A DNA stretch of 64,000 nucleotides from Pseudomonadota bacterium (GTDB lineage: Bacteria > Pseudomonadota > Alphaproteobacteria > Caulobacterales > Caulobacteraceae), in the NCBI GenBank assembly GCA_018241995.1, contig JAFECT010000006.1, forward strand, positions 310,001-374,000. Direction: 5' to 3'. The notes below the pieces were generated by a model. That model saw only the letters and a list, made by a program, of their open reading frames with translations. It made no database searches and was not told where the DNA came from. A program made the position numbers and the translations under genes. Of the stretch, positions 1-64,000 are shown one piece after another; the stretch's first letter is position 1; the number at the start of each line of letters is the position of its first letter.

Positions 1-217
1 CGCGCAGCGGCCGCACGGCCGCGCCGTCCCAGGCGCGCGCGGTATCGACCCCCGCCTCCAGAGTCTCGGCGTCCAGCTTGCGGCCGGTCTCAGCCGCCCA
101 GGCGGCCCACAGAAGATAGGGCACGTTCTGGTCGTGGCCGTCCTGCAGGTTCAGGCAGGCTTCCCGCGCGCCCGGCTTGGCGTAGGCGGCGACGGCCCAA
201 TTCCAGAGAGTCGTCAC
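1..217 (-). CDS. TIGR02444 family protein, partial (C-terminus outside window)
   Basis: About 72 N-terminal residues are visible before the gene runs off the left edge. The sequence begins V-T-T-L-W-N-W-A and continues with ACLNLQDGHDQNVPYLLWAAW, which resembles the TIGR02444 (DUF2390) family of unknown function, whose members share a Trp-rich start and a C-L-x-L-Q-D-x-H-x-x-N-V core. The GTG start overlaps the TGA of ubiX by four bases (GTGA), so the two genes are probably translationally coupled in one minus-strand operon. The function is not known, and the rest of the protein cannot be judged. Confidence 0.7.
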   Translation of the reverse strand, partial: MTTLWNWAVAAYAKPGAREACLNLQDGHDQNVPYLLWAAWAAETGRKLDAETLEAGVDTARAWDGAAVRPLR

Positions 218-813
218 GCTTCGACGTCGCCTTCGACCGGGCCGATATCGCGGCCCCAGCGCTTGGTGGAGGCCCAGTCCAGGCCGAACAGGTCGAGCGC
301 CCGGCCCACCGACTGGTCGACCATCTCCAGGACCGTGCCGGGGCGCGCATAGAAGGCGGGCAGGGGCGGGGCGATGATCGCGCCCATCTCGGCCAGCTTC
401 ACCAGGGTGCGCAGGTGGCCCAGGTGCAGCGGGGTCTCGCGCACCATCAGGACCAGTGGCCGGCGCTCCTTCAGGGTCACATCGGCGGCGCGGGTCAAAA
501 GGGTGGAGGTCACGCCGGTAGCGATCTCGCTCATGGTCCGCACCGAGCAGGGCGCCACGATCATGCCCAGCGTCCTGAACGAGCCCGAGGCGATGGAGGC
601 GCCGATGTCGCCGATCTTGTGCGCCACCGAGGCCCGCGCGTTCAGCTCGACCGGCGGCAGGCCTTGCTCCTGATTCAGAGTCAGGGCGGCGGCCTTGGTG
701 ACCACCAGGTGGCTTTCGACCCCCAGTTCCGCCAACGCGTCCAGGGTCCTCAGCCCATAGATCGCGCCGGACGCTCCGGATATGCCGACGATCAAGCGTT
801 GCCGGTCTTCCAA
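214..813 (-). CDS. ubiX: UbiX, flavin prenyltransferase
   Basis: This 199-residue protein matches UbiX, which prenylates FMN to make the cofactor used by the UbiD decarboxylase in ubiquinone synthesis. The N-terminal flavin-binding G-I-S-G-A-S-G motif is at about residues 10-16. The central S-x-R-T-x-x-M-I-V-A-P-C-S segment and the C-terminal R-E-T-P-L-H and P-P-x-P-A-F-Y segments are also family hallmarks. Length is normal for the family. UbiD is not in the window. The downstream TIGR02444 gene overlaps its stop by four bases. Confidence 0.95.
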   Translation of the reverse strand: MEDRQRLIVGISGASGAIYGLRTLDALAELGVESHLVVTKAAALTLNQEQGLPPVELNARASVAHKIGDIGASIASGSFRTLGMIVAPCSVRTMSEIATGVTSTLLTRAADVTLKERRPLVLMVRETPLHLGHLRTLVKLAEMGAIIAPPLPAFYARPGTVLEMVDQSVGRALDLFGLDWASTKRWGRDIGPVEGDVEA

Positions 814-918
814 AATCCAGGCCTCCGGAAACTGTGATCAGAAGTAACCCAATGTGATTCAACATGGGACCACGAAGGGTGTGGACTCCTACGGCTTATC
901 CCAAAGGAGGCGCAACCC

Positions 919-1101
919 ATGGCGATCGACGCTCGCATTCGCGAACTCGGCAACCGTCACCGTTCACTCGAAGCCGCGATCGAGGAAGAAATGTCCCGAC
1001 CGGCCAACGACTCTCTCCGATTGTGGGAACTCAAGCGTCGCAAACTCAGGCTCAAGGAAGAGATGGAGACCCTGAAAGGCGACCTTCACCTGCCTCACTA
1101 G
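919..1101 (+). CDS. YdcH/DUF465 family small protein
   Basis: A 60-residue, highly charged protein (R-I-R-E-L-G-N-R-H-R-S-L-E then a Lys/Arg-rich L-K-R-R-K-L-R-L-K-E-E-M). This is the usual composition and length of YdcH-like DUF465 proteins, which are predicted to form a short helical hairpin or coiled coil. The biochemical role is unknown. A good AAAGGAGG ribosome binding site lies about 10 bases before the ATG. The gene stands alone between divergent ubiX and convergent trcR and ends in a strong hairpin. Confidence 0.85.
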   Translation: MAIDARIRELGNRHRSLEAAIEEEMSRPANDSLRLWELKRRKLRLKEEMETLKGDLHLPH

Positions 1102-1106
1102 ATGCG

Positions 1107-1140
1107 AAAAGGCCCCGGAGCGCCGCTCCGGGGCCTCATT
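1107..1140. terminator. Bidirectional terminator between the DUF465 gene and trcR
   Basis: A perfect 11-bp GC-rich stem (1110-1120 with 1126-1136) closes a 5-base loop. It is followed by TTTTCG on the minus strand and a weaker CATTCGTT on the plus strand. It lies between two convergent genes and could serve both. Confidence 0.75.
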
Positions 1141-1164
1141 CGTTATAGGCGTCTCTGCCGGGCT

Positions 1165-1869
1165 TTAGTGCAGGTCGTCGCCGTCGTCGTCCTCGACGTC
1201 ATGAGCGGGCGCTTCGTGCGTTTCCGCCTCGTGATCTTCGTGGCCGTCGTCGTGGGCGGCTTCGTCCTCGACGACCTCTTCGGCGCCGGCTTCGGCCGCG
1301 GGCTTCAGCGTGGCGCCGCCGCCCTTCTTGGCCTCTTCACGAGCGCGCTTCTCGGCGGCCTTCTTGACGATGTCGTCGAGCTCGAGCTGGGTCACCAGGC
1401 CCAGGGTCACCGGATCGACCGGCTTGATGTTGGCCGCGTTCCAGTGGGTGCGGTCGCGCACCTGCAGGATGGTCGCCTTGGTGGTGCCGAGCAGCTTGGA
1501 GATCTGCGCGTCGGTGATCTCCGGGTGATTGCGCAGGAACCAGGCGATGGCGTCCGGGCGATCCTGGCGGCGCGACACGGGCGTGTAGCGCGGCGCCTTC
1601 TTGCTGGGCTTCAAGAGTTCGGCGTGGCGGCTGACCAGGGCCTTCATGCGGTACTTCGGATCGTTGTTGGCCTTGTCGAGCTCCTCGCGCGACAGCTGGC
1701 CGTTGGCGATCGGGTCGGCGCCGCGGATGTCGCGCGCCACTTCGCCGTCGGCGATGCCCTTCACCTCGAGCGGGTGCAGGCCGCAGAAATCGGCGATCTG
1801 CTCGAAGGTCATGGAGGTGTTGTCCACCAGCCAGACGGCGGTCGCCTTGGGCATCAGGATGTCGGTCAT
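1165..1869 (-). CDS. trcR: TrcR/DUF1013 family cell-cycle transcriptional regulator
   Basis: The 234-residue protein matches the alphaproteobacterial DUF1013 family, now described as TrcR after a cell-cycle regulator. The conserved core runs from about residue 1 to 165: MTDILMPKATAVWLVDNTS, a helix-turn-helix-like first half around F-E-Q-I-A-D-F-C-G-L-H, and a second one around I-S-K-L-L-G-T-T-K-A-T-I. The last 50 or so residues are a low-complexity tail rich in Asp, Glu and His, unlike the compact end expected of a small DNA-binding protein. The gene is monocistronic, facing the DUF465 terminator. The family is clear; targets in this organism are unknown. Confidence 0.85.
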   Translation of the reverse strand: MTDILMPKATAVWLVDNTSMTFEQIADFCGLHPLEVKGIADGEVARDIRGADPIANGQLSREELDKANNDPKYRMKALVSRHAELLKPSKKAPRYTPVSRRQDRPDAIAWFLRNHPEITDAQISKLLGTTKATILQVRDRTHWNAANIKPVDPVTLGLVTQLELDDIVKKAAEKRAREEAKKGGGATLKPAAEAGAEEVVEDEAAHDDGHEDHEAETHEAPAHDVEDDDGDDLH

Positions 1870-1923
1870 GCGCGTTCCTGCTCTCGTTCTTTCGGCGGTC
1901 GTGGGAACCCGCCGGAAACAGCG

Positions 1924-1947
1924 GCGCCCGGCCTTTCGGCCGGGCGC
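1924..1947 (-). terminator. Perfect hairpin between the DUF72 gene and trcR
   Basis: A 10-bp perfect stem (GCGCCCGGCC with GGCCGGGCGC) around a TTTC loop, read as GAAA on the minus strand. It follows the DUF72 stop codon and precedes trcR. The downstream minus-strand sequence (GCTGTTTCC) has only a short T run, so termination strength is uncertain. Confidence 0.4.
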
Positions 1948-2011
1948 GAGTGGCAGCGATATAGGCTTTTTCGCGGCCCAAGGGAACAGCCTATCGGCCG
2001 CACCTCAGGTG

Positions 2012-2725
2012 TCAGGCCAGCATCACCTTCAGGCGGTCGGCGTCGCGCGGCGCGTGGCCGCCGATATCGTTGTCGAAATAGACGTAGGCGTCCTTGCCCC
2101 AGTCGCGCAGACGACCGGCCCAGGCCGACAGCGTGCGGCTGTCATAGGCGCCGCGATAGGCCCCGCCCGGCCCATGCCCGCGCACATAGACCCAGGAGGC
2201 GGGCGCCTCCCAGGGCGACGGCGCATCGTGATGGTCTGAGATGACCAGGGCCGCGTCGTGCTCGGTCAGCAGGGTGAAGATTTCGGCCGCGTACCAGCTG
2301 GGGTGACGGAACTCCATCGCGCAGCGATGTTCGCGCGGTAGGGCGCTGAGGAAATGCGCCAGCCGCTCGCGATCGGCCTTCATGGAGGGCGGCAGCTGAA
2401 AGAAGGCCGGACCCATCCGATCCTCCAGGCCCTGCATGCGGCCGAACACGAGTTCGATGCTTTCCTCGGGCTCCAACAGGCGCTTCAGGTGGGTGATGAA
2501 GCGCGAGCCCTTCCAGCTGAACAGGAAGTCCTCTGGCGTGCGGTCACGCCAGCCCCTGACTGCAGACTCGGTCGGCAGGCGGTAGAACGAGGCGTTGATC
2601 TCGGCCGTGTCGAAGCGGGAAGCGTAGTAGCCGAGTTCGTCCTTGATCCTCAGACCCCCGGGATAGAAGTCCCCGCGCCAGTGGCGATAGACCCATCCTG
2701 AGGTTCCGACCCTGAATTCAGCCAT
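2012..2725 (-). CDS. DUF72 domain-containing protein
   Basis: A 237-residue DUF72 (YecE-like) protein, a TIM-barrel family of unknown function. Characteristic elements are F-R-V-G-T-S-G-W-V-Y at the start, A-E-I-N-A-S-F-Y-R-L-P near residue 45, S-W-K-G-S-R-F-I-T-H-L-K-R, M-E-F-R-H-P-S-W near the middle, and V-Y-F-D-N-D near the C-terminus. The ATG at 2725 was chosen because family homology begins there; the frame is open further upstream. Length is normal for the family. Confidence 0.85.
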   Translation of the reverse strand: MAEFRVGTSGWVYRHWRGDFYPGGLRIKDELGYYASRFDTAEINASFYRLPTESAVRGWRDRTPEDFLFSWKGSRFITHLKRLLEPEESIELVFGRMQGLEDRMGPAFFQLPPSMKADRERLAHFLSALPREHRCAMEFRHPSWYAAEIFTLLTEHDAALVISDHHDAPSPWEAPASWVYVRGHGPGGAYRGAYDSRTLSAWAGRLRDWGKDAYVYFDNDIGGHAPRDADRLKVMLA

Positions 2726-2763
2726 GAGCCCAAAGCGCGCCGCCGGGGGGCTCCGTTCCGCGC

Positions 2764-3144
2764 CTATTTGGTCAGGGTGGCCGCCTTGTGCCGCGCTCCG
2801 CCCGACACGACGTCCAACTGGCCCGTGCCGTCGGCGTGGACGATGATGATGTAGGTCTGGGCTTTGCCGTTGGGCCTGCAGCTCAGCTCGACATCCGGGC
2901 CGACGGGCTTGGGCGGACCGCATTTGCCGGTGGTGAATACGGCCTCGTTGGTTTCCGCGTCGGTGAAAGCCGCATCGAAGGTCAGATCCGGGTGCACCGC
3001 CACGGCGCCCCCGTCCGTTGTGCCCCAGTCGCCGCTCTTGAAGGAAGGCTGGGCCAGGGCCGAGCCCGCGCCGAAAGCCAGAACCACTGCAAAGCTACAG
3101 GCGTGCGCGATACTCCCCGCACGCCGACCCGACGCGAAACGCAT
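2764..3144 (-). CDS. Exported hypothetical protein
   Basis: A 126-residue protein with an N-terminal signal peptide: positive start (M-R-F-A-S-G-R-R), hydrophobic stretch, and a probable cleavage after A-L-A near residue 32. The mature part is small, with a Cys pair (K-C-G-P-P and L-S-C-R-P) that could form a disulfide. The ATG at 3144 is preceded by GAGGAGG at good spacing, which decides the start over an upstream in-frame ATG. No family is recognised. It is probably periplasmic. Confidence 0.7.
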   Translation of the reverse strand: MRFASGRRAGSIAHACSFAVVLAFGAGSALAQPSFKSGDWGTTDGGAVAVHPDLTFDAAFTDAETNEAVFTTGKCGPPKPVGPDVELSCRPNGKAQTYIIIVHADGTGQLDVVSGGARHKAATLTK

Positions 3145-3189
3145 GGCCGCCTCCTCGTGCACAGGCGGCCAACATAACACCGCTATGGC

Positions 3190-4179
3190 TCAGGTTAAGA
3201 GGATGATCTTCCCGAAGTGAGCGCCGTCCTCGAGGCGCCGGTGGGCGTCCGCGGCGCGCGCCAGCGGGAAGGTGTGGTCGATCACCGTCTTCAGCTTGCC
3301 CGCGGCCAGCCAGGGCCACACAGTCTGCTCGACAGCTGCGGCCAGGCGCGCCTTCTCGTCGGCGGGACGGTTGCGCAAGGTGGAGCCGGTCACGGTCAGG
3401 CGCTGGGTCTGGATGCGGCGCAGGTCCACGTTCGCCATGCTGCCGGCCTGGAAGGCGATCAGCACCAGCCGGCCGTCGAGCTTCAGGCACTCCAGGTTTT
3501 TCGCCGTGAAGTCGCCGCCCACCATGTCGAGGATCACATCGGCGCCGCCCGCGGCCTTGACCGCCTCGACCCAGTCGCCGGCCGTGGAATCCAGCGAGAT
3601 GTCGGCGCCCAGACCTCGCGCCTGCTCCGCCTTCGCCGTACCGCGGGAGGTGGCGATCACTCGGGCGCCCGCCGCCTTGGCCATCTGGATCGCAGTCACC
3701 CCGATGCCGGAGGTGGCGCCATGCAGCATCAGGGTCTCGCCGGCCTTCAGCCCGCCCCGCTCGAACACGTTGGCGAAGACGGTGAACACCGTCTCCGGCA
3801 GGCCTGCGGCGGCCTCGAAGCTCAAGCCTTCCGGAATCGGCAGGGCGTGCCGCGCGTCCACGACGGCCCATTCCGCGTAGCCTCCGCCGCCGAGCAGGGC
3901 GGTGACACAGTCGCCGACCTTCCAGCGCGGCGCGCCCTCGCCCAGGCCTGCGACCTCGCCCGCCACTTCCAGGCCGAGCGTCTCCGGCGCGCCGGGCGGT
4001 GGCGGATAGAGCCCCATGCGTTGCAGGATATCGGGACGGTTCACGCCTGCGACGCGCACGCGGATCAATATCTGGCCGGGACCGGGCTCAGGGCGCGCCG
4101 TCTCAACCAGGACCAGGGCTTCCGGGCCGCCGCGACCGCCCTCGACGGCGATCGCCTTCATCATTGCGTCTGCGCCCAT
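3190..4179 (-). CDS. NAD(P)H-quinone oxidoreductase, zinc-free MDR superfamily
   Basis: The 329-residue protein belongs to the quinone oxidoreductase/PIG3 branch of the medium-chain dehydrogenases. It has the N-terminal GroES-like fold (V-N-R-P-D-I-L-Q-R-M-G-L-Y-P-P-P at about 48-63, typical of the PIG3 type) and a Rossmann half with H-G-A-T-S-G-I-G-V-T-A-I-Q-M-A-K near residues 154-169. No catalytic zinc ligands are seen. It likely reduces quinones or alpha,beta-unsaturated carbonyls with NADPH in the cytosol. Met6 or Met7 are alternative starts. Confidence 0.88.
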   Translation of the reverse strand: MGADAMMKAIAVEGGRGGPEALVLVETARPEPGPGQILIRVRVAGVNRPDILQRMGLYPPPPGAPETLGLEVAGEVAGLGEGAPRWKVGDCVTALLGGGGYAEWAVVDARHALPIPEGLSFEAAAGLPETVFTVFANVFERGGLKAGETLMLHGATSGIGVTAIQMAKAAGARVIATSRGTAKAEQARGLGADISLDSTAGDWVEAVKAAGGADVILDMVGGDFTAKNLECLKLDGRLVLIAFQAGSMANVDLRRIQTQRLTVTGSTLRNRPADEKARLAAAVEQTVWPWLAAGKLKTVIDHTFPLARAADAHRRLEDGAHFGKIILLT

Positions 4180-4249
4180 GCTTGCATTCCTTCGCCTAGG
4201 AGCGTTCTCATAGGAGCAGAAGTGAGACGATCAAAGGGAGGTCGCGTCC

Positions 4250-4456
4250 GTGTTCGACGAAAGTCTTCCTCGGCCCGCGCGCGGCGCCGTCCTGATCGAA
4301 CTGGGTAAGGAGGACCTTGAGCTCTACGGGGCCAAGGAGCTGCAGGAGCGCATTGAGGCTTTGGAGGCGGAGATCAGCCGCACCCGAAGCGCGATCGACA
4401 GCCGCGAAGCGCGGCGCAGCGCTGCGGACGCCCTTTTCTCGTTCAAGAGTCCTTAA
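4250..4456 (+). CDS. DUF1192 family small coiled-coil protein
   Basis: A 68-residue protein with the DUF1192 core L-S/G-K-E-D-L-E-L-Y-G-A-K-E-L-Q-E-R-I-E-A-L-E-A-E-I, followed by a short coiled coil and a Phe-rich end (A-D-A-L-F-S-F-K). The start is GTG at 4250, supported by AAGGGAGG 8-9 bases upstream. DUF1192 genes often sit near rcdA-like DUF1465 genes in alphaproteobacteria, as here. The molecular function is unknown. Confidence 0.85.
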   Translation: MFDESLPRPARGAVLIELGKEDLELYGAKELQERIEALEAEISRTRSAIDSREARRSAADALFSFKSP

Positions 4457-4554
4457 TCATAAGGCTGTCAGGGCTTAGGCTCTGGCACGGCCATTGCACG
4501 TTGGGGCGGGATGGCGCGATGTTCGCGCCGGCCTGGCATAGGGGCGTCGAGTTC

Positions 4555-5070
4555 ATGGTTGAAGTGGTGGCGGACATCTCCCCCGTGCAGGCCGAGGTGG
4601 TGCGCGATTTCGCTCGCTCCGAACTGTTCGATCGCACCTTCCAGGAAGGCATGGAGCTGGTCGAGGAGACCGCCTCCTACCTGGACGGCGAAGGTCGCCG
4701 CGACTCCAAGCTTCTGTCCCGCGCCGGGGCCCTGGCTTACGCCGGGGAAAGCATGCGCCTGACCACGCGCCTGATGCAGGTGGCCTCGTGGCTCCTGGTC
4801 CAACGGGCCGTGCGCGAAGGCGACATGGACCCGCGCGAGGCCTGCCTGTCACGCTACCGCATCGGCGCCCAATCGATCTGCCAGGGCGAGGCCAAGGAAA
4901 ACCTGGACGAGATGCCGGTGGGGTTGATGAGCCTTTTGGACCAGTCGGAGCGGCTCTATGAGCGCGTCCTGTACCTGGACCGCAAGATGTTCGTCGAAGG
5001 CCCGGTCGAGGACGCCGTCCACCCGGTGCTGTCCCAGCATGAGCGCCTGGCCGCCGCGTTCGGGCGGTAA
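4555..5070 (+). CDS. rcdA: RcdA, adaptor for regulated ClpXP proteolysis of CtrA (DUF1465)
   Basis: The 171-residue product matches RcdA/DUF1465, a helical-bundle adaptor that in Caulobacter works with CpdR and PopA to deliver CtrA to ClpXP at the stalked pole. Family signatures are S-E-L-F-D-R-T-F-Q-E-G-M-x-L-V-E-E-x-A-S-Y-L-D-G-E-G-R-R and A-G-E-S-M-R-L-T-T-R-L-M-Q-V-A-S-W-L-L-V-Q-R-A-V. The ATG at 4555 gives the family length; upstream in-frame starts at 4501 (TTG) or 4519 (ATG) would add up to 18 residues. A C-terminal disordered tail, important in Caulobacter RcdA, is not obvious here. Confidence 0.9.
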   Translation: MVEVVADISPVQAEVVRDFARSELFDRTFQEGMELVEETASYLDGEGRRDSKLLSRAGALAYAGESMRLTTRLMQVASWLLVQRAVREGDMDPREACLSRYRIGAQSICQGEAKENLDEMPVGLMSLLDQSERLYERVLYLDRKMFVEGPVEDAVHPVLSQHERLAAAFGR

Positions 5071-5073
5071 GCC

Positions 5074-6732
5074 TTACGGCCCGACATCCTCGGTCTTCGT
5101 GCGATCGGCCGGCTTGAACGACAGGGCGCCCACGCCCAAGGCCTCGCCCAGCTTGGAATCCCAGCCGTAGACATCCTTGCGGAAGGCCACGCGATCCGCG
5201 CCGGTCATGAAGGCGGTCCAGTAGAGCAGGCGCACCGGGATTTCCCGGCCCATCTGCACCCGTTTGGAGTCGTGGCTGGCCTGGGCCTCGTCGAAGGTCG
5301 CCAGGGCCTCGGGGTTATCGGCCAGCAGCATACGCGCGAACTCCACCGCGTCCGAGACCCGGATGCAGCCGTGGCTCAGGTGGCGCTGGTTGCGGGCGAA
5401 CAGCCGCCGCGAGGGCGTGTCGTGCAGGTAGATGGCGTAGGGATCGACTACCTCGAACTTGACCAGCCCCAAGGCGCTCTTCGGGCCCGCGCGCTGCACC
5501 ACGTGGCCGTCGGCGGCGACATACATGTCTTCCGCGGCCAGATAGGCGGGCCCCTTGGGGAATATCTCCTTGGCGGCGATGTCGGCGGGCACGTTCCAGG
5601 GCGGATTGGCCAGGATGGTCGAGAAGCTGGCCTCGATCGACGGTGTCGGTTTGGTCGCCTTGCCGTTGATGACCGGACGGCCGTAGGGCTTGCCATCCTT
5701 CCAGTAGACCAGGATCGAAGCGGCGGTGTTCACGTCGATCCGTTCCGGCGCCACCACGCGCGCCAGCCAGCGGCGGCGCTCGAGGTTGGTGGCGATCATG
5801 CGGGCGCGGTCCTCGGCGGTGGCGCGCAACTCGTCCTGGGTGTCGGCGCCGATCACGCCGTCGTCGGGCAGGCCGTGGCGCTGCTGGAAGATCTTCATCG
5901 CCTCGACCAGCTCGGGCGCATAGACGGCGCCGTCGACCGGATGATCCAGGTCGCCCTCGGCCAGCAGGCGCTTGGTCAGGGCGGGAATGCGCGGATCCGC
6001 GGCGCCCGGCTTGATCACCACGCCCGGCTTGAAGGCCGGCCAGCCGCCGCGCATGGCGATGTCGCGATAGCGCAGATAGGCCGAGGTCAGGCCCTGGTAG
6101 CCCTTGTCGTCCGGCGGCAGGGCGTTGAACCAGGGCGTCAGCTGATGGCTGTCGACGGCGGTGCTCAGGCCCCCCGCCACGTCCACGACGTTGCGGTGCA
6201 GGGTGAAGATGTCCTCGACCTGGTTCGGATCGACCCGGCCGTCGGCCAGGGCCGAAGCATAGTCGAGCGCGGCTCGGGTCAGGCGGATGTCGCGCTCCGG
6301 GCCGCGCGCGCCGTTCAGGTCGGGCAGGAAATCCTTGGGGTTCAGCGCCTGGCGCGTGGCGTCGTTCAGGATGCCGATCAGCTGGGTCTCATCGGCCTTG
6401 TTCCAGGCCGGCTTGAAGTTGCGGCGCTGGTAGAAGCGCAGCACCGGGTCGCTCGGCGACAGGGATGCGGTCGCGGCCTTCAGCGCCGGATCGACCGGCG
6501 GCCCGGAGGGAACGGGAACCGGCGCGCCCACGGCCTGGGACGGTGAGGTCGAGCCGGTGGTTGGCTTGGGCGCCGTGGGGCTCGGCTTCGCGGTCGGCTT
6601 GGCCGCCGCGGGCTTTGCCACAGCAGGCTTTGTGACAGGCGGCGGGGCCGACGTCTGGGCCTGCGCCAGGGGCGCGATAGCGGTGGAGGCGGCCAAGAGC
6701 GCCAACGCCGGAACGAGGTACGGTCTGATCAT
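5074..6732 (-). CDS. L,D-transpeptidase, YcbB/LdtD type
   Basis: The 552-residue protein has a signal peptide (L-A-A-S-T-A-I-A-P-L-A-Q-A), a Pro/Ala/Thr-rich linker to about residue 80, an N-terminal scaffold domain, a peptidoglycan-binding region (I-F-Q-Q-R-H-G-L-P-D-D-G-V-I-G), and a C-terminal YkuD catalytic domain. The catalytic motif S-H-G-C-I-R-V places the nucleophile at Cys456, with the paired His in Y-L-H-D-T-P-S. Such enzymes form 3-3 crosslinks in periplasmic peptidoglycan. The ATG at 6732 was chosen because it gives a normal signal peptide. It is convergent with rcdA, with only 3 bases between stop codons. Confidence 0.9.
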   Translation of the reverse strand: MIRPYLVPALALLAASTAIAPLAQAQTSAPPPVTKPAVAKPAAAKPTAKPSPTAPKPTTGSTSPSQAVGAPVPVPSGPPVDPALKAATASLSPSDPVLRFYQRRNFKPAWNKADETQLIGILNDATRQALNPKDFLPDLNGARGPERDIRLTRAALDYASALADGRVDPNQVEDIFTLHRNVVDVAGGLSTAVDSHQLTPWFNALPPDDKGYQGLTSAYLRYRDIAMRGGWPAFKPGVVIKPGAADPRIPALTKRLLAEGDLDHPVDGAVYAPELVEAMKIFQQRHGLPDDGVIGADTQDELRATAEDRARMIATNLERRRWLARVVAPERIDVNTAASILVYWKDGKPYGRPVINGKATKPTPSIEASFSTILANPPWNVPADIAAKEIFPKGPAYLAAEDMYVAADGHVVQRAGPKSALGLVKFEVVDPYAIYLHDTPSRRLFARNQRHLSHGCIRVSDAVEFARMLLADNPEALATFDEAQASHDSKRVQMGREIPVRLLYWTAFMTGADRVAFRKDVYGWDSKLGEALGVGALSFKPADRTKTEDVGP

Positions 6733-6825
6733 GTCCAACCCGACTCGAAGGCGACGCAGCGCGCCTGCCCCCAGATGAAGCATATTCAGGTGCAAATCCG
6801 AAAGAGGGCGCCGGTTCCGCACTAG

Positions 6826-6859
6826 GCAAAAACAAAGCGCCGACCTTTCGATCGGCGCC
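6826..6859 (-). terminator. Rho-independent terminator of rpmE
   Basis: On the minus strand a 7-bp stem (GCGCCGA paired with TCGGCGC) is followed at once by TTTGTTTTTGCC. It lies 44 bases after the rpmE stop codon. Confidence 0.85.
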
Positions 6860-6902
6860 CGGTGTGACCTTTTGGTCGACGGCTGGAGAAGGCTTTCGAG
6901 CC

Positions 6903-7127
6903 TTACTTCTTGAGGAAGCCGCCGTACTTCGCCGCGAAGCGCGACACGCGGCCGCCGCGGTCGAGCAGGGTCTGGTTGCCGCCGGTCCACGCCGGATGGG
7001 TGCGCGGATCGATATCCAGGTTCAGGGTCGCGCCTTCCTTACCCATGGTCGAACGCGTCTGATAGGTCGTCCCGTCCGTCATCACCACGGTGATGAAGTG
7101 ATAGTCGGGGTGAATGTCCTGTTTCAT
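6903..7127 (-). CDS. rpmE: 50S ribosomal protein L31 (RpmE)
   Basis: The 74-residue protein begins [10 protein letters not shown] and carries the L31 hallmark H-P-A-W-T-G (usual form H-P-F-Y-T-G). It has no C-x-x-C zinc motif, so it is the zinc-independent form. It binds between the large and small subunits at the central protuberance. The gene is monocistronic, with a terminator after it and a terminator-like hairpin in its short leader. Confidence 0.95.
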
Positions 7128-7159
7128 CGGCTCGGTCCGCAAGAAAGTCGCGTAAACGG

Positions 7160-7185
7160 AAAAACCCGCCGGCAGTCCCGGCGGG
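7160..7185 (-). terminator. Terminator-like hairpin in the rpmE leader (possible attenuator)
   Basis: On the minus strand, CCCGCCGG and CCGGCGGG (7165-7172 and 7178-7185) form a perfect 8-bp stem with a 5-base loop, followed by TTTTTCCGTTT. It lies 33 bases before the rpmE start and downstream of its probable promoter. The gene on the other side is divergent, so no other minus-strand transcript needs ending here. It looks like a regulatory leader rather than an end-of-operon terminator. Confidence 0.65.
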
Positions 7186-7193
7186 AGCGCGCG

Positions 7194-7222
7194 TCTATAC
7201 ACGCGGGGGGGCAGGGGGGCAA
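7194..7222 (-). promoter_or_regulatory. Probable rpmE promoter
   Basis: On the minus strand there is TTGCCC (7217-7222), a 17-base spacer and TATAGA (7194-7199). Transcription would begin a few bases before the leader hairpin, giving a leader of about 60 bases. Confidence 0.5.
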
Positions 7223-7306
7223 GTGCGCCGCGCAATCCGTCCAAACCGGGGCGAATCCGCTCTATGATCCGACCCCGGCCATCGCCAGGAACAGCGAAAG
7301 TCACCC

Positions 7307-9151
7307 GTGAGCGCCACCGAAACCCCCGCCGAGGCCGAGGGCCGACCCAGCGCCGGCGCGGTTCTGGCCCAGGAGATCGCCCAGGCCCGCAGCGGCCGGG
7401 CCGGCAAACGCGACCTGAAGCCCCTGGCGCGTCTGAAGCCCTACGTCCTGGCCTACAAGGGTGATGTCTTCTTAGCGGTGTTCTTCCTGCTGTTCGCCAT
7501 GGGCTCAACCCTGGCCATCACCGCCGCGTTCGGCCAGTTGATCGACAAGGGCCTCACGCGAAACGACATCGCGGCGACCAACCGCTGGTTCATCGTCATG
7601 GGCCTCGCCGCCCTCGCCTCGGCCATCGCCACGGCGCTGAGATTCTTCTACGTCACCCGCACGGGTGAGCGGGTGATCGCCGATGTGCGCAAGGCGCTCT
7701 ACGCCCACATCCTGACGCTCGACCCCGGCTTCTTCCTGAACATGCGCCTTGGCGAGGTGCTGTCGCGCCTGACCACCGATATCGCCATCGTCGAGACCCT
7801 GGTGACCACCACAGTTTCGGTCAGCTTGCGTAACCTGCTGATGGTGATCGGCTCGGTCGCCATGCTGGCCACAGTCAGCCTGCATCTGACCCTCTGGGTG
7901 CTGGTGATCCTGCCCGTCGCCATCGGTCCGGTGTTCCTGTTCGGCCGACAGGTCCGCAAGCTCACCACCCGGACCCAGGATCGCTTCGCGCTGGCTGCGG
8001 GGATGGCGGGCGAAAGCCTCGATGCCCTGGAGACCGTGCAGGCCTTCGGCCGCGAGGCCAGCGCCGGACGTCGATTCTCCGAAGCGGTGGAGGAGACCTT
8101 CCGCGCCTCGCTTGTCCGGATGCGGGTGCGCTCGGGCCTGACGGCCTTCGTCTTCGCCCTGTTCTACGGCGGCATCACGCTCGTGCTGTGGCTGGGCGCG
8201 CGTCAGGTCCAGGTGGAGCACACCATGAGCGGCGGGGCGCTGGGCCAGTTCGTGATCCTGTCGGTGTTCGCCGCGTCCTCGGTGGGCGCGCTGGGCGAAA
8301 GCTGGGGCGACATGCAGAAGGCCGCGGGCGCCATGGAGCGGATCGACGAGCTGCTGCGGACCCAGCCCAGCATCAGCGCCCCGGCCGAGCCGAAGCCTCT
8401 GCCTGAACCGGCGCAGGGCGCTGTGGAATTCCAGGACGTGGTCTTCGCCTATCCGGGCAGGCCCGACCTGCCGGCCCTGAACGGCTTCAGCCTGCGGGTC
8501 AGGCCCGGTGAGACCGTGGCCCTGGTCGGCCCGTCGGGCGCGGGCAAGAGTACGGTGTTCCGCCTGCTGCTGCGCTTCTACGACCCCCAGGCCGGGCGCG
8601 TGCTGATCGACGATGTGGACCTGAAGGCCGCCGATCCGCGTGAGGCGAGGGCGCGCATGGCCTTGGTGGCGCAGGACACGCCGCTGTTCTCGGGTTCGGC
8701 CGCCGACAACGTCCGCTTCGGGCGCGAGGACGCCGACCTGGAGGCCATCCGCCGCGCCGTGGCCGAGGCACAGGCCCTGAACTTCGTGGAGGCCCTGCCG
8801 CAGGGTTTCGACACGCCGCTGGGCGAACGGGCGCGGTCCCTGTCCGGCGGTCAGAAGCAGCGTCTGGCCATCGCCCGGGCCCTGGTGCGCGAGGCGCCGA
8901 TCCTGCTGTTGGACGAGGCCACCTCGGCGCTCGACGCCGAGAACGAGCGGCTGGTGCAGCAGGCGCTGGACCGCGCCATGGAAGGCCGCACCACCCTGGT
9001 CATCGCCCATCGTTTGGCCACCGTCCTGCGGGCCGACCGCATCGTGGTCATGGACGAGGGCCGCGTGGTCGAGCAGGGCAAGCACGCGGCCCTGGTGGCC
9101 AAGGGCGGGCTCTATGCGCGCCTGGCGGAACTGCAGTTCCAGACCGACTGA
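7307..9151 (+). CDS. ABC exporter with fused membrane and ATPase domains (MsbA-related, TIGR02204-like)
   Basis: A 614-residue half-transporter. Residues 1-40 are a polar cytoplasmic start, about 50-340 hold six transmembrane helices, and 370-610 hold the nucleotide-binding domain. Walker A is G-P-S-G-A-G-K-S at 408-415, the signature is L-S-G-G-Q at 512-516, and Walker B is I-L-L-L-D-E. It should dimerise in the inner membrane and export a lipid or hydrophobic compound; the substrate cannot be told. The GTG start at 7307 is supported by family length. It is divergent from rpmE. Confidence 0.9.
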
Positions 9152-10063
9152 TCAGACGGCGCCGGGCAGGTCGCAGAACACCGCATCCACGCCCAGCGCC
9201 TTCGCGCGGGCCAGCTCACCCGCCATGTCGCCGTGCGCCGCCGGGTCTGCGCCGCGCTGGAATTCCCTCGGCAGGAAGGCGTTCTCCGGGCGGAACGTCC
9301 AGCAGTGGACTTGAAGGCCGGCGGCGTGTGCGTCGGCGACGAGTCCGGGTTTACGATCCAGCCAGGCCTTGTCCGGCCCGATGGCGTCGGCCCAGGCCCG
9401 TAGGCGGTTGAGGCCGCGTGGCGCGAGCATCTGTTCGTAGGTCATCTCCGACCCGCCGTGGGGACGCCCCTCCAGCGCGATCAGCTGGCCGGTGCGGCAG
9501 CCGGTCGTGGCCTTGAGCCGTTGCACGGATCGGGATTCGAACGACTCAAGGATCACGGGCGCGTCCGCCCCCAACCAACCGCGTCGCTCGAGCGCCGCGG
9601 CCACGGGCTCCTCCAGCGGCAGGCCAAGGGCGCGAAACCAGGTCGGATGCTTCAGCTCGGCATAGACCCCGACCCGGCCCGCCGCCGCGATGTCCAACAG
9701 CTCCTCGAAGGTCAGGATCGGGTCCTGGCCGTCGAAGCGCGTGTTTTGCGGACGAAGCCCAGGCAGGCGCTCGCGGCAGCGCAGGGTCTTGAGTTCCGCG
9801 AGGGTGAAGTCCTCGGTGAACCAGCCCTCCAGCGCCTGGTCGTCGATGGTCCGGGTCCGGCGCCGGTCGGCGAACTCCGGATGGCCGGCGACGTCGGTGG
9901 TCCCCGAGATCTCGTTCTCGTGGCGCACGATCAGCACGCCGTCGCGGCTGATCACCAGGTCCGGTTCGATGAAATCGCAGCCCTGCGCGATCGCCAGCTC
10001 ATAAGCCGACCGCGTGTGCTCCGGCCGCTCGGCCGAGGCGCCGCGGTGGGCGATGACGATCAA
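9152..10063 (-). CDS. Glycerophosphodiester phosphodiesterase (GDPD family)
   Basis: The 303-residue enzyme shows the GDPD TIM-barrel signature: I-A-H-R-G-A-S with catalytic His6, then R-P-E-H-T, F-I-E-P-D-L-V-I-S-R-D-G-V-L-I-V-R-H-E, and Y-A-E-L-K-H-P in the middle. It hydrolyses glycerophosphodiesters to glycerol-3-phosphate and an alcohol. No signal peptide is seen, so it is probably cytoplasmic, although the GlpQ type with its G-L-R-P-Q-N insertion is often periplasmic. It overlaps the upstream phosphatase gene by four bases (ATGA), so the two are coupled. Confidence 0.9.
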   Translation of the reverse strand: MIVIAHRGASAERPEHTRSAYELAIAQGCDFIEPDLVISRDGVLIVRHENEISGTTDVAGHPEFADRRRTRTIDDQALEGWFTEDFTLAELKTLRCRERLPGLRPQNTRFDGQDPILTFEELLDIAAAGRVGVYAELKHPTWFRALGLPLEEPVAAALERRGWLGADAPVILESFESRSVQRLKATTGCRTGQLIALEGRPHGGSEMTYEQMLAPRGLNRLRAWADAIGPDKAWLDRKPGLVADAHAAGLQVHCWTFRPENAFLPREFQRGADPAAHGDMAGELARAKALGVDAVFCDLPGAV

Positions 10064-10872
10064 GCGGCGGCGCTAGGCGCGCCTGCGGCGCGCAGGCGCT
10101 CCAGCAGGGCGGGGTGCAGGTCGATATTGGCTGCGCACAGCGACACGCCCGATCGCGGATCGTCGCCTTCCTCGATGGCCGTGACCTTGCCGCCCGCTTC
10201 CGAGACCAGGATGATCCCCGCGGCCACGTCCCAGGGCCCGAGGTTGCGCTCCCAGTAACCGTCGTAGCGGCCGGCCGCGACATAGGCGAAGTCGAGCGAG
10301 GCCGCGCCCAGCCGGCGCACGCCCGCCACCCGCTGGGTGATCTGGTGCAGTTCCTTGAAGTACTGGGCATGGCCGGGGCGGCCCTGGAAGGGGGCTCCCA
10401 TGCCGATCAGGGCGTCGCCCAGCTGCTTGCGCGCGCTGACCCGGATGCGGGTGTCATTCAGGAAGGCGCCCCGGCCCTTCTCGGCCCAGAACAGCTCGTT
10501 GAGGATGGGATTGTAGGTCACCCCGGCGACGATCTCGCCCTCGCGCTCCAGCGCCAGATTGACCGCGAAATGCGGCATGGCGTGGATGAAGTTGGTGGTG
10601 CCGTCGATGGGATCGACGATCCAGCGGTGGGTCTTGTCGCTGCCCTCGATCGCCCCGCGCTCCTCGCCCAGGAAGCCGTAGCCCGGCCGGGCCTTGGTCA
10701 GGGCCTCGAACAGGGCTTCCTCGACCTTCAGGTCGGCGGAGGTCACGAAGTCAGATGGGCCCTTGCGCGAGATTTGCAGGGCCTGGACCTCGCCGAAGTC
10801 GCGGGCGAGCGGGCGCGCGGCCCTGCGAACCGCGTCGATCATCACCTGAAGCAGGGCGGAGGGGGTGCTCAC
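10060..10872 (-). CDS. Inositol monophosphatase family protein (SuhB-like)
   Basis: The 270-residue protein carries the metal-binding motifs of the IMPase family: G-F-L-G-E-E near residue 64, W-I-V-D-P-I-D-G-T-T-N-F near 84-95, and G-P-W-D-V-A-A-G near 220. It dephosphorylates inositol-1-phosphate or a related sugar phosphate; SuhB members can also act in rRNA transcription antitermination. The start is GTG at 10872, only five bases after the efp stop codon, so efp, this gene and the phosphodiesterase form one probable operon. Confidence 0.9.
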   Translation of the reverse strand: MSTPSALLQVMIDAVRRAARPLARDFGEVQALQISRKGPSDFVTSADLKVEEALFEALTKARPGYGFLGEERGAIEGSDKTHRWIVDPIDGTTNFIHAMPHFAVNLALEREGEIVAGVTYNPILNELFWAEKGRGAFLNDTRIRVSARKQLGDALIGMGAPFQGRPGHAQYFKELHQITQRVAGVRRLGAASLDFAYVAAGRYDGYWERNLGPWDVAAGIILVSEAGGKVTAIEEGDDPRSGVSLCAANIDLHPALLERLRAAGAPSAAA

Positions 10873-10877
10873 GGACG

Positions 10878-11444
10878 TCAGTCGGCGCGGCGGACGTATT
10901 CGCCGGTGGTGGTGTCGACGATGATCTTCTCGCCGGCGCTCATGTAGGGCGGGATCATGACGCGCATGCCGTTCGACGCCACCGAGGGCTTGTAGGACGA
11001 GGACGCGGTCTGGCCCTTGATGGTCGGTTCGGTCTCGACGACCTCCAGCACCACCTGCTCTGGCAGGGTCAGGCCGATCGGGCGTTCCTCGTGGAACTCG
11101 ATCACCACCTGCATGCCGTCCTGCAGGAAGGCGATGCGCTCCTCGCCGACCCAGTCCTTCTGCAGCTCGATCTGCTCGTAGGTGTTCTGGTCCATGAACA
11201 CGAGCGAGTCGCCCTGCTCATAGAGGTAGCTGTAGTCTTTCTGCTCGAGGGTCACGCGCTCGACCGTGTCGTCGGAACGGAAGCGTTCGTTGAGCTTGGA
11301 GCCGGTGATCAGGTTCTTCAGCTCGACCTGGGCGAAGGCCCCGCCCTTGCCGGGCTTCACGTGGGCGGTCTTGACCGCGACCCACAGGCCGCCGTCGTGC
11401 TGGATCACCATGCCGGGCTTGATGGCGTTGCCGTTGATTTTCAT
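10878..11444 (-). CDS. efp: Elongation factor P
   Basis: The 188-residue protein is a full-length three-domain EF-P. The loop that enters the peptidyl-transferase centre is K-P-G-K-G-G-A-F, with the modifiable Lys at position 33. The C-terminal S-box I-V-D-T-T-T-G-E-Y is intact. EF-P relieves ribosome stalling at polyproline. The window has several Pro-rich proteins (TolA, the L,D-transpeptidase linker) that would depend on it. The modification enzymes EpmA/EpmB are not in the window. There is no clear Shine-Dalgarno sequence before the ATG. Confidence 0.97.
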
Positions 11445-11457
11445 GTGGGAGGTCTTT

Positions 11458-11515
11458 GCGGATAGGGCGCTGAAATTTGGCGGCGGAACCTATCCGCGAG
11501 GCCTTGCCGTGGCAA
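11458..11515 (-). promoter_or_regulatory. efp promoter region with a 9-bp inverted repeat
   Basis: On the minus strand TTGCCA (11510-11515), a 17-base spacer and TAGGTT (11487-11492) make a plausible promoter. GCGGATAGG (11458-11466) and CCTATCCGC (11489-11497) form a perfect 9-bp inverted repeat with a 22-base gap; one arm overlaps the -10 region and the other lies 13 bases before the ATG. This could be an operator or a leader stem. Confidence 0.4.
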
Positions 11516-11542
11516 GCCGGGCCAGGCGTCGCAGCGTGATGC

Positions 11543-12100
11543 TCAGTGCAGCGTGGCCTTATGGGGACGGTTCTTGCGCCAAACCTCCTCGGTCAGGAGG
11601 TTGGCGAAGCTGATCCAGCCGGCGTAGGGCGCGACCATGCCCGCCGCCTTGCCGTCCACCTTGCGGGCCTGGTGCACATAGGCCGCGGTGGCGCCGAGCG
11701 TGGTGAAGGCGGTGAGCATCTGGGCCAGGCGATGGCGAGGCCCCCACGCCATCCACAGGGCCTGGAGGGTCTGCACCGCAGCCCACAGGCCAAGCGCGCG
11801 GGTGCGTTGGTCGCTCGACCGGGCGTTCCAGACACGGATGCCTGACAGAGCCAGCACCGTGAACAGCGGCGGCCAGACCAGCCCGAACACCGGCGCGGGC
11901 GGCTGCAGGTCGGGCTGCTCCAGCCGGTCATAAGCCTGCTTGACCTTGGGATTGCCCTTGGAAGGCGCATTGCGGGCCGCGACCAGGGCCGATGCCGCGA
12001 CCGCGCCGACGCATACGGCGATCCCCAGCGCCACGTGGCCTGTGCTGCGGCCTTTGCTGTTCAGCAGTCCCTGCGCCGTCTCGCGCGCCTGTTCGAGCAT
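11543..12100 (-). CDS. TspO/MBR family protein (divergent)
   Basis: The 185-residue membrane protein resembles TspO, the outer-membrane or inner-membrane translocator protein family that binds tetrapyrroles. Visible family features are P-P-A-P-V-F-G-L-V-W-P-P-L-F in the middle and a last helix Y-A-G-W-I-S-F-A-N-L-L-T-E-E-V-W. Four to five hydrophobic helices lie at about 25-42, 70-88, 105-120, 130-145 and 155-175. It has an N-terminal extension of about 25 residues and lacks the high Trp content of typical members, so the assignment is tentative. Confidence 0.6.
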   Translation of the reverse strand: MLEQARETAQGLLNSKGRSTGHVALGIAVCVGAVAASALVAARNAPSKGNPKVKQAYDRLEQPDLQPPAPVFGLVWPPLFTVLALSGIRVWNARSSDQRTRALGLWAAVQTLQALWMAWGPRHRLAQMLTAFTTLGATAAYVHQARKVDGKAAGMVAPYAGWISFANLLTEEVWRKNRPHKATLH

Positions 12101-12206
12101 GGTCTTCTCCCGGTCTCGCCAGGAGAACAGGCTTGGCCGACGCCGGTTCCTTTCTATCGCGCGACAGGTGTCTTAGGCTGCGTCGGGGAAGTCCTGGGAG
12201 GTCGCG

Positions 12207-12710
12207 ATGGCCAAGAAGGCGGGCCTGTTTCAGTTCCCGAGAGCCGCGATCGCGATGCTCCTGACGGCAGGTTCGCTCGGCGTCCTAGAGCGGATCGGCC
12301 AGAACTACGGCCTGTATCAGATACGTCTGCACTATGGATGGCAGACGCACGGCCTGGGGCCGCCGGTCGACCCTGCGGCGTTGGGCGCCGTAGCCTTGGT
12401 TGCAGCCGCCTGCTTGCCGCTAGGCTTGATCATGCTTCGAGGCATCGACCGCGAACGCCTTCAGAGTTGGCTCGGCCTGCTCTTCGGCGCCATCGGCGCA
12501 TATGCCCTTTGGGGCGCCCAGGTGCGCGGGCTGGGCGACTACCTCTACGACAAGGGCTGGCAAGGCCTTGAGGCCTTCGGTACGCGGCTTGAGTTGGAGC
12601 TGCTGTTCTTCACGCCCGCCTTTGCCCTCGCCTGGCTTTGGCTTGCCATGTCGGAGCGCGCGCGAGAACGGAGGCTGCGCGCCAAGCACGCGGCGCAGCC
12701 TGCCGCCTAG
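12207..12710 (+). CDS. Hypothetical membrane protein
   Basis: A 167-residue protein with about four predicted transmembrane segments (near residues 12-25, 57-77, 87-100 and 130-148) and a strongly basic C-terminal tail ([11 protein letters not shown]). No family is recognised. A GGGAGG ribosome binding site lies just before the ATG. The stop codon overlaps that of bfr on the other strand by four bases (CTAG), a tight convergent arrangement. Confidence 0.7.
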
Positions 12711-13207
12711 CCGCCGGTGGCGGAATTGTCGGTCTTGATCTCGCCCAGAGCGCTCTGCAGGTAGTTCTGCTCGCCCAGCGCCCGGACCAGGCCCAGCTGC
12801 GCTTCCAAGAAGTCGATGTGCTCCTCGGTGTCGGAGAGGATGCCGGTCAGGATTTCGCGGCTGACGAAATCCGTGGCGGCCTCGCAGGCCTTGATGCCTT
12901 CGATCAGGGCGCCGCGCCCGCCGACCTCAAGGCCCAGATCCGCTTCTAGGCATTCGACCACGCTCTCGCCGATCGACAGCTTCTTCAGGTCCTGCAGATT
13001 GGGCAGGCCTTCCAGGAACAGGATGCGTTTGATCAGCCGGTCGGCGTGCTTCATCTCGCCGATCGACTCCTCGTAGACGATCTTGCCGAGGTGGTGGAAA
13101 CCCCAGCTCTCGAACATGCGGGCGTGCAGGAAGTACTGGTTGACCGCGGTCAGCTCGTTGGTGAGCACGCCGTTCAGCAGGCGGATGATGGCGACGTCGC
13201 CCTTCAT
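12707..13207 (-). CDS. bfr: Bacterioferritin
   Basis: The 166-residue protein has all ferritin-like ferroxidase ligands of bacterioferritin: Glu in N-E-L-T-A-V-N-Q-Y at about 18, [11 protein letters not shown] near 50-60 with the haem-ligating Met, and E-E-H-I-D-F-L-E near 127. It forms a 24-subunit shell that stores iron and uses haem at dimer interfaces. The ATG at 13207 is preceded by AGGAGG. It follows bfd by 14 bases and is very probably co-transcribed with it. Confidence 0.96.
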
Positions 13208-13221
13208 GGCCCTCGAGCCTC

Positions 13222-13407
13222 CTATTCGGCGGCGAGCGCCAGGGCCTCGGCCTGGTCCTGAATCATGCGCCGCATGTCGCAGACGCACTTAGCACACTGC
13301 GGCCGGGCGTCGTGCGCCGCGAACACGTCGCGCGGACGTTTGGCGCCGGCTTCGATGGCCTGGCGCACCTGACGCTCGCGGATTCCGTTGCAGTTACAGA
13401 CGTACAA
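13222..13407 (-). CDS. bfd: Bacterioferritin-associated ferredoxin
   Basis: A protein of about 61 residues with the Bfd [2Fe-2S] cluster ligands C-N-C-N-G near the start and C-A-K-C further on. Bfd donates electrons to haem in bacterioferritin so that stored iron can be released. The start is uncertain: TTG at 13407 gives the usual L/M-Y-V-C-N-C-N-G start, while TTG at 13422 would add five residues. It is the first gene of a bfd-bfr operon, with Fur-like sites over its promoter. Confidence 0.88.
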
Positions 13408-13433
13408 GGCGGCGCGCCCCAAAACCTAATCAA

Positions 13434-13483
13434 TGAGAACGGTTCTCAATAGCATAATCGAGCCTACATGCAAATCATTCGCA
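13434..13483 (-). promoter_or_regulatory. bfd-bfr promoter with two Fur-type palindromes
   Basis: On the minus strand TTGCATG (13467-13473), 13 bases, then GCTATTGA (13446-13453) fits the Caulobacter housekeeping pattern. Two 7-1-7 palindromes cover it: TGAGAACGGTTCTCA (13434-13448, perfect) over the -10 end and TGCAAATCATTCGCA (13469-13483, one mismatch) over the -35. This is the layout expected of iron-dependent repression by Fur. The first also fits the TGA-N9-TCA pattern of RirA. Confidence 0.6.
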
Positions 13484-13541
13484 GTCGCGACACGGCGGCG
13501 CAGCGCTTGACCCGGCGGCCCCGCTCGGCCACCTCCGCGCC

Positions 13542-14210
13542 ATGCCCGCTCTCCCCCTCTGCCGCCTCTATCTGATCACGCCCCCGGCCATCGCCGACCT
13601 CGACGCCTTCGCCGGCGCGCTGGAGCAGGCCCTGTCGGCCGGCGACGTGGCGGCGCTGCAGATCCGCCTGAAGGGCGCCTCGAGGGCTGAGATCGCCCGC
13701 GCGGTGGAGCGGCTGGCGCCCATAGCCCGCGCGCATGGCGTCGCGGTGATCCTGAACGACGACCCCCAGCTGGCCTCTGAACTCGGATGCGACGGCGTGC
13801 ATGTGGGCCAGTCCGATACGCCCTATGGCGAGGCGCGGCGCATCATGGGCCGGGACGCCATGATCGGGGTGACCTGCCACGACAGCCGTCACCTGGCCAT
13901 GGAAGCGGCCGAGGCCGGGGCCGACTATGTGGCCTTCGGCGCCTTCTTCCCGACCGCCACCAAGGAAGCGCCGACCCGCGCGGACCCGGAAATCCTGTCG
14001 ATCTGGCAGGAGGTGATGGAGGTTCCGTGCGTCGCCATCGGCGGGATCACCGCCGAGAACGCCGCAAGCCTGGCCGAGGCGGGCGCCGATTTCCTGGCGG
14101 TCTCTGCGGGCGTCTGGAGCCATGCGGAAGGTCCCGCGGCGGCGGTGAAAGCCCTGAACCAGGCCATTTCTCAAGGGATTCAAGCGCGTCCGGCATTCAG
14201 CCGAAATTAG
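13542..14210 (+). CDS. thiE: Thiamine-phosphate synthase
   Basis: The 222-residue protein matches ThiE, which joins HMP pyrophosphate and thiazole phosphate to make thiamine monophosphate. Motifs include L-Y-L-I-T-P at the start, L-Q-I-R-L-K-G, I-L-N-D-D (metal ligands), [10 protein letters not shown], and V-A-I-G-G-I-T at the phosphate site. Key positions: the segment Q-I-R-L-K-G replaces the common V-Q-x-R-x-K/E form, and the T-x-T-K motif is P-T-A-T-K-E. No other thi gene is adjacent; thiD is at 41 kb. Confidence 0.93.
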
Positions 14211-14267
14211 GAACCTTCGACTTTAATCCGCGCGAATGCCGCAGGGTGAGCGGCAGCGGAGTTATGC

Positions 14268-15953
14268 ATGGCCGATACTCTCGGAGCGGAAGCGATGGGG
14301 GCCTTGGGCGCGACGGCGCAGGCTGCCGACGGCGCGTCCAATCCGCGCCGGGTTGCGCTGTCGCTGTTCGTTACGCCCCTGATCTGCGCCCTGATGGTCT
14401 GTGTGCTGGTGGTGATCGCCATCGGCGTCTCGCGCGCCGGCGGCCCGATCGCGGCCCTGTGGCCCGCCCTGGGCGTCGCCGTTGTCGGCTGGCTGCAAGG
14501 CCCGCGACGCAAGGAATTCGACGCCGCCTATTTCCTGTTCATCGTGCTGGCCTACGCCATCGGCAATGTGCTGGTGGGCAATACGGTGCCGCAGATCGCC
14601 GTCTTCACGGCCTCCAACGCCCTCGAGGTGGGCCTGGCGGTGGTCCTGATCCGCCGCTTCACCCCCACGCCGCAGTTGTCGAGCCTGAAAGGCCTGATCC
14701 GCTTCATGCTGATCGCGCCCGTCGTCGCGCCCCTACCGGCCGCGCTCCTCAGCGCCGCGGCGGTCTCGACTTTCGGATGGGGCGACTTCCTGACCAGCTT
14801 CTCGACCTGGTGGTTCGGTCATGCCCTGGGCCTGGCGGTGGTGGCGCCGTTCGGCCTGTCGCTGACCCGGGCCAAGCTCGCGCCGTATCTGACCCTGCCG
14901 CGCATCGCCGAGGCGGTGCTGATCCTGGGCGGCACGCTTGCCCTCTGCATCGTGGTGTTCTTCCTGGCCAACAAGATGCTGGGCTTCATGGTCACGCCCA
15001 TGCTGCTGCTGGCGGCGGTGCGCCTGCGCGTCCCCGGCGCCAGCGCCGCGGTGCTGATCGTCAGCTGCGTCTCGATCTACGCGGTGATGTCGGGCTCCGG
15101 CACCATGGCGATGATGCACGTGGACCTGCCGGCCAAGGTGCGCCTGATGCAGCTCTACTGCATCTTCGCCGCCCTGCCGGTGCTGCCGGTCGCGGCCCTG
15201 CTGGACGAACGAGATGGCCTGGCCTTGGCGGCAAAGGCCGGCCAGGAGAAGGCGGAAGCCGCGAGCGCCGGCAAGTCGCGCCTGCTGGCCAACGTCAGCC
15301 ACGAGATCAAGAGCCCGGTCGCCGGCATCATCGGCATCGGCGAGCTGTGGGCCGGCGGCAAGCTCGGCCCGATCAACAGCACTCAGGAAGAGATGGCCGA
15401 GATGCTGGTGCGCACCGCGCGCCAGGTCGAAGCCCTGGCCTACGACCTGTTGGACGTCTCCAACGCCGAGGCGGGAACGGTCTCGGTCAAGCTGCAGCCG
15501 GTGGACCTGGAAGCCGTCACTGAGGACGTGCGCCGCTCCGTCGCCGTGAAGCCGGAAGCGGCGGGCATCCGCTGGGTGGTCGAAGGACGCGGCGAGCAGG
15601 TCGCGGCCATGGCGGACTCCGTGCGCCTGGTGCAGGTGGTGACCAACCTGGTGACGAATGCGGTCAAGTACGGCGGCTCGGGCGGCGTGGTCACCTTGCG
15701 CCTGTCCCGGCCCTCGGTGGACCGCGTGCGCCTGGAAGTGGCCGACAAGGGTCCGGGCATCGCCCTGGCCAAGCAGGCTGAGCTGTTCGAGCCGTTCAAC
15801 CGCCTGGGCATGGAAAAGACCTCGGTCGAAGGCCACGGGATCGGCCTGGCCCTGGCCAAGCGTCTGGTGGAGCTCCAGGGCGGCGCACTGGGCTTCATGA
15901 GCGCTCCCGGCGAAGGCGCCTGCTTCTGGGTGGAGTTGCCTGCGGCGAACTGA
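14268..15953 (+). CDS. MASE1-type membrane sensor histidine kinase
   Basis: The 561-residue protein has an N-terminal integral membrane region of about eight helices (roughly residues 30-310) resembling MASE1, then a dimerisation domain and a C-terminal ATPase domain. The phospho-accepting His345 is in N-V-S-H-E-I-K-S-P-V. ATP-site motifs are N-L-V-T-N-A-V-K-Y-G (N box), D-K-G-P-G-I (G1) and G-H-G-I-G-L-A-L-A (G2). GCGGAG precedes the ATG. No response regulator gene is adjacent, so it is an orphan kinase; its signal is unknown. Confidence 0.88.
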   Translation: MADTLGAEAMGALGATAQAADGASNPRRVALSLFVTPLICALMVCVLVVIAIGVSRAGGPIAALWPALGVAVVGWLQGPRRKEFDAAYFLFIVLAYAIGNVLVGNTVPQIAVFTASNALEVGLAVVLIRRFTPTPQLSSLKGLIRFMLIAPVVAPLPAALLSAAAVSTFGWGDFLTSFSTWWFGHALGLAVVAPFGLSLTRAKLAPYLTLPRIAEAVLILGGTLALCIVVFFLANKMLGFMVTPMLLLAAVRLRVPGASAAVLIVSCVSIYAVMSGSGTMAMMHVDLPAKVRLMQLYCIFAALPVLPVAALLDERDGLALAAKAGQEKAEAASAGKSRLLANVSHEIKSPVAGIIGIGELWAGGKLGPINSTQEEMAEMLVRTARQVEALAYDLLDVSNAEAGTVSVKLQPVDLEAVTEDVRRSVAVKPEAAGIRWVVEGRGEQVAAMADSVRLVQVVTNLVTNAVKYGGSGGVVTLRLSRPSVDRVRLEVADKGPGIALAKQAELFEPFNRLGMEKTSVEGHGIGLALAKRLVELQGGALGFMSAPGEGACFWVELPAAN

Positions 15954-15980
15954 TCGCGGCCCGCGTCTCACAAAAACAAA

Positions 15981-16010
15981 AAGGCCGCGGATCGCTCCGC
16001 GGCCTTTCTT
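15981..16010. terminator. Bidirectional terminator between the kinase and aldolase genes
   Basis: An 11-bp perfect stem (15981-15991 with 15996-16006) around TCGC is flanked by A-rich sequence on the left and TTTCTT on the right, so it can end transcripts in both directions between these convergent genes. Confidence 0.85.
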
Positions 16011-16031
16011 CGTCTCGGCTGGTCGGGTGGC

Positions 16032-17054
16032 TTAGGCCGCCACCTTCTCCATGTCCTCAGCCCACTGACCCAGCGAAGCCAGGCCGTTCATGCGGGCGCG
16101 GTGGGCGAAAGCGGCTTGGGCGGCGGCGACGTTCTCGCGCTTTCCGGCCCACGCCTTCTGCGGCGCGGCCTGCAGGGCGCGGCCGTAGGAGAAAGTCATC
16201 TTCCAAGGGAAGCCGCCAATGCGGTTCATAGCGTCGAGGTGCGCGGTGGCCTCTTCGTCGGACTGGCCGCCCGACAGGTAGGCGATGCCCGGCACGGCGG
16301 CCGGCACGGTGGCCTTCAGCACCTCGATGGTGCGGCGCGCCACTTCGTCGACCGAAGCGCGGTTCGCGCACTTCTTGCCGCAGATCACCATGTTGGGCTT
16401 CAGCACGATGCCTTCCAGGGCGACGCGCATCTCGGCCAGCTCGGCGAAGACGGACTTCAGCACCGCGCGGGTGACCTCGTCGCAGCGGGCGATGTCGTGG
16501 GCGCCGTCCATCAGGATTTCGGGCTCGACGATCGGCACGATCTGGTTGGCCTGGCAAAGGCCGGCGTAGCGGGCCAGGGCATGGGCGTTGGCCTTGATCG
16601 CGCCCTGGGTGGGGATGCCGTCGGCGATGTCGATCACCGCGCGCCACTTGGCGAAACGGGCGCCGCGCTCGTAGTAGGCCGCCAGTCGGGCGCCCAGGCC
16701 ATCCAGGCCTTCGGTGATGGTCTCGCCGGGGAAGCCGGGCAGGGGGGTGACGCCCTTGTCGACCTTGATACCCGGGATCGACCCGGCCGCGGTGATCAGG
16801 TCCACCAGCGGCGTGCCGTCGGCGGCGTCCTGCCAGATGGTCTCGTCGTAGAGGATCACGCCGGAGACGTACTTCATGCCCTCGGCCGCGCGGAACATCA
16901 GCTCGCGATAGTCGCGGCGGTTCTCCTCGGTGTTCTCCACACCGATCGCGTCGAAGCGCTTCTTGATGGTGCCGGTCGATTCGTCGGCGGCGAGGATGCC
17001 CTTGCCGGGCGCGACCATGGCTTCCGCCACGGCGTTGAGCGCGTTCAGATCCAT
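16032..17054 (-). CDS. Class I fructose-bisphosphate aldolase
   Basis: The 340-residue protein matches the animal-type class I aldolase, which cleaves fructose-1,6-bisphosphate through a Schiff base. Family motifs are G-K-G-I-L-A-A-D-E-S-T-G-T-I-K-K-R near the N-terminus, V-G-V/E-N-T-E-E-N-R, V-P-I-V-E-P-E-I-L near residue 185, G-I-V-L-K-P-N-M-V with the active-site Lys, and Y-L-S-G-G-Q-S near 270. It follows pgk and gap in the same direction; a separate promoter probably lies in the 93-base gap before it. Confidence 0.95.
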   Translation of the reverse strand: MDLNALNAVAEAMVAPGKGILAADESTGTIKKRFDAIGVENTEENRRDYRELMFRAAEGMKYVSGVILYDETIWQDAADGTPLVDLITAAGSIPGIKVDKGVTPLPGFPGETITEGLDGLGARLAAYYERGARFAKWRAVIDIADGIPTQGAIKANAHALARYAGLCQANQIVPIVEPEILMDGAHDIARCDEVTRAVLKSVFAELAEMRVALEGIVLKPNMVICGKKCANRASVDEVARRTIEVLKATVPAAVPGIAYLSGGQSDEEATAHLDAMNRIGGFPWKMTFSYGRALQAAPQKAWAGKRENVAAAQAAFAHRARMNGLASLGQWAEDMEKVAA

Positions 17055-17099
17055 AATTTTCCCTGTGCAGCGTTCGCTGGACGTTTTTTGATTGAGCTT

Positions 17100-17129
17100 A
17101 TTCTAGCCGGGCGCGGGTATCAGCGCCAA
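17100..17129 (-). promoter_or_regulatory. Probable aldolase promoter
   Basis: On the minus strand TTGGCGC (17123-17129), 15 bases, then GCTAGAAT (17100-17107). This is close to the Caulobacter housekeeping consensus and can also be read as TTGGCG-18-TAGAAT. It lies in the gap between pgk and the aldolase gene. Confidence 0.5.
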
Positions 17130-17147
17130 GCGGGGCCGTCGCAGGCC

Positions 17148-18341
17148 TCAGGCCTTGAGCGCCTCCACCCCCGGCAGGGCCTTGCCCTCCATCCATTCCA
17201 GGAAGGCCCCGCCCGCGGTCGAGACGAAGGTGAAATCGCCCGCCACGCCCGCGTGGTGCAGGGCCGAGACGGTGTCGCCGCCGCCGGCCACGGCGACGAT
17301 CTTGCCGGCCTTGGCGAGCTGGGCGGCGTGCTTGGCGGCGTCCACGGTCGCCTTATCGAAGGGTGGAACCTCGAACACGCCGAGCGGGCCGTTCCAGATG
17401 AGCGTCTTCGAGGCGTCCATCGCGGCGATGAGGCGCTCGACCGACTTCGGCCCCGCGTCCAGGATCTTCTCGTCGGCGCCCATGCCGTCCAGGCCGCGCA
17501 CGACAGCTTCGGCGCCAGGCTTCACCTCGGTGGCAACAACCACGTCGACCGGCAGCAAGAGCTCGCAGCCCTTGGCCTTAGCCTTGTCCATGATCTTGCG
17601 GGCGGTGTCGGCCAAGTCCTTCTCGCAGAGCGACCCTCCGACGTCGTGGCCCTGGGCGTGCAGGAATGTGTTGGCCATGCCGCCGCCGATGGCCAGGCGG
17701 TCGAGCTTGGCCACCAGGTTTTCCAGGAGCTCCAGCTTGGTCGAAACCTTCGATCCGCCGACGATCCCCAGCACCGGGCGCTGCGGATTGCCCAGCGCCG
17801 CGTCCAGCGCCTCCAGCTCCCGGCGCATGCTCTCGCCGGCGTAGGCCGGCAGGAGGTGCGCCACGCCTTCGGTGGAGGCATGGGCGCGGTGGGCGGCGGA
17901 GAAGGCGTCGTTGACGTAGAGGTCGCCGAGCTCGGCCAGCGCCTTGGCGAAGGCCGGGTCGTTCTTCTCCTCGCCCTTGTGGAAGCGCAGGTTCTCGAGC
18001 AGGCAGACCCCCCCCGCAGGGGTGTCGGCGATGGCGGCCTTGGCCTCCTCGCCGATGCAATCCTCGCCGAAGCGCACTGGCGCTCCGATCAGCTTCGCCA
18101 GCGGCTCGACCACCGGCTTCAGGCTCATCGAGGGCACACGCTCGCCCTTGGGACGATCGAAGTGGGCCAGCAGCACCACCTTAGCGCCCATGTCGCGCAG
18201 CTTGGTGATCGTCGGCAGCGCGGCGCGCAGGCGGGTGTCGTCGGTGACCCGGCCGTCCTGCATGGGCACATTGAAGTCCACGCGGACGAGGGCGGTTTTC
18301 CCGGCCGCTTCGGCCTGGTCGAGGGTGCGGAAGCTGGCCAT
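17148..18341 (-). CDS. pgk: Phosphoglycerate kinase
   Basis: The 397-residue protein is full length. It shows the N-terminal substrate site [43 protein letters not shown], and the ATP-site segments W-N-G-P-L-G-V-F-E and A-V-A-G-G-G-D-T in the C-terminal half. It makes ATP from 1,3-bisphosphoglycerate in glycolysis. It begins 12 bases after the gap stop codon, so gap-pgk is an operon. Confidence 0.98.
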
Positions 18342-18353
18342 CGGTCTTTGGTC

Positions 18354-19361
18354 TTAGATGAACTTGGCCATGTGCAGGGCGGTGTCGGCCATGCGGGTCG
18401 AGAAGCCCCACTCGTTGTCGTACCAGGTCAGGATGCGGGCCAGCTTGCCCTCGATCACCTGGGTCTGGGGCAGGGCGAAGGTCGAGCTTGCGGCGATGTG
18501 GTTGATATCGATCGAGACGATTGGATCGTTGGTCACCGCCAGCACGCCCTTGAGGTAGCCGTTGGCGGCCTCGGTCATGGCGGCGTTGATCTCGTCCTTG
18601 GTCACGTCACGGCCCGGGACGATCTTCAGGTCCACCACCGACACGTTCGGGGTCGGCACGCGGATCGAGGAGCCGTCCAGCTTGCCCTTCAGCTCGGGCA
18701 GCACCAGCCCCACGGCCTTGGCGGCGCCGGTGGAGGTCGGGATCATCGACACGGCCGCGGCGCGGGCGCGGTAGAGGTCCTTGTGCAGCTGGTCCAGCGA
18801 CGGCTGGTCGTTGGTGTAGCTGTGGATCGTGGTCATGTAGCCGCGCTCGATCCCGCACAGGTCCTGCAGGACCTTGGCGACCGGAGCCAGGCAGTTGGTG
18901 GTGCAGGACGCGTTGGAGACGACCGTGTCGGCCGCGCTGAGCACTTCATGGTTCACGCCGAAGACGATGGTCTGGTCGGCGCCGTCGCAGGGAGCGGAAA
19001 CCAGCACGCGCTTGGCGCCGGCGGCCAGGTGGGCGGCGGCCTTCTCGCGGGTGGTGAAGATGCCGGTGCATTCCAGCGCGATGTCGACGCCCAGTTCCTT
19101 GTGCGGCAGCTGGGCCGGGTCCTTGATGGCGGTCACGCGCATCTTGCCCAGGCCCACGTCCATCCAGTCCTCGCCGGTGGTCACCGTCCCCGGGAAACGG
19201 CCGTGCACGCTGTCGTAGCGCAGCAGGTGGGCGTTGGTCTCGACCGGACCCAGGTCGTTGATCGCCACCACCTCGATGTCGCGGCGCGCGTGCTCGACGA
19301 TCGAACGCAGGACCAGGCGGCCGATGCGACCGAAACCGTTGATGGCGACGCGAAGGGTCAT
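18354..19361 (-). CDS. gap: Glyceraldehyde-3-phosphate dehydrogenase
   Basis: The 335-residue enzyme has the NAD-binding I-N-G-F-G-R-I-G-R start, the active-site [12 protein letters not shown] with catalytic Cys, and W-Y-D-N-E-W-G-F-S near the C-terminus. It oxidises glyceraldehyde-3-phosphate in glycolysis. The start at 19361 gives the conserved N-terminus (M-T-L-R-V-A-I-N-G); a longer open frame upstream lacks family homology. It is first in a gap-pgk operon and follows a TTGACTC-containing promoter region. Confidence 0.98.
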
Positions 19362-19420
19362 GGCGGTGGGCTCCCACGGGCTTTGAAAAGGTGGCGCGCC
19401 TTTCGCCCCCGCACGCAGGC

Positions 19421-19444
19421 GAGTCAACCCCGTGACAAAGTCAC
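19421..19444 (-). promoter_or_regulatory. Candidate gap promoter element and 13-bp palindrome
   Basis: On the minus strand TTGACTC (19421-19427) resembles a Caulobacter -35 element. Just upstream is the perfect palindrome GTGACTTTGTCAC (19432-19444), a possible operator. No convincing -10 element was found at the expected place. Confidence 0.35.
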
Positions 19445-19471
19445 AAGCGGTTTCGGATTATGGGGAGGGCG

Positions 19472-19927
19472 TCAGTCCAGGGCCTCGGAGCCGCGCGCCA
19501 GGGCGGCGGCCAGGGCCGGATCGAGAGCCTGGGTCAGCCTTGCGTGGGCCTCGCGCCAGACCGGCACGGCTGCCTCCAGCCGACGGGCGCCGGCCTCGGT
19601 CAGCCACACCGCGCGGCGGCGCTGGTCGGCTTCCACCGTGGCGATCTCGATCAGGCCCTGGGCGTCGAGGGTCTTGAGATTGCGCGACAGGGTCGACTGC
19701 TCCAGCCCCGACCGTCGCGCCAGGGCGCCCAGGGTGTCGTCTGCGCCGGCCGCGATCTCGGCCATCAGCCCGACCTGCGCCACCGAGAGGCCGGTAGGCT
19801 CCATCTCGCGGTCGAGGAAGCGGCTGATCCGGCGCGCGGCCAGGCGGCTGTTCCAGCCGGCGCAGGTCTCGACCAGTTCGCGCGCGTCGGTGCGCAGGGT
19901 CTTTCGCGGTTGATCGGTCCGACTCAT
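19472..19927 (-). CDS. MarR family transcriptional regulator
   Basis: The 151-residue protein has the MarR winged-helix layout: an N-terminal helix for dimerisation, L-S-V-A-Q-V-G-L-M-A-E-I-A, the recognition helix region L-A-R-R-S-G-L-E-Q-S-T-L-S-R-N-L-K-T-L, and the wing E-A-D-Q-R-R-R-A-V-W-L-T-E-A-G. It is divergent from the DUF488/cysteine-synthase-like pair, with a near-perfect 27-bp inverted repeat between them that is its probable operator. The ATG at 19927 was chosen over upstream in-frame codons that lie inside that operator. Confidence 0.88.
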   Translation of the reverse strand: MSRTDQPRKTLRTDARELVETCAGWNSRLAARRISRFLDREMEPTGLSVAQVGLMAEIAAGADDTLGALARRSGLEQSTLSRNLKTLDAQGLIEIATVEADQRRRAVWLTEAGARRLEAAVPVWREAHARLTQALDPALAAALARGSEALD

Positions 19928-19933
19928 AGGCCT

Positions 19934-19960
19934 ATGCATATACATAAGTTGTAGATGCAT
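19934..19960. promoter_or_regulatory. Probable MarR operator, 27-bp inverted repeat
   Basis: ATGCATATACA (19934-19944) and TGTAGATGCAT (19950-19960) pair at 10 of 11 positions around TAAGT. It sits between the divergent MarR gene and the DUF488 gene, seven bases from the MarR start codon, where binding would block both genes. Confidence 0.65.
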
Positions 19961-19973
19961 GGAAATCACGACC

Positions 19974-20336
19974 ATGGCCGGGCTGAAGATCAAGCGTGTC
20001 TACGAGGCGGCCGAGACCGACGACGGTGCGCGCATCCTGGTCGATCGGCTGTGGCCTCGCGGCATCGCCAAGGAAAAGGCGGGCATCGACCTCTGGCTCA
20101 AGGCCATTTCGCCGAGCGACGCGCTGCGCAAGCGCTTCCACGGCCACCCGGACGACTGGGCCGAGTTCCAGCAGGCTTATGCGGAGGAGTTGAAGGCCCC
20201 CGAGGCGCAGGACGCCGTGGCCACCCTGCGCGAGCACATGGTCAAGGGGCCGGTGACCCTACTCTACGCGGCCAAGGACGAGGCGAGGAACAACGCCCTG
20301 GCGCTGAAGCTCTGGCTGGAAGAGCACGGCGCATGA
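19974..20336 (+). CDS. DUF488 family protein
   Basis: The 120-residue protein matches the DUF488 family: L-K-I-K-R-V-Y at the start, I-L-V-D-R-L-W-P-R-G-I, W-L-K-A-I-S-P-S-D-A-L-R-K-R-F-H, and V-T-L-L-Y-A-A-K-D at the end. Its function is unknown; there is a distant link to nucleic-acid or sulfur-related enzymes that has not been proved. The ATG at 19974 was chosen because the alternative at 19959 lies in the operator. The stop overlaps the next ATG (ATGA), so the two genes are coupled. Confidence 0.85.
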   Translation: MAGLKIKRVYEAAETDDGARILVDRLWPRGIAKEKAGIDLWLKAISPSDALRKRFHGHPDDWAEFQQAYAEELKAPEAQDAVATLREHMVKGPVTLLYAAKDEARNNALALKLWLEEHGA

Positions 20337-21253
20337 GCGGGGTCGCGCGGAACATCCTCGACCGGATCGGCCGGACCGCCTTGGTCCCGCTGACCCGCTT
20401 GGCGCCGACCAACGGCGCGCGCGTCCTGCTCAAGCTGGAGGACTCCAACCCCACCGGCAGCATGAAGGACCGCATGGCCCTGGCTATGATTCAGGCGGCG
20501 GAAGCCGACGGGCGGCTGAAGCCCGGCGGCACGGTGGTCGAATACACCGGCGGCTCGACGGGCGTCTCCCTGGCCCTGGTCTGCGCGGTGAAGGGCTATC
20601 GCCTGCGCATCGTCACCTCCGACGCCTTCGCCCGCGAGAAGCTGGAGCATATGCGCGCCCTCGGCGCCGAGCTGACCGTGATCGAGAGCGAGGGCGGGCG
20701 CATGACCGCCAAGCTGACCTGCGACATGGTCGAGGCGGCGCGGGTGATCGCCGAGGAAACCGGCGGCTTCTGGACCGACCAGCTCAACAACACCGATCAG
20801 ATGACGGCTTACCGCCGCCTGGCCGAGGAACTTTGGAATCAGACCGACGGCGGGATCGACGGCTTCGTGCAGAGCGTCGGCACGGGCGCCTGCTTCCGCG
20901 GCGCGGGCGAGGCGCTCCGGGCGCGCAAGGCCGACGTGCGGCTGGTGGCTGTGGAGCCGGAGGAGTCCGCAGTGCTGTCCGGCGGGCCGACCGGCGCGCA
21001 TAGGATCGACGGCATCGGCGCGGGCTTCGTCGTGCCGTTGTGGCGGCCGGAGCTTCCCGATCGGATCGCGCGTGTCTCCACGGACGAGGCCGCGGCCATG
21101 GCTCGGCGGCTGGCCCGCGAAGAAGGTCTGTTCGGAGGGACCTCGACCGGAGCCAACGTCGTGGCGGCGCTGAAGCTGGCTGAAACGCTGGGGCCGGAGG
21201 CCACCGTGGTCGCGATCCTCTGCGACACCGGGATGAAGTACCTGAGCCGCTAG
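20333..21253 (+). CDS. PLP-dependent cysteine synthase family protein
   Basis: The 306-residue protein belongs to the cysteine synthase/cystathionine beta-synthase fold. The PLP Lys is in N-P-T-G-S-M-K-D-R, and the substrate loop is Y-T-G-G-S-T-G-V-S-L, where CysK usually has the form E-x-T-S-G-N-T-G. Other family segments are N-T-D-Q-M-T-A-Y, Q-S-V-G-T-G-A and G-G-T-S-T-G-A-N-V. The deviating loop means it may use a substrate other than O-acetylserine, so it should not be assumed to be the main cysteine synthase. It is coupled to the DUF488 gene under MarR control. Confidence 0.85.
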   Translation: MSGVARNILDRIGRTALVPLTRLAPTNGARVLLKLEDSNPTGSMKDRMALAMIQAAEADGRLKPGGTVVEYTGGSTGVSLALVCAVKGYRLRIVTSDAFAREKLEHMRALGAELTVIESEGGRMTAKLTCDMVEAARVIAEETGGFWTDQLNNTDQMTAYRRLAEELWNQTDGGIDGFVQSVGTGACFRGAGEALRARKADVRLVAVEPEESAVLSGGPTGAHRIDGIGAGFVVPLWRPELPDRIARVSTDEAAAMARRLAREEGLFGGTSTGANVVAALKLAETLGPEATVVAILCDTGMKYLSR

Positions 21254-21462
21254 GCGCCCTTGGCCTTGAGGTAACGGGTGGTCAGGGTGCGGGCCCAGTA
21301 GCGCGGCACGCCGTGGTCTCTCTGCAGATGGGCGACGCTGTCGTTGGACTTCTTGCCGGCCGCGCCGAAGGCGTCGAGCACGCCGTCCCAATGGGCCAGG
21401 GACTTGCCGGTCTTCTCGACAACCTGGCCGTCCTCGACCTCCCAGTAGTCCGCCTTCACCAT
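21250..21462 (-). CDS. DUF4287-like small protein
   Basis: A 70-residue protein with the pattern T-G-K-S-L-A-H-W, K-K-S-N-D-S-V-A-H-L-Q-R-D-H-G-V and A-R-T-L-T-T-R-Y-L, like the short DUF4287 domain of unknown function. The stop codon overlaps that of the cysteine-synthase-like gene on the other strand. It is 13 bases downstream of the GNAT gene and probably belongs to the tkt-GNAT transcript. Confidence 0.65.
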   Translation of the reverse strand: MVKADYWEVEDGQVVEKTGKSLAHWDGVLDAFGAAGKKSNDSVAHLQRDHGVPRYWARTLTTRYLKAKGA

Positions 21463-21475
21463 GGCTTCGCCCCCC

Positions 21476-21949
21476 TCAGAGCTTCAGTTCCAGATAGATG
21501 ATCCCCGGCGTGGGGTTGGCGTTGTAGGGCGCGATCCGCTGGAAGCCCAGATCGCTGTACAGGCCCTGAGCCGCCTGCATTTGCGACAGGGTGTCGAGGC
21601 GCATCGCCTTGGCGCCGGAGGCGCGGGCATGGGCGATCAGGGTTTCGGCCAGCCGTCGCCCCAGGCCTTGCCCCTGCGCGGCGGGGCGTACGTAGAGACG
21701 CTTCATCTCGCACACGTGCTCGTCGACCGGCTTCAGGGCGATGCAGCCCAGCGGCTCGCCGTCAGGGTCGCGGGCCAGGTAGAGCGCGCCGCGAGGCGGG
21801 GCGTAGGCGCCGGGCAGTTCGGCCAGCTCCCGGTCCACGCCCTCGAAGCAGCGGTCCGCCACCTCGAAGGTCTCGGCGTATTCGGCCATGAGCGTGCGCA
21901 CGGCGTCGAGGTCCCGCTCGGTGATCGCCGGCGAGATCACGGCCGTCAC
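21476..21949 (-). CDS. GNAT family N-acetyltransferase
   Basis: The 157-residue protein shows the GNAT fold: the acetyl-CoA motif A at V-R-P-A-A-Q-G-Q-G-L-G-R-R-L-A, preceded by E-M-K-R-L-Y, and motif B at A-Q-G-L-Y-S-D-L-G-F. The ending P-x-P-x-I-I-Y-L-E-L is typical of a common bacterial subfamily of unknown substrate. It overlaps the tkt stop codon by four bases, so translation is probably coupled to transketolase. Confidence 0.88.
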   Translation of the reverse strand: MTAVISPAITERDLDAVRTLMAEYAETFEVADRCFEGVDRELAELPGAYAPPRGALYLARDPDGEPLGCIALKPVDEHVCEMKRLYVRPAAQGQGLGRRLAETLIAHARASGAKAMRLDTLSQMQAAQGLYSDLGFQRIAPYNANPTPGIIYLELKL

Positions 21950-23967
21950 TTCAGTTTGCCCTTGGCGGCCTCGACCACCGCCTCGGCGGTGATGCCGAAG
22001 CCTTCGTAGAGCTTTTCGTAAGGCGCGCTGGCCCCGAAGCCCTTCATGCCTACGAACGCGCCGTCGTCGCCGATGAAGCGCTCCCAGCCGAGCTTGACCG
22101 CGGCCTCGACCGCGATCCTGACCGGCGCTTTGCCGAGCACCTTGGCCTGGTAGGCCTTGGGCTGGGCGTCGAACAGCTCCCAGCAGGGGGTCGAGACCAC
22201 GCGGGCGCCGATGCCTTCGGCCTCCAGGCGGGCGCGGGCGTCGAGCGCGATCGGGACTTCGGTGCCCGAGGCGAAGATGGTGACCTTGGCCGGGCCGGCC
22301 TCGGCCGGCGCCAGCTCATAGGCGCCCTTGGCCGACAGGTTCTCCGAAGCCGGGGCGGTACGCACCGCCGGCGTCTTCTGGCGCGACAGGGCCATGGCCG
22401 AAGGCTGGCTCCTGGCTTCCAGCGCCAGCTTCCAGCATTCCAGGGTCTCGACCGCGTCGGCCGGACGGAACACCAGCAGGTTCGGGATCGAACGCAGCGC
22501 CGCCAGATGTTCGACCGGCTGGTGGGTCGGGCCGTCTTCGCCCAGGCCGATGGAGTCGTGGGTCAGGACGTGGACCACGCGGATGCCCATCAGCGCCGCC
22601 AGGCGGATCGAGGGGCGGCTATAGTCCGAGAACACCAGGAACGTCCCGCCATAGGGGATGACGCCCCCGTGCAGGGCCATGCCGTTCATGGCCGCCGCCA
22701 TGCCGTGCTCGCGGATGCCGTAGTTGACGTAGCGCCCGGCGTAGTCGGGCCGGTCGAAGGTGGCCGTGCCCTTGACCAGGGTGTTGTTGGAGCCGGTCAG
22801 GTCGGCCGAACCGCCGAGCAGCTCCGGAACACGGTCGAACAGCGTTTCCAGCGCCGCGCCCGAAGAGACGCGCGTGGCCTGGGCCGGCTTGGCCTCGGTC
22901 TGGGCCGCGATCTGGCGCTCCAGTTCGGCGAAGGCGCCCTCCGGCAGGTCGCCGGACATGGCGCGGGCGAATTCGTGGCCGTGGTCGGATGCGGCGAGGC
23001 GCGCCTCCCAGGCTTTGCGGTCCTTGCGGCCCCGGCGGCCGACCTTGGCCCAGGCCTTGGCCACGGCCTCGGGCACCTCGAACGGCGGCAGGGTCCAGCC
23101 CAGCTTCTCGCGGGTGGCGGCGATCTCGGCGGCCCCCAGCGGCGAGCCGTGGGTCTTGTGGCTGCCCTCCATGGTCGCGGCGCCGCGGCCGATCTTGGTG
23201 CGGCAGGCGATCATGCTGGGGCGATCCTGCCTGATCGCCCACTTCAGGGCGCGGCGGATCTCGCCCTCGTGGTGGCCGTCGATGCGCTTCACCGCCCAGC
23301 CGAAGGCCTTGAAGCGCGCCAGCTGGTCGCCGGTCTCCGACAGGGAGAGCTTGCCGTCGATGGTGATGTCGTTGTCGTCCCACAGCACGGTCAGGCGGTT
23401 CAGGCGCAGCCGGCCGGCCAGGGCGATGGCCTCATGGCTGATGCCCTCCATCAGGCAGCCGTCGCCGGCGATCACCCAGGTGCGGTGATCGACCAGGTCG
23501 TCGCCGAAGCGGGCGTTGAGGTGGCGCTCGGCCATGGCCATGCCCACCGCATTGCCCAGGCCCTGGCCCAGAGGACCGGTGGTGGTCTCCACGCCCGGCG
23601 TGTGACCGAACTCCGGGTGGCCGGCGGTGTTGGAGCCCCATTGCCGGAAGTTCCGGATCTGCTCCATGGTCACGCCCTTGAACCCGGTCAGGTGGAGCAG
23701 GGCGTAGATCAGCATCGAGCCGTGGCCCGCCGACAGCACGAACCGGTCGCGGTCGGCCCAGTTGGGGCGCGAGGCATCGAACTTCAGGAATTTCGAGAAC
23801 AGCACCGTCGCCACATCGGCCATGCCCATCGGCATGCCGGGGTGACCGGAGTTGGCCTGCTGCACCGCCTCCATGGCCAGGACGCGGATGGTGTCGGCCA
23901 TCTCATGGGTCCCGACCTTGCGCGCCGTGTCGGATGAGCGGGTGTCGTGCTTCGCCGCGGCGGCCAT
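21946..23967 (-). CDS. tkt: Transketolase
   Basis: The 673-residue enzyme transfers two-carbon units in the pentose phosphate pathway, using thiamine pyrophosphate. Motifs include S-A-G-H-G-S-M-L-I-Y near residue 80, T-G-P-L-G-Q-G, G-D-G-C-L-M-E-G-I-S-H-E with W-D-D-N-D-I-T-I-D-G (cofactor and metal site), and T-H-D-S-I-G-L-G-E-D-G-P-T-H-Q-P-V-E in the C-terminal half. Length is normal. It is divergent from the DUF4164 gene. Confidence 0.98.
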   Translation of the reverse strand: MAAAAKHDTRSSDTARKVGTHEMADTIRVLAMEAVQQANSGHPGMPMGMADVATVLFSKFLKFDASRPNWADRDRFVLSAGHGSMLIYALLHLTGFKGVTMEQIRNFRQWGSNTAGHPEFGHTPGVETTTGPLGQGLGNAVGMAMAERHLNARFGDDLVDHRTWVIAGDGCLMEGISHEAIALAGRLRLNRLTVLWDDNDITIDGKLSLSETGDQLARFKAFGWAVKRIDGHHEGEIRRALKWAIRQDRPSMIACRTKIGRGAATMEGSHKTHGSPLGAAEIAATREKLGWTLPPFEVPEAVAKAWAKVGRRGRKDRKAWEARLAASDHGHEFARAMSGDLPEGAFAELERQIAAQTEAKPAQATRVSSGAALETLFDRVPELLGGSADLTGSNNTLVKGTATFDRPDYAGRYVNYGIREHGMAAAMNGMALHGGVIPYGGTFLVFSDYSRPSIRLAALMGIRVVHVLTHDSIGLGEDGPTHQPVEHLAALRSIPNLLVFRPADAVETLECWKLALEARSQPSAMALSRQKTPAVRTAPASENLSAKGAYELAPAEAGPAKVTIFASGTEVPIALDARARLEAEGIGARVVSTPCWELFDAQPKAYQAKVLGKAPVRIAVEAAVKLGWERFIGDDGAFVGMKGFGASAPYEKLYEGFGITAEAVVEAAKGKLK

Positions 23968-24077
23968 GCGGTGTCTCCGGGTCGGGGGGAGGAGGAGGAT
24001 GAAAAGTCGCGGGCGCTTTACCTGAGGCCTGCGCCGGGTTCTATACGGATTCGCGTTTCCGACGGCGGAGGACCCCT

Positions 24078-24344
24078 ATGGCCGACGACAAGGCCGATCT
24101 CTCGCTGGCCGCCCAGCGGCTGGAAAAAGCGGTGGGCGCGCTCGAAGCCCGCCTGCGCGCGATGAAGGCGCAAGGCCAGAGCGGCGAAGGCAGCCTGTTC
24201 GATCAGGATCGTTCGCGCCTTGCCGACGACCTGGACGCCGCCCGCGCCCGCGAGAAGGCGCTGGAAAGCGCCGCCGCCGAAGCCTCTGCGGCCTTGGGTC
24301 GCGCGGCCGAGGAAGTGCGCGCCATCCTGAGCGCGGAGGGCTGA
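24078..24344 (+). CDS. DUF4164 family coiled-coil protein
   Basis: An 88-residue, Ala/Glu/Arg-rich protein that should form a long coiled coil (A-A-Q-R-L-E-K-A-V-G-A-L-E-A-R-L, then A-R-E-K-A-L-E-S-A-A-A-E). Position immediately before zapA and composition match the alphaproteobacterial DUF4164 family, whose role is unknown but which may act with the division machinery. It is four bases from zapA. Confidence 0.75.
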   Translation: MADDKADLSLAAQRLEKAVGALEARLRAMKAQGQSGEGSLFDQDRSRLADDLDAARAREKALESAAAEASAALGRAAEEVRAILSAEG

Positions 24345-24348
24345 GCTG

Positions 24349-24675
24349 ATGGGAACCGTCACCGTCGACATCAACGGCCGCCCCTACAGCGTAGGCTGCG
24401 CCGACGGCCAGGAGGACCGGGTGCGCATGCTGGCGCGCCAGTTCGACGAGCACGTGCGCCAGGTCGGCCGCGACGTGGGCCAGGTGGGCGAGCCGCGGCT
24501 GTTGCTGATGGCGGCGCTGCTGGTCTCCGACGAACTGGCCGACATCCGTGCCCAGCTGAACCGCCTGCAGACGGACTACGACCACGCCCAGCGCGACGAC
24601 ACCGGCAAGCGCGCGGCCCTGGCGCTGAACAACGCCGCCGAGCGCATCGAGAAGCTGCTGACCGAAACGGCCTGA
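24349..24675 (+). CDS. zapA: Cell division protein ZapA
   Basis: The 108-residue protein matches ZapA, which stabilises FtsZ polymers at midcell. Features are V-T-V-D-I-N-G-R-P-Y-S-V-G-C at the start, R-V-R-M-L-A-R-Q-F-D-E-H-V, L-L-L-M-A-A-L-L-V-S-D-E-L and a C-terminal coiled coil. The order DUF4164-zapA-ssrS-5-formyl-THF cyclo-ligase is common in proteobacteria and supports the assignment. Confidence 0.92.
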   Translation: MGTVTVDINGRPYSVGCADGQEDRVRMLARQFDEHVRQVGRDVGQVGEPRLLLMAALLVSDELADIRAQLNRLQTDYDHAQRDDTGKRAALALNNAAERIEKLLTETA

Positions 24676-24683
24676 GCTCAAGG

Positions 24684-24889
24684 GCCGCGCTTGCCGGAAG
24701 GGTCCTCGAAGCCTATCTATCCAGACGGCGGGTCATGCTGCGGCTCGCGTCGAAGGCTTCACATCCCGGGGACCTTAATCACTCTCTACGGGAGCTGTCC
24801 CTGTCGGGGTCCGTGGACCTCGGCACACGGCGCCCACCTGGTTATCCAGGTCCGAGGGGATTGAAACCGCCTTCACGGTTCTTCGCGGC
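24684..24889 (+). ncRNA. ssrS: 6S RNA (regulator of RNA polymerase)
   Basis: The 235-base gap between zapA and the 5-formyl-THF cyclo-ligase gene is the classic site of ssrS. The gap folds into the expected rod. GCCGCG (24684-24689) pairs with CGCGGC (24884-24889), and CCGGAAGG pairs with CCTTCaCGG as an extended closing stem. A 3' side hairpin ACCTGG-TTAT-CCAGGT sits inside a CCTCGG/CCGAGG stem. 6S RNA mimics an open promoter and binds sigma-70 RNA polymerase. Mature ends are approximate. Confidence 0.7.
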
Positions 24890-24910
24890 GCCGCCACCCT
24901 TTCTCTCGCC

Positions 24911-25498
24911 ATGTCCGACACCTCAGCCAAAGCCGAGCTTCGCGCCCAGGCCGCCGAACGGCGGGCCGCCGCGGCCGCGGCCCATCCCCTGGCCGGCCAG
25001 ACCCTGTCGGCGGTGTTCCCGCGGGCGCTGATCCCTCAGCCGGGGTCGGTGGTCGCCGGCTACTGGCCCTTCCGCAGCGAGATCGATCCGAGGCCCCTGC
25101 TGGAGCGACTGACGCAGCTCGGCCTGAAGGCCGCCCTGCCGGTGACGCCGCCCAAGGGATCGGATGCGCCCCTGACCTTCCGCCTATGGGACCCGGCCCA
25201 CGACCTCGCGCGCGGCCATTTCGGCGTGCATGAGCCGTCGCCTGAGGCCGAAACGGTGGAGCCCGACCTGGTGCTGGTCCCGATGCTGGCCTTCGACCGC
25301 CAGGGCCACCGCCTAGGCTATGGCGCCGGGCACTACGACCGCACCCTGGAGCGTCTGCGCGCCCTGAAGCCGGTCACGGCCATCGGCCTGGCCTTCGCGG
25401 TCCAGGAGGTCGAGCGCCTGCCTGCCGACCCCCACGATCAGAAACTGGACGGCGTCGTCACGGAACGCGCCTATATTGCGTTCCGAAAGGACGATTGA
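24911..25498 (+). CDS. 5-formyltetrahydrofolate cyclo-ligase
   Basis: The 195-residue enzyme converts 5-formyl-THF to 5,10-methenyl-THF with ATP. Motifs include Y-W-P-F-R-S-E-I-D near residue 49, P-D-L-V-L-V-P-M-L-A-F-D-R-Q-G-H-R-L-G-Y-G-x-G-H-Y-D-R-T at about 118-145 (substrate and nucleotide site), and a C-terminal H-D-Q-K-L-D-G-V-V-T-E. It lies directly after 6S RNA, as in many proteobacteria, where the two are often co-transcribed. Its TGA overlaps the next ATG by one base. Confidence 0.93.
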   Translation: MSDTSAKAELRAQAAERRAAAAAAHPLAGQTLSAVFPRALIPQPGSVVAGYWPFRSEIDPRPLLERLTQLGLKAALPVTPPKGSDAPLTFRLWDPAHDLARGHFGVHEPSPEAETVEPDLVLVPMLAFDRQGHRLGYGAGHYDRTLERLRALKPVTAIGLAFAVQEVERLPADPHDQKLDGVVTERAYIAFRKDD

Positions 25499-26340
25499 TG
25501 CGTATCGGATTTTTTGGCGACGTCGTCGGGCGCTCGGGCCGCGACGGGCTTTCGGACCACCTGCACGAGCTCAAACGGCGCCTCGGCATGGATTTCGTGG
25601 TGGTCAACGCCGAGAACGCCGCGGGCGGCTTCGGCATCACCGAGCATACGGCCCGCGAGCTGTTCGACGCCGGGGCCGACGTCCTGACACTCGGCAACCA
25701 CTCCTGGGACCAGAAGGAAGCCCTGACCTACATCGTGCGCGAGCCGCGGCTGATCCGCCCGGTCAACTACCCGCGCCTGATGGATGCGCCGGGCCGCGGC
25801 GCCGACCTGTTCGAGACCCAGTCGGGCCGCCGGGTGCTGGTCATGAACGTGCTGGGCCGGGTGCACATGGATCCGATGGACGACCCGTTCTCGGCCGTGG
25901 AGAAGGAGCTCGACGCCTGTCCGCTGGGCCTGGCCTGCGACGCGGTGATCGTCGACATCCACGCGGAAGCGACTTCCGAGAAGATGGCGATGGGCCACTT
26001 CTGCGACGGGCGCGCGTCCCTGGTGGTGGGCACTCATACCCACGTGCCGACTGCCGACTGCCAGATTCTGCCGAACGGCACAGCCTACCAGACCGACGCG
26101 GGGGCCTGCGCCGACTACGACAGCGTGATCGGCAACGACAAGGAAGAGCCGCTGCGCCGATTCACCACCCGCATTGCGGGCGGGCGCTACACCCCGGCCT
26201 CAGGCCCGGCGACGATCTGCGGCGTGTTCGTCGAGACCGACGACCGGACGGGTCTGGCCGTGCGCGTGGAGCCGATCCGCGTGGGCGGGCGGCTGTCGCA
26301 GCACGTTCCGGCGATGGATCTGGTGGCCGAGCGGGCCTAG
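25498..26340 (+). CDS. TIGR00282/YmdB family metallophosphoesterase
   Basis: The 280-residue protein matches the YmdB family, metal-dependent phosphoesterases that hydrolyse cyclic nucleotides. Metal ligands are visible in R-I-G-F-F-G-D-V-V-G-R-S-G, V-V-N-A-E-N-A-A-G-G-F-G-I, L-T-L-G-N-H-S-W-D, D-I-H-A-E-A-T-S-E-K and G-T-H-T-H-V-P-T-A-D. It starts at ATG 25498, overlapping the upstream stop codon by one base. Its role here is not known. Confidence 0.9.
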   Translation: MRIGFFGDVVGRSGRDGLSDHLHELKRRLGMDFVVVNAENAAGGFGITEHTARELFDAGADVLTLGNHSWDQKEALTYIVREPRLIRPVNYPRLMDAPGRGADLFETQSGRRVLVMNVLGRVHMDPMDDPFSAVEKELDACPLGLACDAVIVDIHAEATSEKMAMGHFCDGRASLVVGTHTHVPTADCQILPNGTAYQTDAGACADYDSVIGNDKEEPLRRFTTRIAGGRYTPASGPATICGVFVETDDRTGLAVRVEPIRVGGRLSQHVPAMDLVAERA

Positions 26341-26347
26341 TCGCGAT

Positions 26348-26575
26348 TCAGTCGCGTTCTCGGGGCCACATGGCCCCGGCGGTGAAGGCCGCGCCGACCG
26401 CGAGGCCCAGCGCGAACGCGCCCGCAATGGCCAGGCTCGGCTGCAGCTTGCCGAACGGCCAGCCCGGCCGATCGTACCAATGCACCAGTTCGGTGGTGGG
26501 CTCTTCGTCGTCCATGAAGTCCTCAAGCCCGTCCAGGACCGCATAGTCGGGCGGGGAAACGTCGAGCTTGGACAT
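26348..26575 (-). CDS. Small single-pass membrane protein
   Basis: A 75-residue protein with an acidic N-terminal half (D-G-L-E-D-F-M-D-D-E-E-P) and one hydrophobic segment near residues 48-67 rich in Gly and Ala. No family is recognised. The ATG at 26575 was preferred over an upstream start that would add 18 residues without similarity or a better ribosome binding site. It is convergent with the metallophosphoesterase gene. Confidence 0.6.
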   Translation of the reverse strand: MSKLDVSPPDYAVLDGLEDFMDDEEPTTELVHWYDRPGWPFGKLQPSLAIAGAFALGLAVGAAFTAGAMWPRERD

Positions 26576-26759
26576 GGCGTGGCTCACCTTGGCGGACTCT
26601 TGCTTTCGAGGGCGACCCTGGCTGAACACCGCCGCGGCGCCTGGGTTCCCGTAACTCGGACGCGCGGCGCAGTCGACAGATATAGGGCCGGTCGGCTATC
26701 GAGCGGCCATCTTCGTAGTCGAGGCGGGCCTTGAGGCCACACGCCTTTGGGATCTGAGC

Positions 26760-27509
26760 ATGGCCGGCCACTCAAAGTTCAAGAACATCATGCACAAGAA
26801 GGGCCGCGCCGACGCGGCCCGCTCCAAGCTGTTCTCGCGCCTGTCGCGCGAAATCACCGTGGCGGCCAAGCACGGCATGCCCGACCCCAACTTCAACCCG
26901 CGCCTGCGCCTGGCCATCGCCAACGCCAAGGCCGAGTCCATGCCCAAGGACAATATCGAGCGGGCCATCAAGAAGTCGGAGGGCGGTGACGCGGCCGACT
27001 ACGCCGAGATCCGTTTCGAGGGTTTCGGCCCCGGCGGCGCGGGCATCATCGTCGAGGTTCTGACGGATAACCGCAACCGCGCCGCCTCGAACGTGCGCGC
27101 GGCCTTCTCTAAGCACGGCGGCAACATGGGCGAGACCGGGGCGGTCAGCTTCATGTTTGATCGCATGGGCCAGATCGTCTACCCGGCCTCGGTCGGCAGC
27201 GAGGACAAGGTGATGGAGGCCGCCATCGAGGCGGGCGCCCAGGACGTCGAATCCGACCCTGAGGAAGGCCACACCATCTTCACCGCCTTCGAGGACCTGA
27301 ACGAGGTGGCCGAGGCGCTGGAAAAGGCGCTGGGCGCGCCGAAATCCACCAGCATCGTCTGGCGCCCGAAGAGCCTGACCCCGGTCTCCGGCGACGCGGC
27401 CGGCACCCTGATGAAGCTGATGGATGTGCTCGACGACGACGACGACGTGCAGAACGTCTACGCCAACTTCGAGATCAGCGACGAGGACATGGCCAAGCTG
27501 ACGGCCTGA
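26760..27509 (+). CDS. YebC/PmpR family DNA-binding regulator
   Basis: The 249-residue protein is a full-length YebC family member. It begins [14 protein letters not shown], has [18 protein letters not shown] near 60-77, a middle [13 protein letters not shown] segment, and an acidic end [13 protein letters not shown]. Some family members regulate transcription; others help the ribosome at proline-rich stretches. It is often located next to ruvC, as here. Confidence 0.93.
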
Positions 27510-27519
27510 CGGAGGCGCG

Positions 27520-28188
27520 ATGCCGCAGTGGGTGACCGAATTCCTGGCGCCTCTGGCCGCCGCCCTGGTCGGCGGCGCGCTGATCGGGCTGGAGCGGGGC
27601 CTGCGCTCCGAGCCGGCGGGCTTTCGCACCCATGCCCTGGTCTGCCTTGCCAGCGCCGCCCTGGTGCTGGCGGCGCGTAACGCGGGCAGCGTGGCGGCCG
27701 ATGCGGGCGCGGCCTCGCGCATCGCCCAGGGCATCGTCACCGGCGTAGGCTTCCTGGGCGCGGGCATGATCTTCCGCGCAGGCCTCAACATCCACGGCTT
27801 GACCACGGCCGCGGCGGTCTGGGCCTCGGCCAGCCTCGGCGTGATGCTGGGGTTCGGTCACTATGTGGGGGGCGGGCTGACCCTGCTGCTCAGCCTTGTC
27901 ATCCTGACTGCGCTCAAGCCCCTGGACGAACGTCTCCCCCGCAAGGGCCTGGCAGAGGTCTCCGTCACCTATCGCCAGGGCGCAGCGCTCAGCGAAGCCG
28001 AGTTTCGTGAACTGCTGAAGGGCTTCGGTGTCGATGCGGGGGCGATCCGGCACAATCTCGACGAGGGCCGGCTGACCCACATCACCCACATCCGCGCGCG
28101 AGGGCTGGCGCCGACGGGATTGCTGTCGGACGCCTTGCGAAACCATCCCGCCGTCGCCGGCTTCGACATTGATCCCAGGGATGTCTAG
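27520..28188 (+). CDS. MgtC/SapB family membrane protein
   Basis: The 222-residue protein has four or five N-terminal transmembrane helices with MgtC motifs: [21 protein letters not shown] and [10 protein letters not shown] near residue 80. A cytoplasmic ACT-like domain follows from about residue 145. MgtC proteins affect magnesium starvation responses and the ATP synthase. It lies between yebC and ruvC, 10 bases from yebC, on the same strand. Confidence 0.88.
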
Positions 28189-28245
28189 CCGCGACGTCTG
28201 ATCCCGCTTCCCAAGCCGGGCGCGGGCGGGCATTTTGCCGAACGA

Positions 28246-28752
28246 ATGACGAACACGGCGATTCGCATCCTGGGGCTCGACCCCGGCCTGAGGCGCACCG
28301 GCTGGGGCGTGATCGCGTGCGAGGGCTCGCGCATCTCCTGGCTGGCGCACGGGGTCCTGACGCCCGACGACAAGGCGCCCTTCGCCGAGCGCCTGCTGCA
28401 TCTGTTCGAGGGCGTGAGCGAACTGGTCGCCGCCTGGGCGCCGGACGAGGCCGCCATCGAGGAGACCTTCGTCAGCACCAACGCTTCTTCCACGCTCAAG
28501 CTCGGCCACGCGCGCGCCGCGGCCATGATCGCGCCCTGCCGCGCCGGCCTGCCGGTGGCCGAATACGCGGCCAAGGAGGTCAAGAAGGCGGTGGTGGGGA
28601 CCGGGGCCGCGGACAAGACCCAGGTGGCCTTCATGGTCCAGCGCCTGCTTCCCGCCTCGGGCAAGCCGACGGCCGACGCCGCCGACGCCCTGGCGGTGGC
28701 CATCGCCCACGCCCATGCGCGCCGTTACCGCAAGCTGGGAGCCGTCGCTTGA
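28246..28752 (+). CDS. ruvC: Holliday junction resolvase RuvC
   Basis: The 168-residue endonuclease has the four acidic active-site residues of the family: Asp in I-L-G-L-D-P-G-L-R, Glu in A-A-I-E-E-T-F, and the C-terminal [10 protein letters not shown]. It cuts Holliday junctions symmetrically as part of RuvABC. Its TGA overlaps the ruvA start (TTGA), so ruvC, ruvA and ruvB are tightly coupled. Confidence 0.96.
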
Positions 28753-29366
28753 TTGGCAGGCTTAGAGGCGTGCTGGCCGAGGCCGGCGAGGACGAGGTGC
28801 TGATCGAAGTCGGCGGGGTGGGCTATGTGCTGCGCTGCGGCTCGAAGACGCTGTCGCGCCTGCCGCCGATCGGCGACGAGGTCCTGCTGCACGTCGAAAG
28901 CCAGTGGTCGCAGGAGCAGGGGCCGCGGCTCTATGGCTTCCTCGGCCGCGACGAGCGCCGCGCCTTCGTGGCTTTGCTGAGCGTGCAGGGGGTGGGCCCA
29001 AAGGCGGCGCTGTCGGTGCTGGACGTGCTGGGGCCCGGCGAACTGGCCCAGGCCGTGGCGCGCGAGGACAAGGCCTCGGTCGGCCGTGCCAATGGGGTTG
29101 GCCCGAAGCTGGCCCTGCGCATCGTCACCGAGCTCAAGGACAAGCAACTGGCCGACGTCGGCGCCTTCCACGTCTCCGCCCTGGCGCCGATCCAGGCGGC
29201 CGCGCCGCAGGTCTCCACCTCCGGCGAGGCGGTTTCGGCCCTGATGGGCTTAGGGATTGCCGAGGCCATCGCGCGCCGCACTGTCGATCAGGCCCTGATC
29301 CGCCTGGGTGAGGACGCCGAGGTCTCCGCCGTCATCCGCGCCGCCCTGCAGGACATCGGGCGATGA
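28749..29366 (+). CDS. ruvA: Holliday junction branch migration protein RuvA
   Basis: The 205-residue protein starts at TTG 28749 with the conserved L-I-G-R-L-R-G. It has the N-terminal OB domain (V-G-G-V-G-Y-V), a central HhH domain around [13 protein letters not shown] and [18 protein letters not shown], a flexible linker, and a C-terminal RuvB-binding domain. It binds four-way junctions and loads RuvB. The rare TTG start overlaps the ruvC stop codon. Confidence 0.95.
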
Positions 29367-30391
29367 GTAGATTGGTCTCGGGCGAAGACCAGCCGCTCGA
29401 CCCGCAGGACCGCGCCCTGCGCCCCCAGACGCTCGACGAATTCGTCGGGCAGGAGCAGGCCAAGGGCAATCTCAAGGTCTTCATCGACGCCGCCCGCGGC
29501 CGGGGCGAGGCGCTGGACCACGTGCTGCTGTTCGGCCCGCCGGGGCTGGGCAAGACCACCCTGGCCCAGATCGTCGCGCGCGAGCTGGGGGTGAACTTTC
29601 GCGCCACCTCGGGCCCGGTCCTGGCCAAGGCCGGGGACTTGGCGGCAATCCTGACCAACCTCGAACCGCGCGATGTGCTGTTCATCGACGAGATTCACCG
29701 CCTGGCCCCGGCCGTGGAGGAAATCCTCTACCCGGCTATGGAAGACCATGTGCTGGACCTGATCATCGGCGAGGGCCCCTCGGCGCGCACGGTGCGCATC
29801 GACCTGGCGCCCTTCACCCTGGTCGGCGCCACGACGCGGGCGGGCTTGCTGGCCACGCCGCTGCGCGACCGTTTCGGCATTCCGCTGAGGCTGGAGTTCT
29901 ATACCTCCGAAGAGCTCTGCCGCGTGCTCGGCCACGCCGCGCGCAAGATGGGCGCGCCCCTGGCGCCGGACGGCGCCGCCGAGATCGCGACCCGCGCCCG
30001 AGGCACCCCGCGCGTGGCCGGCCGCCTGCTGCGCCGCGTGCGCGACTTCGCCACCGCCGAGGGCGCCGAGACCATCGACCGCCGAGTCGCGGGCCGGGCC
30101 TTGGCGCGGCTGGAGGTCGACGAACTGGGCCTGGACAGCCTCGACCGCCGCTACCTGCGCGCCCTGATCGAGAACTACGGCGGCGGTCCCGTCGGCATGG
30201 AGACCATCGCCGCCGCCATCGCCGAAGCCCGCGACGCGGTGGAGGACATGATCGAGCCCTATCTGATGCAGCAGGGCTTCATCCAGCGCACCCCCCGGGG
30301 CCGCATGGCCGCGGCCAAGGCCTACGCCCACCTGGGGCTCACCGCGCCGCCGAAAGTTCAGCAGCCGGGGCTGTTCGAGGACGGGAAATGA
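29363..30391 (+). CDS. ruvB: Holliday junction branch migration ATPase RuvB
   Basis: The 342-residue AAA+ motor contains Walker A G-P-P-G-L-G-K-T near residue 57, Walker B L-F-I-D-E-I-H near 107, sensor A-T-T-R-A-G-L-L, the arginine-finger region L-R-D-R-F-G, and a C-terminal winged helix with F-I-Q-R-T-P-R-G-R. It overlaps the ruvA stop by four bases (ATGA). An open frame begins at an ATGA over its own stop codon and continues through the inverted-repeat element that follows. Confidence 0.97.
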
Positions 30392-30409
30392 CCGAGGCCG
30401 CCAAATCCG

Positions 30410-30632
30410 AATCCTTCTCCCCTTGCGGGAGAAGGATGGGCCCCGTTGCGCAGCAACGGGAGGATGAGGGGTCGATATCCGTCATCCGGCTTCGCGCTGG
30501 TGAAGGGCGCCTAGATTTGAAAGCAATCGCGATTCAGCAGCGCTCCGTTCGGACCGCCCAGGGCGACCCCTCATCCTCCCGTAGGCCTCTGGCCGACGGG
30601 GCCCATCCTTCTCCCGCAAGGAGAGAAGGATT
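30410..30632. repeat. 223-bp inverted-repeat (MITE-like) element
   Basis: Two arms of about 65-69 bp (30410-30474 and 30564-30632) are inverted copies, nearly identical at their outer halves (ATCCTTCT, TTGCGGGAGAAGGATGGGC) and inner ends (GGGAGGATGAGGGGTCG), with a divergent middle. Each arm also holds its own hairpin (CTCCC-CTTGC-GGGAG type). About 90 bp of unrelated sequence lie between. No transposase is present, so it is either a small non-autonomous element or a REP-type repeat. Confidence 0.75.
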
Positions 30633-30639
30633 TTTCACG

Positions 30640-31041
30640 TTGGGACGCAAGGCGCTTGTCGTTGCCTTAGCCCTATTCGTGCTCGTCGCGGCATGTGCGG
30701 AGAAACCGAAGCCCGCGGACGCCTATGCCGAGGCGAAGGCGGGTCTGCAGAAGCGGTTGGGGCCGACCACAGAGCTTCACTACGTCTCGACCAACATCGC
30801 GCACGGCAAGACCGCGATCTGTGGTGTCGCAGGGCCTCAGATCTCAACTGCGAAGGTCGATCCCGCGGAGCCGCCGCCGCCCTTCACGGACCATAGCTTC
30901 GTTTTCGCGGACGGGACGCTGACGCTGGACTCCGACGAGGACGCCATGGCTTTCGAAAGGCGGGTCGCCAGGGATTGTCCCGATTTCGTGAGCATGCGGC
31001 GGCCTGTGTCGCCTGCTGTAAACGCAGCGAGCCGTCCATGA
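30640..31041 (+). CDS. Putative lipoprotein between ruvB and ybgC
   Basis: The 133-residue product begins with a signal peptide (G-R-K-A-L-V-V-A-L-A-L-F-V) and a lipobox L-V-A-A-C with Cys near residue 20, so it should be lipid-anchored. The mature part has two further Cys residues (A-I-C-G-V and R-D-C-P-D) and no family is recognised. The best start is TTG 30640, with its AAGGA ribosome binding site supplied by the end of the repeat element. The same frame is open back to an ATG at 30388 that overlaps the ruvB stop. Its own stop overlaps the ybgC start (ATGA). Confidence 0.65.
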   Translation: MGRKALVVALALFVLVAACAEKPKPADAYAEAKAGLQKRLGPTTELHYVSTNIAHGKTAICGVAGPQISTAKVDPAEPPPPFTDHSFVFADGTLTLDSDEDAMAFERRVARDCPDFVSMRRPVSPAVNAASRP

Positions 31042-31490
31042 ACGACGCCCCCTCCGCCGGCCGGTTCGAGGGCCGTGACCACCTGTTGCCTGTGCGGGTC
31101 TACTACGAGGACACCGACTTCACCGGCCTAGTCTATCACGCCAACTACGTGCGCTATTTCGAGCGTGGCCGCTCCGACTTCCTGCGGCTGGCGGCGACCG
31201 GGCACCAGGAGTTGCTCGATCGCGACGACCCCTTGGCCTTTGTGGTGGTGCGCATGGAGCTCGTGTTCAAGCGCGGCGCCCGCATCGACGACGCCCTGGT
31301 GGTCCGCACCCGCTACGACAGCGTCAAGGGCGCGAGGCTGCTGATCAGCCAGCAGATCGAGCGGGGCGGCGAGCTGATGGTGTCCGCCGAGGTCGAGGCC
31401 GCCTGCATCGACCTGCAGGGTCGGCCTAAGCGGCCGCCAAAATCCCTGGCCGAGGGCCTAGCCCCCTGGTTGAAACCGCTCGCGGACTGA
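31038..31490 (+). CDS. ybgC: Tol-Pal-associated acyl-CoA thioesterase YbgC
   Basis: The 150-residue hot-dog-fold protein has the family active site Y-Y-E-D-T-D-F-T-G-L-V-Y-H-A-N-Y-V-R-Y-F-E-R-G-R near residues 24-47, with the catalytic Asp in the first half. It hydrolyses acyl-CoA or acyl-ACP and is linked to envelope maintenance by its constant place before tolQ. The ATG at 31038 overlaps the upstream lipoprotein stop. A frame open further upstream is not needed. Confidence 0.93.
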   Translation: MNDAPSAGRFEGRDHLLPVRVYYEDTDFTGLVYHANYVRYFERGRSDFLRLAATGHQELLDRDDPLAFVVVRMELVFKRGARIDDALVVRTRYDSVKGARLLISQQIERGGELMVSAEVEAACIDLQGRPKRPPKSLAEGLAPWLKPLAD

Positions 31491-31591
31491 AGGCGAAGCC
31501 CTAGACTTAGCGCCCAAGATTCGACACGGGTGTCCGCTGTACATGCCGGCGCGCCGCCGCGCGACCGCACGAAAAGATCGGAGTGAATCCA

Positions 31592-32302
<711 letters not shown>

Positions 32303-32305
32303 GCC

Positions 32306-32806
32306 ATGGCGTTTTCGGCCGGACAGGGCGGAACGGGGCGGCGCGGCCGCCGCCGCAGCCGCTCGCGCCAGACCCTGTCGGAGATCAACGTCACGCCGCT
32401 GGTTGACGTGATGCTGGTGCTCCTGATCATCTTCATGATCTCCGCGCCCCTGCTGAACGCCGGGGTCGAGGTCGAGCTGCCCAAGACCGAGGCCGGCGCG
32501 ATCAAGGACTCCAACGAGCCGATCGCCGTCACCGTGCGCAAGGACGGCGCGATCTTCATCCAGCAGACCCAGGTGACCTACGATCAGCTGGCCCCGGCCC
32601 TGACCGCGGCGACGGGCGGCTCGCACGAGCGGCCGATCTTCGTGCGCGCCGATGGCAACGCGCCCTATGAATCGGTGGCGCGGGTGATGGCCAAGCTGGC
32701 GGTCACCGGCTTCACCAAGATCAGCCTCGTCACCGACACCTCCGCCTCGAAGGGCGACGAGGCTGGCCGGGCCACGCCTGTGACGCCCGCCTCGACGGCG
32801 CCGTAA
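32306..32806 (+). CDS. tolR: TolR
   Basis: The 166-residue ExbD/TolR protein has an Arg-rich cytoplasmic start (G-R-R-G-R-R-R-S-R-S-R), one transmembrane helix with the conserved channel Asp (V-T-P-L-V-D-V-M-L-V-L-L-I-I-F), and a periplasmic domain. It has an extra C-terminal Thr/Ala/Pro-rich tail. It begins three bases after the tolQ stop codon. Confidence 0.95.
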   Translation: MAFSAGQGGTGRRGRRRSRSRQTLSEINVTPLVDVMLVLLIIFMISAPLLNAGVEVELPKTEAGAIKDSNEPIAVTVRKDGAIFIQQTQVTYDQLAPALTAATGGSHERPIFVRADGNAPYESVARVMAKLAVTGFTKISLVTDTSASKGDEAGRATPVTPASTAP

Positions 32807-32814
32807 GGGGCGCG

Positions 32815-33591
32815 ATGCGCAGCAACAGGTTCCCGCTTCCGGCCATCATCGCCTCGATCCTGCTGCACATCGGGATCCTGGCGCTCGGCCTGCTGCATTT
32901 CTCCAAGGACCTGAAGCTCGGCGACGCCGTGCCGGTGACCATCGTCTCCAGCACCGAGTTCAAGGCGCCCGACGTGGCCCCCGTGCCGACCCCCGCCGAG
33001 GCGCCGCCCACGCCCCAGGCGGCCGAGCCTGCCCCGCCTCCGCCGCCGCCCCCGGCGCAGCGGACGCCCACGCCCGAGCCGCCCAAGCCGGTCGAGACCA
33101 AGGCGCCCAGCGCCAAGCCGCAGAAGGCGTCGGCGGCGCCGTCGCAGGTTCCGAGCGCCTGCCAGCAGAACTTCATGGCCTGCATAGGCAAGGTGGTGTC
33201 GCCGTCGCAGACGGCCGCGCGCCCGACCGGCAAGCCCTCGACCCAGATCAAGCCGACTATGGCGCCCAAGCACAGCCCGACCCCGCAGGAGGCGCGCCGC
33301 GCGCTGAGCGGCCTGGTGGGCAAGGTGCAGGACCGCTGGGTGCTGGATTGCGATGTGGCCGGCACCAAGGACGTGGTCGCCCCGGTGCGCTTCACCATCG
33401 GCTACGACGGCCGCCTCACCGAAGGCCCCGACCTGGTCAACCGCGCCCAGGAGGGAACCCTGGTCGCCCAGGCTGCGCGCGCAGCCGTGAAAGCGGCCCA
33501 GCCCTATTCGCTTCAGGACGTGCCGGCCGACTACCGCAACACCTCCATCACCATGAACTTCTCGGCCAAGGAGGCCTGCGCCACGAAGTGA
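32815..33591 (+). CDS. tolA: TolA-like protein with TonB-type C-terminus
   Basis: The 258-residue protein has a TolA layout: a single N-terminal transmembrane helix (about 8-28), a Pro/Ala/Lys-rich linker (about 50-115) and a small C-terminal domain (V-Q-D-R-W near 170, then a TonB-like V-R-F-T-I-G-Y-D-G-R-L). It lacks the long Lys/Ala helical domain of enterobacterial TolA. A Cys pair (S-A-C-Q-Q and M-A-C-I-G-K) before the last domain is unusual. Position between tolR and tolB makes the role clear. Confidence 0.9.
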   Translation: MRSNRFPLPAIIASILLHIGILALGLLHFSKDLKLGDAVPVTIVSSTEFKAPDVAPVPTPAEAPPTPQAAEPAPPPPPPPAQRTPTPEPPKPVETKAPSAKPQKASAAPSQVPSACQQNFMACIGKVVSPSQTAARPTGKPSTQIKPTMAPKHSPTPQEARRALSGLVGKVQDRWVLDCDVAGTKDVVAPVRFTIGYDGRLTEGPDLVNRAQEGTLVAQAARAAVKAAQPYSLQDVPADYRNTSITMNFSAKEACATK

Positions 33592-33720
33592 CCTCCATGT
33601 AAGGTTCATGCGCTAAAGCGCCCCGGACTTTACAGCGCGTCGAAACTTCGCCCTGATCTGAGGCCAGAGATAGCCCGTGACGTTCCAAGTCTGCGTCCGT
33701 TTGCCCGAGGTCCCCCGCCG

Positions 33721-35022
33721 ATGAGCCTTCGCGTTCTGTTCGCCGCCCTTGTGGCGCTTGCGATTGCCGCCTCCCTGCCGATGACGCCGGCGCGGGCGGA
33801 CATCGTGGTGGACGTGAACCAGGGCCAGATTCAGCCGCTGCCGATCTCGATTGCGCCGTTCGGCGGAGAACACGGCGCCGACATCGCCCAGGTGGTGGGC
33901 GCGGACCTTGAGCGGTCGGGCTACTTCCGGATCGTCGATCCCTCGGCGTCCAGCGACAAGGGCCTGAACGTGGGCGTGGTCCCGCTGTTTCCCGCCTGGC
34001 GCCAGATCGGGGCCCAGGCCCTGGTCTCCGGCGGCGGGGCGATGGGCCCGGATGGGCGCCTGGGCTTCGACTATCGCCTCTGGGACGTGAACGGCGAGAA
34101 GCCGCTCGACGGCCAGCACTTCGTGGCCACGCCCGAGAACTGGCGCCGGGTCGCGCACAAGATCGCCGACGCGATCTACACCAAGCTGACTGGATACAAG
34201 GGCTACTTCGACACCCGCGTGGTGTTCGTGGCCGAGAGCGGGCCCAAGACCCACCGCAAGAAGCTCCTGACCATCATGGACCAGGACGGCGCCAATCCGC
34301 TCTATCTGTCGGACGGCTCCTACCAGGTGATGACGCCGCGCTATTCGTCCAACTCCCAGGAGGTCGTCTACATGGCCCTGGGCGACAACTTCACCCGCAT
34401 CTACCTGTTCAACATCGAGACCGGCCGCCAGGAACTGCTGACCGGCAAGATCACCGGCCTGGTGTCGGCGCCGCGCTTCTCGCCCGACGGCAACCGCGTG
34501 GCCTTCTCGGTGACCCGCGGCGGCAACTCCGACATCTGGCTGATGGACCTGAGGACCCGCACCGAGACGCGGCTGACGGTCGATCCCGGCATCGACACAT
34601 CGCCCTCGTTCTCGCCGGACGGGCGCCAGATCGTGTTCAACTCCGACCGCTCGGGCTCGCCGCAGCTCTATGTGATGAACACCGACGGTTCGGGCGTGCG
34701 GCGCCTGTCCCAGGGCGGCGGCCGCTACAACACCCCGGTCTGGAGCCCGACGGGCGAGCTGATCGCCTTCACCAAGCAGGACGGCGGGCGCTTCTCCATC
34801 GGGGTGATGAACCCGGACGGCTCGGGCGAGAAGATCCTGTCGACGAGCTACTTCGAGGAGGGCCCGACCTGGGCTCCCAACGGCCGCTACATCATGTTCC
34901 ACCGTGAGGCCGCCGCCGGCGATCCGCGCCTGTGGATGGTCGACGTCACCGGCCGCGTCGAGCGGCCGGCCCCCTACAGCCAGTCGGGGTCCGACCCCGC
35001 CTGGTCGCCGCTTCTGGACTGA
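33721..35022 (+). CDS. tolB: TolB, periplasmic beta-propeller of the Tol-Pal system
   Basis: The 433-residue protein has a signal peptide (about residues 1-28, ending A-R-A), an N-terminal domain with I-V-V-D-V-N-Q-G, and a six-bladed propeller with repeated S-P-D-G-x-x-I-x-F motifs ([27 protein letters not shown]). It binds Pal and TolA. It lies 129 bases after tolA with no clear terminator between them. Confidence 0.96.
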
Positions 35023-35148
35023 TCCAAGCGTCGCCGTGCGCGCGTTTGGAGAATCCGGAACCCCTGTCTAGAACGTCGGGTTAGGCTCTAGGGTCTGCCC
35101 GGAAACTGCGAGATTTCCAGGCCGACCGGCCCGGTAGAAGAGGTGAGA

Positions 35149-35721
35149 ATGATGCTGCAAGCCACCCCCCGTACAGCCAGGATCGCACGCGGCGCCCTGG
35201 TGGCCCTGTCTCTGGCCCTCGTGGCGGCCTGCGCTTCCAAGCCTAAATACACGCCCGCAGTGCCCGTCGCCGAAGCGCCTCGCGCGCCCGCTGAGCCCGC
35301 GCCCCGCACCGCCCCGGCCGAGCCCGTGCAGTCGGGCCCGGCCCAGCCGATCCCCGGTTCCGAACAGGATTTCGTGATCAACGCCGGTGATCGCGTCTAT
35401 TTCGACTTCGACCAGTTCGCCATCCGCCCGGACGGCGGCTCGGTGCTGGACGCCCAGGCCGCCTGGCTTGGCCGCTATCGCAACGTGCGAGTCCGTATCG
35501 AAGGCAATTGCGACGAACGCGGCACCCGCGAGTACAACTTCGCGCTCGGCGCCCGCCGCGCCCAGGCTGTGCGCGACTATCTGGTCGCCCGCGGCATCGA
35601 CGCGGCTCGCATCGACGTGATCTCCTACGGCAAGGAACGCCCGATCGACCCGGGTTCGACCGAGGACGCCTGGGCCAAGAACCGCAACGGCCACACGCAG
35701 ATCACCGCCGGCGCGCGCTGA
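35149..35721 (+). CDS. pal: Pal, peptidoglycan-associated lipoprotein
   Basis: The 190-residue outer-membrane lipoprotein has a signal peptide and lipobox L-V-A-A-C near residue 29, a Pro/Ala-rich linker, and an OmpA-like domain from about residue 75: V-Y-F-D-F-D-Q-F-A-I, E-G-N-C-D-E-R-G-T-R-E-Y-N, A-L-G-A-R-R-A-Q-A-V and S-Y-G-K-E-R-P. This binds peptidoglycan and links it to the outer membrane. Another ATG at 35152 is equally possible. Confidence 0.96.
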   Translation: MMLQATPRTARIARGALVALSLALVAACASKPKYTPAVPVAEAPRAPAEPAPRTAPAEPVQSGPAQPIPGSEQDFVINAGDRVYFDFDQFAIRPDGGSVLDAQAAWLGRYRNVRVRIEGNCDERGTREYNFALGARRAQAVRDYLVARGIDAARIDVISYGKERPIDPGSTEDAWAKNRNGHTQITAGAR

Positions 35722-35744
35722 TCTTAGCCTCGTTGACATTCGAA

Positions 35745-35774
35745 GGGGCCGGACGGCGACGTCCGGCCCCTTTT
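35745..35774 (+). terminator. Terminator after pal
   Basis: A perfect 10-bp stem (GGGGCCGGAC at 35745-35754 with GTCCGGCCCC at 35761-35770), a 6-base loop and TTTTCTT. This splits pal from cpoB, which must have its own promoter or depend on read-through. Confidence 0.9.
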
Positions 35775-35826
35775 CTTATGCCGGTCCCGGCCCCATTGTG
35801 GCCGAACTGGCGTGGAAGCTGACACC

Positions 35827-36741
35827 ATGACCGCAAGACGAATTGTATCCGGCGTTGTTCTCGCCTCGCTGCTGGGCGCAGCGACCGCCCTCGCGCAGGA
35901 TGCGCCCGCGACCTCGCCGGCCGGCCCGCCGCCCGAGACCCAGTGGGACAAGAAGCGCCTGGACCGTCTCGACCGCGACGTCGAGCGGCTGGAGAACACC
36001 ATCGCGCGAATGAAGCCGGACAAGGCCCCGCCGAACCTGATCGAGCCTGATCCGGAAGTGATCGCCCTGACCGCGCGCCTGGACGAACTGACCGCGCGGC
36101 TGAACGACGACGAGCAGGCCATGCGCAAGGTCAACGCCCAGTTCGACACCGTCTCCATCGAGCTCAGCAAGAGCCGCCAGGCCGAGGCACAGGCCCGGTC
36201 CGACAACCAGGCCCTGCTGACCAAGATCGGCGAGCTGGAAGGCCGCATCGTCGCGCTGGAGAAGGCGGCCGAAGACGCCAAGGCGGCGCAGGCGGCCCAG
36301 GCCACGACAACGACCACGACGGGCGAGGCGGCGCCCGCGACCAGCGGCGACGCCGCCGCCGACTTCAAGGCGGCCAAGGCCTTGATGCTAAGCCAGGATT
36401 TCGCCGGCGCCGCCCAGGGCTTCCAGGCCTATATCGACCACTATCCGAACGGCCCGCAGGTGGCCGAGGCCCACTATCAACTCGGCGAGGCCTACTTCGC
36501 CTCTAAGGATCCGAACACCGCCGCCTCGCACTACTACGAGGCGCTGAAGGGCGGCGGGGCCAAGGCCAAATGGGCGCCGGAGGCCACGGTGGGGCTGGCC
36601 AGTTCGCTGCAGCTGACCGGCCACGCGAAGGAGGCCTGCGCGGCGGTGGCGGAGTTCGACCGGCGCTACGCCAAGGAGGCGCCCGCTTCGGTCAAGCGCC
36701 GGGCGGCGGCGGTCAAGACCCAGGCCAAGTGCGCGGCCTGA
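35827..36741 (+). CDS. cpoB: CpoB (YbgF), periplasmic coordinator of Tol-Pal and cell-wall synthesis
   Basis: The 304-residue protein has a signal peptide (about 1-24, ending A-L-A), a coiled coil (about 45-140), a Thr-rich linker (about 160-180), and C-terminal TPR repeats (Y-P-N-G-P-Q-V-A-E-A-H-Y-Q-L-G-E-A-Y-F). CpoB coordinates penicillin-binding protein PBP1B with Tol-Pal in E. coli. The tail overlaps the tilS start by 13 bases, so translation may be coupled. Confidence 0.93.
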   Translation: MTARRIVSGVVLASLLGAATALAQDAPATSPAGPPPETQWDKKRLDRLDRDVERLENTIARMKPDKAPPNLIEPDPEVIALTARLDELTARLNDDEQAMRKVNAQFDTVSIELSKSRQAEAQARSDNQALLTKIGELEGRIVALEKAAEDAKAAQAAQATTTTTTGEAAPATSGDAAADFKAAKALMLSQDFAGAAQGFQAYIDHYPNGPQVAEAHYQLGEAYFASKDPNTAASHYYEALKGGGAKAKWAPEATVGLASSLQLTGHAKEACAAVAEFDRRYAKEAPASVKRRAAAVKTQAKCAA

Positions 36742-38036
36742 CGGCCCGCGCGCGCGAACCCGACTCCGACCTGAGATCGCGGGTCGCCGCGGAGCTCGAC
36801 GCGCGCCTTGAGCGGCACGTCGATGCGCCTGTGGCCCTGGCCCTCTCCGGCGGAGGGGATTCCGTTGCCTTGCTGGCGCTTGCCGCCGACTGGGCCAAGG
36901 CCAACGGCAGGCCTCTGCTCGCGCTGACGGTCGATCATGGCCTGCAGCCGCAGAGCGGTGACTGGACCCGCTTCGCCGGCGAACTGGCGCGTGACTTCGG
37001 TGCGAAGTGGCGCCCGCTGGCCTGGACCGACCCCAAGCCTTCGACCGGCCTGCCCGCCGCCGCCCGCGACGCGCGCCACGCCCTGATCGCCGACGCCGCG
37101 CGTGGAGCCGGCGCCCGCGTCGTGCTGTTTGCCCACACCCTGGATGACATCGGGGAGAGCGAGGCCATGCGCGCCGAGGGCTCTACCCTCGGAAGGCTCA
37201 GCGCCTGGGCTCCCTCGCCCGCGTGGCCGGAGGGGCGGGGCCTGTTCCTGCTTCGCCCGCTGCTCGGCGCCACGCGGGCGGAGTTGCGGGACTTTCTGCG
37301 GGCGGAGGGCCTGGCCTGGATCGAGGACCCCGCCAACACCGACCCGCGCTACGCCCGAGCCCGCGCCAGGGCGGCCGGGCAGGGCGTTGTCGCCGCAGCC
37401 AAGCCGGTGCGCCACGATCTGGCCAGCTTGGCGGCCCGCGCGCGCACCGATGCGGGCGGGACGGTCCATATTCCTCGTGGCGCCCTTGCCGCGGACGGAG
37501 CGATGGCCTTCATGTCGGTCGCCTTGGTCTGCGCAGGCGGAGGGCGACGCACCCCGCGCGGCGACCGGCTGGCGATCCTGTTGGCGAGATTGAGATCGCG
37601 GGAGGCCTTCACCGCCACCCTCGTCGGCGCGCGCGTCGAGGCGGGGGGCGACCAGATTCTGATCACCCGCGACGCCGGCGAGTTGGCGCGGGGCGGTCTG
37701 AAGCCCCTGACGGTCAAGGCCAGTGAGACTGTGGTCTGGGACGGCCGCTTCGAGTTCGTCGCCGAGCGCGCCGGAGAGGTGCGCGCGTTGAAGGGCCTGC
37801 AAAGCCGCCTCTCGCCCGCCGACCGCGCGCTCGTGGCGCGCCTGCCCGCCATGGCGCGGCCCGGCGTACCGGTGTTGGTCGGTGACGAGACCTTAAGCCC
37901 CTTGCCCGCATGTTCGCTGGTTCAGGCGCACTGCCTGGTCGGCGCGCGTCTGGCGGCGGCCTGCGGCGTGTTCGCGCATGAGCAAGAGATCGCTGTTCTG
38001 TCGCGTGGCGAACGGGCGGCGGCCTCCCTATGTTGA
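36729..38036 (+). CDS. tilS: tRNA(Ile)-lysidine synthase
   Basis: The 435-residue protein, counted from a GTG start at 36729, has the PP-loop ATP site S-G-G-G-D-S at residues 40-45, then T-V-D-H-G-L-Q, R-D-A-R-H-A-L and H-T-L-D-D-I-G-E. It adds lysine to the wobble C of tRNA-Ile(CAU). The usual form H-x-x-D-D-Q is H-T-L-D-D-I here, a small deviation at the substrate site. The start overlaps cpoB. Its position before ftsH is normal. Confidence 0.88.
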   Translation: MRGLTARAREPDSDLRSRVAAELDARLERHVDAPVALALSGGGDSVALLALAADWAKANGRPLLALTVDHGLQPQSGDWTRFAGELARDFGAKWRPLAWTDPKPSTGLPAAARDARHALIADAARGAGARVVLFAHTLDDIGESEAMRAEGSTLGRLSAWAPSPAWPEGRGLFLLRPLLGATRAELRDFLRAEGLAWIEDPANTDPRYARARARAAGQGVVAAAKPVRHDLASLAARARTDAGGTVHIPRGALAADGAMAFMSVALVCAGGGRRTPRGDRLAILLARLRSREAFTATLVGARVEAGGDQILITRDAGELARGGLKPLTVKASETVVWDGRFEFVAERAGEVRALKGLQSRLSPADRALVARLPAMARPGVPVLVGDETLSPLPACSLVQAHCLVGARLAAACGVFAHEQEIAVLSRGERAAASLC

Positions 38037-38082
38037 GGCTGTTTCGGCGCTCCCTCCCCGGAGCCCCTAGGTCGAGGTCGGA

Positions 38083-39990
<1,908 letters not shown>

Positions 39991-40016
39991 GGCTGAAAGC
40001 CAGTCTGACCAGATGC

Positions 40017-40050
40017 GGCGGTCGCCTTCGGGCGGCCGCCGTTTTCGTTT
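40017..40050 (+). terminator. Terminator after ftsH
   Basis: GGCGGTCGCC (40017-40026) and GGCGGCCGCC (40031-40040) form a 10-bp stem with one G-T pair around a TTCG loop, followed by GTTTTCGTTT. Confidence 0.8.
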
Positions 40051-40079
40051 GACCGCCAACATCTCTATCGTCGGCCCTC

Positions 40080-40883
40080 ATGCAGAGACCCCGGATCATG
40101 GGGGCGGTGAACGTCACCCCCGACAGTTTCTCCGACGGCGGGCGGTTCTTCGATCCGGCGCGGGCGGTGGCGCATGGGCTGGAACTGGCGGCCCAGGGCG
40201 CGGACCTGCTCGACGTCGGCGGCGAGAGCACCCGGCCGGGCGCTGAGCCTGTCGCGGTCGCCGAGGAGATCGGTCGGGTCGTGCCGGTCATCGAAGGACT
40301 GAAGGCGGCCGGCGTGCCGATCTCGATCGACACGCTCAAGCCCGAAGTGGCCCGGGCGGCCGTGGCGGCGGGCGCGACGATCTGGAACGACGTGACGAGC
40401 CTGTCCGCGCCGGGGAGCCTGGAGACGGCCGCCGAGCTCGGCTGCGGCGTGGTGCTGATGCATATGCAGGGCGAGCCGCGGACCATGCAGCAGGCGCCGC
40501 GCTACGACGATGTTCTGGGCGAGGTCGAGGCCTACCTCCTGGCCCGAGCCGAGGCGGCCATCTCGGCGGGCGTGAGGCGCGACGGCGTCTGGATCGACCC
40601 CGGCATCGGCTTCGGCAAGACCCTGGCCCACAACCTCGCCCTGCTGCGGAGCCTCGACCGTCTCGCCGGGCACGGCTTCCCACTGGTCTTGGGCGTCAGC
40701 CGAAAGAGCTTCCTGAAAGCCATCGACGCGGAAGCGGCCGAGGCCTCAGACCGCCTGGGCGGATCGTTGGCCGCCGCGCTTTGGGGCGCCCGGCAAGGGG
40801 CCGCGGTTCTGCGCGTGCACGACGTGCGCGAGACGCGTCAGGCGCTGGCGACTTGGGCGGCGATCGAAGGCGAGGGGCGGTGA
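40080..40883 (+). CDS. folP: Dihydropteroate synthase
   Basis: The 267-residue TIM-barrel enzyme joins p-aminobenzoate to dihydropterin pyrophosphate in folate synthesis; it is the target of sulfonamides. It shows G-A-V-N-V-T-P-D-S-F-S-D-G-G near residue 9, D-V-G-G-E-S-T-R-P-G near 44-53, and the later S-R-K-S-F loop. The reading frame begins at ATG 40080, with no strong ribosome binding site, 30 bases after the ftsH terminator. Confidence 0.96.
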   Translation: MQRPRIMGAVNVTPDSFSDGGRFFDPARAVAHGLELAAQGADLLDVGGESTRPGAEPVAVAEEIGRVVPVIEGLKAAGVPISIDTLKPEVARAAVAAGATIWNDVTSLSAPGSLETAAELGCGVVLMHMQGEPRTMQQAPRYDDVLGEVEAYLLARAEAAISAGVRRDGVWIDPGIGFGKTLAHNLALLRSLDRLAGHGFPLVLGVSRKSFLKAIDAEAAEASDRLGGSLAAALWGARQGAAVLRVHDVRETRQALATWAAIEGEGR

Positions 40884-40884
40884 G

Positions 40885-41226
40885 CTAGAAGTTCACCTGG
40901 TCCTTGTGCTGGAACACCCAGGTCGAGAAGTAGTCGGGATCCTCGATCTCCTCGCCGGTGGTCTCCAGCTTGTACATGCCGCGCGGGGCCTTCCCGAACT
41001 TCTTGAGGTCGGCGGGCAGGGCCAGCTTCTTGCCGGCCTGGGCGCCGTGCAGCTCGATCCAGATGCCTTCCTTGCGGTCGATCTGGGTGATGATGCCGTA
41101 GGTCTGCTCGTACAACACCGCCCGGCCCGTGGCGTCCACGTGCTTGAGCTCCACCAGGGTCAGCTTGCCGATCATGCTCGGCGCTTCTTTCCAGGTCGGG
41201 TGTACGACGTCAGTCACTTGGTTCAT
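40885..41226 (-). CDS. Hypothetical protein
   Basis: A 113-residue protein that appears to be rich in beta strands (W-I-E-L-H-G, Y-G-I-I-T-Q-I, R-G-M-Y-K-L). It has no signal peptide, membrane segment or recognised motif. It is convergent with folP (one base between stop codons) and divergent from thiD. It looks like a real gene because it has clean coding structure and a normal start, but its function is unknown. Confidence 0.65.
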   Translation of the reverse strand: MNQVTDVVHPTWKEAPSMIGKLTLVELKHVDATGRAVLYEQTYGIITQIDRKEGIWIELHGAQAGKKLALPADLKKFGKAPRGMYKLETTGEEIEDPDYFSTWVFQHKDQVNF

Positions 41227-41339
41227 CGGGGCCTCCGAGGCCGAACCTAGCCCAGGCCGTGGCGCGCGTGAACCGGGCCCGTGAAGTCCGCTGATGAAGT
41301 CGTCTGGCGCCGGCGCCGGCGCGCGGCTATGGCTCGGCG

Positions 41340-42149
41340 ATGACGAAGACCATGGGACGGGTGTTGATCGTCGCCGGATCGGACTCCGGGGGCGGGGCCG
41401 GGGTGCAGGCCGACATCAAGGCGGTGACCGCCATGGGCGCCTATGCCGCGACCGCCATCACCGCCATCACCGTGCAGGACACCCTCGGCGTCCACGACGT
41501 CTTCCCGATCCCGCCGGAGGTGGTCCGCGCCCAGGCCGAGGCTGTGCTGGCCGACATCGGGGCCGACGCGATCAAGACCGGCATGCTGGGCGACGTGGCG
41601 ATGGTCGAGACGGTCGCCGCGTTGCTGAGCGGGCCGGGCAGGGGCGTTCCCGCCGTGATCGACCCGGTGATGGTCGCCAAGGGCGGCTCGGCGCTGCTGC
41701 CCGCGCAGGCGGTCGAGGCTGTGAAGACGCTTCTGGTCCCTCGCGCGGACCTGCTCACGCCTAATGCGCCGGAGGCCGGGGTCCTGACCGGCATCGCCGT
41801 CGCCTCGCTCGGCGACGCGCGCCGCGCGGCCGAGCGCTTGCTGGCGATAGGGGCCAAGGCCGTGCTGCTCAAGGGCGGCCATGTGCCGGGCGATACCGTC
41901 GTCGATCTGCTGCTCACCGCCGAGGGTGAGAGCCTGTTCGAGGGGCCTCGCATCGACACGCGGCACACGCATGGGACCGGCTGCACCCTGGCCTCGGCCG
42001 TAGCGGCCGGCGTGGCCAAGGGGCTGCCCCTGGCGGCCGCTGTCGCCGAAGCCTGGGCTTATGTCGCCGAGGCGATCCGCCAGGCGCCGGGCCTGGGGCG
42101 CGGCCACGGCCCGCTCGATCACGGCTGGCCGTTGAGGGGAGGGGCATGA
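41340..42149 (+). CDS. thiD: Bifunctional HMP/HMP-phosphate kinase
   Basis: The 269-residue ribokinase-fold enzyme phosphorylates HMP twice to HMP pyrophosphate, the partner of the ThiE substrate. Motifs include A-G-S-D-S-G-G-G-A-G-V-Q-A-D-I-K-A near the start, A-I-K-T-G-M-L-G-D near 76-84, P-V-M-V-A-K-G-G, and T-H-T-H-G-T-G-C-T-L-A-S-A near 205 with the catalytic Cys-containing anion hole. It overlaps the next gene by four bases (ATGA). Confidence 0.95.
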   Translation: MTKTMGRVLIVAGSDSGGGAGVQADIKAVTAMGAYAATAITAITVQDTLGVHDVFPIPPEVVRAQAEAVLADIGADAIKTGMLGDVAMVETVAALLSGPGRGVPAVIDPVMVAKGGSALLPAQAVEAVKTLLVPRADLLTPNAPEAGVLTGIAVASLGDARRAAERLLAIGAKAVLLKGGHVPGDTVVDLLLTAEGESLFEGPRIDTRHTHGTGCTLASAVAAGVAKGLPLAAAVAEAWAYVAEAIRQAPGLGRGHGPLDHGWPLRGGA

Positions 42150-42718
42150 GCAACCTCGAGGCTCGCCTGACCGAGATGGTGCGCGCCAGCCCGCGCCTGA
42201 TGCGGGTCCTGTCGACCGCGCGTGAGCTGGACTTGCCGGACTGGCGCATCGTCTCCGGCGCCGTCTACCAGACCGCCTGGAACGCCCTGACCGGCCGCGA
42301 TCCGGATTACGGGCTGAAGGACTACGACCTCTGCTACTTCGATCCCGACACCTCCTACGAGGCGGAGGACGTCTTCATCCGGCGCGCGGCCGCGGCCTTC
42401 GAGCCGCTGCTGTCGGAACTGGTGGAGGTGCGCAACCAGGCCCGCGTGCACCTGTGGTTCGAAGGCAAGTTCGGCGAGCCCTACACCGCCCTGGCGCGTA
42501 CCGACGAGGCCCTGGAGCGCTTCGTCGCCACCGCGTTTGCGGTAGGCGTGCGGCTGGAGGCGGACGACCGCATCAGCATCGCCGCGCCCTTCGGCCTGGA
42601 GGATCTGTTCGCCCTGCAACTCAGGCCCAATCCGACCCGGCCCCTGGCGACCGGCTGGGCCAGGGCCACCGCCTCGGCCAAGGCGCGCTGGCCCGAGGTC
42701 GTCATCCTCGAACCGTAG
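42146..42718 (+). CDS. Nucleotidyltransferase-like protein (COG3575 family)
   Basis: The 190-residue protein resembles the DUF925/COG3575 family, annotated as nucleotidyltransferase-like. Signature segments are L-P-D-W-R-I-V-S-G-A-V-Y-Q-T-A-W-N-A-L-T-G-R and G-L-K-D-Y-D-L-C-Y-F-D, where the D-x-D is a likely metal site, and then a final F-G-L-E-D-L-F-A-L-Q-L-R-P-N-P. The start overlaps the thiD stop. The true substrate is unknown. Confidence 0.8.
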   Translation: MSNLEARLTEMVRASPRLMRVLSTARELDLPDWRIVSGAVYQTAWNALTGRDPDYGLKDYDLCYFDPDTSYEAEDVFIRRAAAAFEPLLSELVEVRNQARVHLWFEGKFGEPYTALARTDEALERFVATAFAVGVRLEADDRISIAAPFGLEDLFALQLRPNPTRPLATGWARATASAKARWPEVVILEP

Positions 42719-42721
42719 GGC

Positions 42722-43189
42722 TCAGGCCTTGCCGCGCCGATAGACGTCGCGATCCAGCTTTTCCATGTCGCGCGTCGCATCCGCGGTCACGAAGCCGAAG
42801 CTCGCATAGAGACCGTGGGCGTCCTTGGTCGCCAGCATCCAGCGTCTGAGGCCCTGCAGCTCCGGGTGCTGCTCGACATAGGCCACCAGCCGCTTGCCCA
42901 GGCCCCGCCCGCGATAGGCTTCGTCGATCCACACGTCGCACAGCCAGGCGAAGGTGGCGCGGTCGGTGACCACGCGCGCGAAGCCGGCCATGACCCCGTC
43001 CGGCGCATAGACGCCGACGCTCAACGAATTGGCGACCGAGCGCGCGAAGATGTCGGCCGGGATGCCCTGGGCCCAATAGCTCTCTCCCGAAATCCAGCGG
43101 AAGGCGCGGTCCAGGTCCAGGCGCTCGCGCGCGTCGCTGAATTGGAAGCCGTCGGCGTCTTGGGTCTCGTGCGCTGGCTTTGAGGTCAC
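42722..43189 (-). CDS. GNAT family N-acetyltransferase
   Basis: The 155-residue protein carries the acetyl-CoA motif A (W-I-D-E-A-Y-R-G-R-G-L-G-K-R-L-V) and the common later helix L-Y-A-S-F-G-F. The sequence W-x-S-G-E-S-Y-W-A-Q-G-I-P near residue 35 is typical of one small-molecule GNAT subfamily. It is convergent with the COG3575 gene and divergent from the PhzF gene. The substrate is unknown. Confidence 0.85.
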   Translation of the reverse strand: MTSKPAHETQDADGFQFSDARERLDLDRAFRWISGESYWAQGIPADIFARSVANSLSVGVYAPDGVMAGFARVVTDRATFAWLCDVWIDEAYRGRGLGKRLVAYVEQHPELQGLRRWMLATKDAHGLYASFGFVTADATRDMEKLDRDVYRRGKA

Positions 43190-43240
43190 CGGGGTCTCTC
43201 ACGATGGAAAACGCCGTTCGCCTAGCGTATCTGCAGCCCC

Positions 43241-44053
43241 ATGCGCCAGTGGACCGTCGACGCCTTCGCCGCCCAGCCCTTCAGGGGCAATCCCGCCTGC
43301 GTGGTCGAGCCGCTCGATGCGTGGCGCGATGATGCCTGGATGCAGGCCCTGGCGCGCGAGAACAACCAGGCCGAAACCGCCTTCCTGCTGAAGACCAGCC
43401 GCCCCGACCGGTTCGGGCTTCGCTGGTTCACACCGGGCATGGAGGTGCCGCTGTGCGGCCACGCCACTTTGGCGTCCGGCCACGTGCTGCTGCACGAACT
43501 GGGGGTCGGGGCCGAGGCGATCACCTTCGAGACGCGGTTCTCGGGTGAGCTGATCGTGGGCCGCAAGGCCGGGGCCTATGAGATGGACTTCCCCGCCGAT
43601 CCGCCGCGCCAAGTGGAAATTCCCGCGGGCCTTGCCGAGGCGTTGGGCGCCCAGCCGGTCGAGGCCTGGAGCGCGGCCTATTTCGTGGCCTTGTTCGAGG
43701 ACGCCGAAACGATCCGGCGGATGAAGCCCGATCTGGCGCTGGTGGCGACCCAGGGCGGCGAAGCGACCGGCGGCCCCGGCCAGATCTGCGTGGCGGCCCT
43801 GTCGGGTGAAGGCGGCGTCGATGTGGTCGACCGGTTCTTCGCGCCCGGCTGCGGCGTGCCCGAGGATCCCACCACCGGCTCGATGCACTGCATCCTGGGA
43901 CCGCTCTATGCCGAAAAGCTCGGCCGCCCGACGGTGCGGTTCCACCAGGCGTTTCCGGGGCGGGGCGGCAATGTCGAGACCGAACTGCATGGCGAGCGCA
44001 TCCTGATCCGCGGCCAAGCCTTCACCACGGTCGAAAGCGTGCTCAGGGTGTGA
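43241..44053 (+). CDS. PhzF family isomerase-like protein
   Basis: The 270-residue protein is a PhzF-fold member: [17 protein letters not shown] at the start, N-N-Q-A-E-T-A-F near residue 45 (Glu is the catalytic acid of PhzF), L-C-G-H-A-T-L-A near 70, and the C-terminal half [13 protein letters not shown]. The family includes an isomerase of phenazine synthesis, but most members, including this one, have no known substrate and no phenazine genes nearby. Confidence 0.9.
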
Positions 44054-44055
44054 GA

Positions 44056-44079
44056 AAGGGCGCAGTCTCGCGACCGCGC
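44056..44079 (-). terminator. Terminator of the first small exported-protein gene
   Basis: On the minus strand GGGCGCGGTC and GACTGCGCCC form a stem with one mismatch around GCGA, followed by TTTCTC. It sits between this gene and the convergent PhzF gene and may serve both. Confidence 0.65.
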
Positions 44080-44106
44080 CCCTCTCAATTCAGACCTCAG
44101 ACGCCC

Positions 44107-44442
44107 TTAGTAGCGATGATAGCCGCGTACCGGGGCGTTGTGCTTCTTGGCGAAGACGCGAGCGCTCAGACGATCGAAGCGGACCTGCAGATCGGCGCGC
44201 TCACGCATGTCCAGCCGGCCACCGCTCATGCGATAGCGGTCTTCGAGGCGTTCGAGGTTGCGCAGGTCCAGGCGCAGGTTGGTGGCCTCGCGGCGGGTCA
44301 GTTCGCCGGAGCGGATGCCCTGGTTGATGCGCTGGGTGAGGTTGGCTTCGCGATCACGCACCGAGGTCCAGGCCTGGGCCGACGCCGGCACGGCCGCGCT
44401 AACGGCGGCGATGGCGGCGAGGGAAGCGATGAGGGTCTTCAT
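44107..44442 (-). CDS. Small exported protein, paralogue 1
   Basis: A 111-residue protein with a signal peptide (M-K-T-L-I-A-S-L-A-A-I-A-A-V-S-A-A-V-P-A-S-A) followed by a highly charged, helical mature region: R-I-N-Q-G-I-R-S-G-E-L-T-R-R-E-A, E-R-L-E-D-R-Y-R and G-R-L-D-M-R-E-R-A-D-L. The same pattern occurs in the next gene upstream, so the two are paralogues from a tandem duplication. Such small Arg/Glu-rich periplasmic proteins are common in Caulobacterales, with no known function. Confidence 0.75.
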   Translation of the reverse strand: MKTLIASLAAIAAVSAAVPASAQAWTSVRDREANLTQRINQGIRSGELTRREATNLRLDLRNLERLEDRYRMSGGRLDMRERADLQVRFDRLSARVFAKKHNAPVRGYHRY

Positions 44443-44582
44443 GTCTGCTACTCCTGATTCTTGAGGTCGTTTCCCGGGGAGGGGATCGACCCGCTTAGGG
44501 GACCACTGTCCCGCTGACCCCAGGCTGAACGGTCGTTCGCCGAATCCGTTCATCGAAAAAGCCGCCCGCCTGCCGCCTTGCC

Positions 44583-44620
44583 AAAAAAGAAAGCGGCGCG
44601 AGCCCGAAGACCCGCGCCGC
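44583..44620 (-). terminator. Terminator between the two paralogous exported-protein genes
   Basis: On the minus strand GCGGCGCG and CGCGCCGC pair around a 12-base loop, followed by TTTCTTTTTTGG. This ends the upstream paralogue's transcript, so the two copies are separate units. Confidence 0.85.
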
Positions 44621-44650
44621 CATCCCCTCTGGCGTCTTGTTGAGGCGCGA

Positions 44651-44989
44651 TCAGCGCCAGGGCGCGCGCTCGCCGTTGTTGCGCAGCCAATGGATGCGCT
44701 GGTTCAGGTCGTCCAGACGGCGCTCCAGGGTGGCGCGCTCGCGCTCGTCCAGGCGGCCGTGGTGGAAGCTGCGCATGCGGCGCTCTTCCATTCGGATCGA
44801 GCGCAGCTCGCGTTGCACGCGCGCGGCTTCGCGGCGGTCCAGCGAGCCGTCGCGGATGCCCTGGTTGATGCGCTGCTCCATCCACTGCTCGCGACGCTCG
44901 AGCTCCCACCCGCTTGGCGCGGCGAAGGCCGGCGCGGCGACGATCAGGGTCAGGGCGCCGAGGGCTACGGCGACGATGGGCTTCTTCAT
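44651..44989 (-). CDS. Small exported protein, paralogue 2
   Basis: A 112-residue protein with a signal peptide (M-K-K-P-I-V-A-V-A-L-G-A-L-T-L-I-V-A-A-P-A-F-A) and a charged helical mature part: R-I-N-Q-G-I-R-D-G-S-L-D-R-R-E-A, then R-S-I-R-M-E-E-R-R-M-R and G-R-L-D-E-R-E-R-A-T-L. The shared R-I-N-Q-G-I-R and G-R-L-D-x-R-E-R-A motifs show it is a paralogue of the neighbouring gene. The GGAGATCGACC before the ATG is a good ribosome binding site. Confidence 0.75.
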   Translation of the reverse strand: MKKPIVAVALGALTLIVAAPAFAAPSGWELERREQWMEQRINQGIRDGSLDRREAARVQRELRSIRMEERRMRSFHHGRLDERERATLERRLDDLNQRIHWLRNNGERAPWR

Positions 44990-45435
44990 GGTCGATCTCC
45001 TGTTGGGTCGGCGGCGGGGGCCGCGTCCGGTATGATGTGACCTATCGAACCAGCGCCCAGATGAAGCGCAGCTGAACGTGGACTTCATCGGTCAGAGGCG
45101 TGAATTGTCCATTCGCCTCGGATTTTTGGGCGGCCGTCGTGTGCGCGATTTCACCGAACTAGTTCACCTTATGGTGAAGCTTGATCTGGGCCTCAGGACG
45201 GGCCGGTGTGCGGTCCGGAAATTCGCACTTCGGCCACAAGTTTGCCGGGGCTCGCACCATTCGGCCCGCCATTTCGCCAGCGCGCGAAAATATATTTGCG
45301 GGTGCGCGACGGACATGAAATAGCGAACGCGTTCAATGAAAACCGGAACGCTCCGAGTGGGTGGACGAACGCGACGCCGAGCGCACGCGCCGTTCAGGGG
45401 GTCTGCTACCGGCGGGTCAAATTAAGGAGTCTGTT
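44990..45435. other. 446-base divergent intergenic region
   Basis: This is the longest gap in the window. It lies between the left-facing exported-protein gene and the right-facing small protein. Besides the inverted repeat at 45150-45178 it holds an A/T-rich stretch near 45285-45300 with a partial palindrome (GCGAAAATATATTTGCG). No open frame here has a plausible start and ribosome binding site, and no RNA gene was recognised. Confidence 0.5.
45150..45178. promoter_or_regulatory. Operator-like repeat TTCACC / TTCACC-TTAT-GGTGAA
   Basis: TTCACC occurs at 45150-45155 and 45163-45168, 13 bases apart. The second copy forms a perfect 6-bp inverted repeat with GGTGAA (45173-45178) around TTAT. 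The spacing and symmetry fit a site for a dimeric regulator. The closest candidate is the winged-helix protein at 45.7 kb. Confidence 0.4.
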
Positions 45436-45675
45436 GTGGCGACCGCCAGCATGCCGAACGTCAAACTCAGGGTCACCATCTCGATCGACATCGACGCCCG
45501 CGACTATCTCGAAGCGGCGGAGCATCAAAAGAAAATCGAGAGCTATCTATCGTCCGTCCAGGTCGAATACCCCAGCGCGGAAATCCTGGTGAAGGAGCGC
45601 CGCGGGCCGCGACCGGAATCGGGCGCCTCGCGCGCCGTGCGCGTGCACTCGGGCCGCCTGAGGGCCTATGACTGA
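45436..45675 (+). CDS. Hypothetical small protein
   Basis: A 79-residue protein starting at GTG 45436, supported by TTAAGGAG seven bases upstream. The first part is beta-like (K-L-R-V-T-I-S-I-D-I-D), followed by a helix (Y-L-E-A-A-E-H-Q-K-K-I-E-S-Y-L) and a basic tail (E-R-R-G-P-R). No family is recognised. Its stop overlaps the start of the winged-helix gene by eight bases, so the two form a pair. Confidence 0.65.
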   Translation: MATASMPNVKLRVTISIDIDARDYLEAAEHQKKIESYLSSVQVEYPSAEILVKERRGPRPESGASRAVRVHSGRLRAYD

Positions 45676-46060
45676 CGCACGCCCTGCCGCGAGGCGGGAG
45701 CGCAACACCATACTGGCGGCGCTCGAGCTGTTCCGGGCCACGGGCGCGCCCCGGGTGTTCCACACCCTGCTGCTGTTCCTCTACGTCTGCGAGAACGAAG
45801 GCCTGACGGTCAGCGAGCTTGCCTACGTCGCGCGCATGCACGTCACGACCACCGCCAGGCTGGTCAAGGCCCTCGCCGGAGAGGGAGCGACGGCCGCCGA
45901 TTCGGATGAAGGTCCTGGCGGCCTGCAGGCGCCCCTGTTTGCGGTGAGGCCGTCGCCGGATGACCACAGGCTGCGCTTCGTCCAACTCACGCCCGAGGGG
46001 CGTGCGCTCCGCGAGCGCATGTCGGGCCTGATCGCCGCGGGTCACCCCATCGAGGACTAG
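45668..46060 (+). CDS. Winged-helix transcriptional regulator (MarR-like)
   Basis: The 130-residue protein has a MarR-type winged-helix core: F-H-T-L-L-L-F-L-Y-V-C-E-N-E-G-L-T-V-S-E-L-A-Y, recognition helix H-V-T-T-T-A-R-L-V-K-A-L, then a loop or wing (D-D-H-R-L-R-F-V-Q-L-T-P-E-G). The wing loop is longer than usual and contains a Gly/Pro-rich insertion. It is coupled to the preceding small protein and faces a TonB-dependent receptor gene 258 bases downstream. Confidence 0.75.
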   Translation: MTDARPAARRERNTILAALELFRATGAPRVFHTLLLFLYVCENEGLTVSELAYVARMHVTTTARLVKALAGEGATAADSDEGPGGLQAPLFAVRPSPDDHRLRFVQLTPEGRALRERMSGLIAAGHPIED

Positions 46061-46317
46061 GGTCCGGCCCGGAAAGGGCCGGGCGGAAGGCCGGGGCCCA
46101 AATAGTGTCAACTTTGGAAACTTATTGGCCAAGTATCGGTACAATCTTTTCAAGATATGCGCATGAATGGCGCGTCACATTTTTCGCACAAACTTGTCGC
46201 TTTTGTTCGTGTATCAAGGTTTTTCATTGCGACTGATTGAATAAACCCCGCACAAATGTGGCGAACGCTTGCCGTGGGGTAGGCGGTTTGCGTCATCGAT
46301 ATTCCTTGGGGGAATTC

Positions 46318-49300
46318 ATGAGATTTGACCGGAAGACTCTTCTCGCGACCACGATCATCGCGGGATTCACCGTCCTGGCTCCGTCGATCGCGGCGGCGCA
46401 GGACCAGCAGCCCGCGCCTGCCCCGGCCGCTTCGTCGAACGAAGTGACGGAAGTCGTCGTCACCGGCTCGCGCATCCACCGCAACGAATTCAATTCGGCG
46501 GCCCCGATCCAGGTGATCACCTCGGATACGGCGACGCTTGAAGGCCTCGCCACCACCTCGGAAATCCTGCAGAGCTCCTCGCTCGTCGCCGGCGCCTTCC
46601 AGGTCAACAACCAGCTGACCGGCTTCGTCGTCACCGGCGGCCCGGGCTCGAGCACGATCTCGCTGCGCGGCCTCGGCGCCAACCGCACCCTGATCCTGGT
46701 CGACGGCCACCGCATGGGCCCCGCCGGCGTCGGCGGCACCGTCGGTCCGTTCGACCTGAACGTCGTGCCCTCTTCGATCGTCGACCGCATCGAGATCCTG
46801 AAGGACGGCGCGTCCTCGATCTACGGCTCGGACGCCGTGGCCGGCGTTATCAACCTGATCACCAAGAAGAACATCGACGGCGGGATCATCAACGCCTCGG
46901 GTCGCGTGACCCAGCATGGCGGGGGCGACGAGTACGACGTCAACGCGGCCTGGGGTAAGGTCTTCGACCGCGGCTTCTTCAACGTGTCGGCCGACTACAA
47001 TGACCAGATGGTGCTGCATCGCGGCGACCGTCCGGACACGTCCTGCGCCGCCGACTATGTGTTCGATCCGACCACCTTCAAGCGCCTCGACCTGCCGGGC
47101 CTGAACGGCGGCTTCAAGTGCTTCAACGGCGCCGGCTTCGCCAACGTGCTGCGCACCTCGATCGGCGACCTGATCTATCCGGACGCCGGCATCACCTATC
47201 CGACGCCGTCGCAGGGCAACTCGACCGGTTCGGGCGCGCCGATCCCGTTCGGCCTCGAGCGTCAGGCCCGGGCCGGCTTCCCGCTGACCTACCCCTACGC
47301 CCACGAAGACAACGCGCTCTATCAGCGCCAGTCGATCATCAGCCCGAACAAGCTCTACACCCTGAACTTCCGGGCCGGTTACGACCTCACGCCGGATACC
47401 GAACTGACCTTCGGCCTGCTGCTCAACCGCCGCGACTCGCAGCAGCTCGGCAGCCGCCAGTTCTTCCCGGTGGTCAACGGCGCCAACCCGAACGTGCCGG
47501 CGGGCTTCGCCGCCAACTTCGGCCTGCTGGAGCCCATCATCCCGGCGAAGTTCGACTTCGACCAGACGGTCAACTACGCCAACGCCTACGTCGGCCTGAA
47601 GGGCAAGTTCTCGGAATTCCCGGTGTTCGGCGGTTGGGACTGGGAACTGTACGGCCGCGCCAGCCGGTCGGACGCGACCTACGGCTACGACTTCATCTAC
47701 AACGACCGCGTCAACGCGGTCATCGGCTCGCAGGCCTGTAACCAGTCGGCGATCACCATCTCGGGCGGCCAGTGCTCCTCGATCCCGGGCGGCATCCCGC
47801 TCCTCAACAAGGCCGAGCTGTCGGGCCAGTTCACCCCGGCGGAGCAGGCCTTCCTGTTCGGCCATGAGCAGGGCAAGACCACCTACGACGAGCAGGAGTT
47901 CGAGGCGTCGATGACCGGCGACCTGTTCAGCCTGCCCGCCGGCAAGGTCGGCGCCGCCCTCGGCTTCGACTACCGTCACAATTCGATCGACGACACGCCC
48001 GGCTTCAACAACCGCAACGGCAACCTGTGGGGCTCGACTTCGGCCGGGATCACCAAGGGTTCGGACGCGGTGAAGGAAGTCTTCGCCGAAGTCGACGTGC
48101 CGCTGCTGAAGGGCATGCCGATCGTCAAGTCGCTGAACCTGCAGGCTTCGGGTCGCTACACCGACTACGATTCCTACGGCTCGAACACGACCTACAAGGT
48201 CGGCCTCGACTGGCAGATCAACTCCTGGCTTCGCCTGCGCGGCACCAAGGGCACCTCGTTCCGCGCTCCGGCGCTGTACGAACTGTTCCTGGCCAACCAG
48301 ACCGGCTTCCAGGGTCAGACCGCCGTCGACCCCTGCATCCAGTGGGATCAGAGCTCCAACGCCAACCTGAAGGCCAACTGCCAGGCCGCGGGCGTGCCCG
48401 CCGGCTATGTGGCCGCCAACAGCTCGTCGGCCCTGATCATCACCGGCGGCGGCGCGGGCCACCTGAAGGCGGAAACCTCCAAGGCCGACACCCTGGGCCT
48501 GGTGTTCACGCCGAGCTTCGTCGATCTGTCGGTGGCCGTCGACTACACCGACCTGCAGGTATCGAACGAGGTCACCACCTTCGGCGCCGGCAACATCGTC
48601 AACTCCTGCTACACGGCGGCCAACTTCCCGGCCAACCCGTTCTGCCAACTCGTGACCCGCGCCGGCTTCAACGGTCCGGGCAACACCAATGGCCCGGGCG
48701 GGACCAACGTTCCGGAGATCCTGACGGTCAACAACAGCTACGTGAACGTCGCCAGCCAGGTCGAACGCGCTATCGACCTGACCGTGCGCTACCGCCACGA
48801 CTTCGACATCGGCCGCTTCCAGCTGGACAGCCAGCTGACCTGGGACCTGCACAACACGACCCAGCTGTTCGCCGGCGTGCCGCAGCCGTCCTACAGCGGC
48901 ACGACCTTCGGCTTCAAAGGCCCGGCCTTCGCCGGCGTGACCACCCTGCGCTTCGAGCATGGTCCCTGGACCGGTCTGTGGACCGTCCAGATGATCGGCC
49001 CGGGCTCCGACGTGGACCTGATCGGCGAAACCGGCTCCAGCACCCGCTACTCCTCGACCTGCCGCGTCGGGGCGGTGACGGGGCCCTGCTCCAGCCTGAT
49101 CGGCACGGGCACGCTGACGGTGATCCCGGTGCCGGTGGCGCTGAAGAACCGCGTGGAAATGACCACCTACCACACGATCTCCCTGCGCCGGACCTTCGAC
49201 ACCTGGGTTGTGCAGGGCGGTATCCAGAACCTGTTCGACGAGCGTCCGCCATCGGTGTCCAACACCGAGTTCCGCGCCGGCACCGCCGCGCTGAACGGCT

Positions 49301-49350
49301 ACGACGTCCTGGGCCGCCGCTTCTTCCTGAACATCTCGAAGAAGTTCTAA
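46318..49350 (+). CDS. TonB-dependent outer-membrane receptor
   Basis: The 1010-residue protein has a signal peptide (about 1-27), a Pro/Ala-rich linker with the TonB-box region E-V-V-V-T-G-S-R-I, a plug domain (about 45-180, with S-L-R-G-L-G-A-N-R-T-L-I-L-V-D-G) and a large beta-barrel. The final residues S-K-K-F end in Phe, the outer-membrane insertion signal. The ligand is unknown; this oligomeric-carbohydrate/TBDR type is greatly expanded in Caulobacterales. GGGGGA precedes the ATG. A strong terminator follows. Confidence 0.95.
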   Translation: MRFDRKTLLATTIIAGFTVLAPSIAAAQDQQPAPAPAASSNEVTEVVVTGSRIHRNEFNSAAPIQVITSDTATLEGLATTSEILQSSSLVAGAFQVNNQLTGFVVTGGPGSSTISLRGLGANRTLILVDGHRMGPAGVGGTVGPFDLNVVPSSIVDRIEILKDGASSIYGSDAVAGVINLITKKNIDGGIINASGRVTQHGGGDEYDVNAAWGKVFDRGFFNVSADYNDQMVLHRGDRPDTSCAADYVFDPTTFKRLDLPGLNGGFKCFNGAGFANVLRTSIGDLIYPDAGITYPTPSQGNSTGSGAPIPFGLERQARAGFPLTYPYAHEDNALYQRQSIISPNKLYTLNFRAGYDLTPDTELTFGLLLNRRDSQQLGSRQFFPVVNGANPNVPAGFAANFGLLEPIIPAKFDFDQTVNYANAYVGLKGKFSEFPVFGGWDWELYGRASRSDATYGYDFIYNDRVNAVIGSQACNQSAITISGGQCSSIPGGIPLLNKAELSGQFTPAEQAFLFGHEQGKTTYDEQEFEASMTGDLFSLPAGKVGAALGFDYRHNSIDDTPGFNNRNGNLWGSTSAGITKGSDAVKEVFAEVDVPLLKGMPIVKSLNLQASGRYTDYDSYGSNTTYKVGLDWQINSWLRLRGTKGTSFRAPALYELFLANQTGFQGQTAVDPCIQWDQSSNANLKANCQAAGVPAGYVAANSSSALIITGGGAGHLKAETSKADTLGLVFTPSFVDLSVAVDYTDLQVSNEVTTFGAGNIVNSCYTAANFPANPFCQLVTRAGFNGPGNTNGPGGTNVPEILTVNNSYVNVASQVERAIDLTVRYRHDFDIGRFQLDSQLTWDLHNTTQLFAGVPQPSYSGTTFGFKGPAFAGVTTLRFEHGPWTGLWTVQMIGPGSDVDLIGETGSSTRYSSTCRVGAVTGPCSSLIGTGTLTVIPVPVALKNRVEMTTYHTISLRRTFDTWVVQGGIQNLFDERPPSVSNTEFRAGTAALNGYDVLGRRFFLNISKKF

Positions 49351-49386
49351 GCCTGACGATCTTCTCGAGGTCCCCCTCGAGACCTG

Positions 49387-49419
49387 GGGCGGCGGGGAAA
49401 CCCGCCGCCCTTTTTCTTT
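49387..49419 (+). terminator. Strong terminator after the TonB-dependent receptor
   Basis: A perfect 10-bp stem (GGGCGGCGGG at 49387-49396 with CCCGCCGCCC at 49401-49410) with a GAAA loop, followed by TTTTTCTTT. Confidence 0.95.
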
Positions 49420-49486
49420 GCGCGCGACACTTCTGGAAGGGCCGCGCCGCTTGCGCCCGCCGCGATTCCGTGGCGAAGCAGGCGCC

Positions 49487-50659
49487 ATGGTCGAGCTGCA
49501 GAAACCCTTCCGCCGGCCCGAGCGGCCGTGGTTCTCCTCCGGCCCCACGGTCAAGCGCCCCGGCTGGACGCCCGAGGCGGCCCTCGGGGCAGCCCTGGTG
49601 GGGCGCGGCATCCGCGCGCCTGCGGTCCTGGCTCGACTGAAGCAGGCCATCGAACTGACCCGTGAGGTCCTGCAGGTCCCGGCCGACTATGCCATGACCT
49701 TCCTGCCGGGCTCAGACACGGGCGCGATGGAATCGGCCATGTGGACGCTGCTGGGCCCCAGGCGGGTACAGGCCCTGGCCTATGAGAACTTCGGCCAGGT
49801 CTGGGCCGCGGACCTGCTGGAGCACCTGGACGTCGAGGCCGAAGCGATCAAGGCGCCCTATGGCGAGATGGCGGACCTGTCCAAGGTCGATCCGGAGGCG
49901 GACCTGGTGTTCGTCTGGAACGGCACCACCTCAGGCGTGCGCGTGCCCGACGCTGACTTCATCGCGGCCGACCGCAAGGGCCTGACCATCTGCGACGCCA
50001 CCTCGGCCGCCTTCGCCATGCCGCTGGACTGGTCAAAGCTCGATGTGACTACCTTCTCGTTCCAGAAGGCGCTGGGCGGCGAGGCCGGGATCGGCGCCAT
50101 GGTCCTTTCGCCGCGGGCGTTGCAGCGGCTGAACAGCTTCACGCCGACCCATCCGGTTCCCAAGATCATCCGCATCCAGAAGGGCGGGGTCGGCGACGCG
50201 GAGCTGATCGGCGGTTATCCGGTCAACACCTATTCCATGCTCACCATCGAGGACTGGATGGACGGCTTGCGCTGGGCCGCCCGCGTGGGCGGCCTGGAGC
50301 AGTTGATCCGGCGCACCAACGAGAACTTCGCCATCCTCTCCGCCTGGGTCGAGCGCACGCCCTGGATCGACTTCCTGGCCAAGGATCCCGCGATCCGTTC
50401 GCAAACCTCGGTGGTGCTGGAGTTCGTCGATCCTGCCGTACGCGGCCTGGCGCCGGAGGGGCGCGCTGCTTTCGGCGCCAAGCTGTGCGCCCTGCTGGAG
50501 CGCGAAGGGGTCGGCTTCGACCTGAATTCGCACCGCTCCGCCCCGCCGGGCCTGCGCATCTGGTGCGGCTGCACGGTCGAGCGCGACGATGTCGAAGCTC
50601 TGCTGCCCTGGATCGAGTGGGCCTACCACACGACCTTCCAGGAACTGGCGACCGCCTGA
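49487..50659 (+). CDS. serC: Phosphoserine aminotransferase (alphaproteobacterial type)
   Basis: The 390-residue PLP enzyme matches the SerC form found in alphaproteobacteria (TIGR01365). It begins R-P-E-R-P-W-F-S-S-G-P-T-V-K-R-P-G-W, and the cofactor Lys is in T-F-S-F-Q-K-A-L-G-G-E. It makes phosphoserine from 3-phosphohydroxypyruvate. The ATG at 49487 was chosen because homology begins there. In many relatives serA lies just after serC; here purA follows instead. Confidence 0.93.
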   Translation: MVELQKPFRRPERPWFSSGPTVKRPGWTPEAALGAALVGRGIRAPAVLARLKQAIELTREVLQVPADYAMTFLPGSDTGAMESAMWTLLGPRRVQALAYENFGQVWAADLLEHLDVEAEAIKAPYGEMADLSKVDPEADLVFVWNGTTSGVRVPDADFIAADRKGLTICDATSAAFAMPLDWSKLDVTTFSFQKALGGEAGIGAMVLSPRALQRLNSFTPTHPVPKIIRIQKGGVGDAELIGGYPVNTYSMLTIEDWMDGLRWAARVGGLEQLIRRTNENFAILSAWVERTPWIDFLAKDPAIRSQTSVVLEFVDPAVRGLAPEGRAAFGAKLCALLEREGVGFDLNSHRSAPPGLRIWCGCTVERDDVEALLPWIEWAYHTTFQELATA

Positions 50660-50778
50660 ACGCGACAAGGCGCGGTGACTCGTCTATAGGCGTGCCGGTT
50701 CCCCTTTGAGCCTGCTCTGAAGACGTGGCCTGCACGTCCGCGCGCAGCATGCTCGCAACGCATCTGGGAGTTTCGGTC

Positions 50779-52068
50779 TTGGCGAACGTCGCGGTGGTCG
50801 GCGCCCAATGGGGCGACGAGGGCAAGGGTAAGATCGTCGACTGGCTGTCGAACCGGGCCGATGTGGTGGTGCGCTTCCAGGGCGGCCACAACGCGGGCCA
50901 CACCCTGGTGGTCGGCGACCAGGTCTACAAGCTCTCGCTGCTGCCCTCGGGCGTGGTGCAGGGCAAGCCGTCCTTCATCGGCAACGGCGTGGTCGTGGAC
51001 CCCTGGGCCCTGTTGGCCGAGATCGGCCGTATCGAGGCGCAGGGCGTGAAGATCACCCCGGACCTGCTGGCCCTGGCCGACAACGCTTGCCTGATCCTGC
51101 CGATCCATCGCGAGCTCGACAGCGCGCGCGAGGCGGCCGCCGGCTCCAGCCGCATCGGCACCACCGGTCGCGGCATCGGGCCGGCCTACGAGGACAAGGT
51201 GGGGCGCCGCGCCATCCGCGTCGCCGATCTGGCCGATCCTGCGGCGCTGGACGCCAAGATCGATCGGCTCCTGACCCACCACGACGCCTTGCGCCGGGGC
51301 CTCGACCTTCCGCCGGTGGATTCCAAGGCCCTGATCGCCGAGCTGATCGAGGTCGCAGTCAAGGTCTTGCCCTTCGCAAGGCCAGTTTGGCGCGAACTCG
51401 ACGAGTGTGTTCGGCGAGGTGACAAGATTCTGTTCGAGGGAGCGCAAGGCGCGCTTCTGGACATCGACCACGGCACCTATCCGTTCGTGACGTCCTCCAA
51501 CACCGTGGCCGGCCAGGCGGCGGCGGGCTCAGGTCTGGGGCCGAGCCGGGTGGGCTACGTGCTGGGCATCGTGAAGGCCTACACCACCCGCGTCGGCGAG
51601 GGCCCGTTCCCCACCGAACTCAAGGACGCCACCGGCCAGAGGCTGGGGGAGCGAGGCCATGAATTCGGCACCGTCACCGGGCGCCCGCGTCGTTGCGGCT
51701 GGTTCGACGCGGTGCTGGTGCGCCAGTCGATCGCGGTCAACGGCATCGACGGTATCGCCTTGACAAAGCTCGATGTTTTGGACGGTTTCGAGACGCTGAA
51801 GATCTGCGTCGGCTACCGCATCGGCGACCGCACCTTCGACTATCTCCCGTCCGGCCTGAAGGACCAGTCGGCGGTCGAGCCGATCTACGAGGACATCGAG
51901 GGTTGGAGCGAAAGCACGCGCGGCGCCCGCTCCTGGCGCGAGATGCCGGCCAATGCGATCAAGTACGTCCGCCGCATCGAGGAACTGACCGGCGCCCCGG
52001 TCGCCCTGCTCGGCACCTCGCCAGAGCGCGAGGACACCATCCTGATGCGCGACCCTTTCCAAGGTTAA
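50779..52068 (+). CDS. purA: Adenylosuccinate synthetase
   Basis: The 429-residue enzyme converts IMP to adenylosuccinate with GTP. It has the GTP-site motif W-G-D-E-G-K-G-K near residues 10-17, [22 protein letters not shown] and [12 protein letters not shown]. Start choice: TTG at 50779 follows GGGAG at 8-base spacing and gives the conserved A-N-V-A-V-V-G start and the normal length. Upstream ATGs would add 18 unrelated residues. Confidence 0.96.
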
Positions 52069-52278
52069 ACTGCGGCGTGCTGTCGCAGCTTGTACAATTG
52101 CCTCAAGTGCAGGGCGTGCAAAAAAAGTAGTAAATACAGAGCGGTATACTTTTGCGCCAACTGACGCTTTCGCCGCTGCAGCCATAGTTGGCTGAGCCTG
52201 TTCGCCCGATAAGGGAAGCTTCACCAATCGCGTTCACCATCGCAATTCAGAAGCTGCTGAATTGCAACCGGATCGCGA

Positions 52279-52851
52279 ATGGCAGGGCTTGACCTGAACG
52301 GTCGCATAAACATGGAGAAGGCCAGCGTGCTTCTGCTGGACCCCAATCCGTGGAGCCAGCAGATCACCAAGCAGATCCTGTTCGGCTTTGGCGTGCGCAC
52401 GCCCTTTGTTTGCGAGAATCCAGCCGACGCGCGCGAAATCCTTGAGGGGCAGGACGTCAATCTGCTGGTGATCAGCGACGTGCTGGGCGAGACCACCGGG
52501 TACGAATTCGTCAGCTGGATGCGCCGCGCCGGCATCGGGCCCAACAGCTTCATCCCGATCATCATCGTCAGCGGCCACACCAAGCGCTCAAATATCCATG
52601 CCGCGCGCGACTGCGGCGCCAATTTCATCCTGGCCAAGCCGGTCAGTGTGCAGGTGATGCTGGAAAGGGTGCTGTGGGTGGCGCGCGACGGCCGCACCTT
52701 CATCGACACAGGCAAATACCTTGGCCCGGACCGTCGGTTCCGCAGCATCGATCCGCCTGACGGCGTGATGCGGCGCCGGGACGATCTGAGGCCGGGAACG
52801 GCGTTCGCCCCCGGGGCGGAATCCTTGGCGGCTGCGGGAGGCGATCAGTGA
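52279..52851 (+). CDS. Single-domain response regulator with GPDRR tail (receiver A)
   Basis: The 190-residue protein has a receiver domain (about 15-135) with Asp21 of the acidic pocket, phospho-acceptor Asp67 in V-I-S-D-V-L-G-E-T-T-G-Y-E-F, a Ser at the switch position (I-I-I-V-S-G-H-T) and the Lys of L-A-K-P. The second acidic-pocket residue is Pro22. The tail has L-G-P-D-R-R-F and then a charged, disordered end. No output domain is present. It is followed with a 4-base overlap by the Hpt-like gene. An alternative start is ATG 52312. Confidence 0.8.
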   Translation: MAGLDLNGRINMEKASVLLLDPNPWSQQITKQILFGFGVRTPFVCENPADAREILEGQDVNLLVISDVLGETTGYEFVSWMRRAGIGPNSFIPIIIVSGHTKRSNIHAARDCGANFILAKPVSVQVMLERVLWVARDGRTFIDTGKYLGPDRRFRSIDPPDGVMRRRDDLRPGTAFAPGAESLAAAGGDQ

Positions 52852-53324
52852 GCGAGGGCGTCGTCAGGCATATTCCGGTGGTCAACCGGCTGGCCAAGCT
52901 GATCCACATCCCGGGCGGCAAGCGTCTGAGCGAAGCGATCGCCGACGCCCAGGCCAACCTCGGCGCGATCAAGCCCGACTGCATCGAGGCCATCGACGAA
53001 GCCCTGGCCGAGGTGGTCCTGCTGACGAAGCAGCCCGGCGGTCCGGACGCGTCGACGCTTGCGCGGCTCTATGACCTGGCCAACCACATCAACGGCACGG
53101 CCGGCCATTTCGGGCTCGAGGACATGGGCAAGGCCGCCTACAGCCTGTGCGACCTGATCGACGCGGCGCAGGACAGCGGCGGGGCCGAGCGCACCGCGGT
53201 GATGGTGCACGTCGAAAGCCTCGCGCTGTTGCGACACCCCGAGGGCCTGGGCGAAGTCGGTCGCAAGGCGGTGCTGGACGGGTTGGCCAAGGTTGTGAGC
53301 CACGCCCGGGGCAAGCGGGCCTGA
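52848..53324 (+). CDS. Hpt-like protein with altered phospho-acceptor site
   Basis: The 158-residue helical protein aligns with histidine phosphotransfer domains over the motif A-H-x-x-K-G-x-A-G-x-x-G-L. Here it reads A-N-H-I-N-G-T-A-G-H-F-G-L at residues 78-90. The His position is Asn79 and the Lys is Asn82; His80 and His87 lie nearby. The rest (L-E-D-M-G-K-A-A-Y-S-L-C-D-L-I-D) fits the Hpt helical bundle. It starts at GTG 52848, overlapping the receiver A gene by four bases, and should be co-translated with it. Confidence 0.65.
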   Translation: MSEGVVRHIPVVNRLAKLIHIPGGKRLSEAIADAQANLGAIKPDCIEAIDEALAEVVLLTKQPGGPDASTLARLYDLANHINGTAGHFGLEDMGKAAYSLCDLIDAAQDSGGAERTAVMVHVESLALLRHPEGLGEVGRKAVLDGLAKVVSHARGKRA

Positions 53325-53327
53325 CGC

Positions 53328-53510
53328 TCAGGCGTCGCCGTCGTCGGGCGGCGCGCTTTCCAGGTCGCGCGGCTTGACCATCGAGGGCGGATCGCTGGCC
53401 GGAAAGCTCTCGTCCAGCGCCTCGTCGAGCAAGGCTTCACGGTGTCGCCGTTCGGCAGCCTTGGTCGCCTCGGGATCGGCGTCCCTGTCATGGTCATGGT
53501 CGGAAGCCAT
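53328..53510 (-). CDS. Small conserved protein with D-E-A-L-D-E-S-F-P-A-S-D-P-P-S motif
   Basis: A 60-residue acidic protein starting H-D-H-D-R-D-A-D-P-E-A. The motif E-A-L-D-E-S-F-P-A-S-D-P-P-S is shared by many small uncharacterised bacterial proteins. It lies on the opposite strand inside the signalling cassette, four bases from the end of the Hpt-like gene. The function is unknown. Confidence 0.65.
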   Translation of the reverse strand: MASDHDHDRDADPEATKAAERRHREALLDEALDESFPASDPPSMVKPRDLESAPPDDGDA

Positions 53511-53614
53511 TGCGAAGCTCCTTCGCGATGCGCCCTGGCGGTCCTCGTTGCGTCAAGGCGATCTTTACCCTGCGCAGCTAGGATCGTGCCGCATCCAGTG
53601 AGAGGCCCGAGCCC

Positions 53615-54424
53615 TTGTTCGCCGATCCCAAGATCATCCACAAGCTGGAACCGCATATCCGGCGGGTGCTGATTGTCGACCCGAACCCCTCGTCGGCGCG
53701 CCTGATGGGCGAACTGATGAAGGGCCTGGGCGCGCGCGATCTCTATTTTGAGCCGGACGAGCGCCGGGCGCTGGACCTGTGCCGCGAAGCCGATCCGCAT
53801 CTGATCTTCATCGAGCGCGCCGGCGCGCGGCTGGATGGGGAAAGCTTCACCAGGAAGCTGCGCCGCAGCCAGCTGGTCTGCCGCAAGGCGCCGGTGATCA
53901 TGGTCACCGCCGACGCGACGGCCTCGACCATCAAGGGCGCGCGCGACGCGGGCGTCCACGAATTCATGCGCAAACCCTTCACCGGCGGCGATCTGGTCAA
54001 GCGCGTCGCCGTGGTGTGCCTGAAGTCGCGCTCCTGGGTGGAAGCGGTCGGCTATGTCGGTCCCGACCGCCGTCGCTTCAACTCGGGGGAATATGCCGGC
54101 CCGCGCAAGCGCAAGGCCGATACCGCGCTCAGCAAGGCCGACCAGCAGGCCGAGGCGATGGACCAGTCGGTGCGCATCCTGCGCTCGGCCATAGCGCAAT
54201 TCGACAACGACCCCACGCAGGCCGTGCGCGCCATCCGGGAGCAGGCCGAGCAACTGAAGCGCCTGGCCGTCACCCGCGGCGAAGCCAAGCTGGCCGTCGC
54301 CGTCGCCGGTCTCGAAATCGCCCTGACCGCGAGCAGCTGCACCCGCACGGCCCTGACCGGTCCCGTCAAGGCCGTGACCGACCTGTTCGAGCCCAACAGC
54401 CCGCTGGCGGTCAGCGCCGCCTGA
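53615..54424 (+). CDS. Receiver-domain protein with Glu at the phospho-acceptor site (receiver B)
   Basis: The 269-residue protein starts at TTG 53615. Its receiver domain (about 15-135) has Asp22 and Pro23 in the acidic pocket, as in receiver A, but Glu67 where the phospho-acceptor Asp should be (L-I-F-I-E-R-A-G). The Thr (I-M-V-T-A-D) and Lys (M-R-K-P-F) switch residues are present. The G-P-D-R-R-R-F motif follows near residue 150, then a helical C-terminal region that may pair with a partner. Glu may mimic constitutive phosphorylation. Confidence 0.78.
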   Translation: MFADPKIIHKLEPHIRRVLIVDPNPSSARLMGELMKGLGARDLYFEPDERRALDLCREADPHLIFIERAGARLDGESFTRKLRRSQLVCRKAPVIMVTADATASTIKGARDAGVHEFMRKPFTGGDLVKRVAVVCLKSRSWVEAVGYVGPDRRRFNSGEYAGPRKRKADTALSKADQQAEAMDQSVRILRSAIAQFDNDPTQAVRAIREQAEQLKRLAVTRGEAKLAVAVAGLEIALTASSCTRTALTGPVKAVTDLFEPNSPLAVSAA

Positions 54425-54437
54425 GGCGCGGCGTCCT

Positions 54438-55346
54438 TTAGCCTCGCCAGCGGCTGACGATGCGCGCGGCCTCCGCGATCACCGCGTCGCGGCCGTCGTC
54501 GCTCTGCGCCGGCGCCACATAGTAGGCCGTCACGATCAACGGCGCGCCGCGAGACGGGCGGATCACCGAGATATCGTTGGCTTGGCCTTGGCCGCTGGTG
54601 CCGGTCTTGTGGGCGATGCGCCAATCGGCGGGCAGGCCGGCGCGCAGGCGATGCTTGCCCGGCGTGCTGGTCTCCATCCAGGTCCAGAGTCTGGTCCGCG
54701 ACGCCGGCGACAAGGCCGCGCCCAAGAGCAGGGTCTTCAATCCCGCCGCCGTCCCGCGCGGGGTGGTGGTGTCGAGCACGCCCTTTTCTCGGTTGAGGAA
54801 GGGCTCGGGCCGGTCGAAGCGCGAGGTGGTGTCGCCCAGGCTGCGGACGAAGCGCGTGAGCGGCGCAGTCCCGCCGAGCTGGCGCAGCAGCAGGACGGCT
54901 GCGGTGTTGTCGCTTTCCTGCACGGCGGCGGCGCACAGGGCCTCCACGCTCATGCCGCCTTCATGGAGGTGGGCCTTGGTCACCGGCGCATTGGCCAGCA
55001 TGTCGGCCTTGCGATAGGGCACGCGCCGGTCGAGACGCTCGACGCCCTTGTCGATCCGCGCCAGGGTCGCACCGGCCAGGGCGGCCTTCATGGTGCTGCA
55101 CATCAAGAAACGGTCGTCCGCGCGATGTTCCAGGGCGCGTCCGGAGCCGGTGTCCAGCGCGAACAGCCCGAGCCTGCCGCCGTGCGCATGCTCCAGCGCC
55201 GTCAGCTGGGCCGCAGCGTCGTTTGCGGTGGGCGCCGCGCGCGCCGGCGCACGGACGGCGGCCGCGCCGGCGAAGGCCAGGCTGGTCAGCACCACGCCGC
55301 GGCGAGACAGGGTCAGACCGGTAGAACGGCTAGGGTCACGGTTCAT
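54438..55346 (-). CDS. bla: Class A beta-lactamase
   Basis: The 302-residue enzyme has all class A motifs: S-T-M-K (Ser70-x-x-Lys73), S-D-N (130 loop), E-P-F-L-N (Glu166 region) and K-T-G (234). The N-terminus carries a Tat-like signal (L-S-R-R-G-V-V-L-T-S-L-A). It should be exported to the periplasm and hydrolyse beta-lactams; the spectrum cannot be told. It is divergent from ampR, the classical inducible arrangement. The ATG at 55346 was chosen because it precedes the signal; a longer frame upstream lacks support. Confidence 0.93.
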   Translation of the reverse strand: MNRDPSRSTGLTLSRRGVVLTSLAFAGAAAVRAPARAAPTANDAAAQLTALEHAHGGRLGLFALDTGSGRALEHRADDRFLMCSTMKAALAGATLARIDKGVERLDRRVPYRKADMLANAPVTKAHLHEGGMSVEALCAAAVQESDNTAAVLLLRQLGGTAPLTRFVRSLGDTTSRFDRPEPFLNREKGVLDTTTPRGTAAGLKTLLLGAALSPASRTRLWTWMETSTPGKHRLRAGLPADWRIAHKTGTSGQGQANDISVIRPSRGAPLIVTAYYVAPAQSDDGRDAVIAEAARIVSRWRG

Positions 55347-55462
55347 GGCAGGGCGCTCCGAGGGGGTTCGGGGGTTTTGGCTGACAGCGATATTTCCCCT
55401 GTGGAGCGACGCCGACAAAGGATGATAGGTCTGGCGAGCCATTAGATATTTTAGGGGCAGCC

Positions 55463-56329
55463 GTGGCCCATCCGCCGATCCCGCTGAACGCGCTGAGGGC
55501 CTTCGAGGCGGCCGCCAGGCATCTGTCTTTCACCCGCGCGGCCCAGGAGCTGTGCGTCACGCAGGCGGCGGTCAGCCACCAGGTCAAGGCGCTGGAGGCC
55601 AGGCTTGGCCTGACCCTGTTCCGGCGTCTGCCACGGGGCCTCGCCCTGACCGACGAGGGCGTGGCGCTGCTGGCCCCGGTCTCGGACGGCTTCCAGCGGA
55701 TCGGCCGCATGCTCGAGCGCTTCGAGGGCGGGCGGTTGAAGGAGGTGCTGACCGTATCGGTGGTGGGCACCTTCGCCGCGGGCTGGCTGTTGCCGCGCCT
55801 GCAGGCTTTCGGGGAAGAGCATCCCTTCATCGACCTGCGCATGCTGACCAACAACAACCGGGTGGACCTGGCCGCAGAGGGCCTGGATCTGGCCATCCGC
55901 TATGGCGATGGCGCCTGGCATGGGGTGGAAGCCGAGCCGCTGATGGACGCGCCCCTGACACCGTTGTGCTCGCCGGAGCTGGCGGCGCGCCTGGGCGAGC
56001 CGCGCGACCTGCTGGGTCAGACCTTGCTCAGGCCCTATCGCGGCCAGGACTGGCTGGCGTGGTTCGAGGCGGCTGGACTGGGGGCGGTGGCGGTGCGCGG
56101 CCCGTTGTTCGATTCGTCTTGGATCATGGTCGAGGCCGCCATCCAGGGCCTTGGCGTGGCCCTCGCCCCGGCGGCCATGTTCCGGCCGGCGCTGGAGGCA
56201 GGGCGGCTGGTGCAGCCGTTTGCGATTACAACGCCAGGTGGGCGCTATTGGCTGACGCGCCTGAAGTCACGCACGCCCAGCCCGGCGATGCAGGCCTTCC
56301 GGGACTGGGCTTTGCGCGAAACAGTCTGA
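55463..56329 (+). CDS. ampR: AmpR-type LysR family regulator of beta-lactamase
   Basis: The 288-residue protein has a LysR helix-turn-helix (about 5-65: I-P-L-N-A-L-R-A-F-E-A-A-A-R-H-L-S-F-T-R-A-A, then V-S-H-Q-V-K-A-L-E) and an effector domain with the AmpR-typical V-V-G-T-F-A-A-G-W-L-L-P-R-L and T-N-N-N-R-V-D-L-A. AmpR senses muropeptides released from peptidoglycan. It starts at GTG 55463, 116 bases from bla. A small palindrome, TGGCGAGCCA at 55432-55441, is a possible binding site in the shared region. Confidence 0.92.
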   Translation: MAHPPIPLNALRAFEAAARHLSFTRAAQELCVTQAAVSHQVKALEARLGLTLFRRLPRGLALTDEGVALLAPVSDGFQRIGRMLERFEGGRLKEVLTVSVVGTFAAGWLLPRLQAFGEEHPFIDLRMLTNNNRVDLAAEGLDLAIRYGDGAWHGVEAEPLMDAPLTPLCSPELAARLGEPRDLLGQTLLRPYRGQDWLAWFEAAGLGAVAVRGPLFDSSWIMVEAAIQGLGVALAPAAMFRPALEAGRLVQPFAITTPGGRYWLTRLKSRTPSPAMQAFRDWALRETV

Positions 56330-56339
56330 GGTCTGAGCC

Positions 56340-57227
56340 TCAGGCGTCGACGAGATTGCGCTCGACGGCGGCGGCCTTCATCGCCTTCTGCAGCTTCTCG
56401 AACGCGCGCACCTCGATCTGGCGCACCCGCTCGCGGCTGACGCCGTACTGCGAGGCCAGTTCTTCCAGCGTGGTCGGCTCATCCTTGAGCCGGCGTTCGG
56501 TCAGGATGTGGCGCTCGCGGTCCGAAAGCTCGTGCATGGCTTCCTGCAGCAGGCCCATGCGCAGGCTCTTCTCTTCGCTCTCGGCGACCTCGGTCTCCTG
56601 GCTGACCTGATTGTCGTCCGCCAGCCAGTCCTGCCACTCGCTCTCGGAGTCCGAGCGCAGCGGCGCGTTCAGCGAGGCGTCGGGGCCGGACAGGCGCCGG
56701 TTCATCGAGATCACGTCGTCGTTGGTGACGCCCAGCCGCGTGGCGATGTGGCTGACCTGTTCGGGGCGCAGGTCGCCTTCCTGCAGGGCCGCGATCTCGC
56801 TCTTGGCCTTGCGCAGGTTGAAGAACAGCTTCTTCTGGGCTGCGGTGGTGCCCATCTTCACCAGCGACCAGGAGCGCAGGATGTATTCCTGGATCGAGGC
56901 GCGGATCCACCACATGGCGTAGGTGGCCAGGCGGAAGCCCTTGTCGGGATCGAATTTCTTGACGGCCTGCATCAGGCCGACGTTGCCTTCGGAGATCACC
57001 TCGCCGATCGGCAGGCCGTAGCCGCGATAGCCCATGGCGATCTTGGCCACCAGGCGCAAGTGCGAGGTGACGAGCTTGTGCGCCGCGTTCGGGTCTTCAT
57101 GCTCCTGCCAGCGCTTGGCGAGCATGAACTCCTCGTCCTTGGTCAGCATCGGGAACTTGCGGATCTCGGTCAGGTACCGGGACAGGCCGCCTTCCGGCGT
57201 CATGACAGCAAGCGAAGTGGTAGCCAT
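56340..57227 (-). CDS. rpoH: Heat-shock sigma factor RpoH (sigma-32)
   Basis: The 295-residue protein has sigma-70-family regions 2-4 and the RpoH box Q-K-K-L-F-F-N-L-R near residue 130. Region 2 has Y-A-M-W-W-I-R-A-S-I-Q-E-Y-I-L-R-S-W, and region 4 has the helix-turn-helix E-E-L-A-S-Q-Y-G-V-S-R-E-R-V-R-Q-I-E. It directs transcription of chaperone and protease genes. The ATG at 57227 gives normal length; the frame is open 126 bases further upstream without homology. FtsH at 38-40 kb is its expected protease. Confidence 0.97.
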   Translation of the reverse strand: MATTSLAVMTPEGGLSRYLTEIRKFPMLTKDEEFMLAKRWQEHEDPNAAHKLVTSHLRLVAKIAMGYRGYGLPIGEVISEGNVGLMQAVKKFDPDKGFRLATYAMWWIRASIQEYILRSWSLVKMGTTAAQKKLFFNLRKAKSEIAALQEGDLRPEQVSHIATRLGVTNDDVISMNRRLSGPDASLNAPLRSDSESEWQDWLADDNQVSQETEVAESEEKSLRMGLLQEAMHELSDRERHILTERRLKDEPTTLEELASQYGVSRERVRQIEVRAFEKLQKAMKAAAVERNLVDA

Positions 57228-57429
57228 TCGGACAGTCTCCCCGGGGCGGAACGAAGGTTCCCGGGCCAGGGTCCGCGTCGCCGCGGACGAGGTCCGTGCC
57301 CCCCAACCAACCCCAGATATGGATTGTTGCACTCGAAAAAAGATGGCCCGCAATCGGCGCCTGAACAGCGTGGCCTTTCGGCGTCACTTGCGGACCGTTG
57401 GAGCCTTTCCTATCAGCTAGTCAGTCCTT

Positions 57430-57436
57430 TTTCAAG
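57430..57436 (-). promoter_or_regulatory. Possible sigma-32 -35 element upstream of rpoH
   Basis: On the minus strand CTTGAAA lies just after the guaD stop codon and about 200 bases before rpoH. It matches the sigma-32 -35 consensus, and Caulobacter rpoH has a sigma-32-dependent promoter. No good CCCCAT -10 partner was found, so this is only a candidate. Confidence 0.3.
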
Positions 57437-57443
57437 ACTTATA

Positions 57444-58736
57444 TTAAACGCTGGTTTTACAAAGCCTTCCCGCTACCCAAGTCCCCTTGACCGCGCGATC
57501 GTCGCCGAGCGTCATCAGCACGAACAGGGTCTCCGCCGGGGAGCCTGAGCGCGCGTTGCGGGCCTTCAGGATTGGGGTCGCTTCCGGGTCCAGCACGACG
57601 AAATCCGCCTCCATACCCGGCGCAAAGCTGCCGATCCGGTCGGCAAGGCCCATCGCCCTGGCCCCGCCCAGGGTCGCCAGATAGAGCCCGCGCACCGCGT
57701 CCAGCGGCCGCCCGGCGATCTGGCTGACCTTGTAGGCGTCGCCGAGCGTGCGCAGCATCGACAGGCTGGTGCCCGCGCCCACGTCGGTGCCCAGCCCGAC
57801 TTCGACCGGACGCTCCGCGTCCTTGACGTCGAATACATGCATGGCGCCCGAGCCCAGGAACAGGTTCGAGGAGGGGCAGTGCGACAGGCCCGAGCCGGCG
57901 GAGTGGCAGGCGTGCAGCTCCGGCTCCGACAGGTGGACGCCGTGGGCGAAGACGGCGCCGGGGCCGGCCAGGCCGTGGTGGGCGTAGACATCGAAATAAT
58001 CGCGCCGGTCGGGAAACAGCTCCGCCGTCCAGGCGATCTCGGCCTTGTTCTCGGCGATGTGGGTCTGCACCAGGACGCCCGGGCGCTCGGCCCACAATGC
58101 GCCGGCCGCCTGGAGTTGCTCCGGCGTGCTGGTGGCGGCGAAGCGCGGGGTGATGGCGTAAAGGTTGCGGCCCTTGCCATGCCAGCGGTCGATCAGGGCC
58201 TTGGACTGGTCATAGCCGGTCTGGGCCGTGTCGGTCAGACCCTCCGGCGCGTGGCGATCCATCAGCACCTTGCCGGCGGCGATGCGCATGTTGCGCCGGC
58301 TCGCGGCCTCGAACAGGGCGTCGACGGAGTGCTCATGCACCGAGCAGAACACCAGGGCGGTGGTCGTGCCGTTCCTCAGAAGCTCGTCACAGAACAGCTC
58401 CGCCTGCGCGCGGGCGTAGGCCGGGTCGGCGAAGGCCAGCTCGGCCGGGAAGGCGTAGTCGAGCAGCCAGTCCAGGAGCTGGTCGCCATAGGCGCCGATG
58501 ATGCCGGTCTGGACGTAGTGGACGTGGGTGTCGATGAAACCGGGGCAGATCAGGCAGCCGGGATAGTGCTCGACCTGGACGGGTTCGTTCAGCGCGCCCA
58601 GCACTTCCGCGGCCTCGCCCACCGCCTCGATCAGGCCGTCGCGGCAGACGATCGCCCCGTCGGAGATATGGCGCAGCGCCTCGGCCGGATCCGAGAAGAA
58701 GGGATCGTCCTGGAGCCAGACCAGGGCGCCGCGCAC
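57444..58736 (-). CDS. guaD: Guanine deaminase
   Basis: The 430-residue amidohydrolase starts at GTG 58736. It has the metal motif P-G-F-I-D-T-H-V-H-Y-V-Q near residues 63-74, then F-C-S-V-H-E-H-S-V-D, V-Q-T-H-I-A-E-N, A-H-G-V-H-L and G-L-G-T-D-V-G-A-G near 320. It converts guanine to xanthine and ammonia in purine salvage. It is located between rluD and rpoH, which are usually adjacent in alphaproteobacteria. Confidence 0.93.
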   Translation of the reverse strand: MRGALVWLQDDPFFSDPAEALRHISDGAIVCRDGLIEAVGEAAEVLGALNEPVQVEHYPGCLICPGFIDTHVHYVQTGIIGAYGDQLLDWLLDYAFPAELAFADPAYARAQAELFCDELLRNGTTTALVFCSVHEHSVDALFEAASRRNMRIAAGKVLMDRHAPEGLTDTAQTGYDQSKALIDRWHGKGRNLYAITPRFAATSTPEQLQAAGALWAERPGVLVQTHIAENKAEIAWTAELFPDRRDYFDVYAHHGLAGPGAVFAHGVHLSEPELHACHSAGSGLSHCPSSNLFLGSGAMHVFDVKDAERPVEVGLGTDVGAGTSLSMLRTLGDAYKVSQIAGRPLDAVRGLYLATLGGARAMGLADRIGSFAPGMEADFVVLDPEATPILKARNARSGSPAETLFVLMTLGDDRAVKGTWVAGRLCKTSV

Positions 58737-58764
58737 GGCGGTCAGGGGCGAGGAGGCGTTGATC

Positions 58765-59802
58765 TCAGAGCTCCGAAAGCAGGTTTTGCAGGCGCGCCAT
58801 ATCGTCGGGCAGGGGGGTCTCGAAACGCAAGGTCTCGCCGGTGATCGGGTGGACGAAGCCCAGCACCGCCGCGTGCAGGGCCTGGCGGCGGAGGCCCGCG
58901 GCCTCGACCGCCTCGGTCACGGCCTTGGCGGGCCTGCCGGAGCCATAGACCGGATCGCCCAGCACCGGCGAGCCTTTGAAGGCCAGATGCACGCGGATCT
59001 GGTGGGTCCGGCCGGTCTCCAGCCTGCACGAGACACGCGAAGCCAGGGGCTTGTCGGCCGGGCCGTTGGCCTGTTCAACGCGATAGTGGGTGACGGCCTC
59101 GCGTCCGCCCGACTTCAGCACCGCCATCTTCTTGCGGTCGTGGGTCGAGCGGCCGATTCGCGTCTCGACGGTTCCGCGCGCCGGATGCGGCGCTCCGCGC
59201 ACCAGCGCGATGTAGAGCCGGTCGATGTCGTGCGCCGCGAACAGGGCCGAAAGCCCGGCGTGGGCCGCGTCGGTCTTGGCCGCGACCATGACGCCGGAAG
59301 TGTCCTTGTCCAGGCGATGCACGATGCCGGGCCGGCTCACCCCGCCGACGCCCGCCAGCGACCCGGCGCAGTGATGCAGCAGGGCGTTGACCAGGGTGCC
59401 GGTCTCGGACCCCGGGGCCGGATGCACGGCCATGCCCGCGGGCTTGTCCACCACGATCAGGTGCGCGTCCTCGAACAGCACCTTCAGCGGTATGGCCTCG
59501 GGCAAGGGCTCGGCCGGGGCAGGCGCGGGCACGGCGATTCGGTAGAGGCCCGGTTGCGCCTTGGCCGAGCCTGCGGTGATCGCGACGCCGTCGCGAGTGA
59601 TCGCGCCCGCTTCCAGCAGAGCCTGCAGCCGCGCTCGCGACAGGCCCTCGGCCCGTTCCGCCAGCACCTTGTCCAGCCGCACGCCGGCGTCTTCGGCGGC
59701 GAGCACGATCTCGATCAGCCGCGCGCCGTCCGATTCGCCCGCCGCCTCGGGGGCGAAGGCCTCGTCGTCATCGTCGAGCAGAAGGGGAGCGTCGCTGGTC
59801 AC
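58765..59802 (-). CDS. rluD: RluA-family 23S rRNA pseudouridine synthase (RluD-like)
   Basis: The 345-residue protein has an N-terminal S4-like RNA-binding domain (about 35-90) and the catalytic domain with I-V-D-K-P-A-G-M-A-V-H-P and the key Asp in V-H-R-L-D-K-D-T-S-G. RluD modifies positions in helix 69 of 23S rRNA. The N-terminus is longer than usual and acidic (L-L-D-D-D-D-E-A). The start is GTG at 59802. The order rluD, guaD, rpoH on one strand suggests a common transcript. Confidence 0.9.
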   Translation of the reverse strand: MTSDAPLLLDDDDEAFAPEAAGESDGARLIEIVLAAEDAGVRLDKVLAERAEGLSRARLQALLEAGAITRDGVAITAGSAKAQPGLYRIAVPAPAPAEPLPEAIPLKVLFEDAHLIVVDKPAGMAVHPAPGSETGTLVNALLHHCAGSLAGVGGVSRPGIVHRLDKDTSGVMVAAKTDAAHAGLSALFAAHDIDRLYIALVRGAPHPARGTVETRIGRSTHDRKKMAVLKSGGREAVTHYRVEQANGPADKPLASRVSCRLETGRTHQIRVHLAFKGSPVLGDPVYGSGRPAKAVTEAVEAAGLRRQALHAAVLGFVHPITGETLRFETPLPDDMARLQNLLSEL

Positions 59803-59870
59803 CCGAGGTGATTCCGCTGCGCCGCGCCCGCTGGCAAGCCTGTTCTGCGCGACTCAGAGCCTCGCAGGGG

Positions 59871-60329
59871 TCACGATTGCTCCTCCGAGATCAGGCCGAT
59901 GTTCAGGTAGCCCGCGCTTTCCAGCTGGTTCAGCACCGCGGTGAAACGGCCGTACTCCAGGTCGGCGTCGGCGCGGATCATCACCTGGTTGCGGTGCGGA
60001 TCGGCGGCGTTTTCGGGGTAACGGGTGTTCAGCGCAGCGGTCAAATCCGCGACCAGGGCCTCGCGGCTGGTGGGCTTGGAGACTGCTCCAGCCAGGAAGA
60101 TTGAGCCGTCCGCCGCCACCGAGACATAAACCGGCGGCTGGGTGGGGCTGGTCGGTGGCGTCCCGACCGGCAGGTCAAGCTTCAGCGCGGCAGTGGCCGG
60201 CGGAATCGAGACCATGAAGATGATCAGCAGCACCAGCATCACATCGACGAAGGGTGTGACGTTGATGTCGGCGTTCTGCAGGATCACATAGCGATCCCCG
60301 CCGTTGGAGCGCGACAGCGCCTTTCCCAT
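59871..60329 (-). CDS. ExbD/TolR family transporter subunit, copy 2
   Basis: The 152-residue protein has a short cytoplasmic start, one transmembrane helix with the channel Asp (V-T-P-F-V-D-V-M-L-V-L-L-I-I-F) and a periplasmic domain (D-L-E-Y-G-R-F-T-A-V-L-N-Q). It is a close paralogue of the next gene. No exbB gene is adjacent, so it must work with an ExbB/TolQ elsewhere. The 180 bases before it include the previous gene's terminator, so it has its own promoter. Confidence 0.9.
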   Translation of the reverse strand: MGKALSRSNGGDRYVILQNADINVTPFVDVMLVLLIIFMVSIPPATAALKLDLPVGTPPTSPTQPPVYVSVAADGSIFLAGAVSKPTSREALVADLTAALNTRYPENAADPHRNQVMIRADADLEYGRFTAVLNQLESAGYLNIGLISEEQS

Positions 60330-60455
60330 GGCGAACCTCCCCTTGCGGCCGCCGGATCACGCCGACGGCTCACCCACCCAGCCGAGGTGAAGCCTGGGCG
60401 CGGATCGTGGCGGAATCGCATCCTTGGCGTGTCTGCGCCGGGGCGGCGCGCGCAA

Positions 60456-60484
60456 AGAAAAAGGCCCGGGCGAACCCGGGCCTT
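60456..60484 (-). terminator. Terminator between the two exbD genes
   Basis: A perfect 10-bp stem (AAGGCCCGGG and CCCGGGCCTT, 60461-60470 and 60475-60484) with a CGAA loop, followed on the minus strand by TTTTTCTTTG. It separates the paralogues into two transcripts. Confidence 0.92.
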
Positions 60485-60510
60485 CTCGAAGCTTGGTCTT
60501 GCGGGTCGCG

Positions 60511-60975
60511 CTACTGCAGCGACTCGGAGATCAGGCCGATCTTCAGGAAGCCGTTCTGCTCAAGGATGTTCAGGGTATCCATGAACTTTTCGTACTCGAC
60601 ATCGGCGTCGGCGCGGATCAGCACCTGGTTCTTGCGCGGGTCGGCGCTGTTCTCCGGGAAGCGCGCGTTCAGGGCCGCAGTCAGGTCGGCCGGCAGGTTT
60701 TCGCGAGTGGTGGCCTTGTCGACGAAGCCGCCGATGTTCAGCGAGCCGTCGGCGCCCACCGAAATATAGACCGGCTTCTTCGGCGGGATCGCGTCGTGCG
60801 GATCCTGCGGCGGCGGCAGGTCGAGCTTCAGCGAAGCCGTGGGCGGCGGAATGGACACCATGAAGATGATCAGCAGCACGAGCATGATGTCGACGAACGG
60901 CGTGACGTTGATGTCCGCGTTCTGCTCGATCACATACTTGTCGCCGCCACCGGCGCCGGACAGCTTTGCAGCCAT
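60511..60975 (-). CDS. ExbD/TolR family transporter subunit, copy 1
   Basis: The 154-residue protein shares the V-T-P-F-V-D-I-M-L-V-L-L-I-I-F membrane segment and a periplasmic half (N-Q-V-L-I-R-A-D-A-D-V-E-Y-E-K-F) with its neighbour. The two differ mostly in the segment after the membrane helix (D-L-P-P-P-Q-D-P-H-D-A against D-L-P-V-G-T-P-P-T). Tandem ExbD copies are known in some proteobacterial TonB systems; here both are away from tolR and without exbB. Confidence 0.92.
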   Translation of the reverse strand: MAAKLSGAGGGDKYVIEQNADINVTPFVDIMLVLLIIFMVSIPPPTASLKLDLPPPQDPHDAIPPKKPVYISVGADGSLNIGGFVDKATTRENLPADLTAALNARFPENSADPRKNQVLIRADADVEYEKFMDTLNILEQNGFLKIGLISESLQ

Positions 60976-61109
60976 CTACAATCTCTCCCTGAACGCCAAA
61001 GCGACGCTCACCCAAAATTCGGGGCGAAATTGACCCCTACGGGACCCGAAGTAAAGGGCCGCGACGCCGATCGGTTCCGCTTTCTCCCGCTGGGGGAAAT
61101 GGAATCGCG

Positions 61110-61748
61110 TCAGCCGCGCCCGGCCAACTTCAGGAACCGGTCTTGAAGGCCCTTATCGGTTTTGAACACGCCTGTGAACTGCGTTGTCACGGTCGACACA
61201 TGGCGGTGATGAACGCCCCGGGTGGTCATGCACTGGTGCTCGGCCTCGATCATCACCGCAACCCCCAGCGGATTCAGGGATTCGACGATGGCGTCGGCGA
61301 TCTGGGCGGTCAGGGTCTCCTGGGTCTGCAGGCGCTTGCAGAAAATCTCGACCACCCGCGCGATCTTGGAGATGCCCACCACCTTCTCCGAGGGGAAGTA
61401 GGCGACATAGGCCTTGCCCAGGAACGGGGCCATGTGGTGCTCGCAGTGGCTCTCCACCTCGATATCGCGCAGCAGCACCATGTCGTCGTAGCCCTGCACG
61501 TCCTCGAACACGCGGGCCAGTTCCTTGGCTGGATCGGCGCGGTAGCCCTCGAACCACTCGCCATAGGCGTCGACGACGCGCTTGGGCGTGTCGAGCAGGC
61601 CTTCGCGGCGCGGGTCGTCGCCGGCCCAGGCGATCAGGGTCTTCACCGCCTCCATGGCCGCCTCGCGACTGGGGCGCTTGATCGGCTCCAGCTCGTTGAC
61701 GGGATCGACGTGGGGGGCGGAGGCGCCGCCGGGGGCGATGGAATCCAT
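61110..61748 (-). CDS. folE: GTP cyclohydrolase I
   Basis: The 212-residue enzyme makes dihydroneopterin triphosphate from GTP, the first step of folate synthesis. Motifs include [15 protein letters not shown] near residue 50, [10 protein letters not shown] with a zinc Cys and His, and H-Q-C-M-T-T-R-G-V. The ATG at 61748 gives the normal length. It is divergent from cysS. FolP, a later step, is at 40 kb. Confidence 0.96.
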
Positions 61749-61906
61749 GCGAAACTCGTTCTCTTCCCAAGCCTTCCGCGCCGGAACGACGGTTCCGGAA
61801 AGGCACGCGACTGGCCCGCTGTCATGCGGCCTCGGAGCCCGATCGGACGCCCGAGGTTCCCGCGACAGCGCCAAAGCTATATGGGAGCGGTCCCCGCCCC
61901 GGCAAC

Positions 61907-63307
61907 ATGGCGCCTGAAGTGACCCTGTATCTGCACGACACCCTCGCCCGCGAAAAGCGGCCGTTCCACCCCACCGACCCACAGCGGGTGACTCTCTATG
62001 TCTGCGGCCCGACGGTCTATGACTTCGCCCATATCGGCAATGCGCGCCCGGCCGTGGTGTTCGACGTGCTGAACCGTGTGCTGCGCCGCCTCTATGGGCC
62101 GGAGCACGTGGTCTATGCCCGGAACGTCACCGACGTGGACGACAAGATCAACGCCAAGGCCCTGAAGGAAGGCGTGCCGATCTCCGAGATCACCGCCCGT
62201 TACGAGGCCGTATATCTTGAGGACATGGGGACTCTGAACGTCCTGCCGCCGGATGAGGCCCCCCACGTCACCGATCACATGGACGCCATCACCGCCCAGA
62301 TCGCGGCCCTGGTCGAGCGCGGCTCGGCCTATGCGGCGGAGGGTCACGTGCTGTTCGACGTGAAGAGCTTCGCCGACTACGGCAAGCTGTCGGGCCGATC
62401 GCTGGACGATATGATCGCCGGCGCGCGGGTCGAGGTGGCGCCCTACAAGCGCAATCCGCACGACTTCGTGCTGTGGAAGCCGTCCAAGCCCGGCGAGCCG
62501 GAGTGGGCCTCGCCCTGGGGCCCCGGCCGCCCCGGCTGGCACATCGAATGCTCGGCCATGATCGAGGCGGTCCTGGGCATCCCCGTCGACATCCACGGTG
62601 GGGGCCACGACCTGACCTTCCCGCACCACGAGAACGAGATCGCGCAAGGCCGCTGCGCCCACGACGCGCCGGTCTACGCCCGCTATTGGGTGCACAACGG
62701 CTTCCTGACCATGGACGCCGAGAAGATGTCCAAGAGCCTGGGCAACGTGCTGCTGGTGCACGAGCTGGTGAAGAGCTTCCCCGGCGAGGTGGTGCGCTGG
62801 GCCCTGCTGTCGGCCCACTACCGCGCGCCGCTCGATTGGACCGATTCACTGCTGGCTCAGGCGCGGCGGAATCTCGACAGGCTCTACGGCGCGTTGAACC
62901 GGGCCAGCGCCATTGAGGCGGAGGCGTCGGAGCCGCCCGAGGCCTTCCTGGAGGCGCTGCTGGACGATCTGAACACGCCCGGCGCCGTGGCCACCCTGTT
63001 CGAGTTGTCGAGCGCCATCGAGCGCGCCGTCACCGCCGGCGATATGGCCGCGGCTGCGCAAGCCAAGGGCCAGCTCCTGGCCGCCGGGGCCTTAATAGGC
63101 GTGCTGCAGGCGGACCCGGAGGCTTGGTTCAAGGGCGGTGTCGATGACGACGCCAAGAGCAAGATCGAGGCTCTGCTGGCCGCCCGCGACCAGGCCCGCA
63201 AGGCCAAGGACTGGCCCGAATCGGACCGTATTCGCGCCGAACTCGACGCCATGAATGTGGTGGTCATGGACGGGCCCGCCGGGGCGACCTGGCGGTTCAA
63301 GGAATAG
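61907..63307 (+). CDS. cysS: Cysteinyl-tRNA synthetase
   Basis: The 466-residue class I synthetase has [17 protein letters not shown] near residue 30 (HIGH-like H-I-G-N) and K-M-S-K-S near 270. Zinc ligands are the first Cys, Cys in I-E-C-S-A-M and the H-H-E-N-E motif after it. It charges tRNA-Cys. Length is normal. Confidence 0.97.
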
Positions 63308-63318
63308 GGAAGGCGCCG

Positions 63319-63747
63319 ATGACCGCGCGTATCCAACACCGCCTGGGCGTCACCGCCAGCCGCGAGCGCATCTGGGAGGTGCTGTCGGACCTGGCGAACT
63401 GGGGCGAATGGAATCCGCTCTATCCCAAGGCCGAAGGGACCATCTCTTTCGGCGGGCGGCTGGTGCTGACCGAACATCAGGCGGGCAAGGCGCCTGAGCC
63501 CATCGTGTTCAAGGTGAGCGACTGGGCTCCAGGCGAGCACCTGATCATGAATGCTCCGGCCGGCTTCATGGCCTCGCGAATCCAGTACGTCGAGATCGAC
63601 GGGCTGCAGCGCGAAGGCTGCATCCTGGCCTGCGGCGTGATTTTCAAGGGCTGGGGCGAGGCCAAGCTGAAGAAGGCGAACCAGGGGTTGAGGGCCGGCT
63701 TCGAAGCCATGTGCGAGGGCCTCAAGGCCAAGGCGGAAGCCACTTGA
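63319..63747 (+). CDS. SRPBCC family protein
   Basis: The 142-residue protein has the START-like fold pattern: V-T-A-S-R-E-R-I-W-E-V-L-S-D-L-A-N-W-G-E-W-N-P-L-Y-P near the start and a C-terminal helix (L-R-A-G-F-E-A-M-C-E-G-L). Such proteins bind hydrophobic ligands or act as polyketide-cyclase-like enzymes. It is 11 bases after cysS and may share its transcript. The ligand is unknown. Confidence 0.8.
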   Translation: MTARIQHRLGVTASRERIWEVLSDLANWGEWNPLYPKAEGTISFGGRLVLTEHQAGKAPEPIVFKVSDWAPGEHLIMNAPAGFMASRIQYVEIDGLQREGCILACGVIFKGWGEAKLKKANQGLRAGFEAMCEGLKAKAEAT

Positions 63748-63803
63748 GGCACCAGAGCCGATTTCGTGCGTTGAGGCCGGGCAAGCGTCGCCTGGAGGGC
63801 TCG

Positions 63804-64000
63804 ATGTCGCGTTTCCCGTTCGTCTCCGCCGCTGTCGTGCTGGCCATCACCGTCACGGCCGAGGCGCGGCTGCCCGCGCGCGCCGCAGAGACGCCGCCGT
63901 CGATGGACGCCGCCTTCGCCAACACCATCGTCTCGACCTACCCGGACGGGCGCACGGCCTATCTGTGGCTGGCGCGGGACGGCTCCTACAAGGCGATGGG
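63804..64000 (+). CDS. Exported hypothetical protein, partial (continues past right edge)
   Basis: About 65 N-terminal residues are visible. It starts at ATG 63804 after TGGAGGGC and has a signal-peptide-like start (S-R-F-P-F-V-S-A-A-V-V-L-A-I-T-V-T-A-E-A). The mature part starts A-E-T-P-P-S-M-D-A-A-F-A-N-T-I-V-S-T-Y-P-D-G-R. No family can be assigned from the visible portion. Confidence 0.6.
   Translation, partial: MSRFPFVSAAVVLAITVTAEARLPARAAETPPSMDAAFANTIVSTYPDGRTAYLWLARDGSYKAM

Follow-up and report, generated by a model that had tools for sequence, protein, structure and literature searches.

Genes and genomic context

In the window, i.e. the whole stretch of 64,000 nucleotides that was analysed, purA is followed by three genes of the plus strand (Table 1). 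A previous sequence-only reading of this DNA had delimited the same three open reading frames, and it had noted the overlap of four bases (GTGA) between genes 1 and 2. Both observations were confirmed. That reading knew of no described system with this layout, but all three parts can be assigned to named families (CleA, CheE and CleD). The identities, conservation, gene coupling and folds given below were computed in this work, and the functions of CleD and CleA come from the papers cited.

Table 1. Position of the features discussed in the text (coordinates of the window)
Feature	Coordinates	Strand	Evidence
purA (adenylosuccinate synthetase)	50725..52068	+	syntenic anchor
Gene 1, CleA/CheYIII-type receiver with Arg-rich tail	52279..52851	+	Pfam Response_reg, family alignments
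Ser66 (acceptor column) and Asp67 (shifted) codons	52474..52479	+	CheY alignment, column counts in 137 sequences
ARR-like putative c-di-GMP motif of gene 1 (R139, YLGPDRRF, R166)	52693..52788	+	column counts in 137 receivers
Gene 2, CheE, predicted Hpt/CheA-P1-like four-helix protein without phospho-histidine	52848..53324	+	AF2, Foldseek, P. zucineum annotation
N79-H-I-N82-G, degenerate H-x-x-K-G site	53082..53096	+	column counts in 133 sequences
60-codon ORF between cheE and cleD	53328..53510	-	translation
Gene 3, orthologue of CleD with Glu67 in the acceptor column	53615..54424	+	PDB 6sft match, purA synteny
ARR of CleD, predicted c-di-GMP-binding peptide (R153 and R166, i.e. R156 and R169 of C. 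crescentus)	54023..54124	+	6sft match

PurA was found in all 29 genomes searched, and cleD lies at most 5.2 kb from purA in 24 of the 28 other genomes (at most 200 bases in 12 of those). The search detected no CheE between purA and cleD in any of these 28 genomes; in the genus with the largest genomes of the family, the gap holds other genes and not the pair made of genes 1 and 2. Among the 29 genomes, including a single one for the genus of the window, this is the only one that has the pair at this place. Therefore, the three genes were probably brought together in this lineage only. They do not form a single simple operon, as the minus-strand ORF of 60 codons separates cheE from cleD. Moreover, they are adjacent in no other genome examined, and a conserved cassette was therefore rejected.

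The 60-codon ORF contains a DESFPASDPPS stretch and, among the loci compared, matches only the copies of the region in its own genome. Neither a scan of positions 49000-58000 with Rfam nor a plasmid search with gene 2 gave any match. Downstream of cleD, inspection of the translations by eye points to a probable class A beta-lactamase-like gene (54438-55442, minus strand) divergent from a gene encoding a LysR-type regulator (55463-56329, plus strand), an arrangement that resembles ampR-type pairs. Two adjacent and very similar ExbD/TolR-like genes (59874-60329 and 60514-60975, both on the minus strand) were also recognized by eye.

Gene 3, a CleD orthologue

Gene 3 encodes a Response_reg domain (Pfam) followed by an Arg-rich region, and its residues 137-170 match the c-di-GMP peptide of CleD (6sft, E 7e-13), its best solved relative. 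The tandem ARR (YVGPDRRR...YAGPRKR) agrees with the one that defines Cle proteins, i.e. a receiver then tandem [Y/F]xGPx[R/K]R motifs (PMC5677366). In all 30 CleD orthologues compared (window included), R110 in alpha4 and R152, R153 and R166 are invariant, and the acceptor column holds Glu (26 proteins) or Asp (4 proteins). Given the 6sft match, the conserved linkage to purA and these invariant arginines, gene 3 is identified by sequence as an orthologue of CleD and is thus a predicted CheY-like c-di-GMP effector. For C. crescentus CleD (CC3100), the Kd for c-di-GMP is 86 nM (Nesper et al.), and the protein localises to FliM (PMC5677366, PMC7534056). Upon its overproduction, additional density is seen by cryo-tomography at the outer C ring (PMC5677366/PMC7534056). 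Furthermore, the cleD E70A mutant is fully functional, while the ARR and the alpha4 Arg are required (PMC5677366).

The sequence-only reading rightly placed Glu67 at the acceptor position of this protein and an Asp-Pro acidic pocket in both receivers, but it overlooked c-di-GMP as input and the Arg-rich c-di-GMP peptide of gene 3. It described the three proteins as having no output domain, whereas both receivers carry an Arg-rich c-di-GMP extension. Its proposal that Glu67 would be a permanent phospho-mimic is contradicted by the E70A experiment on the C. crescentus orthologue.

In another genome (G282), two tandem CleD-like genes lie downstream of purA, the second one without ARR (L189:3059-4869). 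The genome of the window also encodes a further Cle-like receiver that harbors both ARR repeats (GPCRRR and GPMRR; L186:2191-2754, minus strand).

Genes 1 and 2 as a CleA-CheE pair

The profile of gene 2 and its relatives matched three regions of one genome (3819657-3820121, 93753-94217 and 3661059-3661514), which coincide with PHZ_c3371, c0101 and c3230 of P. zucineum. Since all three coordinate pairs agree, we took this genome (G398) as P. zucineum. These three genes are annotated CheE, c3371 being given as the orthologue of CC0441, and the adjoining genes (c3372, c0102 and c3231) are annotated CheYIII. CC0440, listed as a CheYIII orthologue, is CleA (Nesper et al.). Hence, through the P. 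zucineum coordinates, genes 1 and 2 are assigned by sequence to a CleA-type receiver and CheE, respectively. An early guess, CC3101-CC3102, was abandoned as the C. crescentus pair is CC0441-CC0440.

The two genes are tightly coupled: by a distance rule, CheE is directly downstream of 133 of the 137 distinct receivers, and 127 of these 133 pairs overlap by four bases, (A/G/T)TGA. Among Caulobacteraceae loci whose flanks are long, a STAS-cheY-cheA-cheW-cheR-cheB-cheY-cheD-x operon is often closed by the pair. The genome of the window has a second pair, in the vicinity of the sole CheA detected there. According to a paper of 2023 (PMC10579534), CheE had hardly been described.

A CleA-type receiver without acceptor aspartate

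Gene 1 also encodes a Response_reg domain (Pfam), and Foldseek matched its AF2 model to CheY. Asp67 had been taken as its intact phospho-acceptor. However, in an ungapped alignment Ser66 falls on Asp57 of CheY, Asp67 being one residue off. The CleA landmarks D67, R111, RR153 and R167 (positions published in PMC5677366) give the same result, as they correspond to S66, R110, RR152-153 and R166 of gene 1 with a constant offset of 1. The phospho-acceptor Asp is therefore missing from gene 1. Among 137 homologues, the acceptor column holds 116 D, 13 E, 4 N, 2 A, 1 G and 1 S, this sole Ser being that of the window. None of the 24 receivers encoded near che genes has lost this Asp. Gene 1 belongs to a supported clade with three receivers (L002, L054 and L007) that all have Asn in this column, and it shares the shifted Asp with L002 and L054.

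C. crescentus CleA keeps the acceptor Asp, but its D67A variant is functional, so that phosphorylation is dispensable for the phenotypes tested, while the c-di-GMP residues are required (PMC5677366). A loss of the acceptor without loss of function is therefore plausible. As the acceptor Asp, present in CleA but outside the published definition of Cle proteins, is both absent from gene 1 and dispensable in CleA, we filed gene 1 as a CleA-type paralogue rather than as CleA itself.

Besides the alpha4 Arg (R110), gene 1 has the first ARR repeat (YLGPDRRF). Among the 137 receivers, R110, G149, P150, R152, R153 and R166 are invariant, and Y147 (134/137) and D151 (136/137) nearly so. The second half of the ARR reads PPDGVMRRRDD instead of Y-x-G-P-x-R-R, only R166 being kept, and it is divergent across the whole CleA-type set. 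Because of this degenerate half, binding of c-di-GMP by gene 1 is rated as likely only.

CheE, a putative pseudo-Hpt

Gene 2 scores 21.1 bits against the Hpt family of Pfam (PF01627), under the cut-off of 24.6. Its AF2 model is a helical bundle (pLDDT 89.6) whose best PDB matches in Foldseek are CheA P1 domains (2lp4, 1i5n and 3kyi; probability 1.00, E about 0.01, TM about 0.58 on the query to 0.70 on the target), 3kyi being a P1-CheY6 complex. According to this model, the protein is predicted to have the four-helix Hpt fold. At the site of the phospho-histidine it reads L-A-N79-H-I-N82-G, as had been seen previously. In 133 CheE homologues, column 79 is occupied by S, N, A, T, D, L, G, M or K but never by His, column 82 never by Lys, and HxxKG is found nowhere in the protein. 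Hence, among the residues whose conservation was in question, the absence of His79 and Lys82 is general and Glu67 of CleD is frequent, but Asn79 itself varies. These data support the view that the Hpt-like protein is a pseudo-Hpt, none of the 133 homologues having a His at the site, and docking rather than transfer of phosphate is the reasonable reading for CheE. The suggestion that His80 could be a shifted acceptor was discarded, as His occurs at this column in only 4 of the 133 homologues.

Cys101, Asp105 and His121 are conserved in the CheE family, His121 being its only strongly conserved His (125/133). Two homologues with a canonical AHDLKG site, one from this genome (L184, beside a probable NAD kinase gene) and one from another family of the order (L016), also have SLC..D and the equivalent His. 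These three residues are therefore more readily explained by a role in the fold. Most simply, CheE would descend from an Hpt-type protein whose catalysis was lost early in the family, and it would have been kept as the partner of CleA-type receivers. A pseudo-Hpt of this kind, without the His throughout its family and linked to CleA, seems not to have been described before.

The canonical homologue of this genome (L184:1689-2240, minus strand, contig C6) is probably related to the catalytic protein from which CheE arose. HmrB (108 aa, HmrABCX), another putative HPT devoid of HxxKG, was set aside since it belongs to a different locus.

FliM-like tails of CleA-type receivers

The C-termini of CleA-type receivers include NMSQDAIDSLLQP and NLSQDQIDGLLKP, the second copy of this genome ends in ALSQTEVDSLFG and the FliM of this genome carries ILNQDEIDSLLGFD. 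The motif, LSQxxIDxLL-like, is found in receivers L021, L023-L027, L053, L185 and others, and also in 24 of the 26 FliM proteins scanned, including that of this genome. In FliM, it is the CheY-binding peptide (PMC5677366). With a FliM profile, 38 of the 137 receiver tails score at least 10 and 73 at least 5, versus 0 and 3 of 4280 other C-termini, respectively, the 137 tails being related rows and not independent events. A loose form of the motif is present in 23 of the 24 che-linked receivers versus 2 of the 43 orphan receivers (mostly from Brevundimonas). Gene 1 of the window does not carry it.

Nesper et al. designate the C-terminal region of the receivers as CTR and as variable, and no mention of its resemblance to FliM was found in the sections of their paper that were consulted. 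The FliM-like motif with which many CleA-type receivers end thus seems undescribed. The tail might act as a pseudo-ligand in cis or as a decoy in trans for CheY or Cle proteins.

Proposed role of the locus and alternative explanations

We favor, as fairly probable, that these genes encode c-di-GMP-dependent machinery of the flagellar motor, with CleD acting on FliM, a CleA paralogue working without phosphorylation and CheE docking as a pseudo-Hpt. As was demonstrated for the C. crescentus orthologue, CleD would bind c-di-GMP through its Arg-rich peptide and dock on FliM, and motility would be restrained. Gene 1, a divergent CleA paralogue, is most likely switched by c-di-GMP in the same way, through the alpha4 Arg and the ARR, and would have given up phosphorylation. 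A response to c-di-GMP and not to phosphate is suggested by the near-invariance of the c-di-GMP determinants in the 137 receivers, whereas the acceptor varies. CheE would derive from a canonical Hpt/P1-type domain. Most likely, it passes on no phosphate but docks on its CleA-type partner, at the receiver face. This docking may either set the availability of the partner to FliM or shield the partner from the chemotaxis kinase. Both the tight gene coupling and the fold point to docking; operon coupling alone is no proof that CheE binds the receiver.

The FliM-like tails lead to another possibility, which we put forward tentatively: CleA-type receivers might gate themselves. The tail, as a copy of the CheY-binding peptide of FliM, would cover the FliM-binding face of the receiver in cis or in trans, and c-di-GMP bound to the adjoining ARR would move it away. 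CheE would be a dedicated pseudo-P1 on the same receiver, replacing the kinase input. In the clade of the window, which has lost both the acceptor Asp and the tail, c-di-GMP and CheE would be the sole controls.

The same losses, together with a long branch (0.85) and the existence of a second pair beside the only CheA found, could mean that the pair of the window is a decaying duplicate devoid of function. This is unlikely: the frames are open, the four-base overlap is kept, the Arg motif is invariant and three other genomes of the supported clade share these losses.

The sequence-only reading, whose observations are partly confirmed and whose interpretation is partly supported, proposed a degenerate phosphorelay whose proteins may signal by exchanging partners; the Glu receiver would permanently mimic the phosphorylated state and the Hpt-like protein would compete. 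In favor of this proposal, the acceptor residues are missing, and plant pseudo-Hpts such as AHP6 interfere with phosphorelays. Nevertheless, Glu is the norm of the CleD family alongside strictly conserved c-di-GMP residues, the E70A protein is functional and the real input is c-di-GMP, which makes this explanation quite improbable. Finally, transfer of phosphate by a relocated acceptor, His121, would account for its conservation but is very improbable, since the canonical Hpts share this seemingly ancestral structural residue along with SLC..D and the receiver of the window lacks the acceptor Asp that would take the phosphate.

Comparison with known systems

The locus is ordinary in identity but interesting in detail, with a divergent CleA-CheE copy beside cleD and CheE as a family-wide pseudo-Hpt. 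CheE belongs to the main chemotaxis operon of Caulobacter. Seen as a His-less Hpt/P1 tied to the c-di-GMP receiver CleA, it would have a testable role, i.e. to link or to insulate kinase control and second-messenger control of the motor. Moreover, the FliM-like tails hint at a way in which the FliM-binding face could be opened by c-di-GMP with no need for phosphorylation, a point that was left open by Nesper et al.

Gene 3 resembles CleD (CC3100) by its receiver and ARR peptide, its acceptor Glu, its alpha4 Arg and its long C-terminal region, and also by the purA linkage seen in relatives. The window differs by the CleA-CheE pair and the small opposite-strand ORF between purA and cleD. Gene 1 shares with CleA/CheYIII (CC0440, che1 operon) the GPDRR of the ARR, the alpha4 Arg, the adjacent cheE and the spacing of the landmarks at offset 1, but it lies outside a che operon, has a Ser in the acceptor column and carries no FliM-like motif in its tail. 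Gene 2 corresponds to CheE (CC0441) by its place next to the receiver gene, by the overlap of the two genes and by family, as the three P. zucineum CheE genes were matched. The literature found describes no function for CheE, whereas a His-less Hpt/P1-like fold is assigned to it here on the basis of the model. Pseudo-Hpts are also known in plants, for instance AHP6 of Arabidopsis, which have the Hpt fold but have lost the phospho-His, Asn being among the replacements. CheE likewise combines a predicted Hpt fold with the absence of the phospho-His, but it belongs to another lineage and fold subclass, it has also lost the Lys and its partner would be a c-di-GMP-type receiver.
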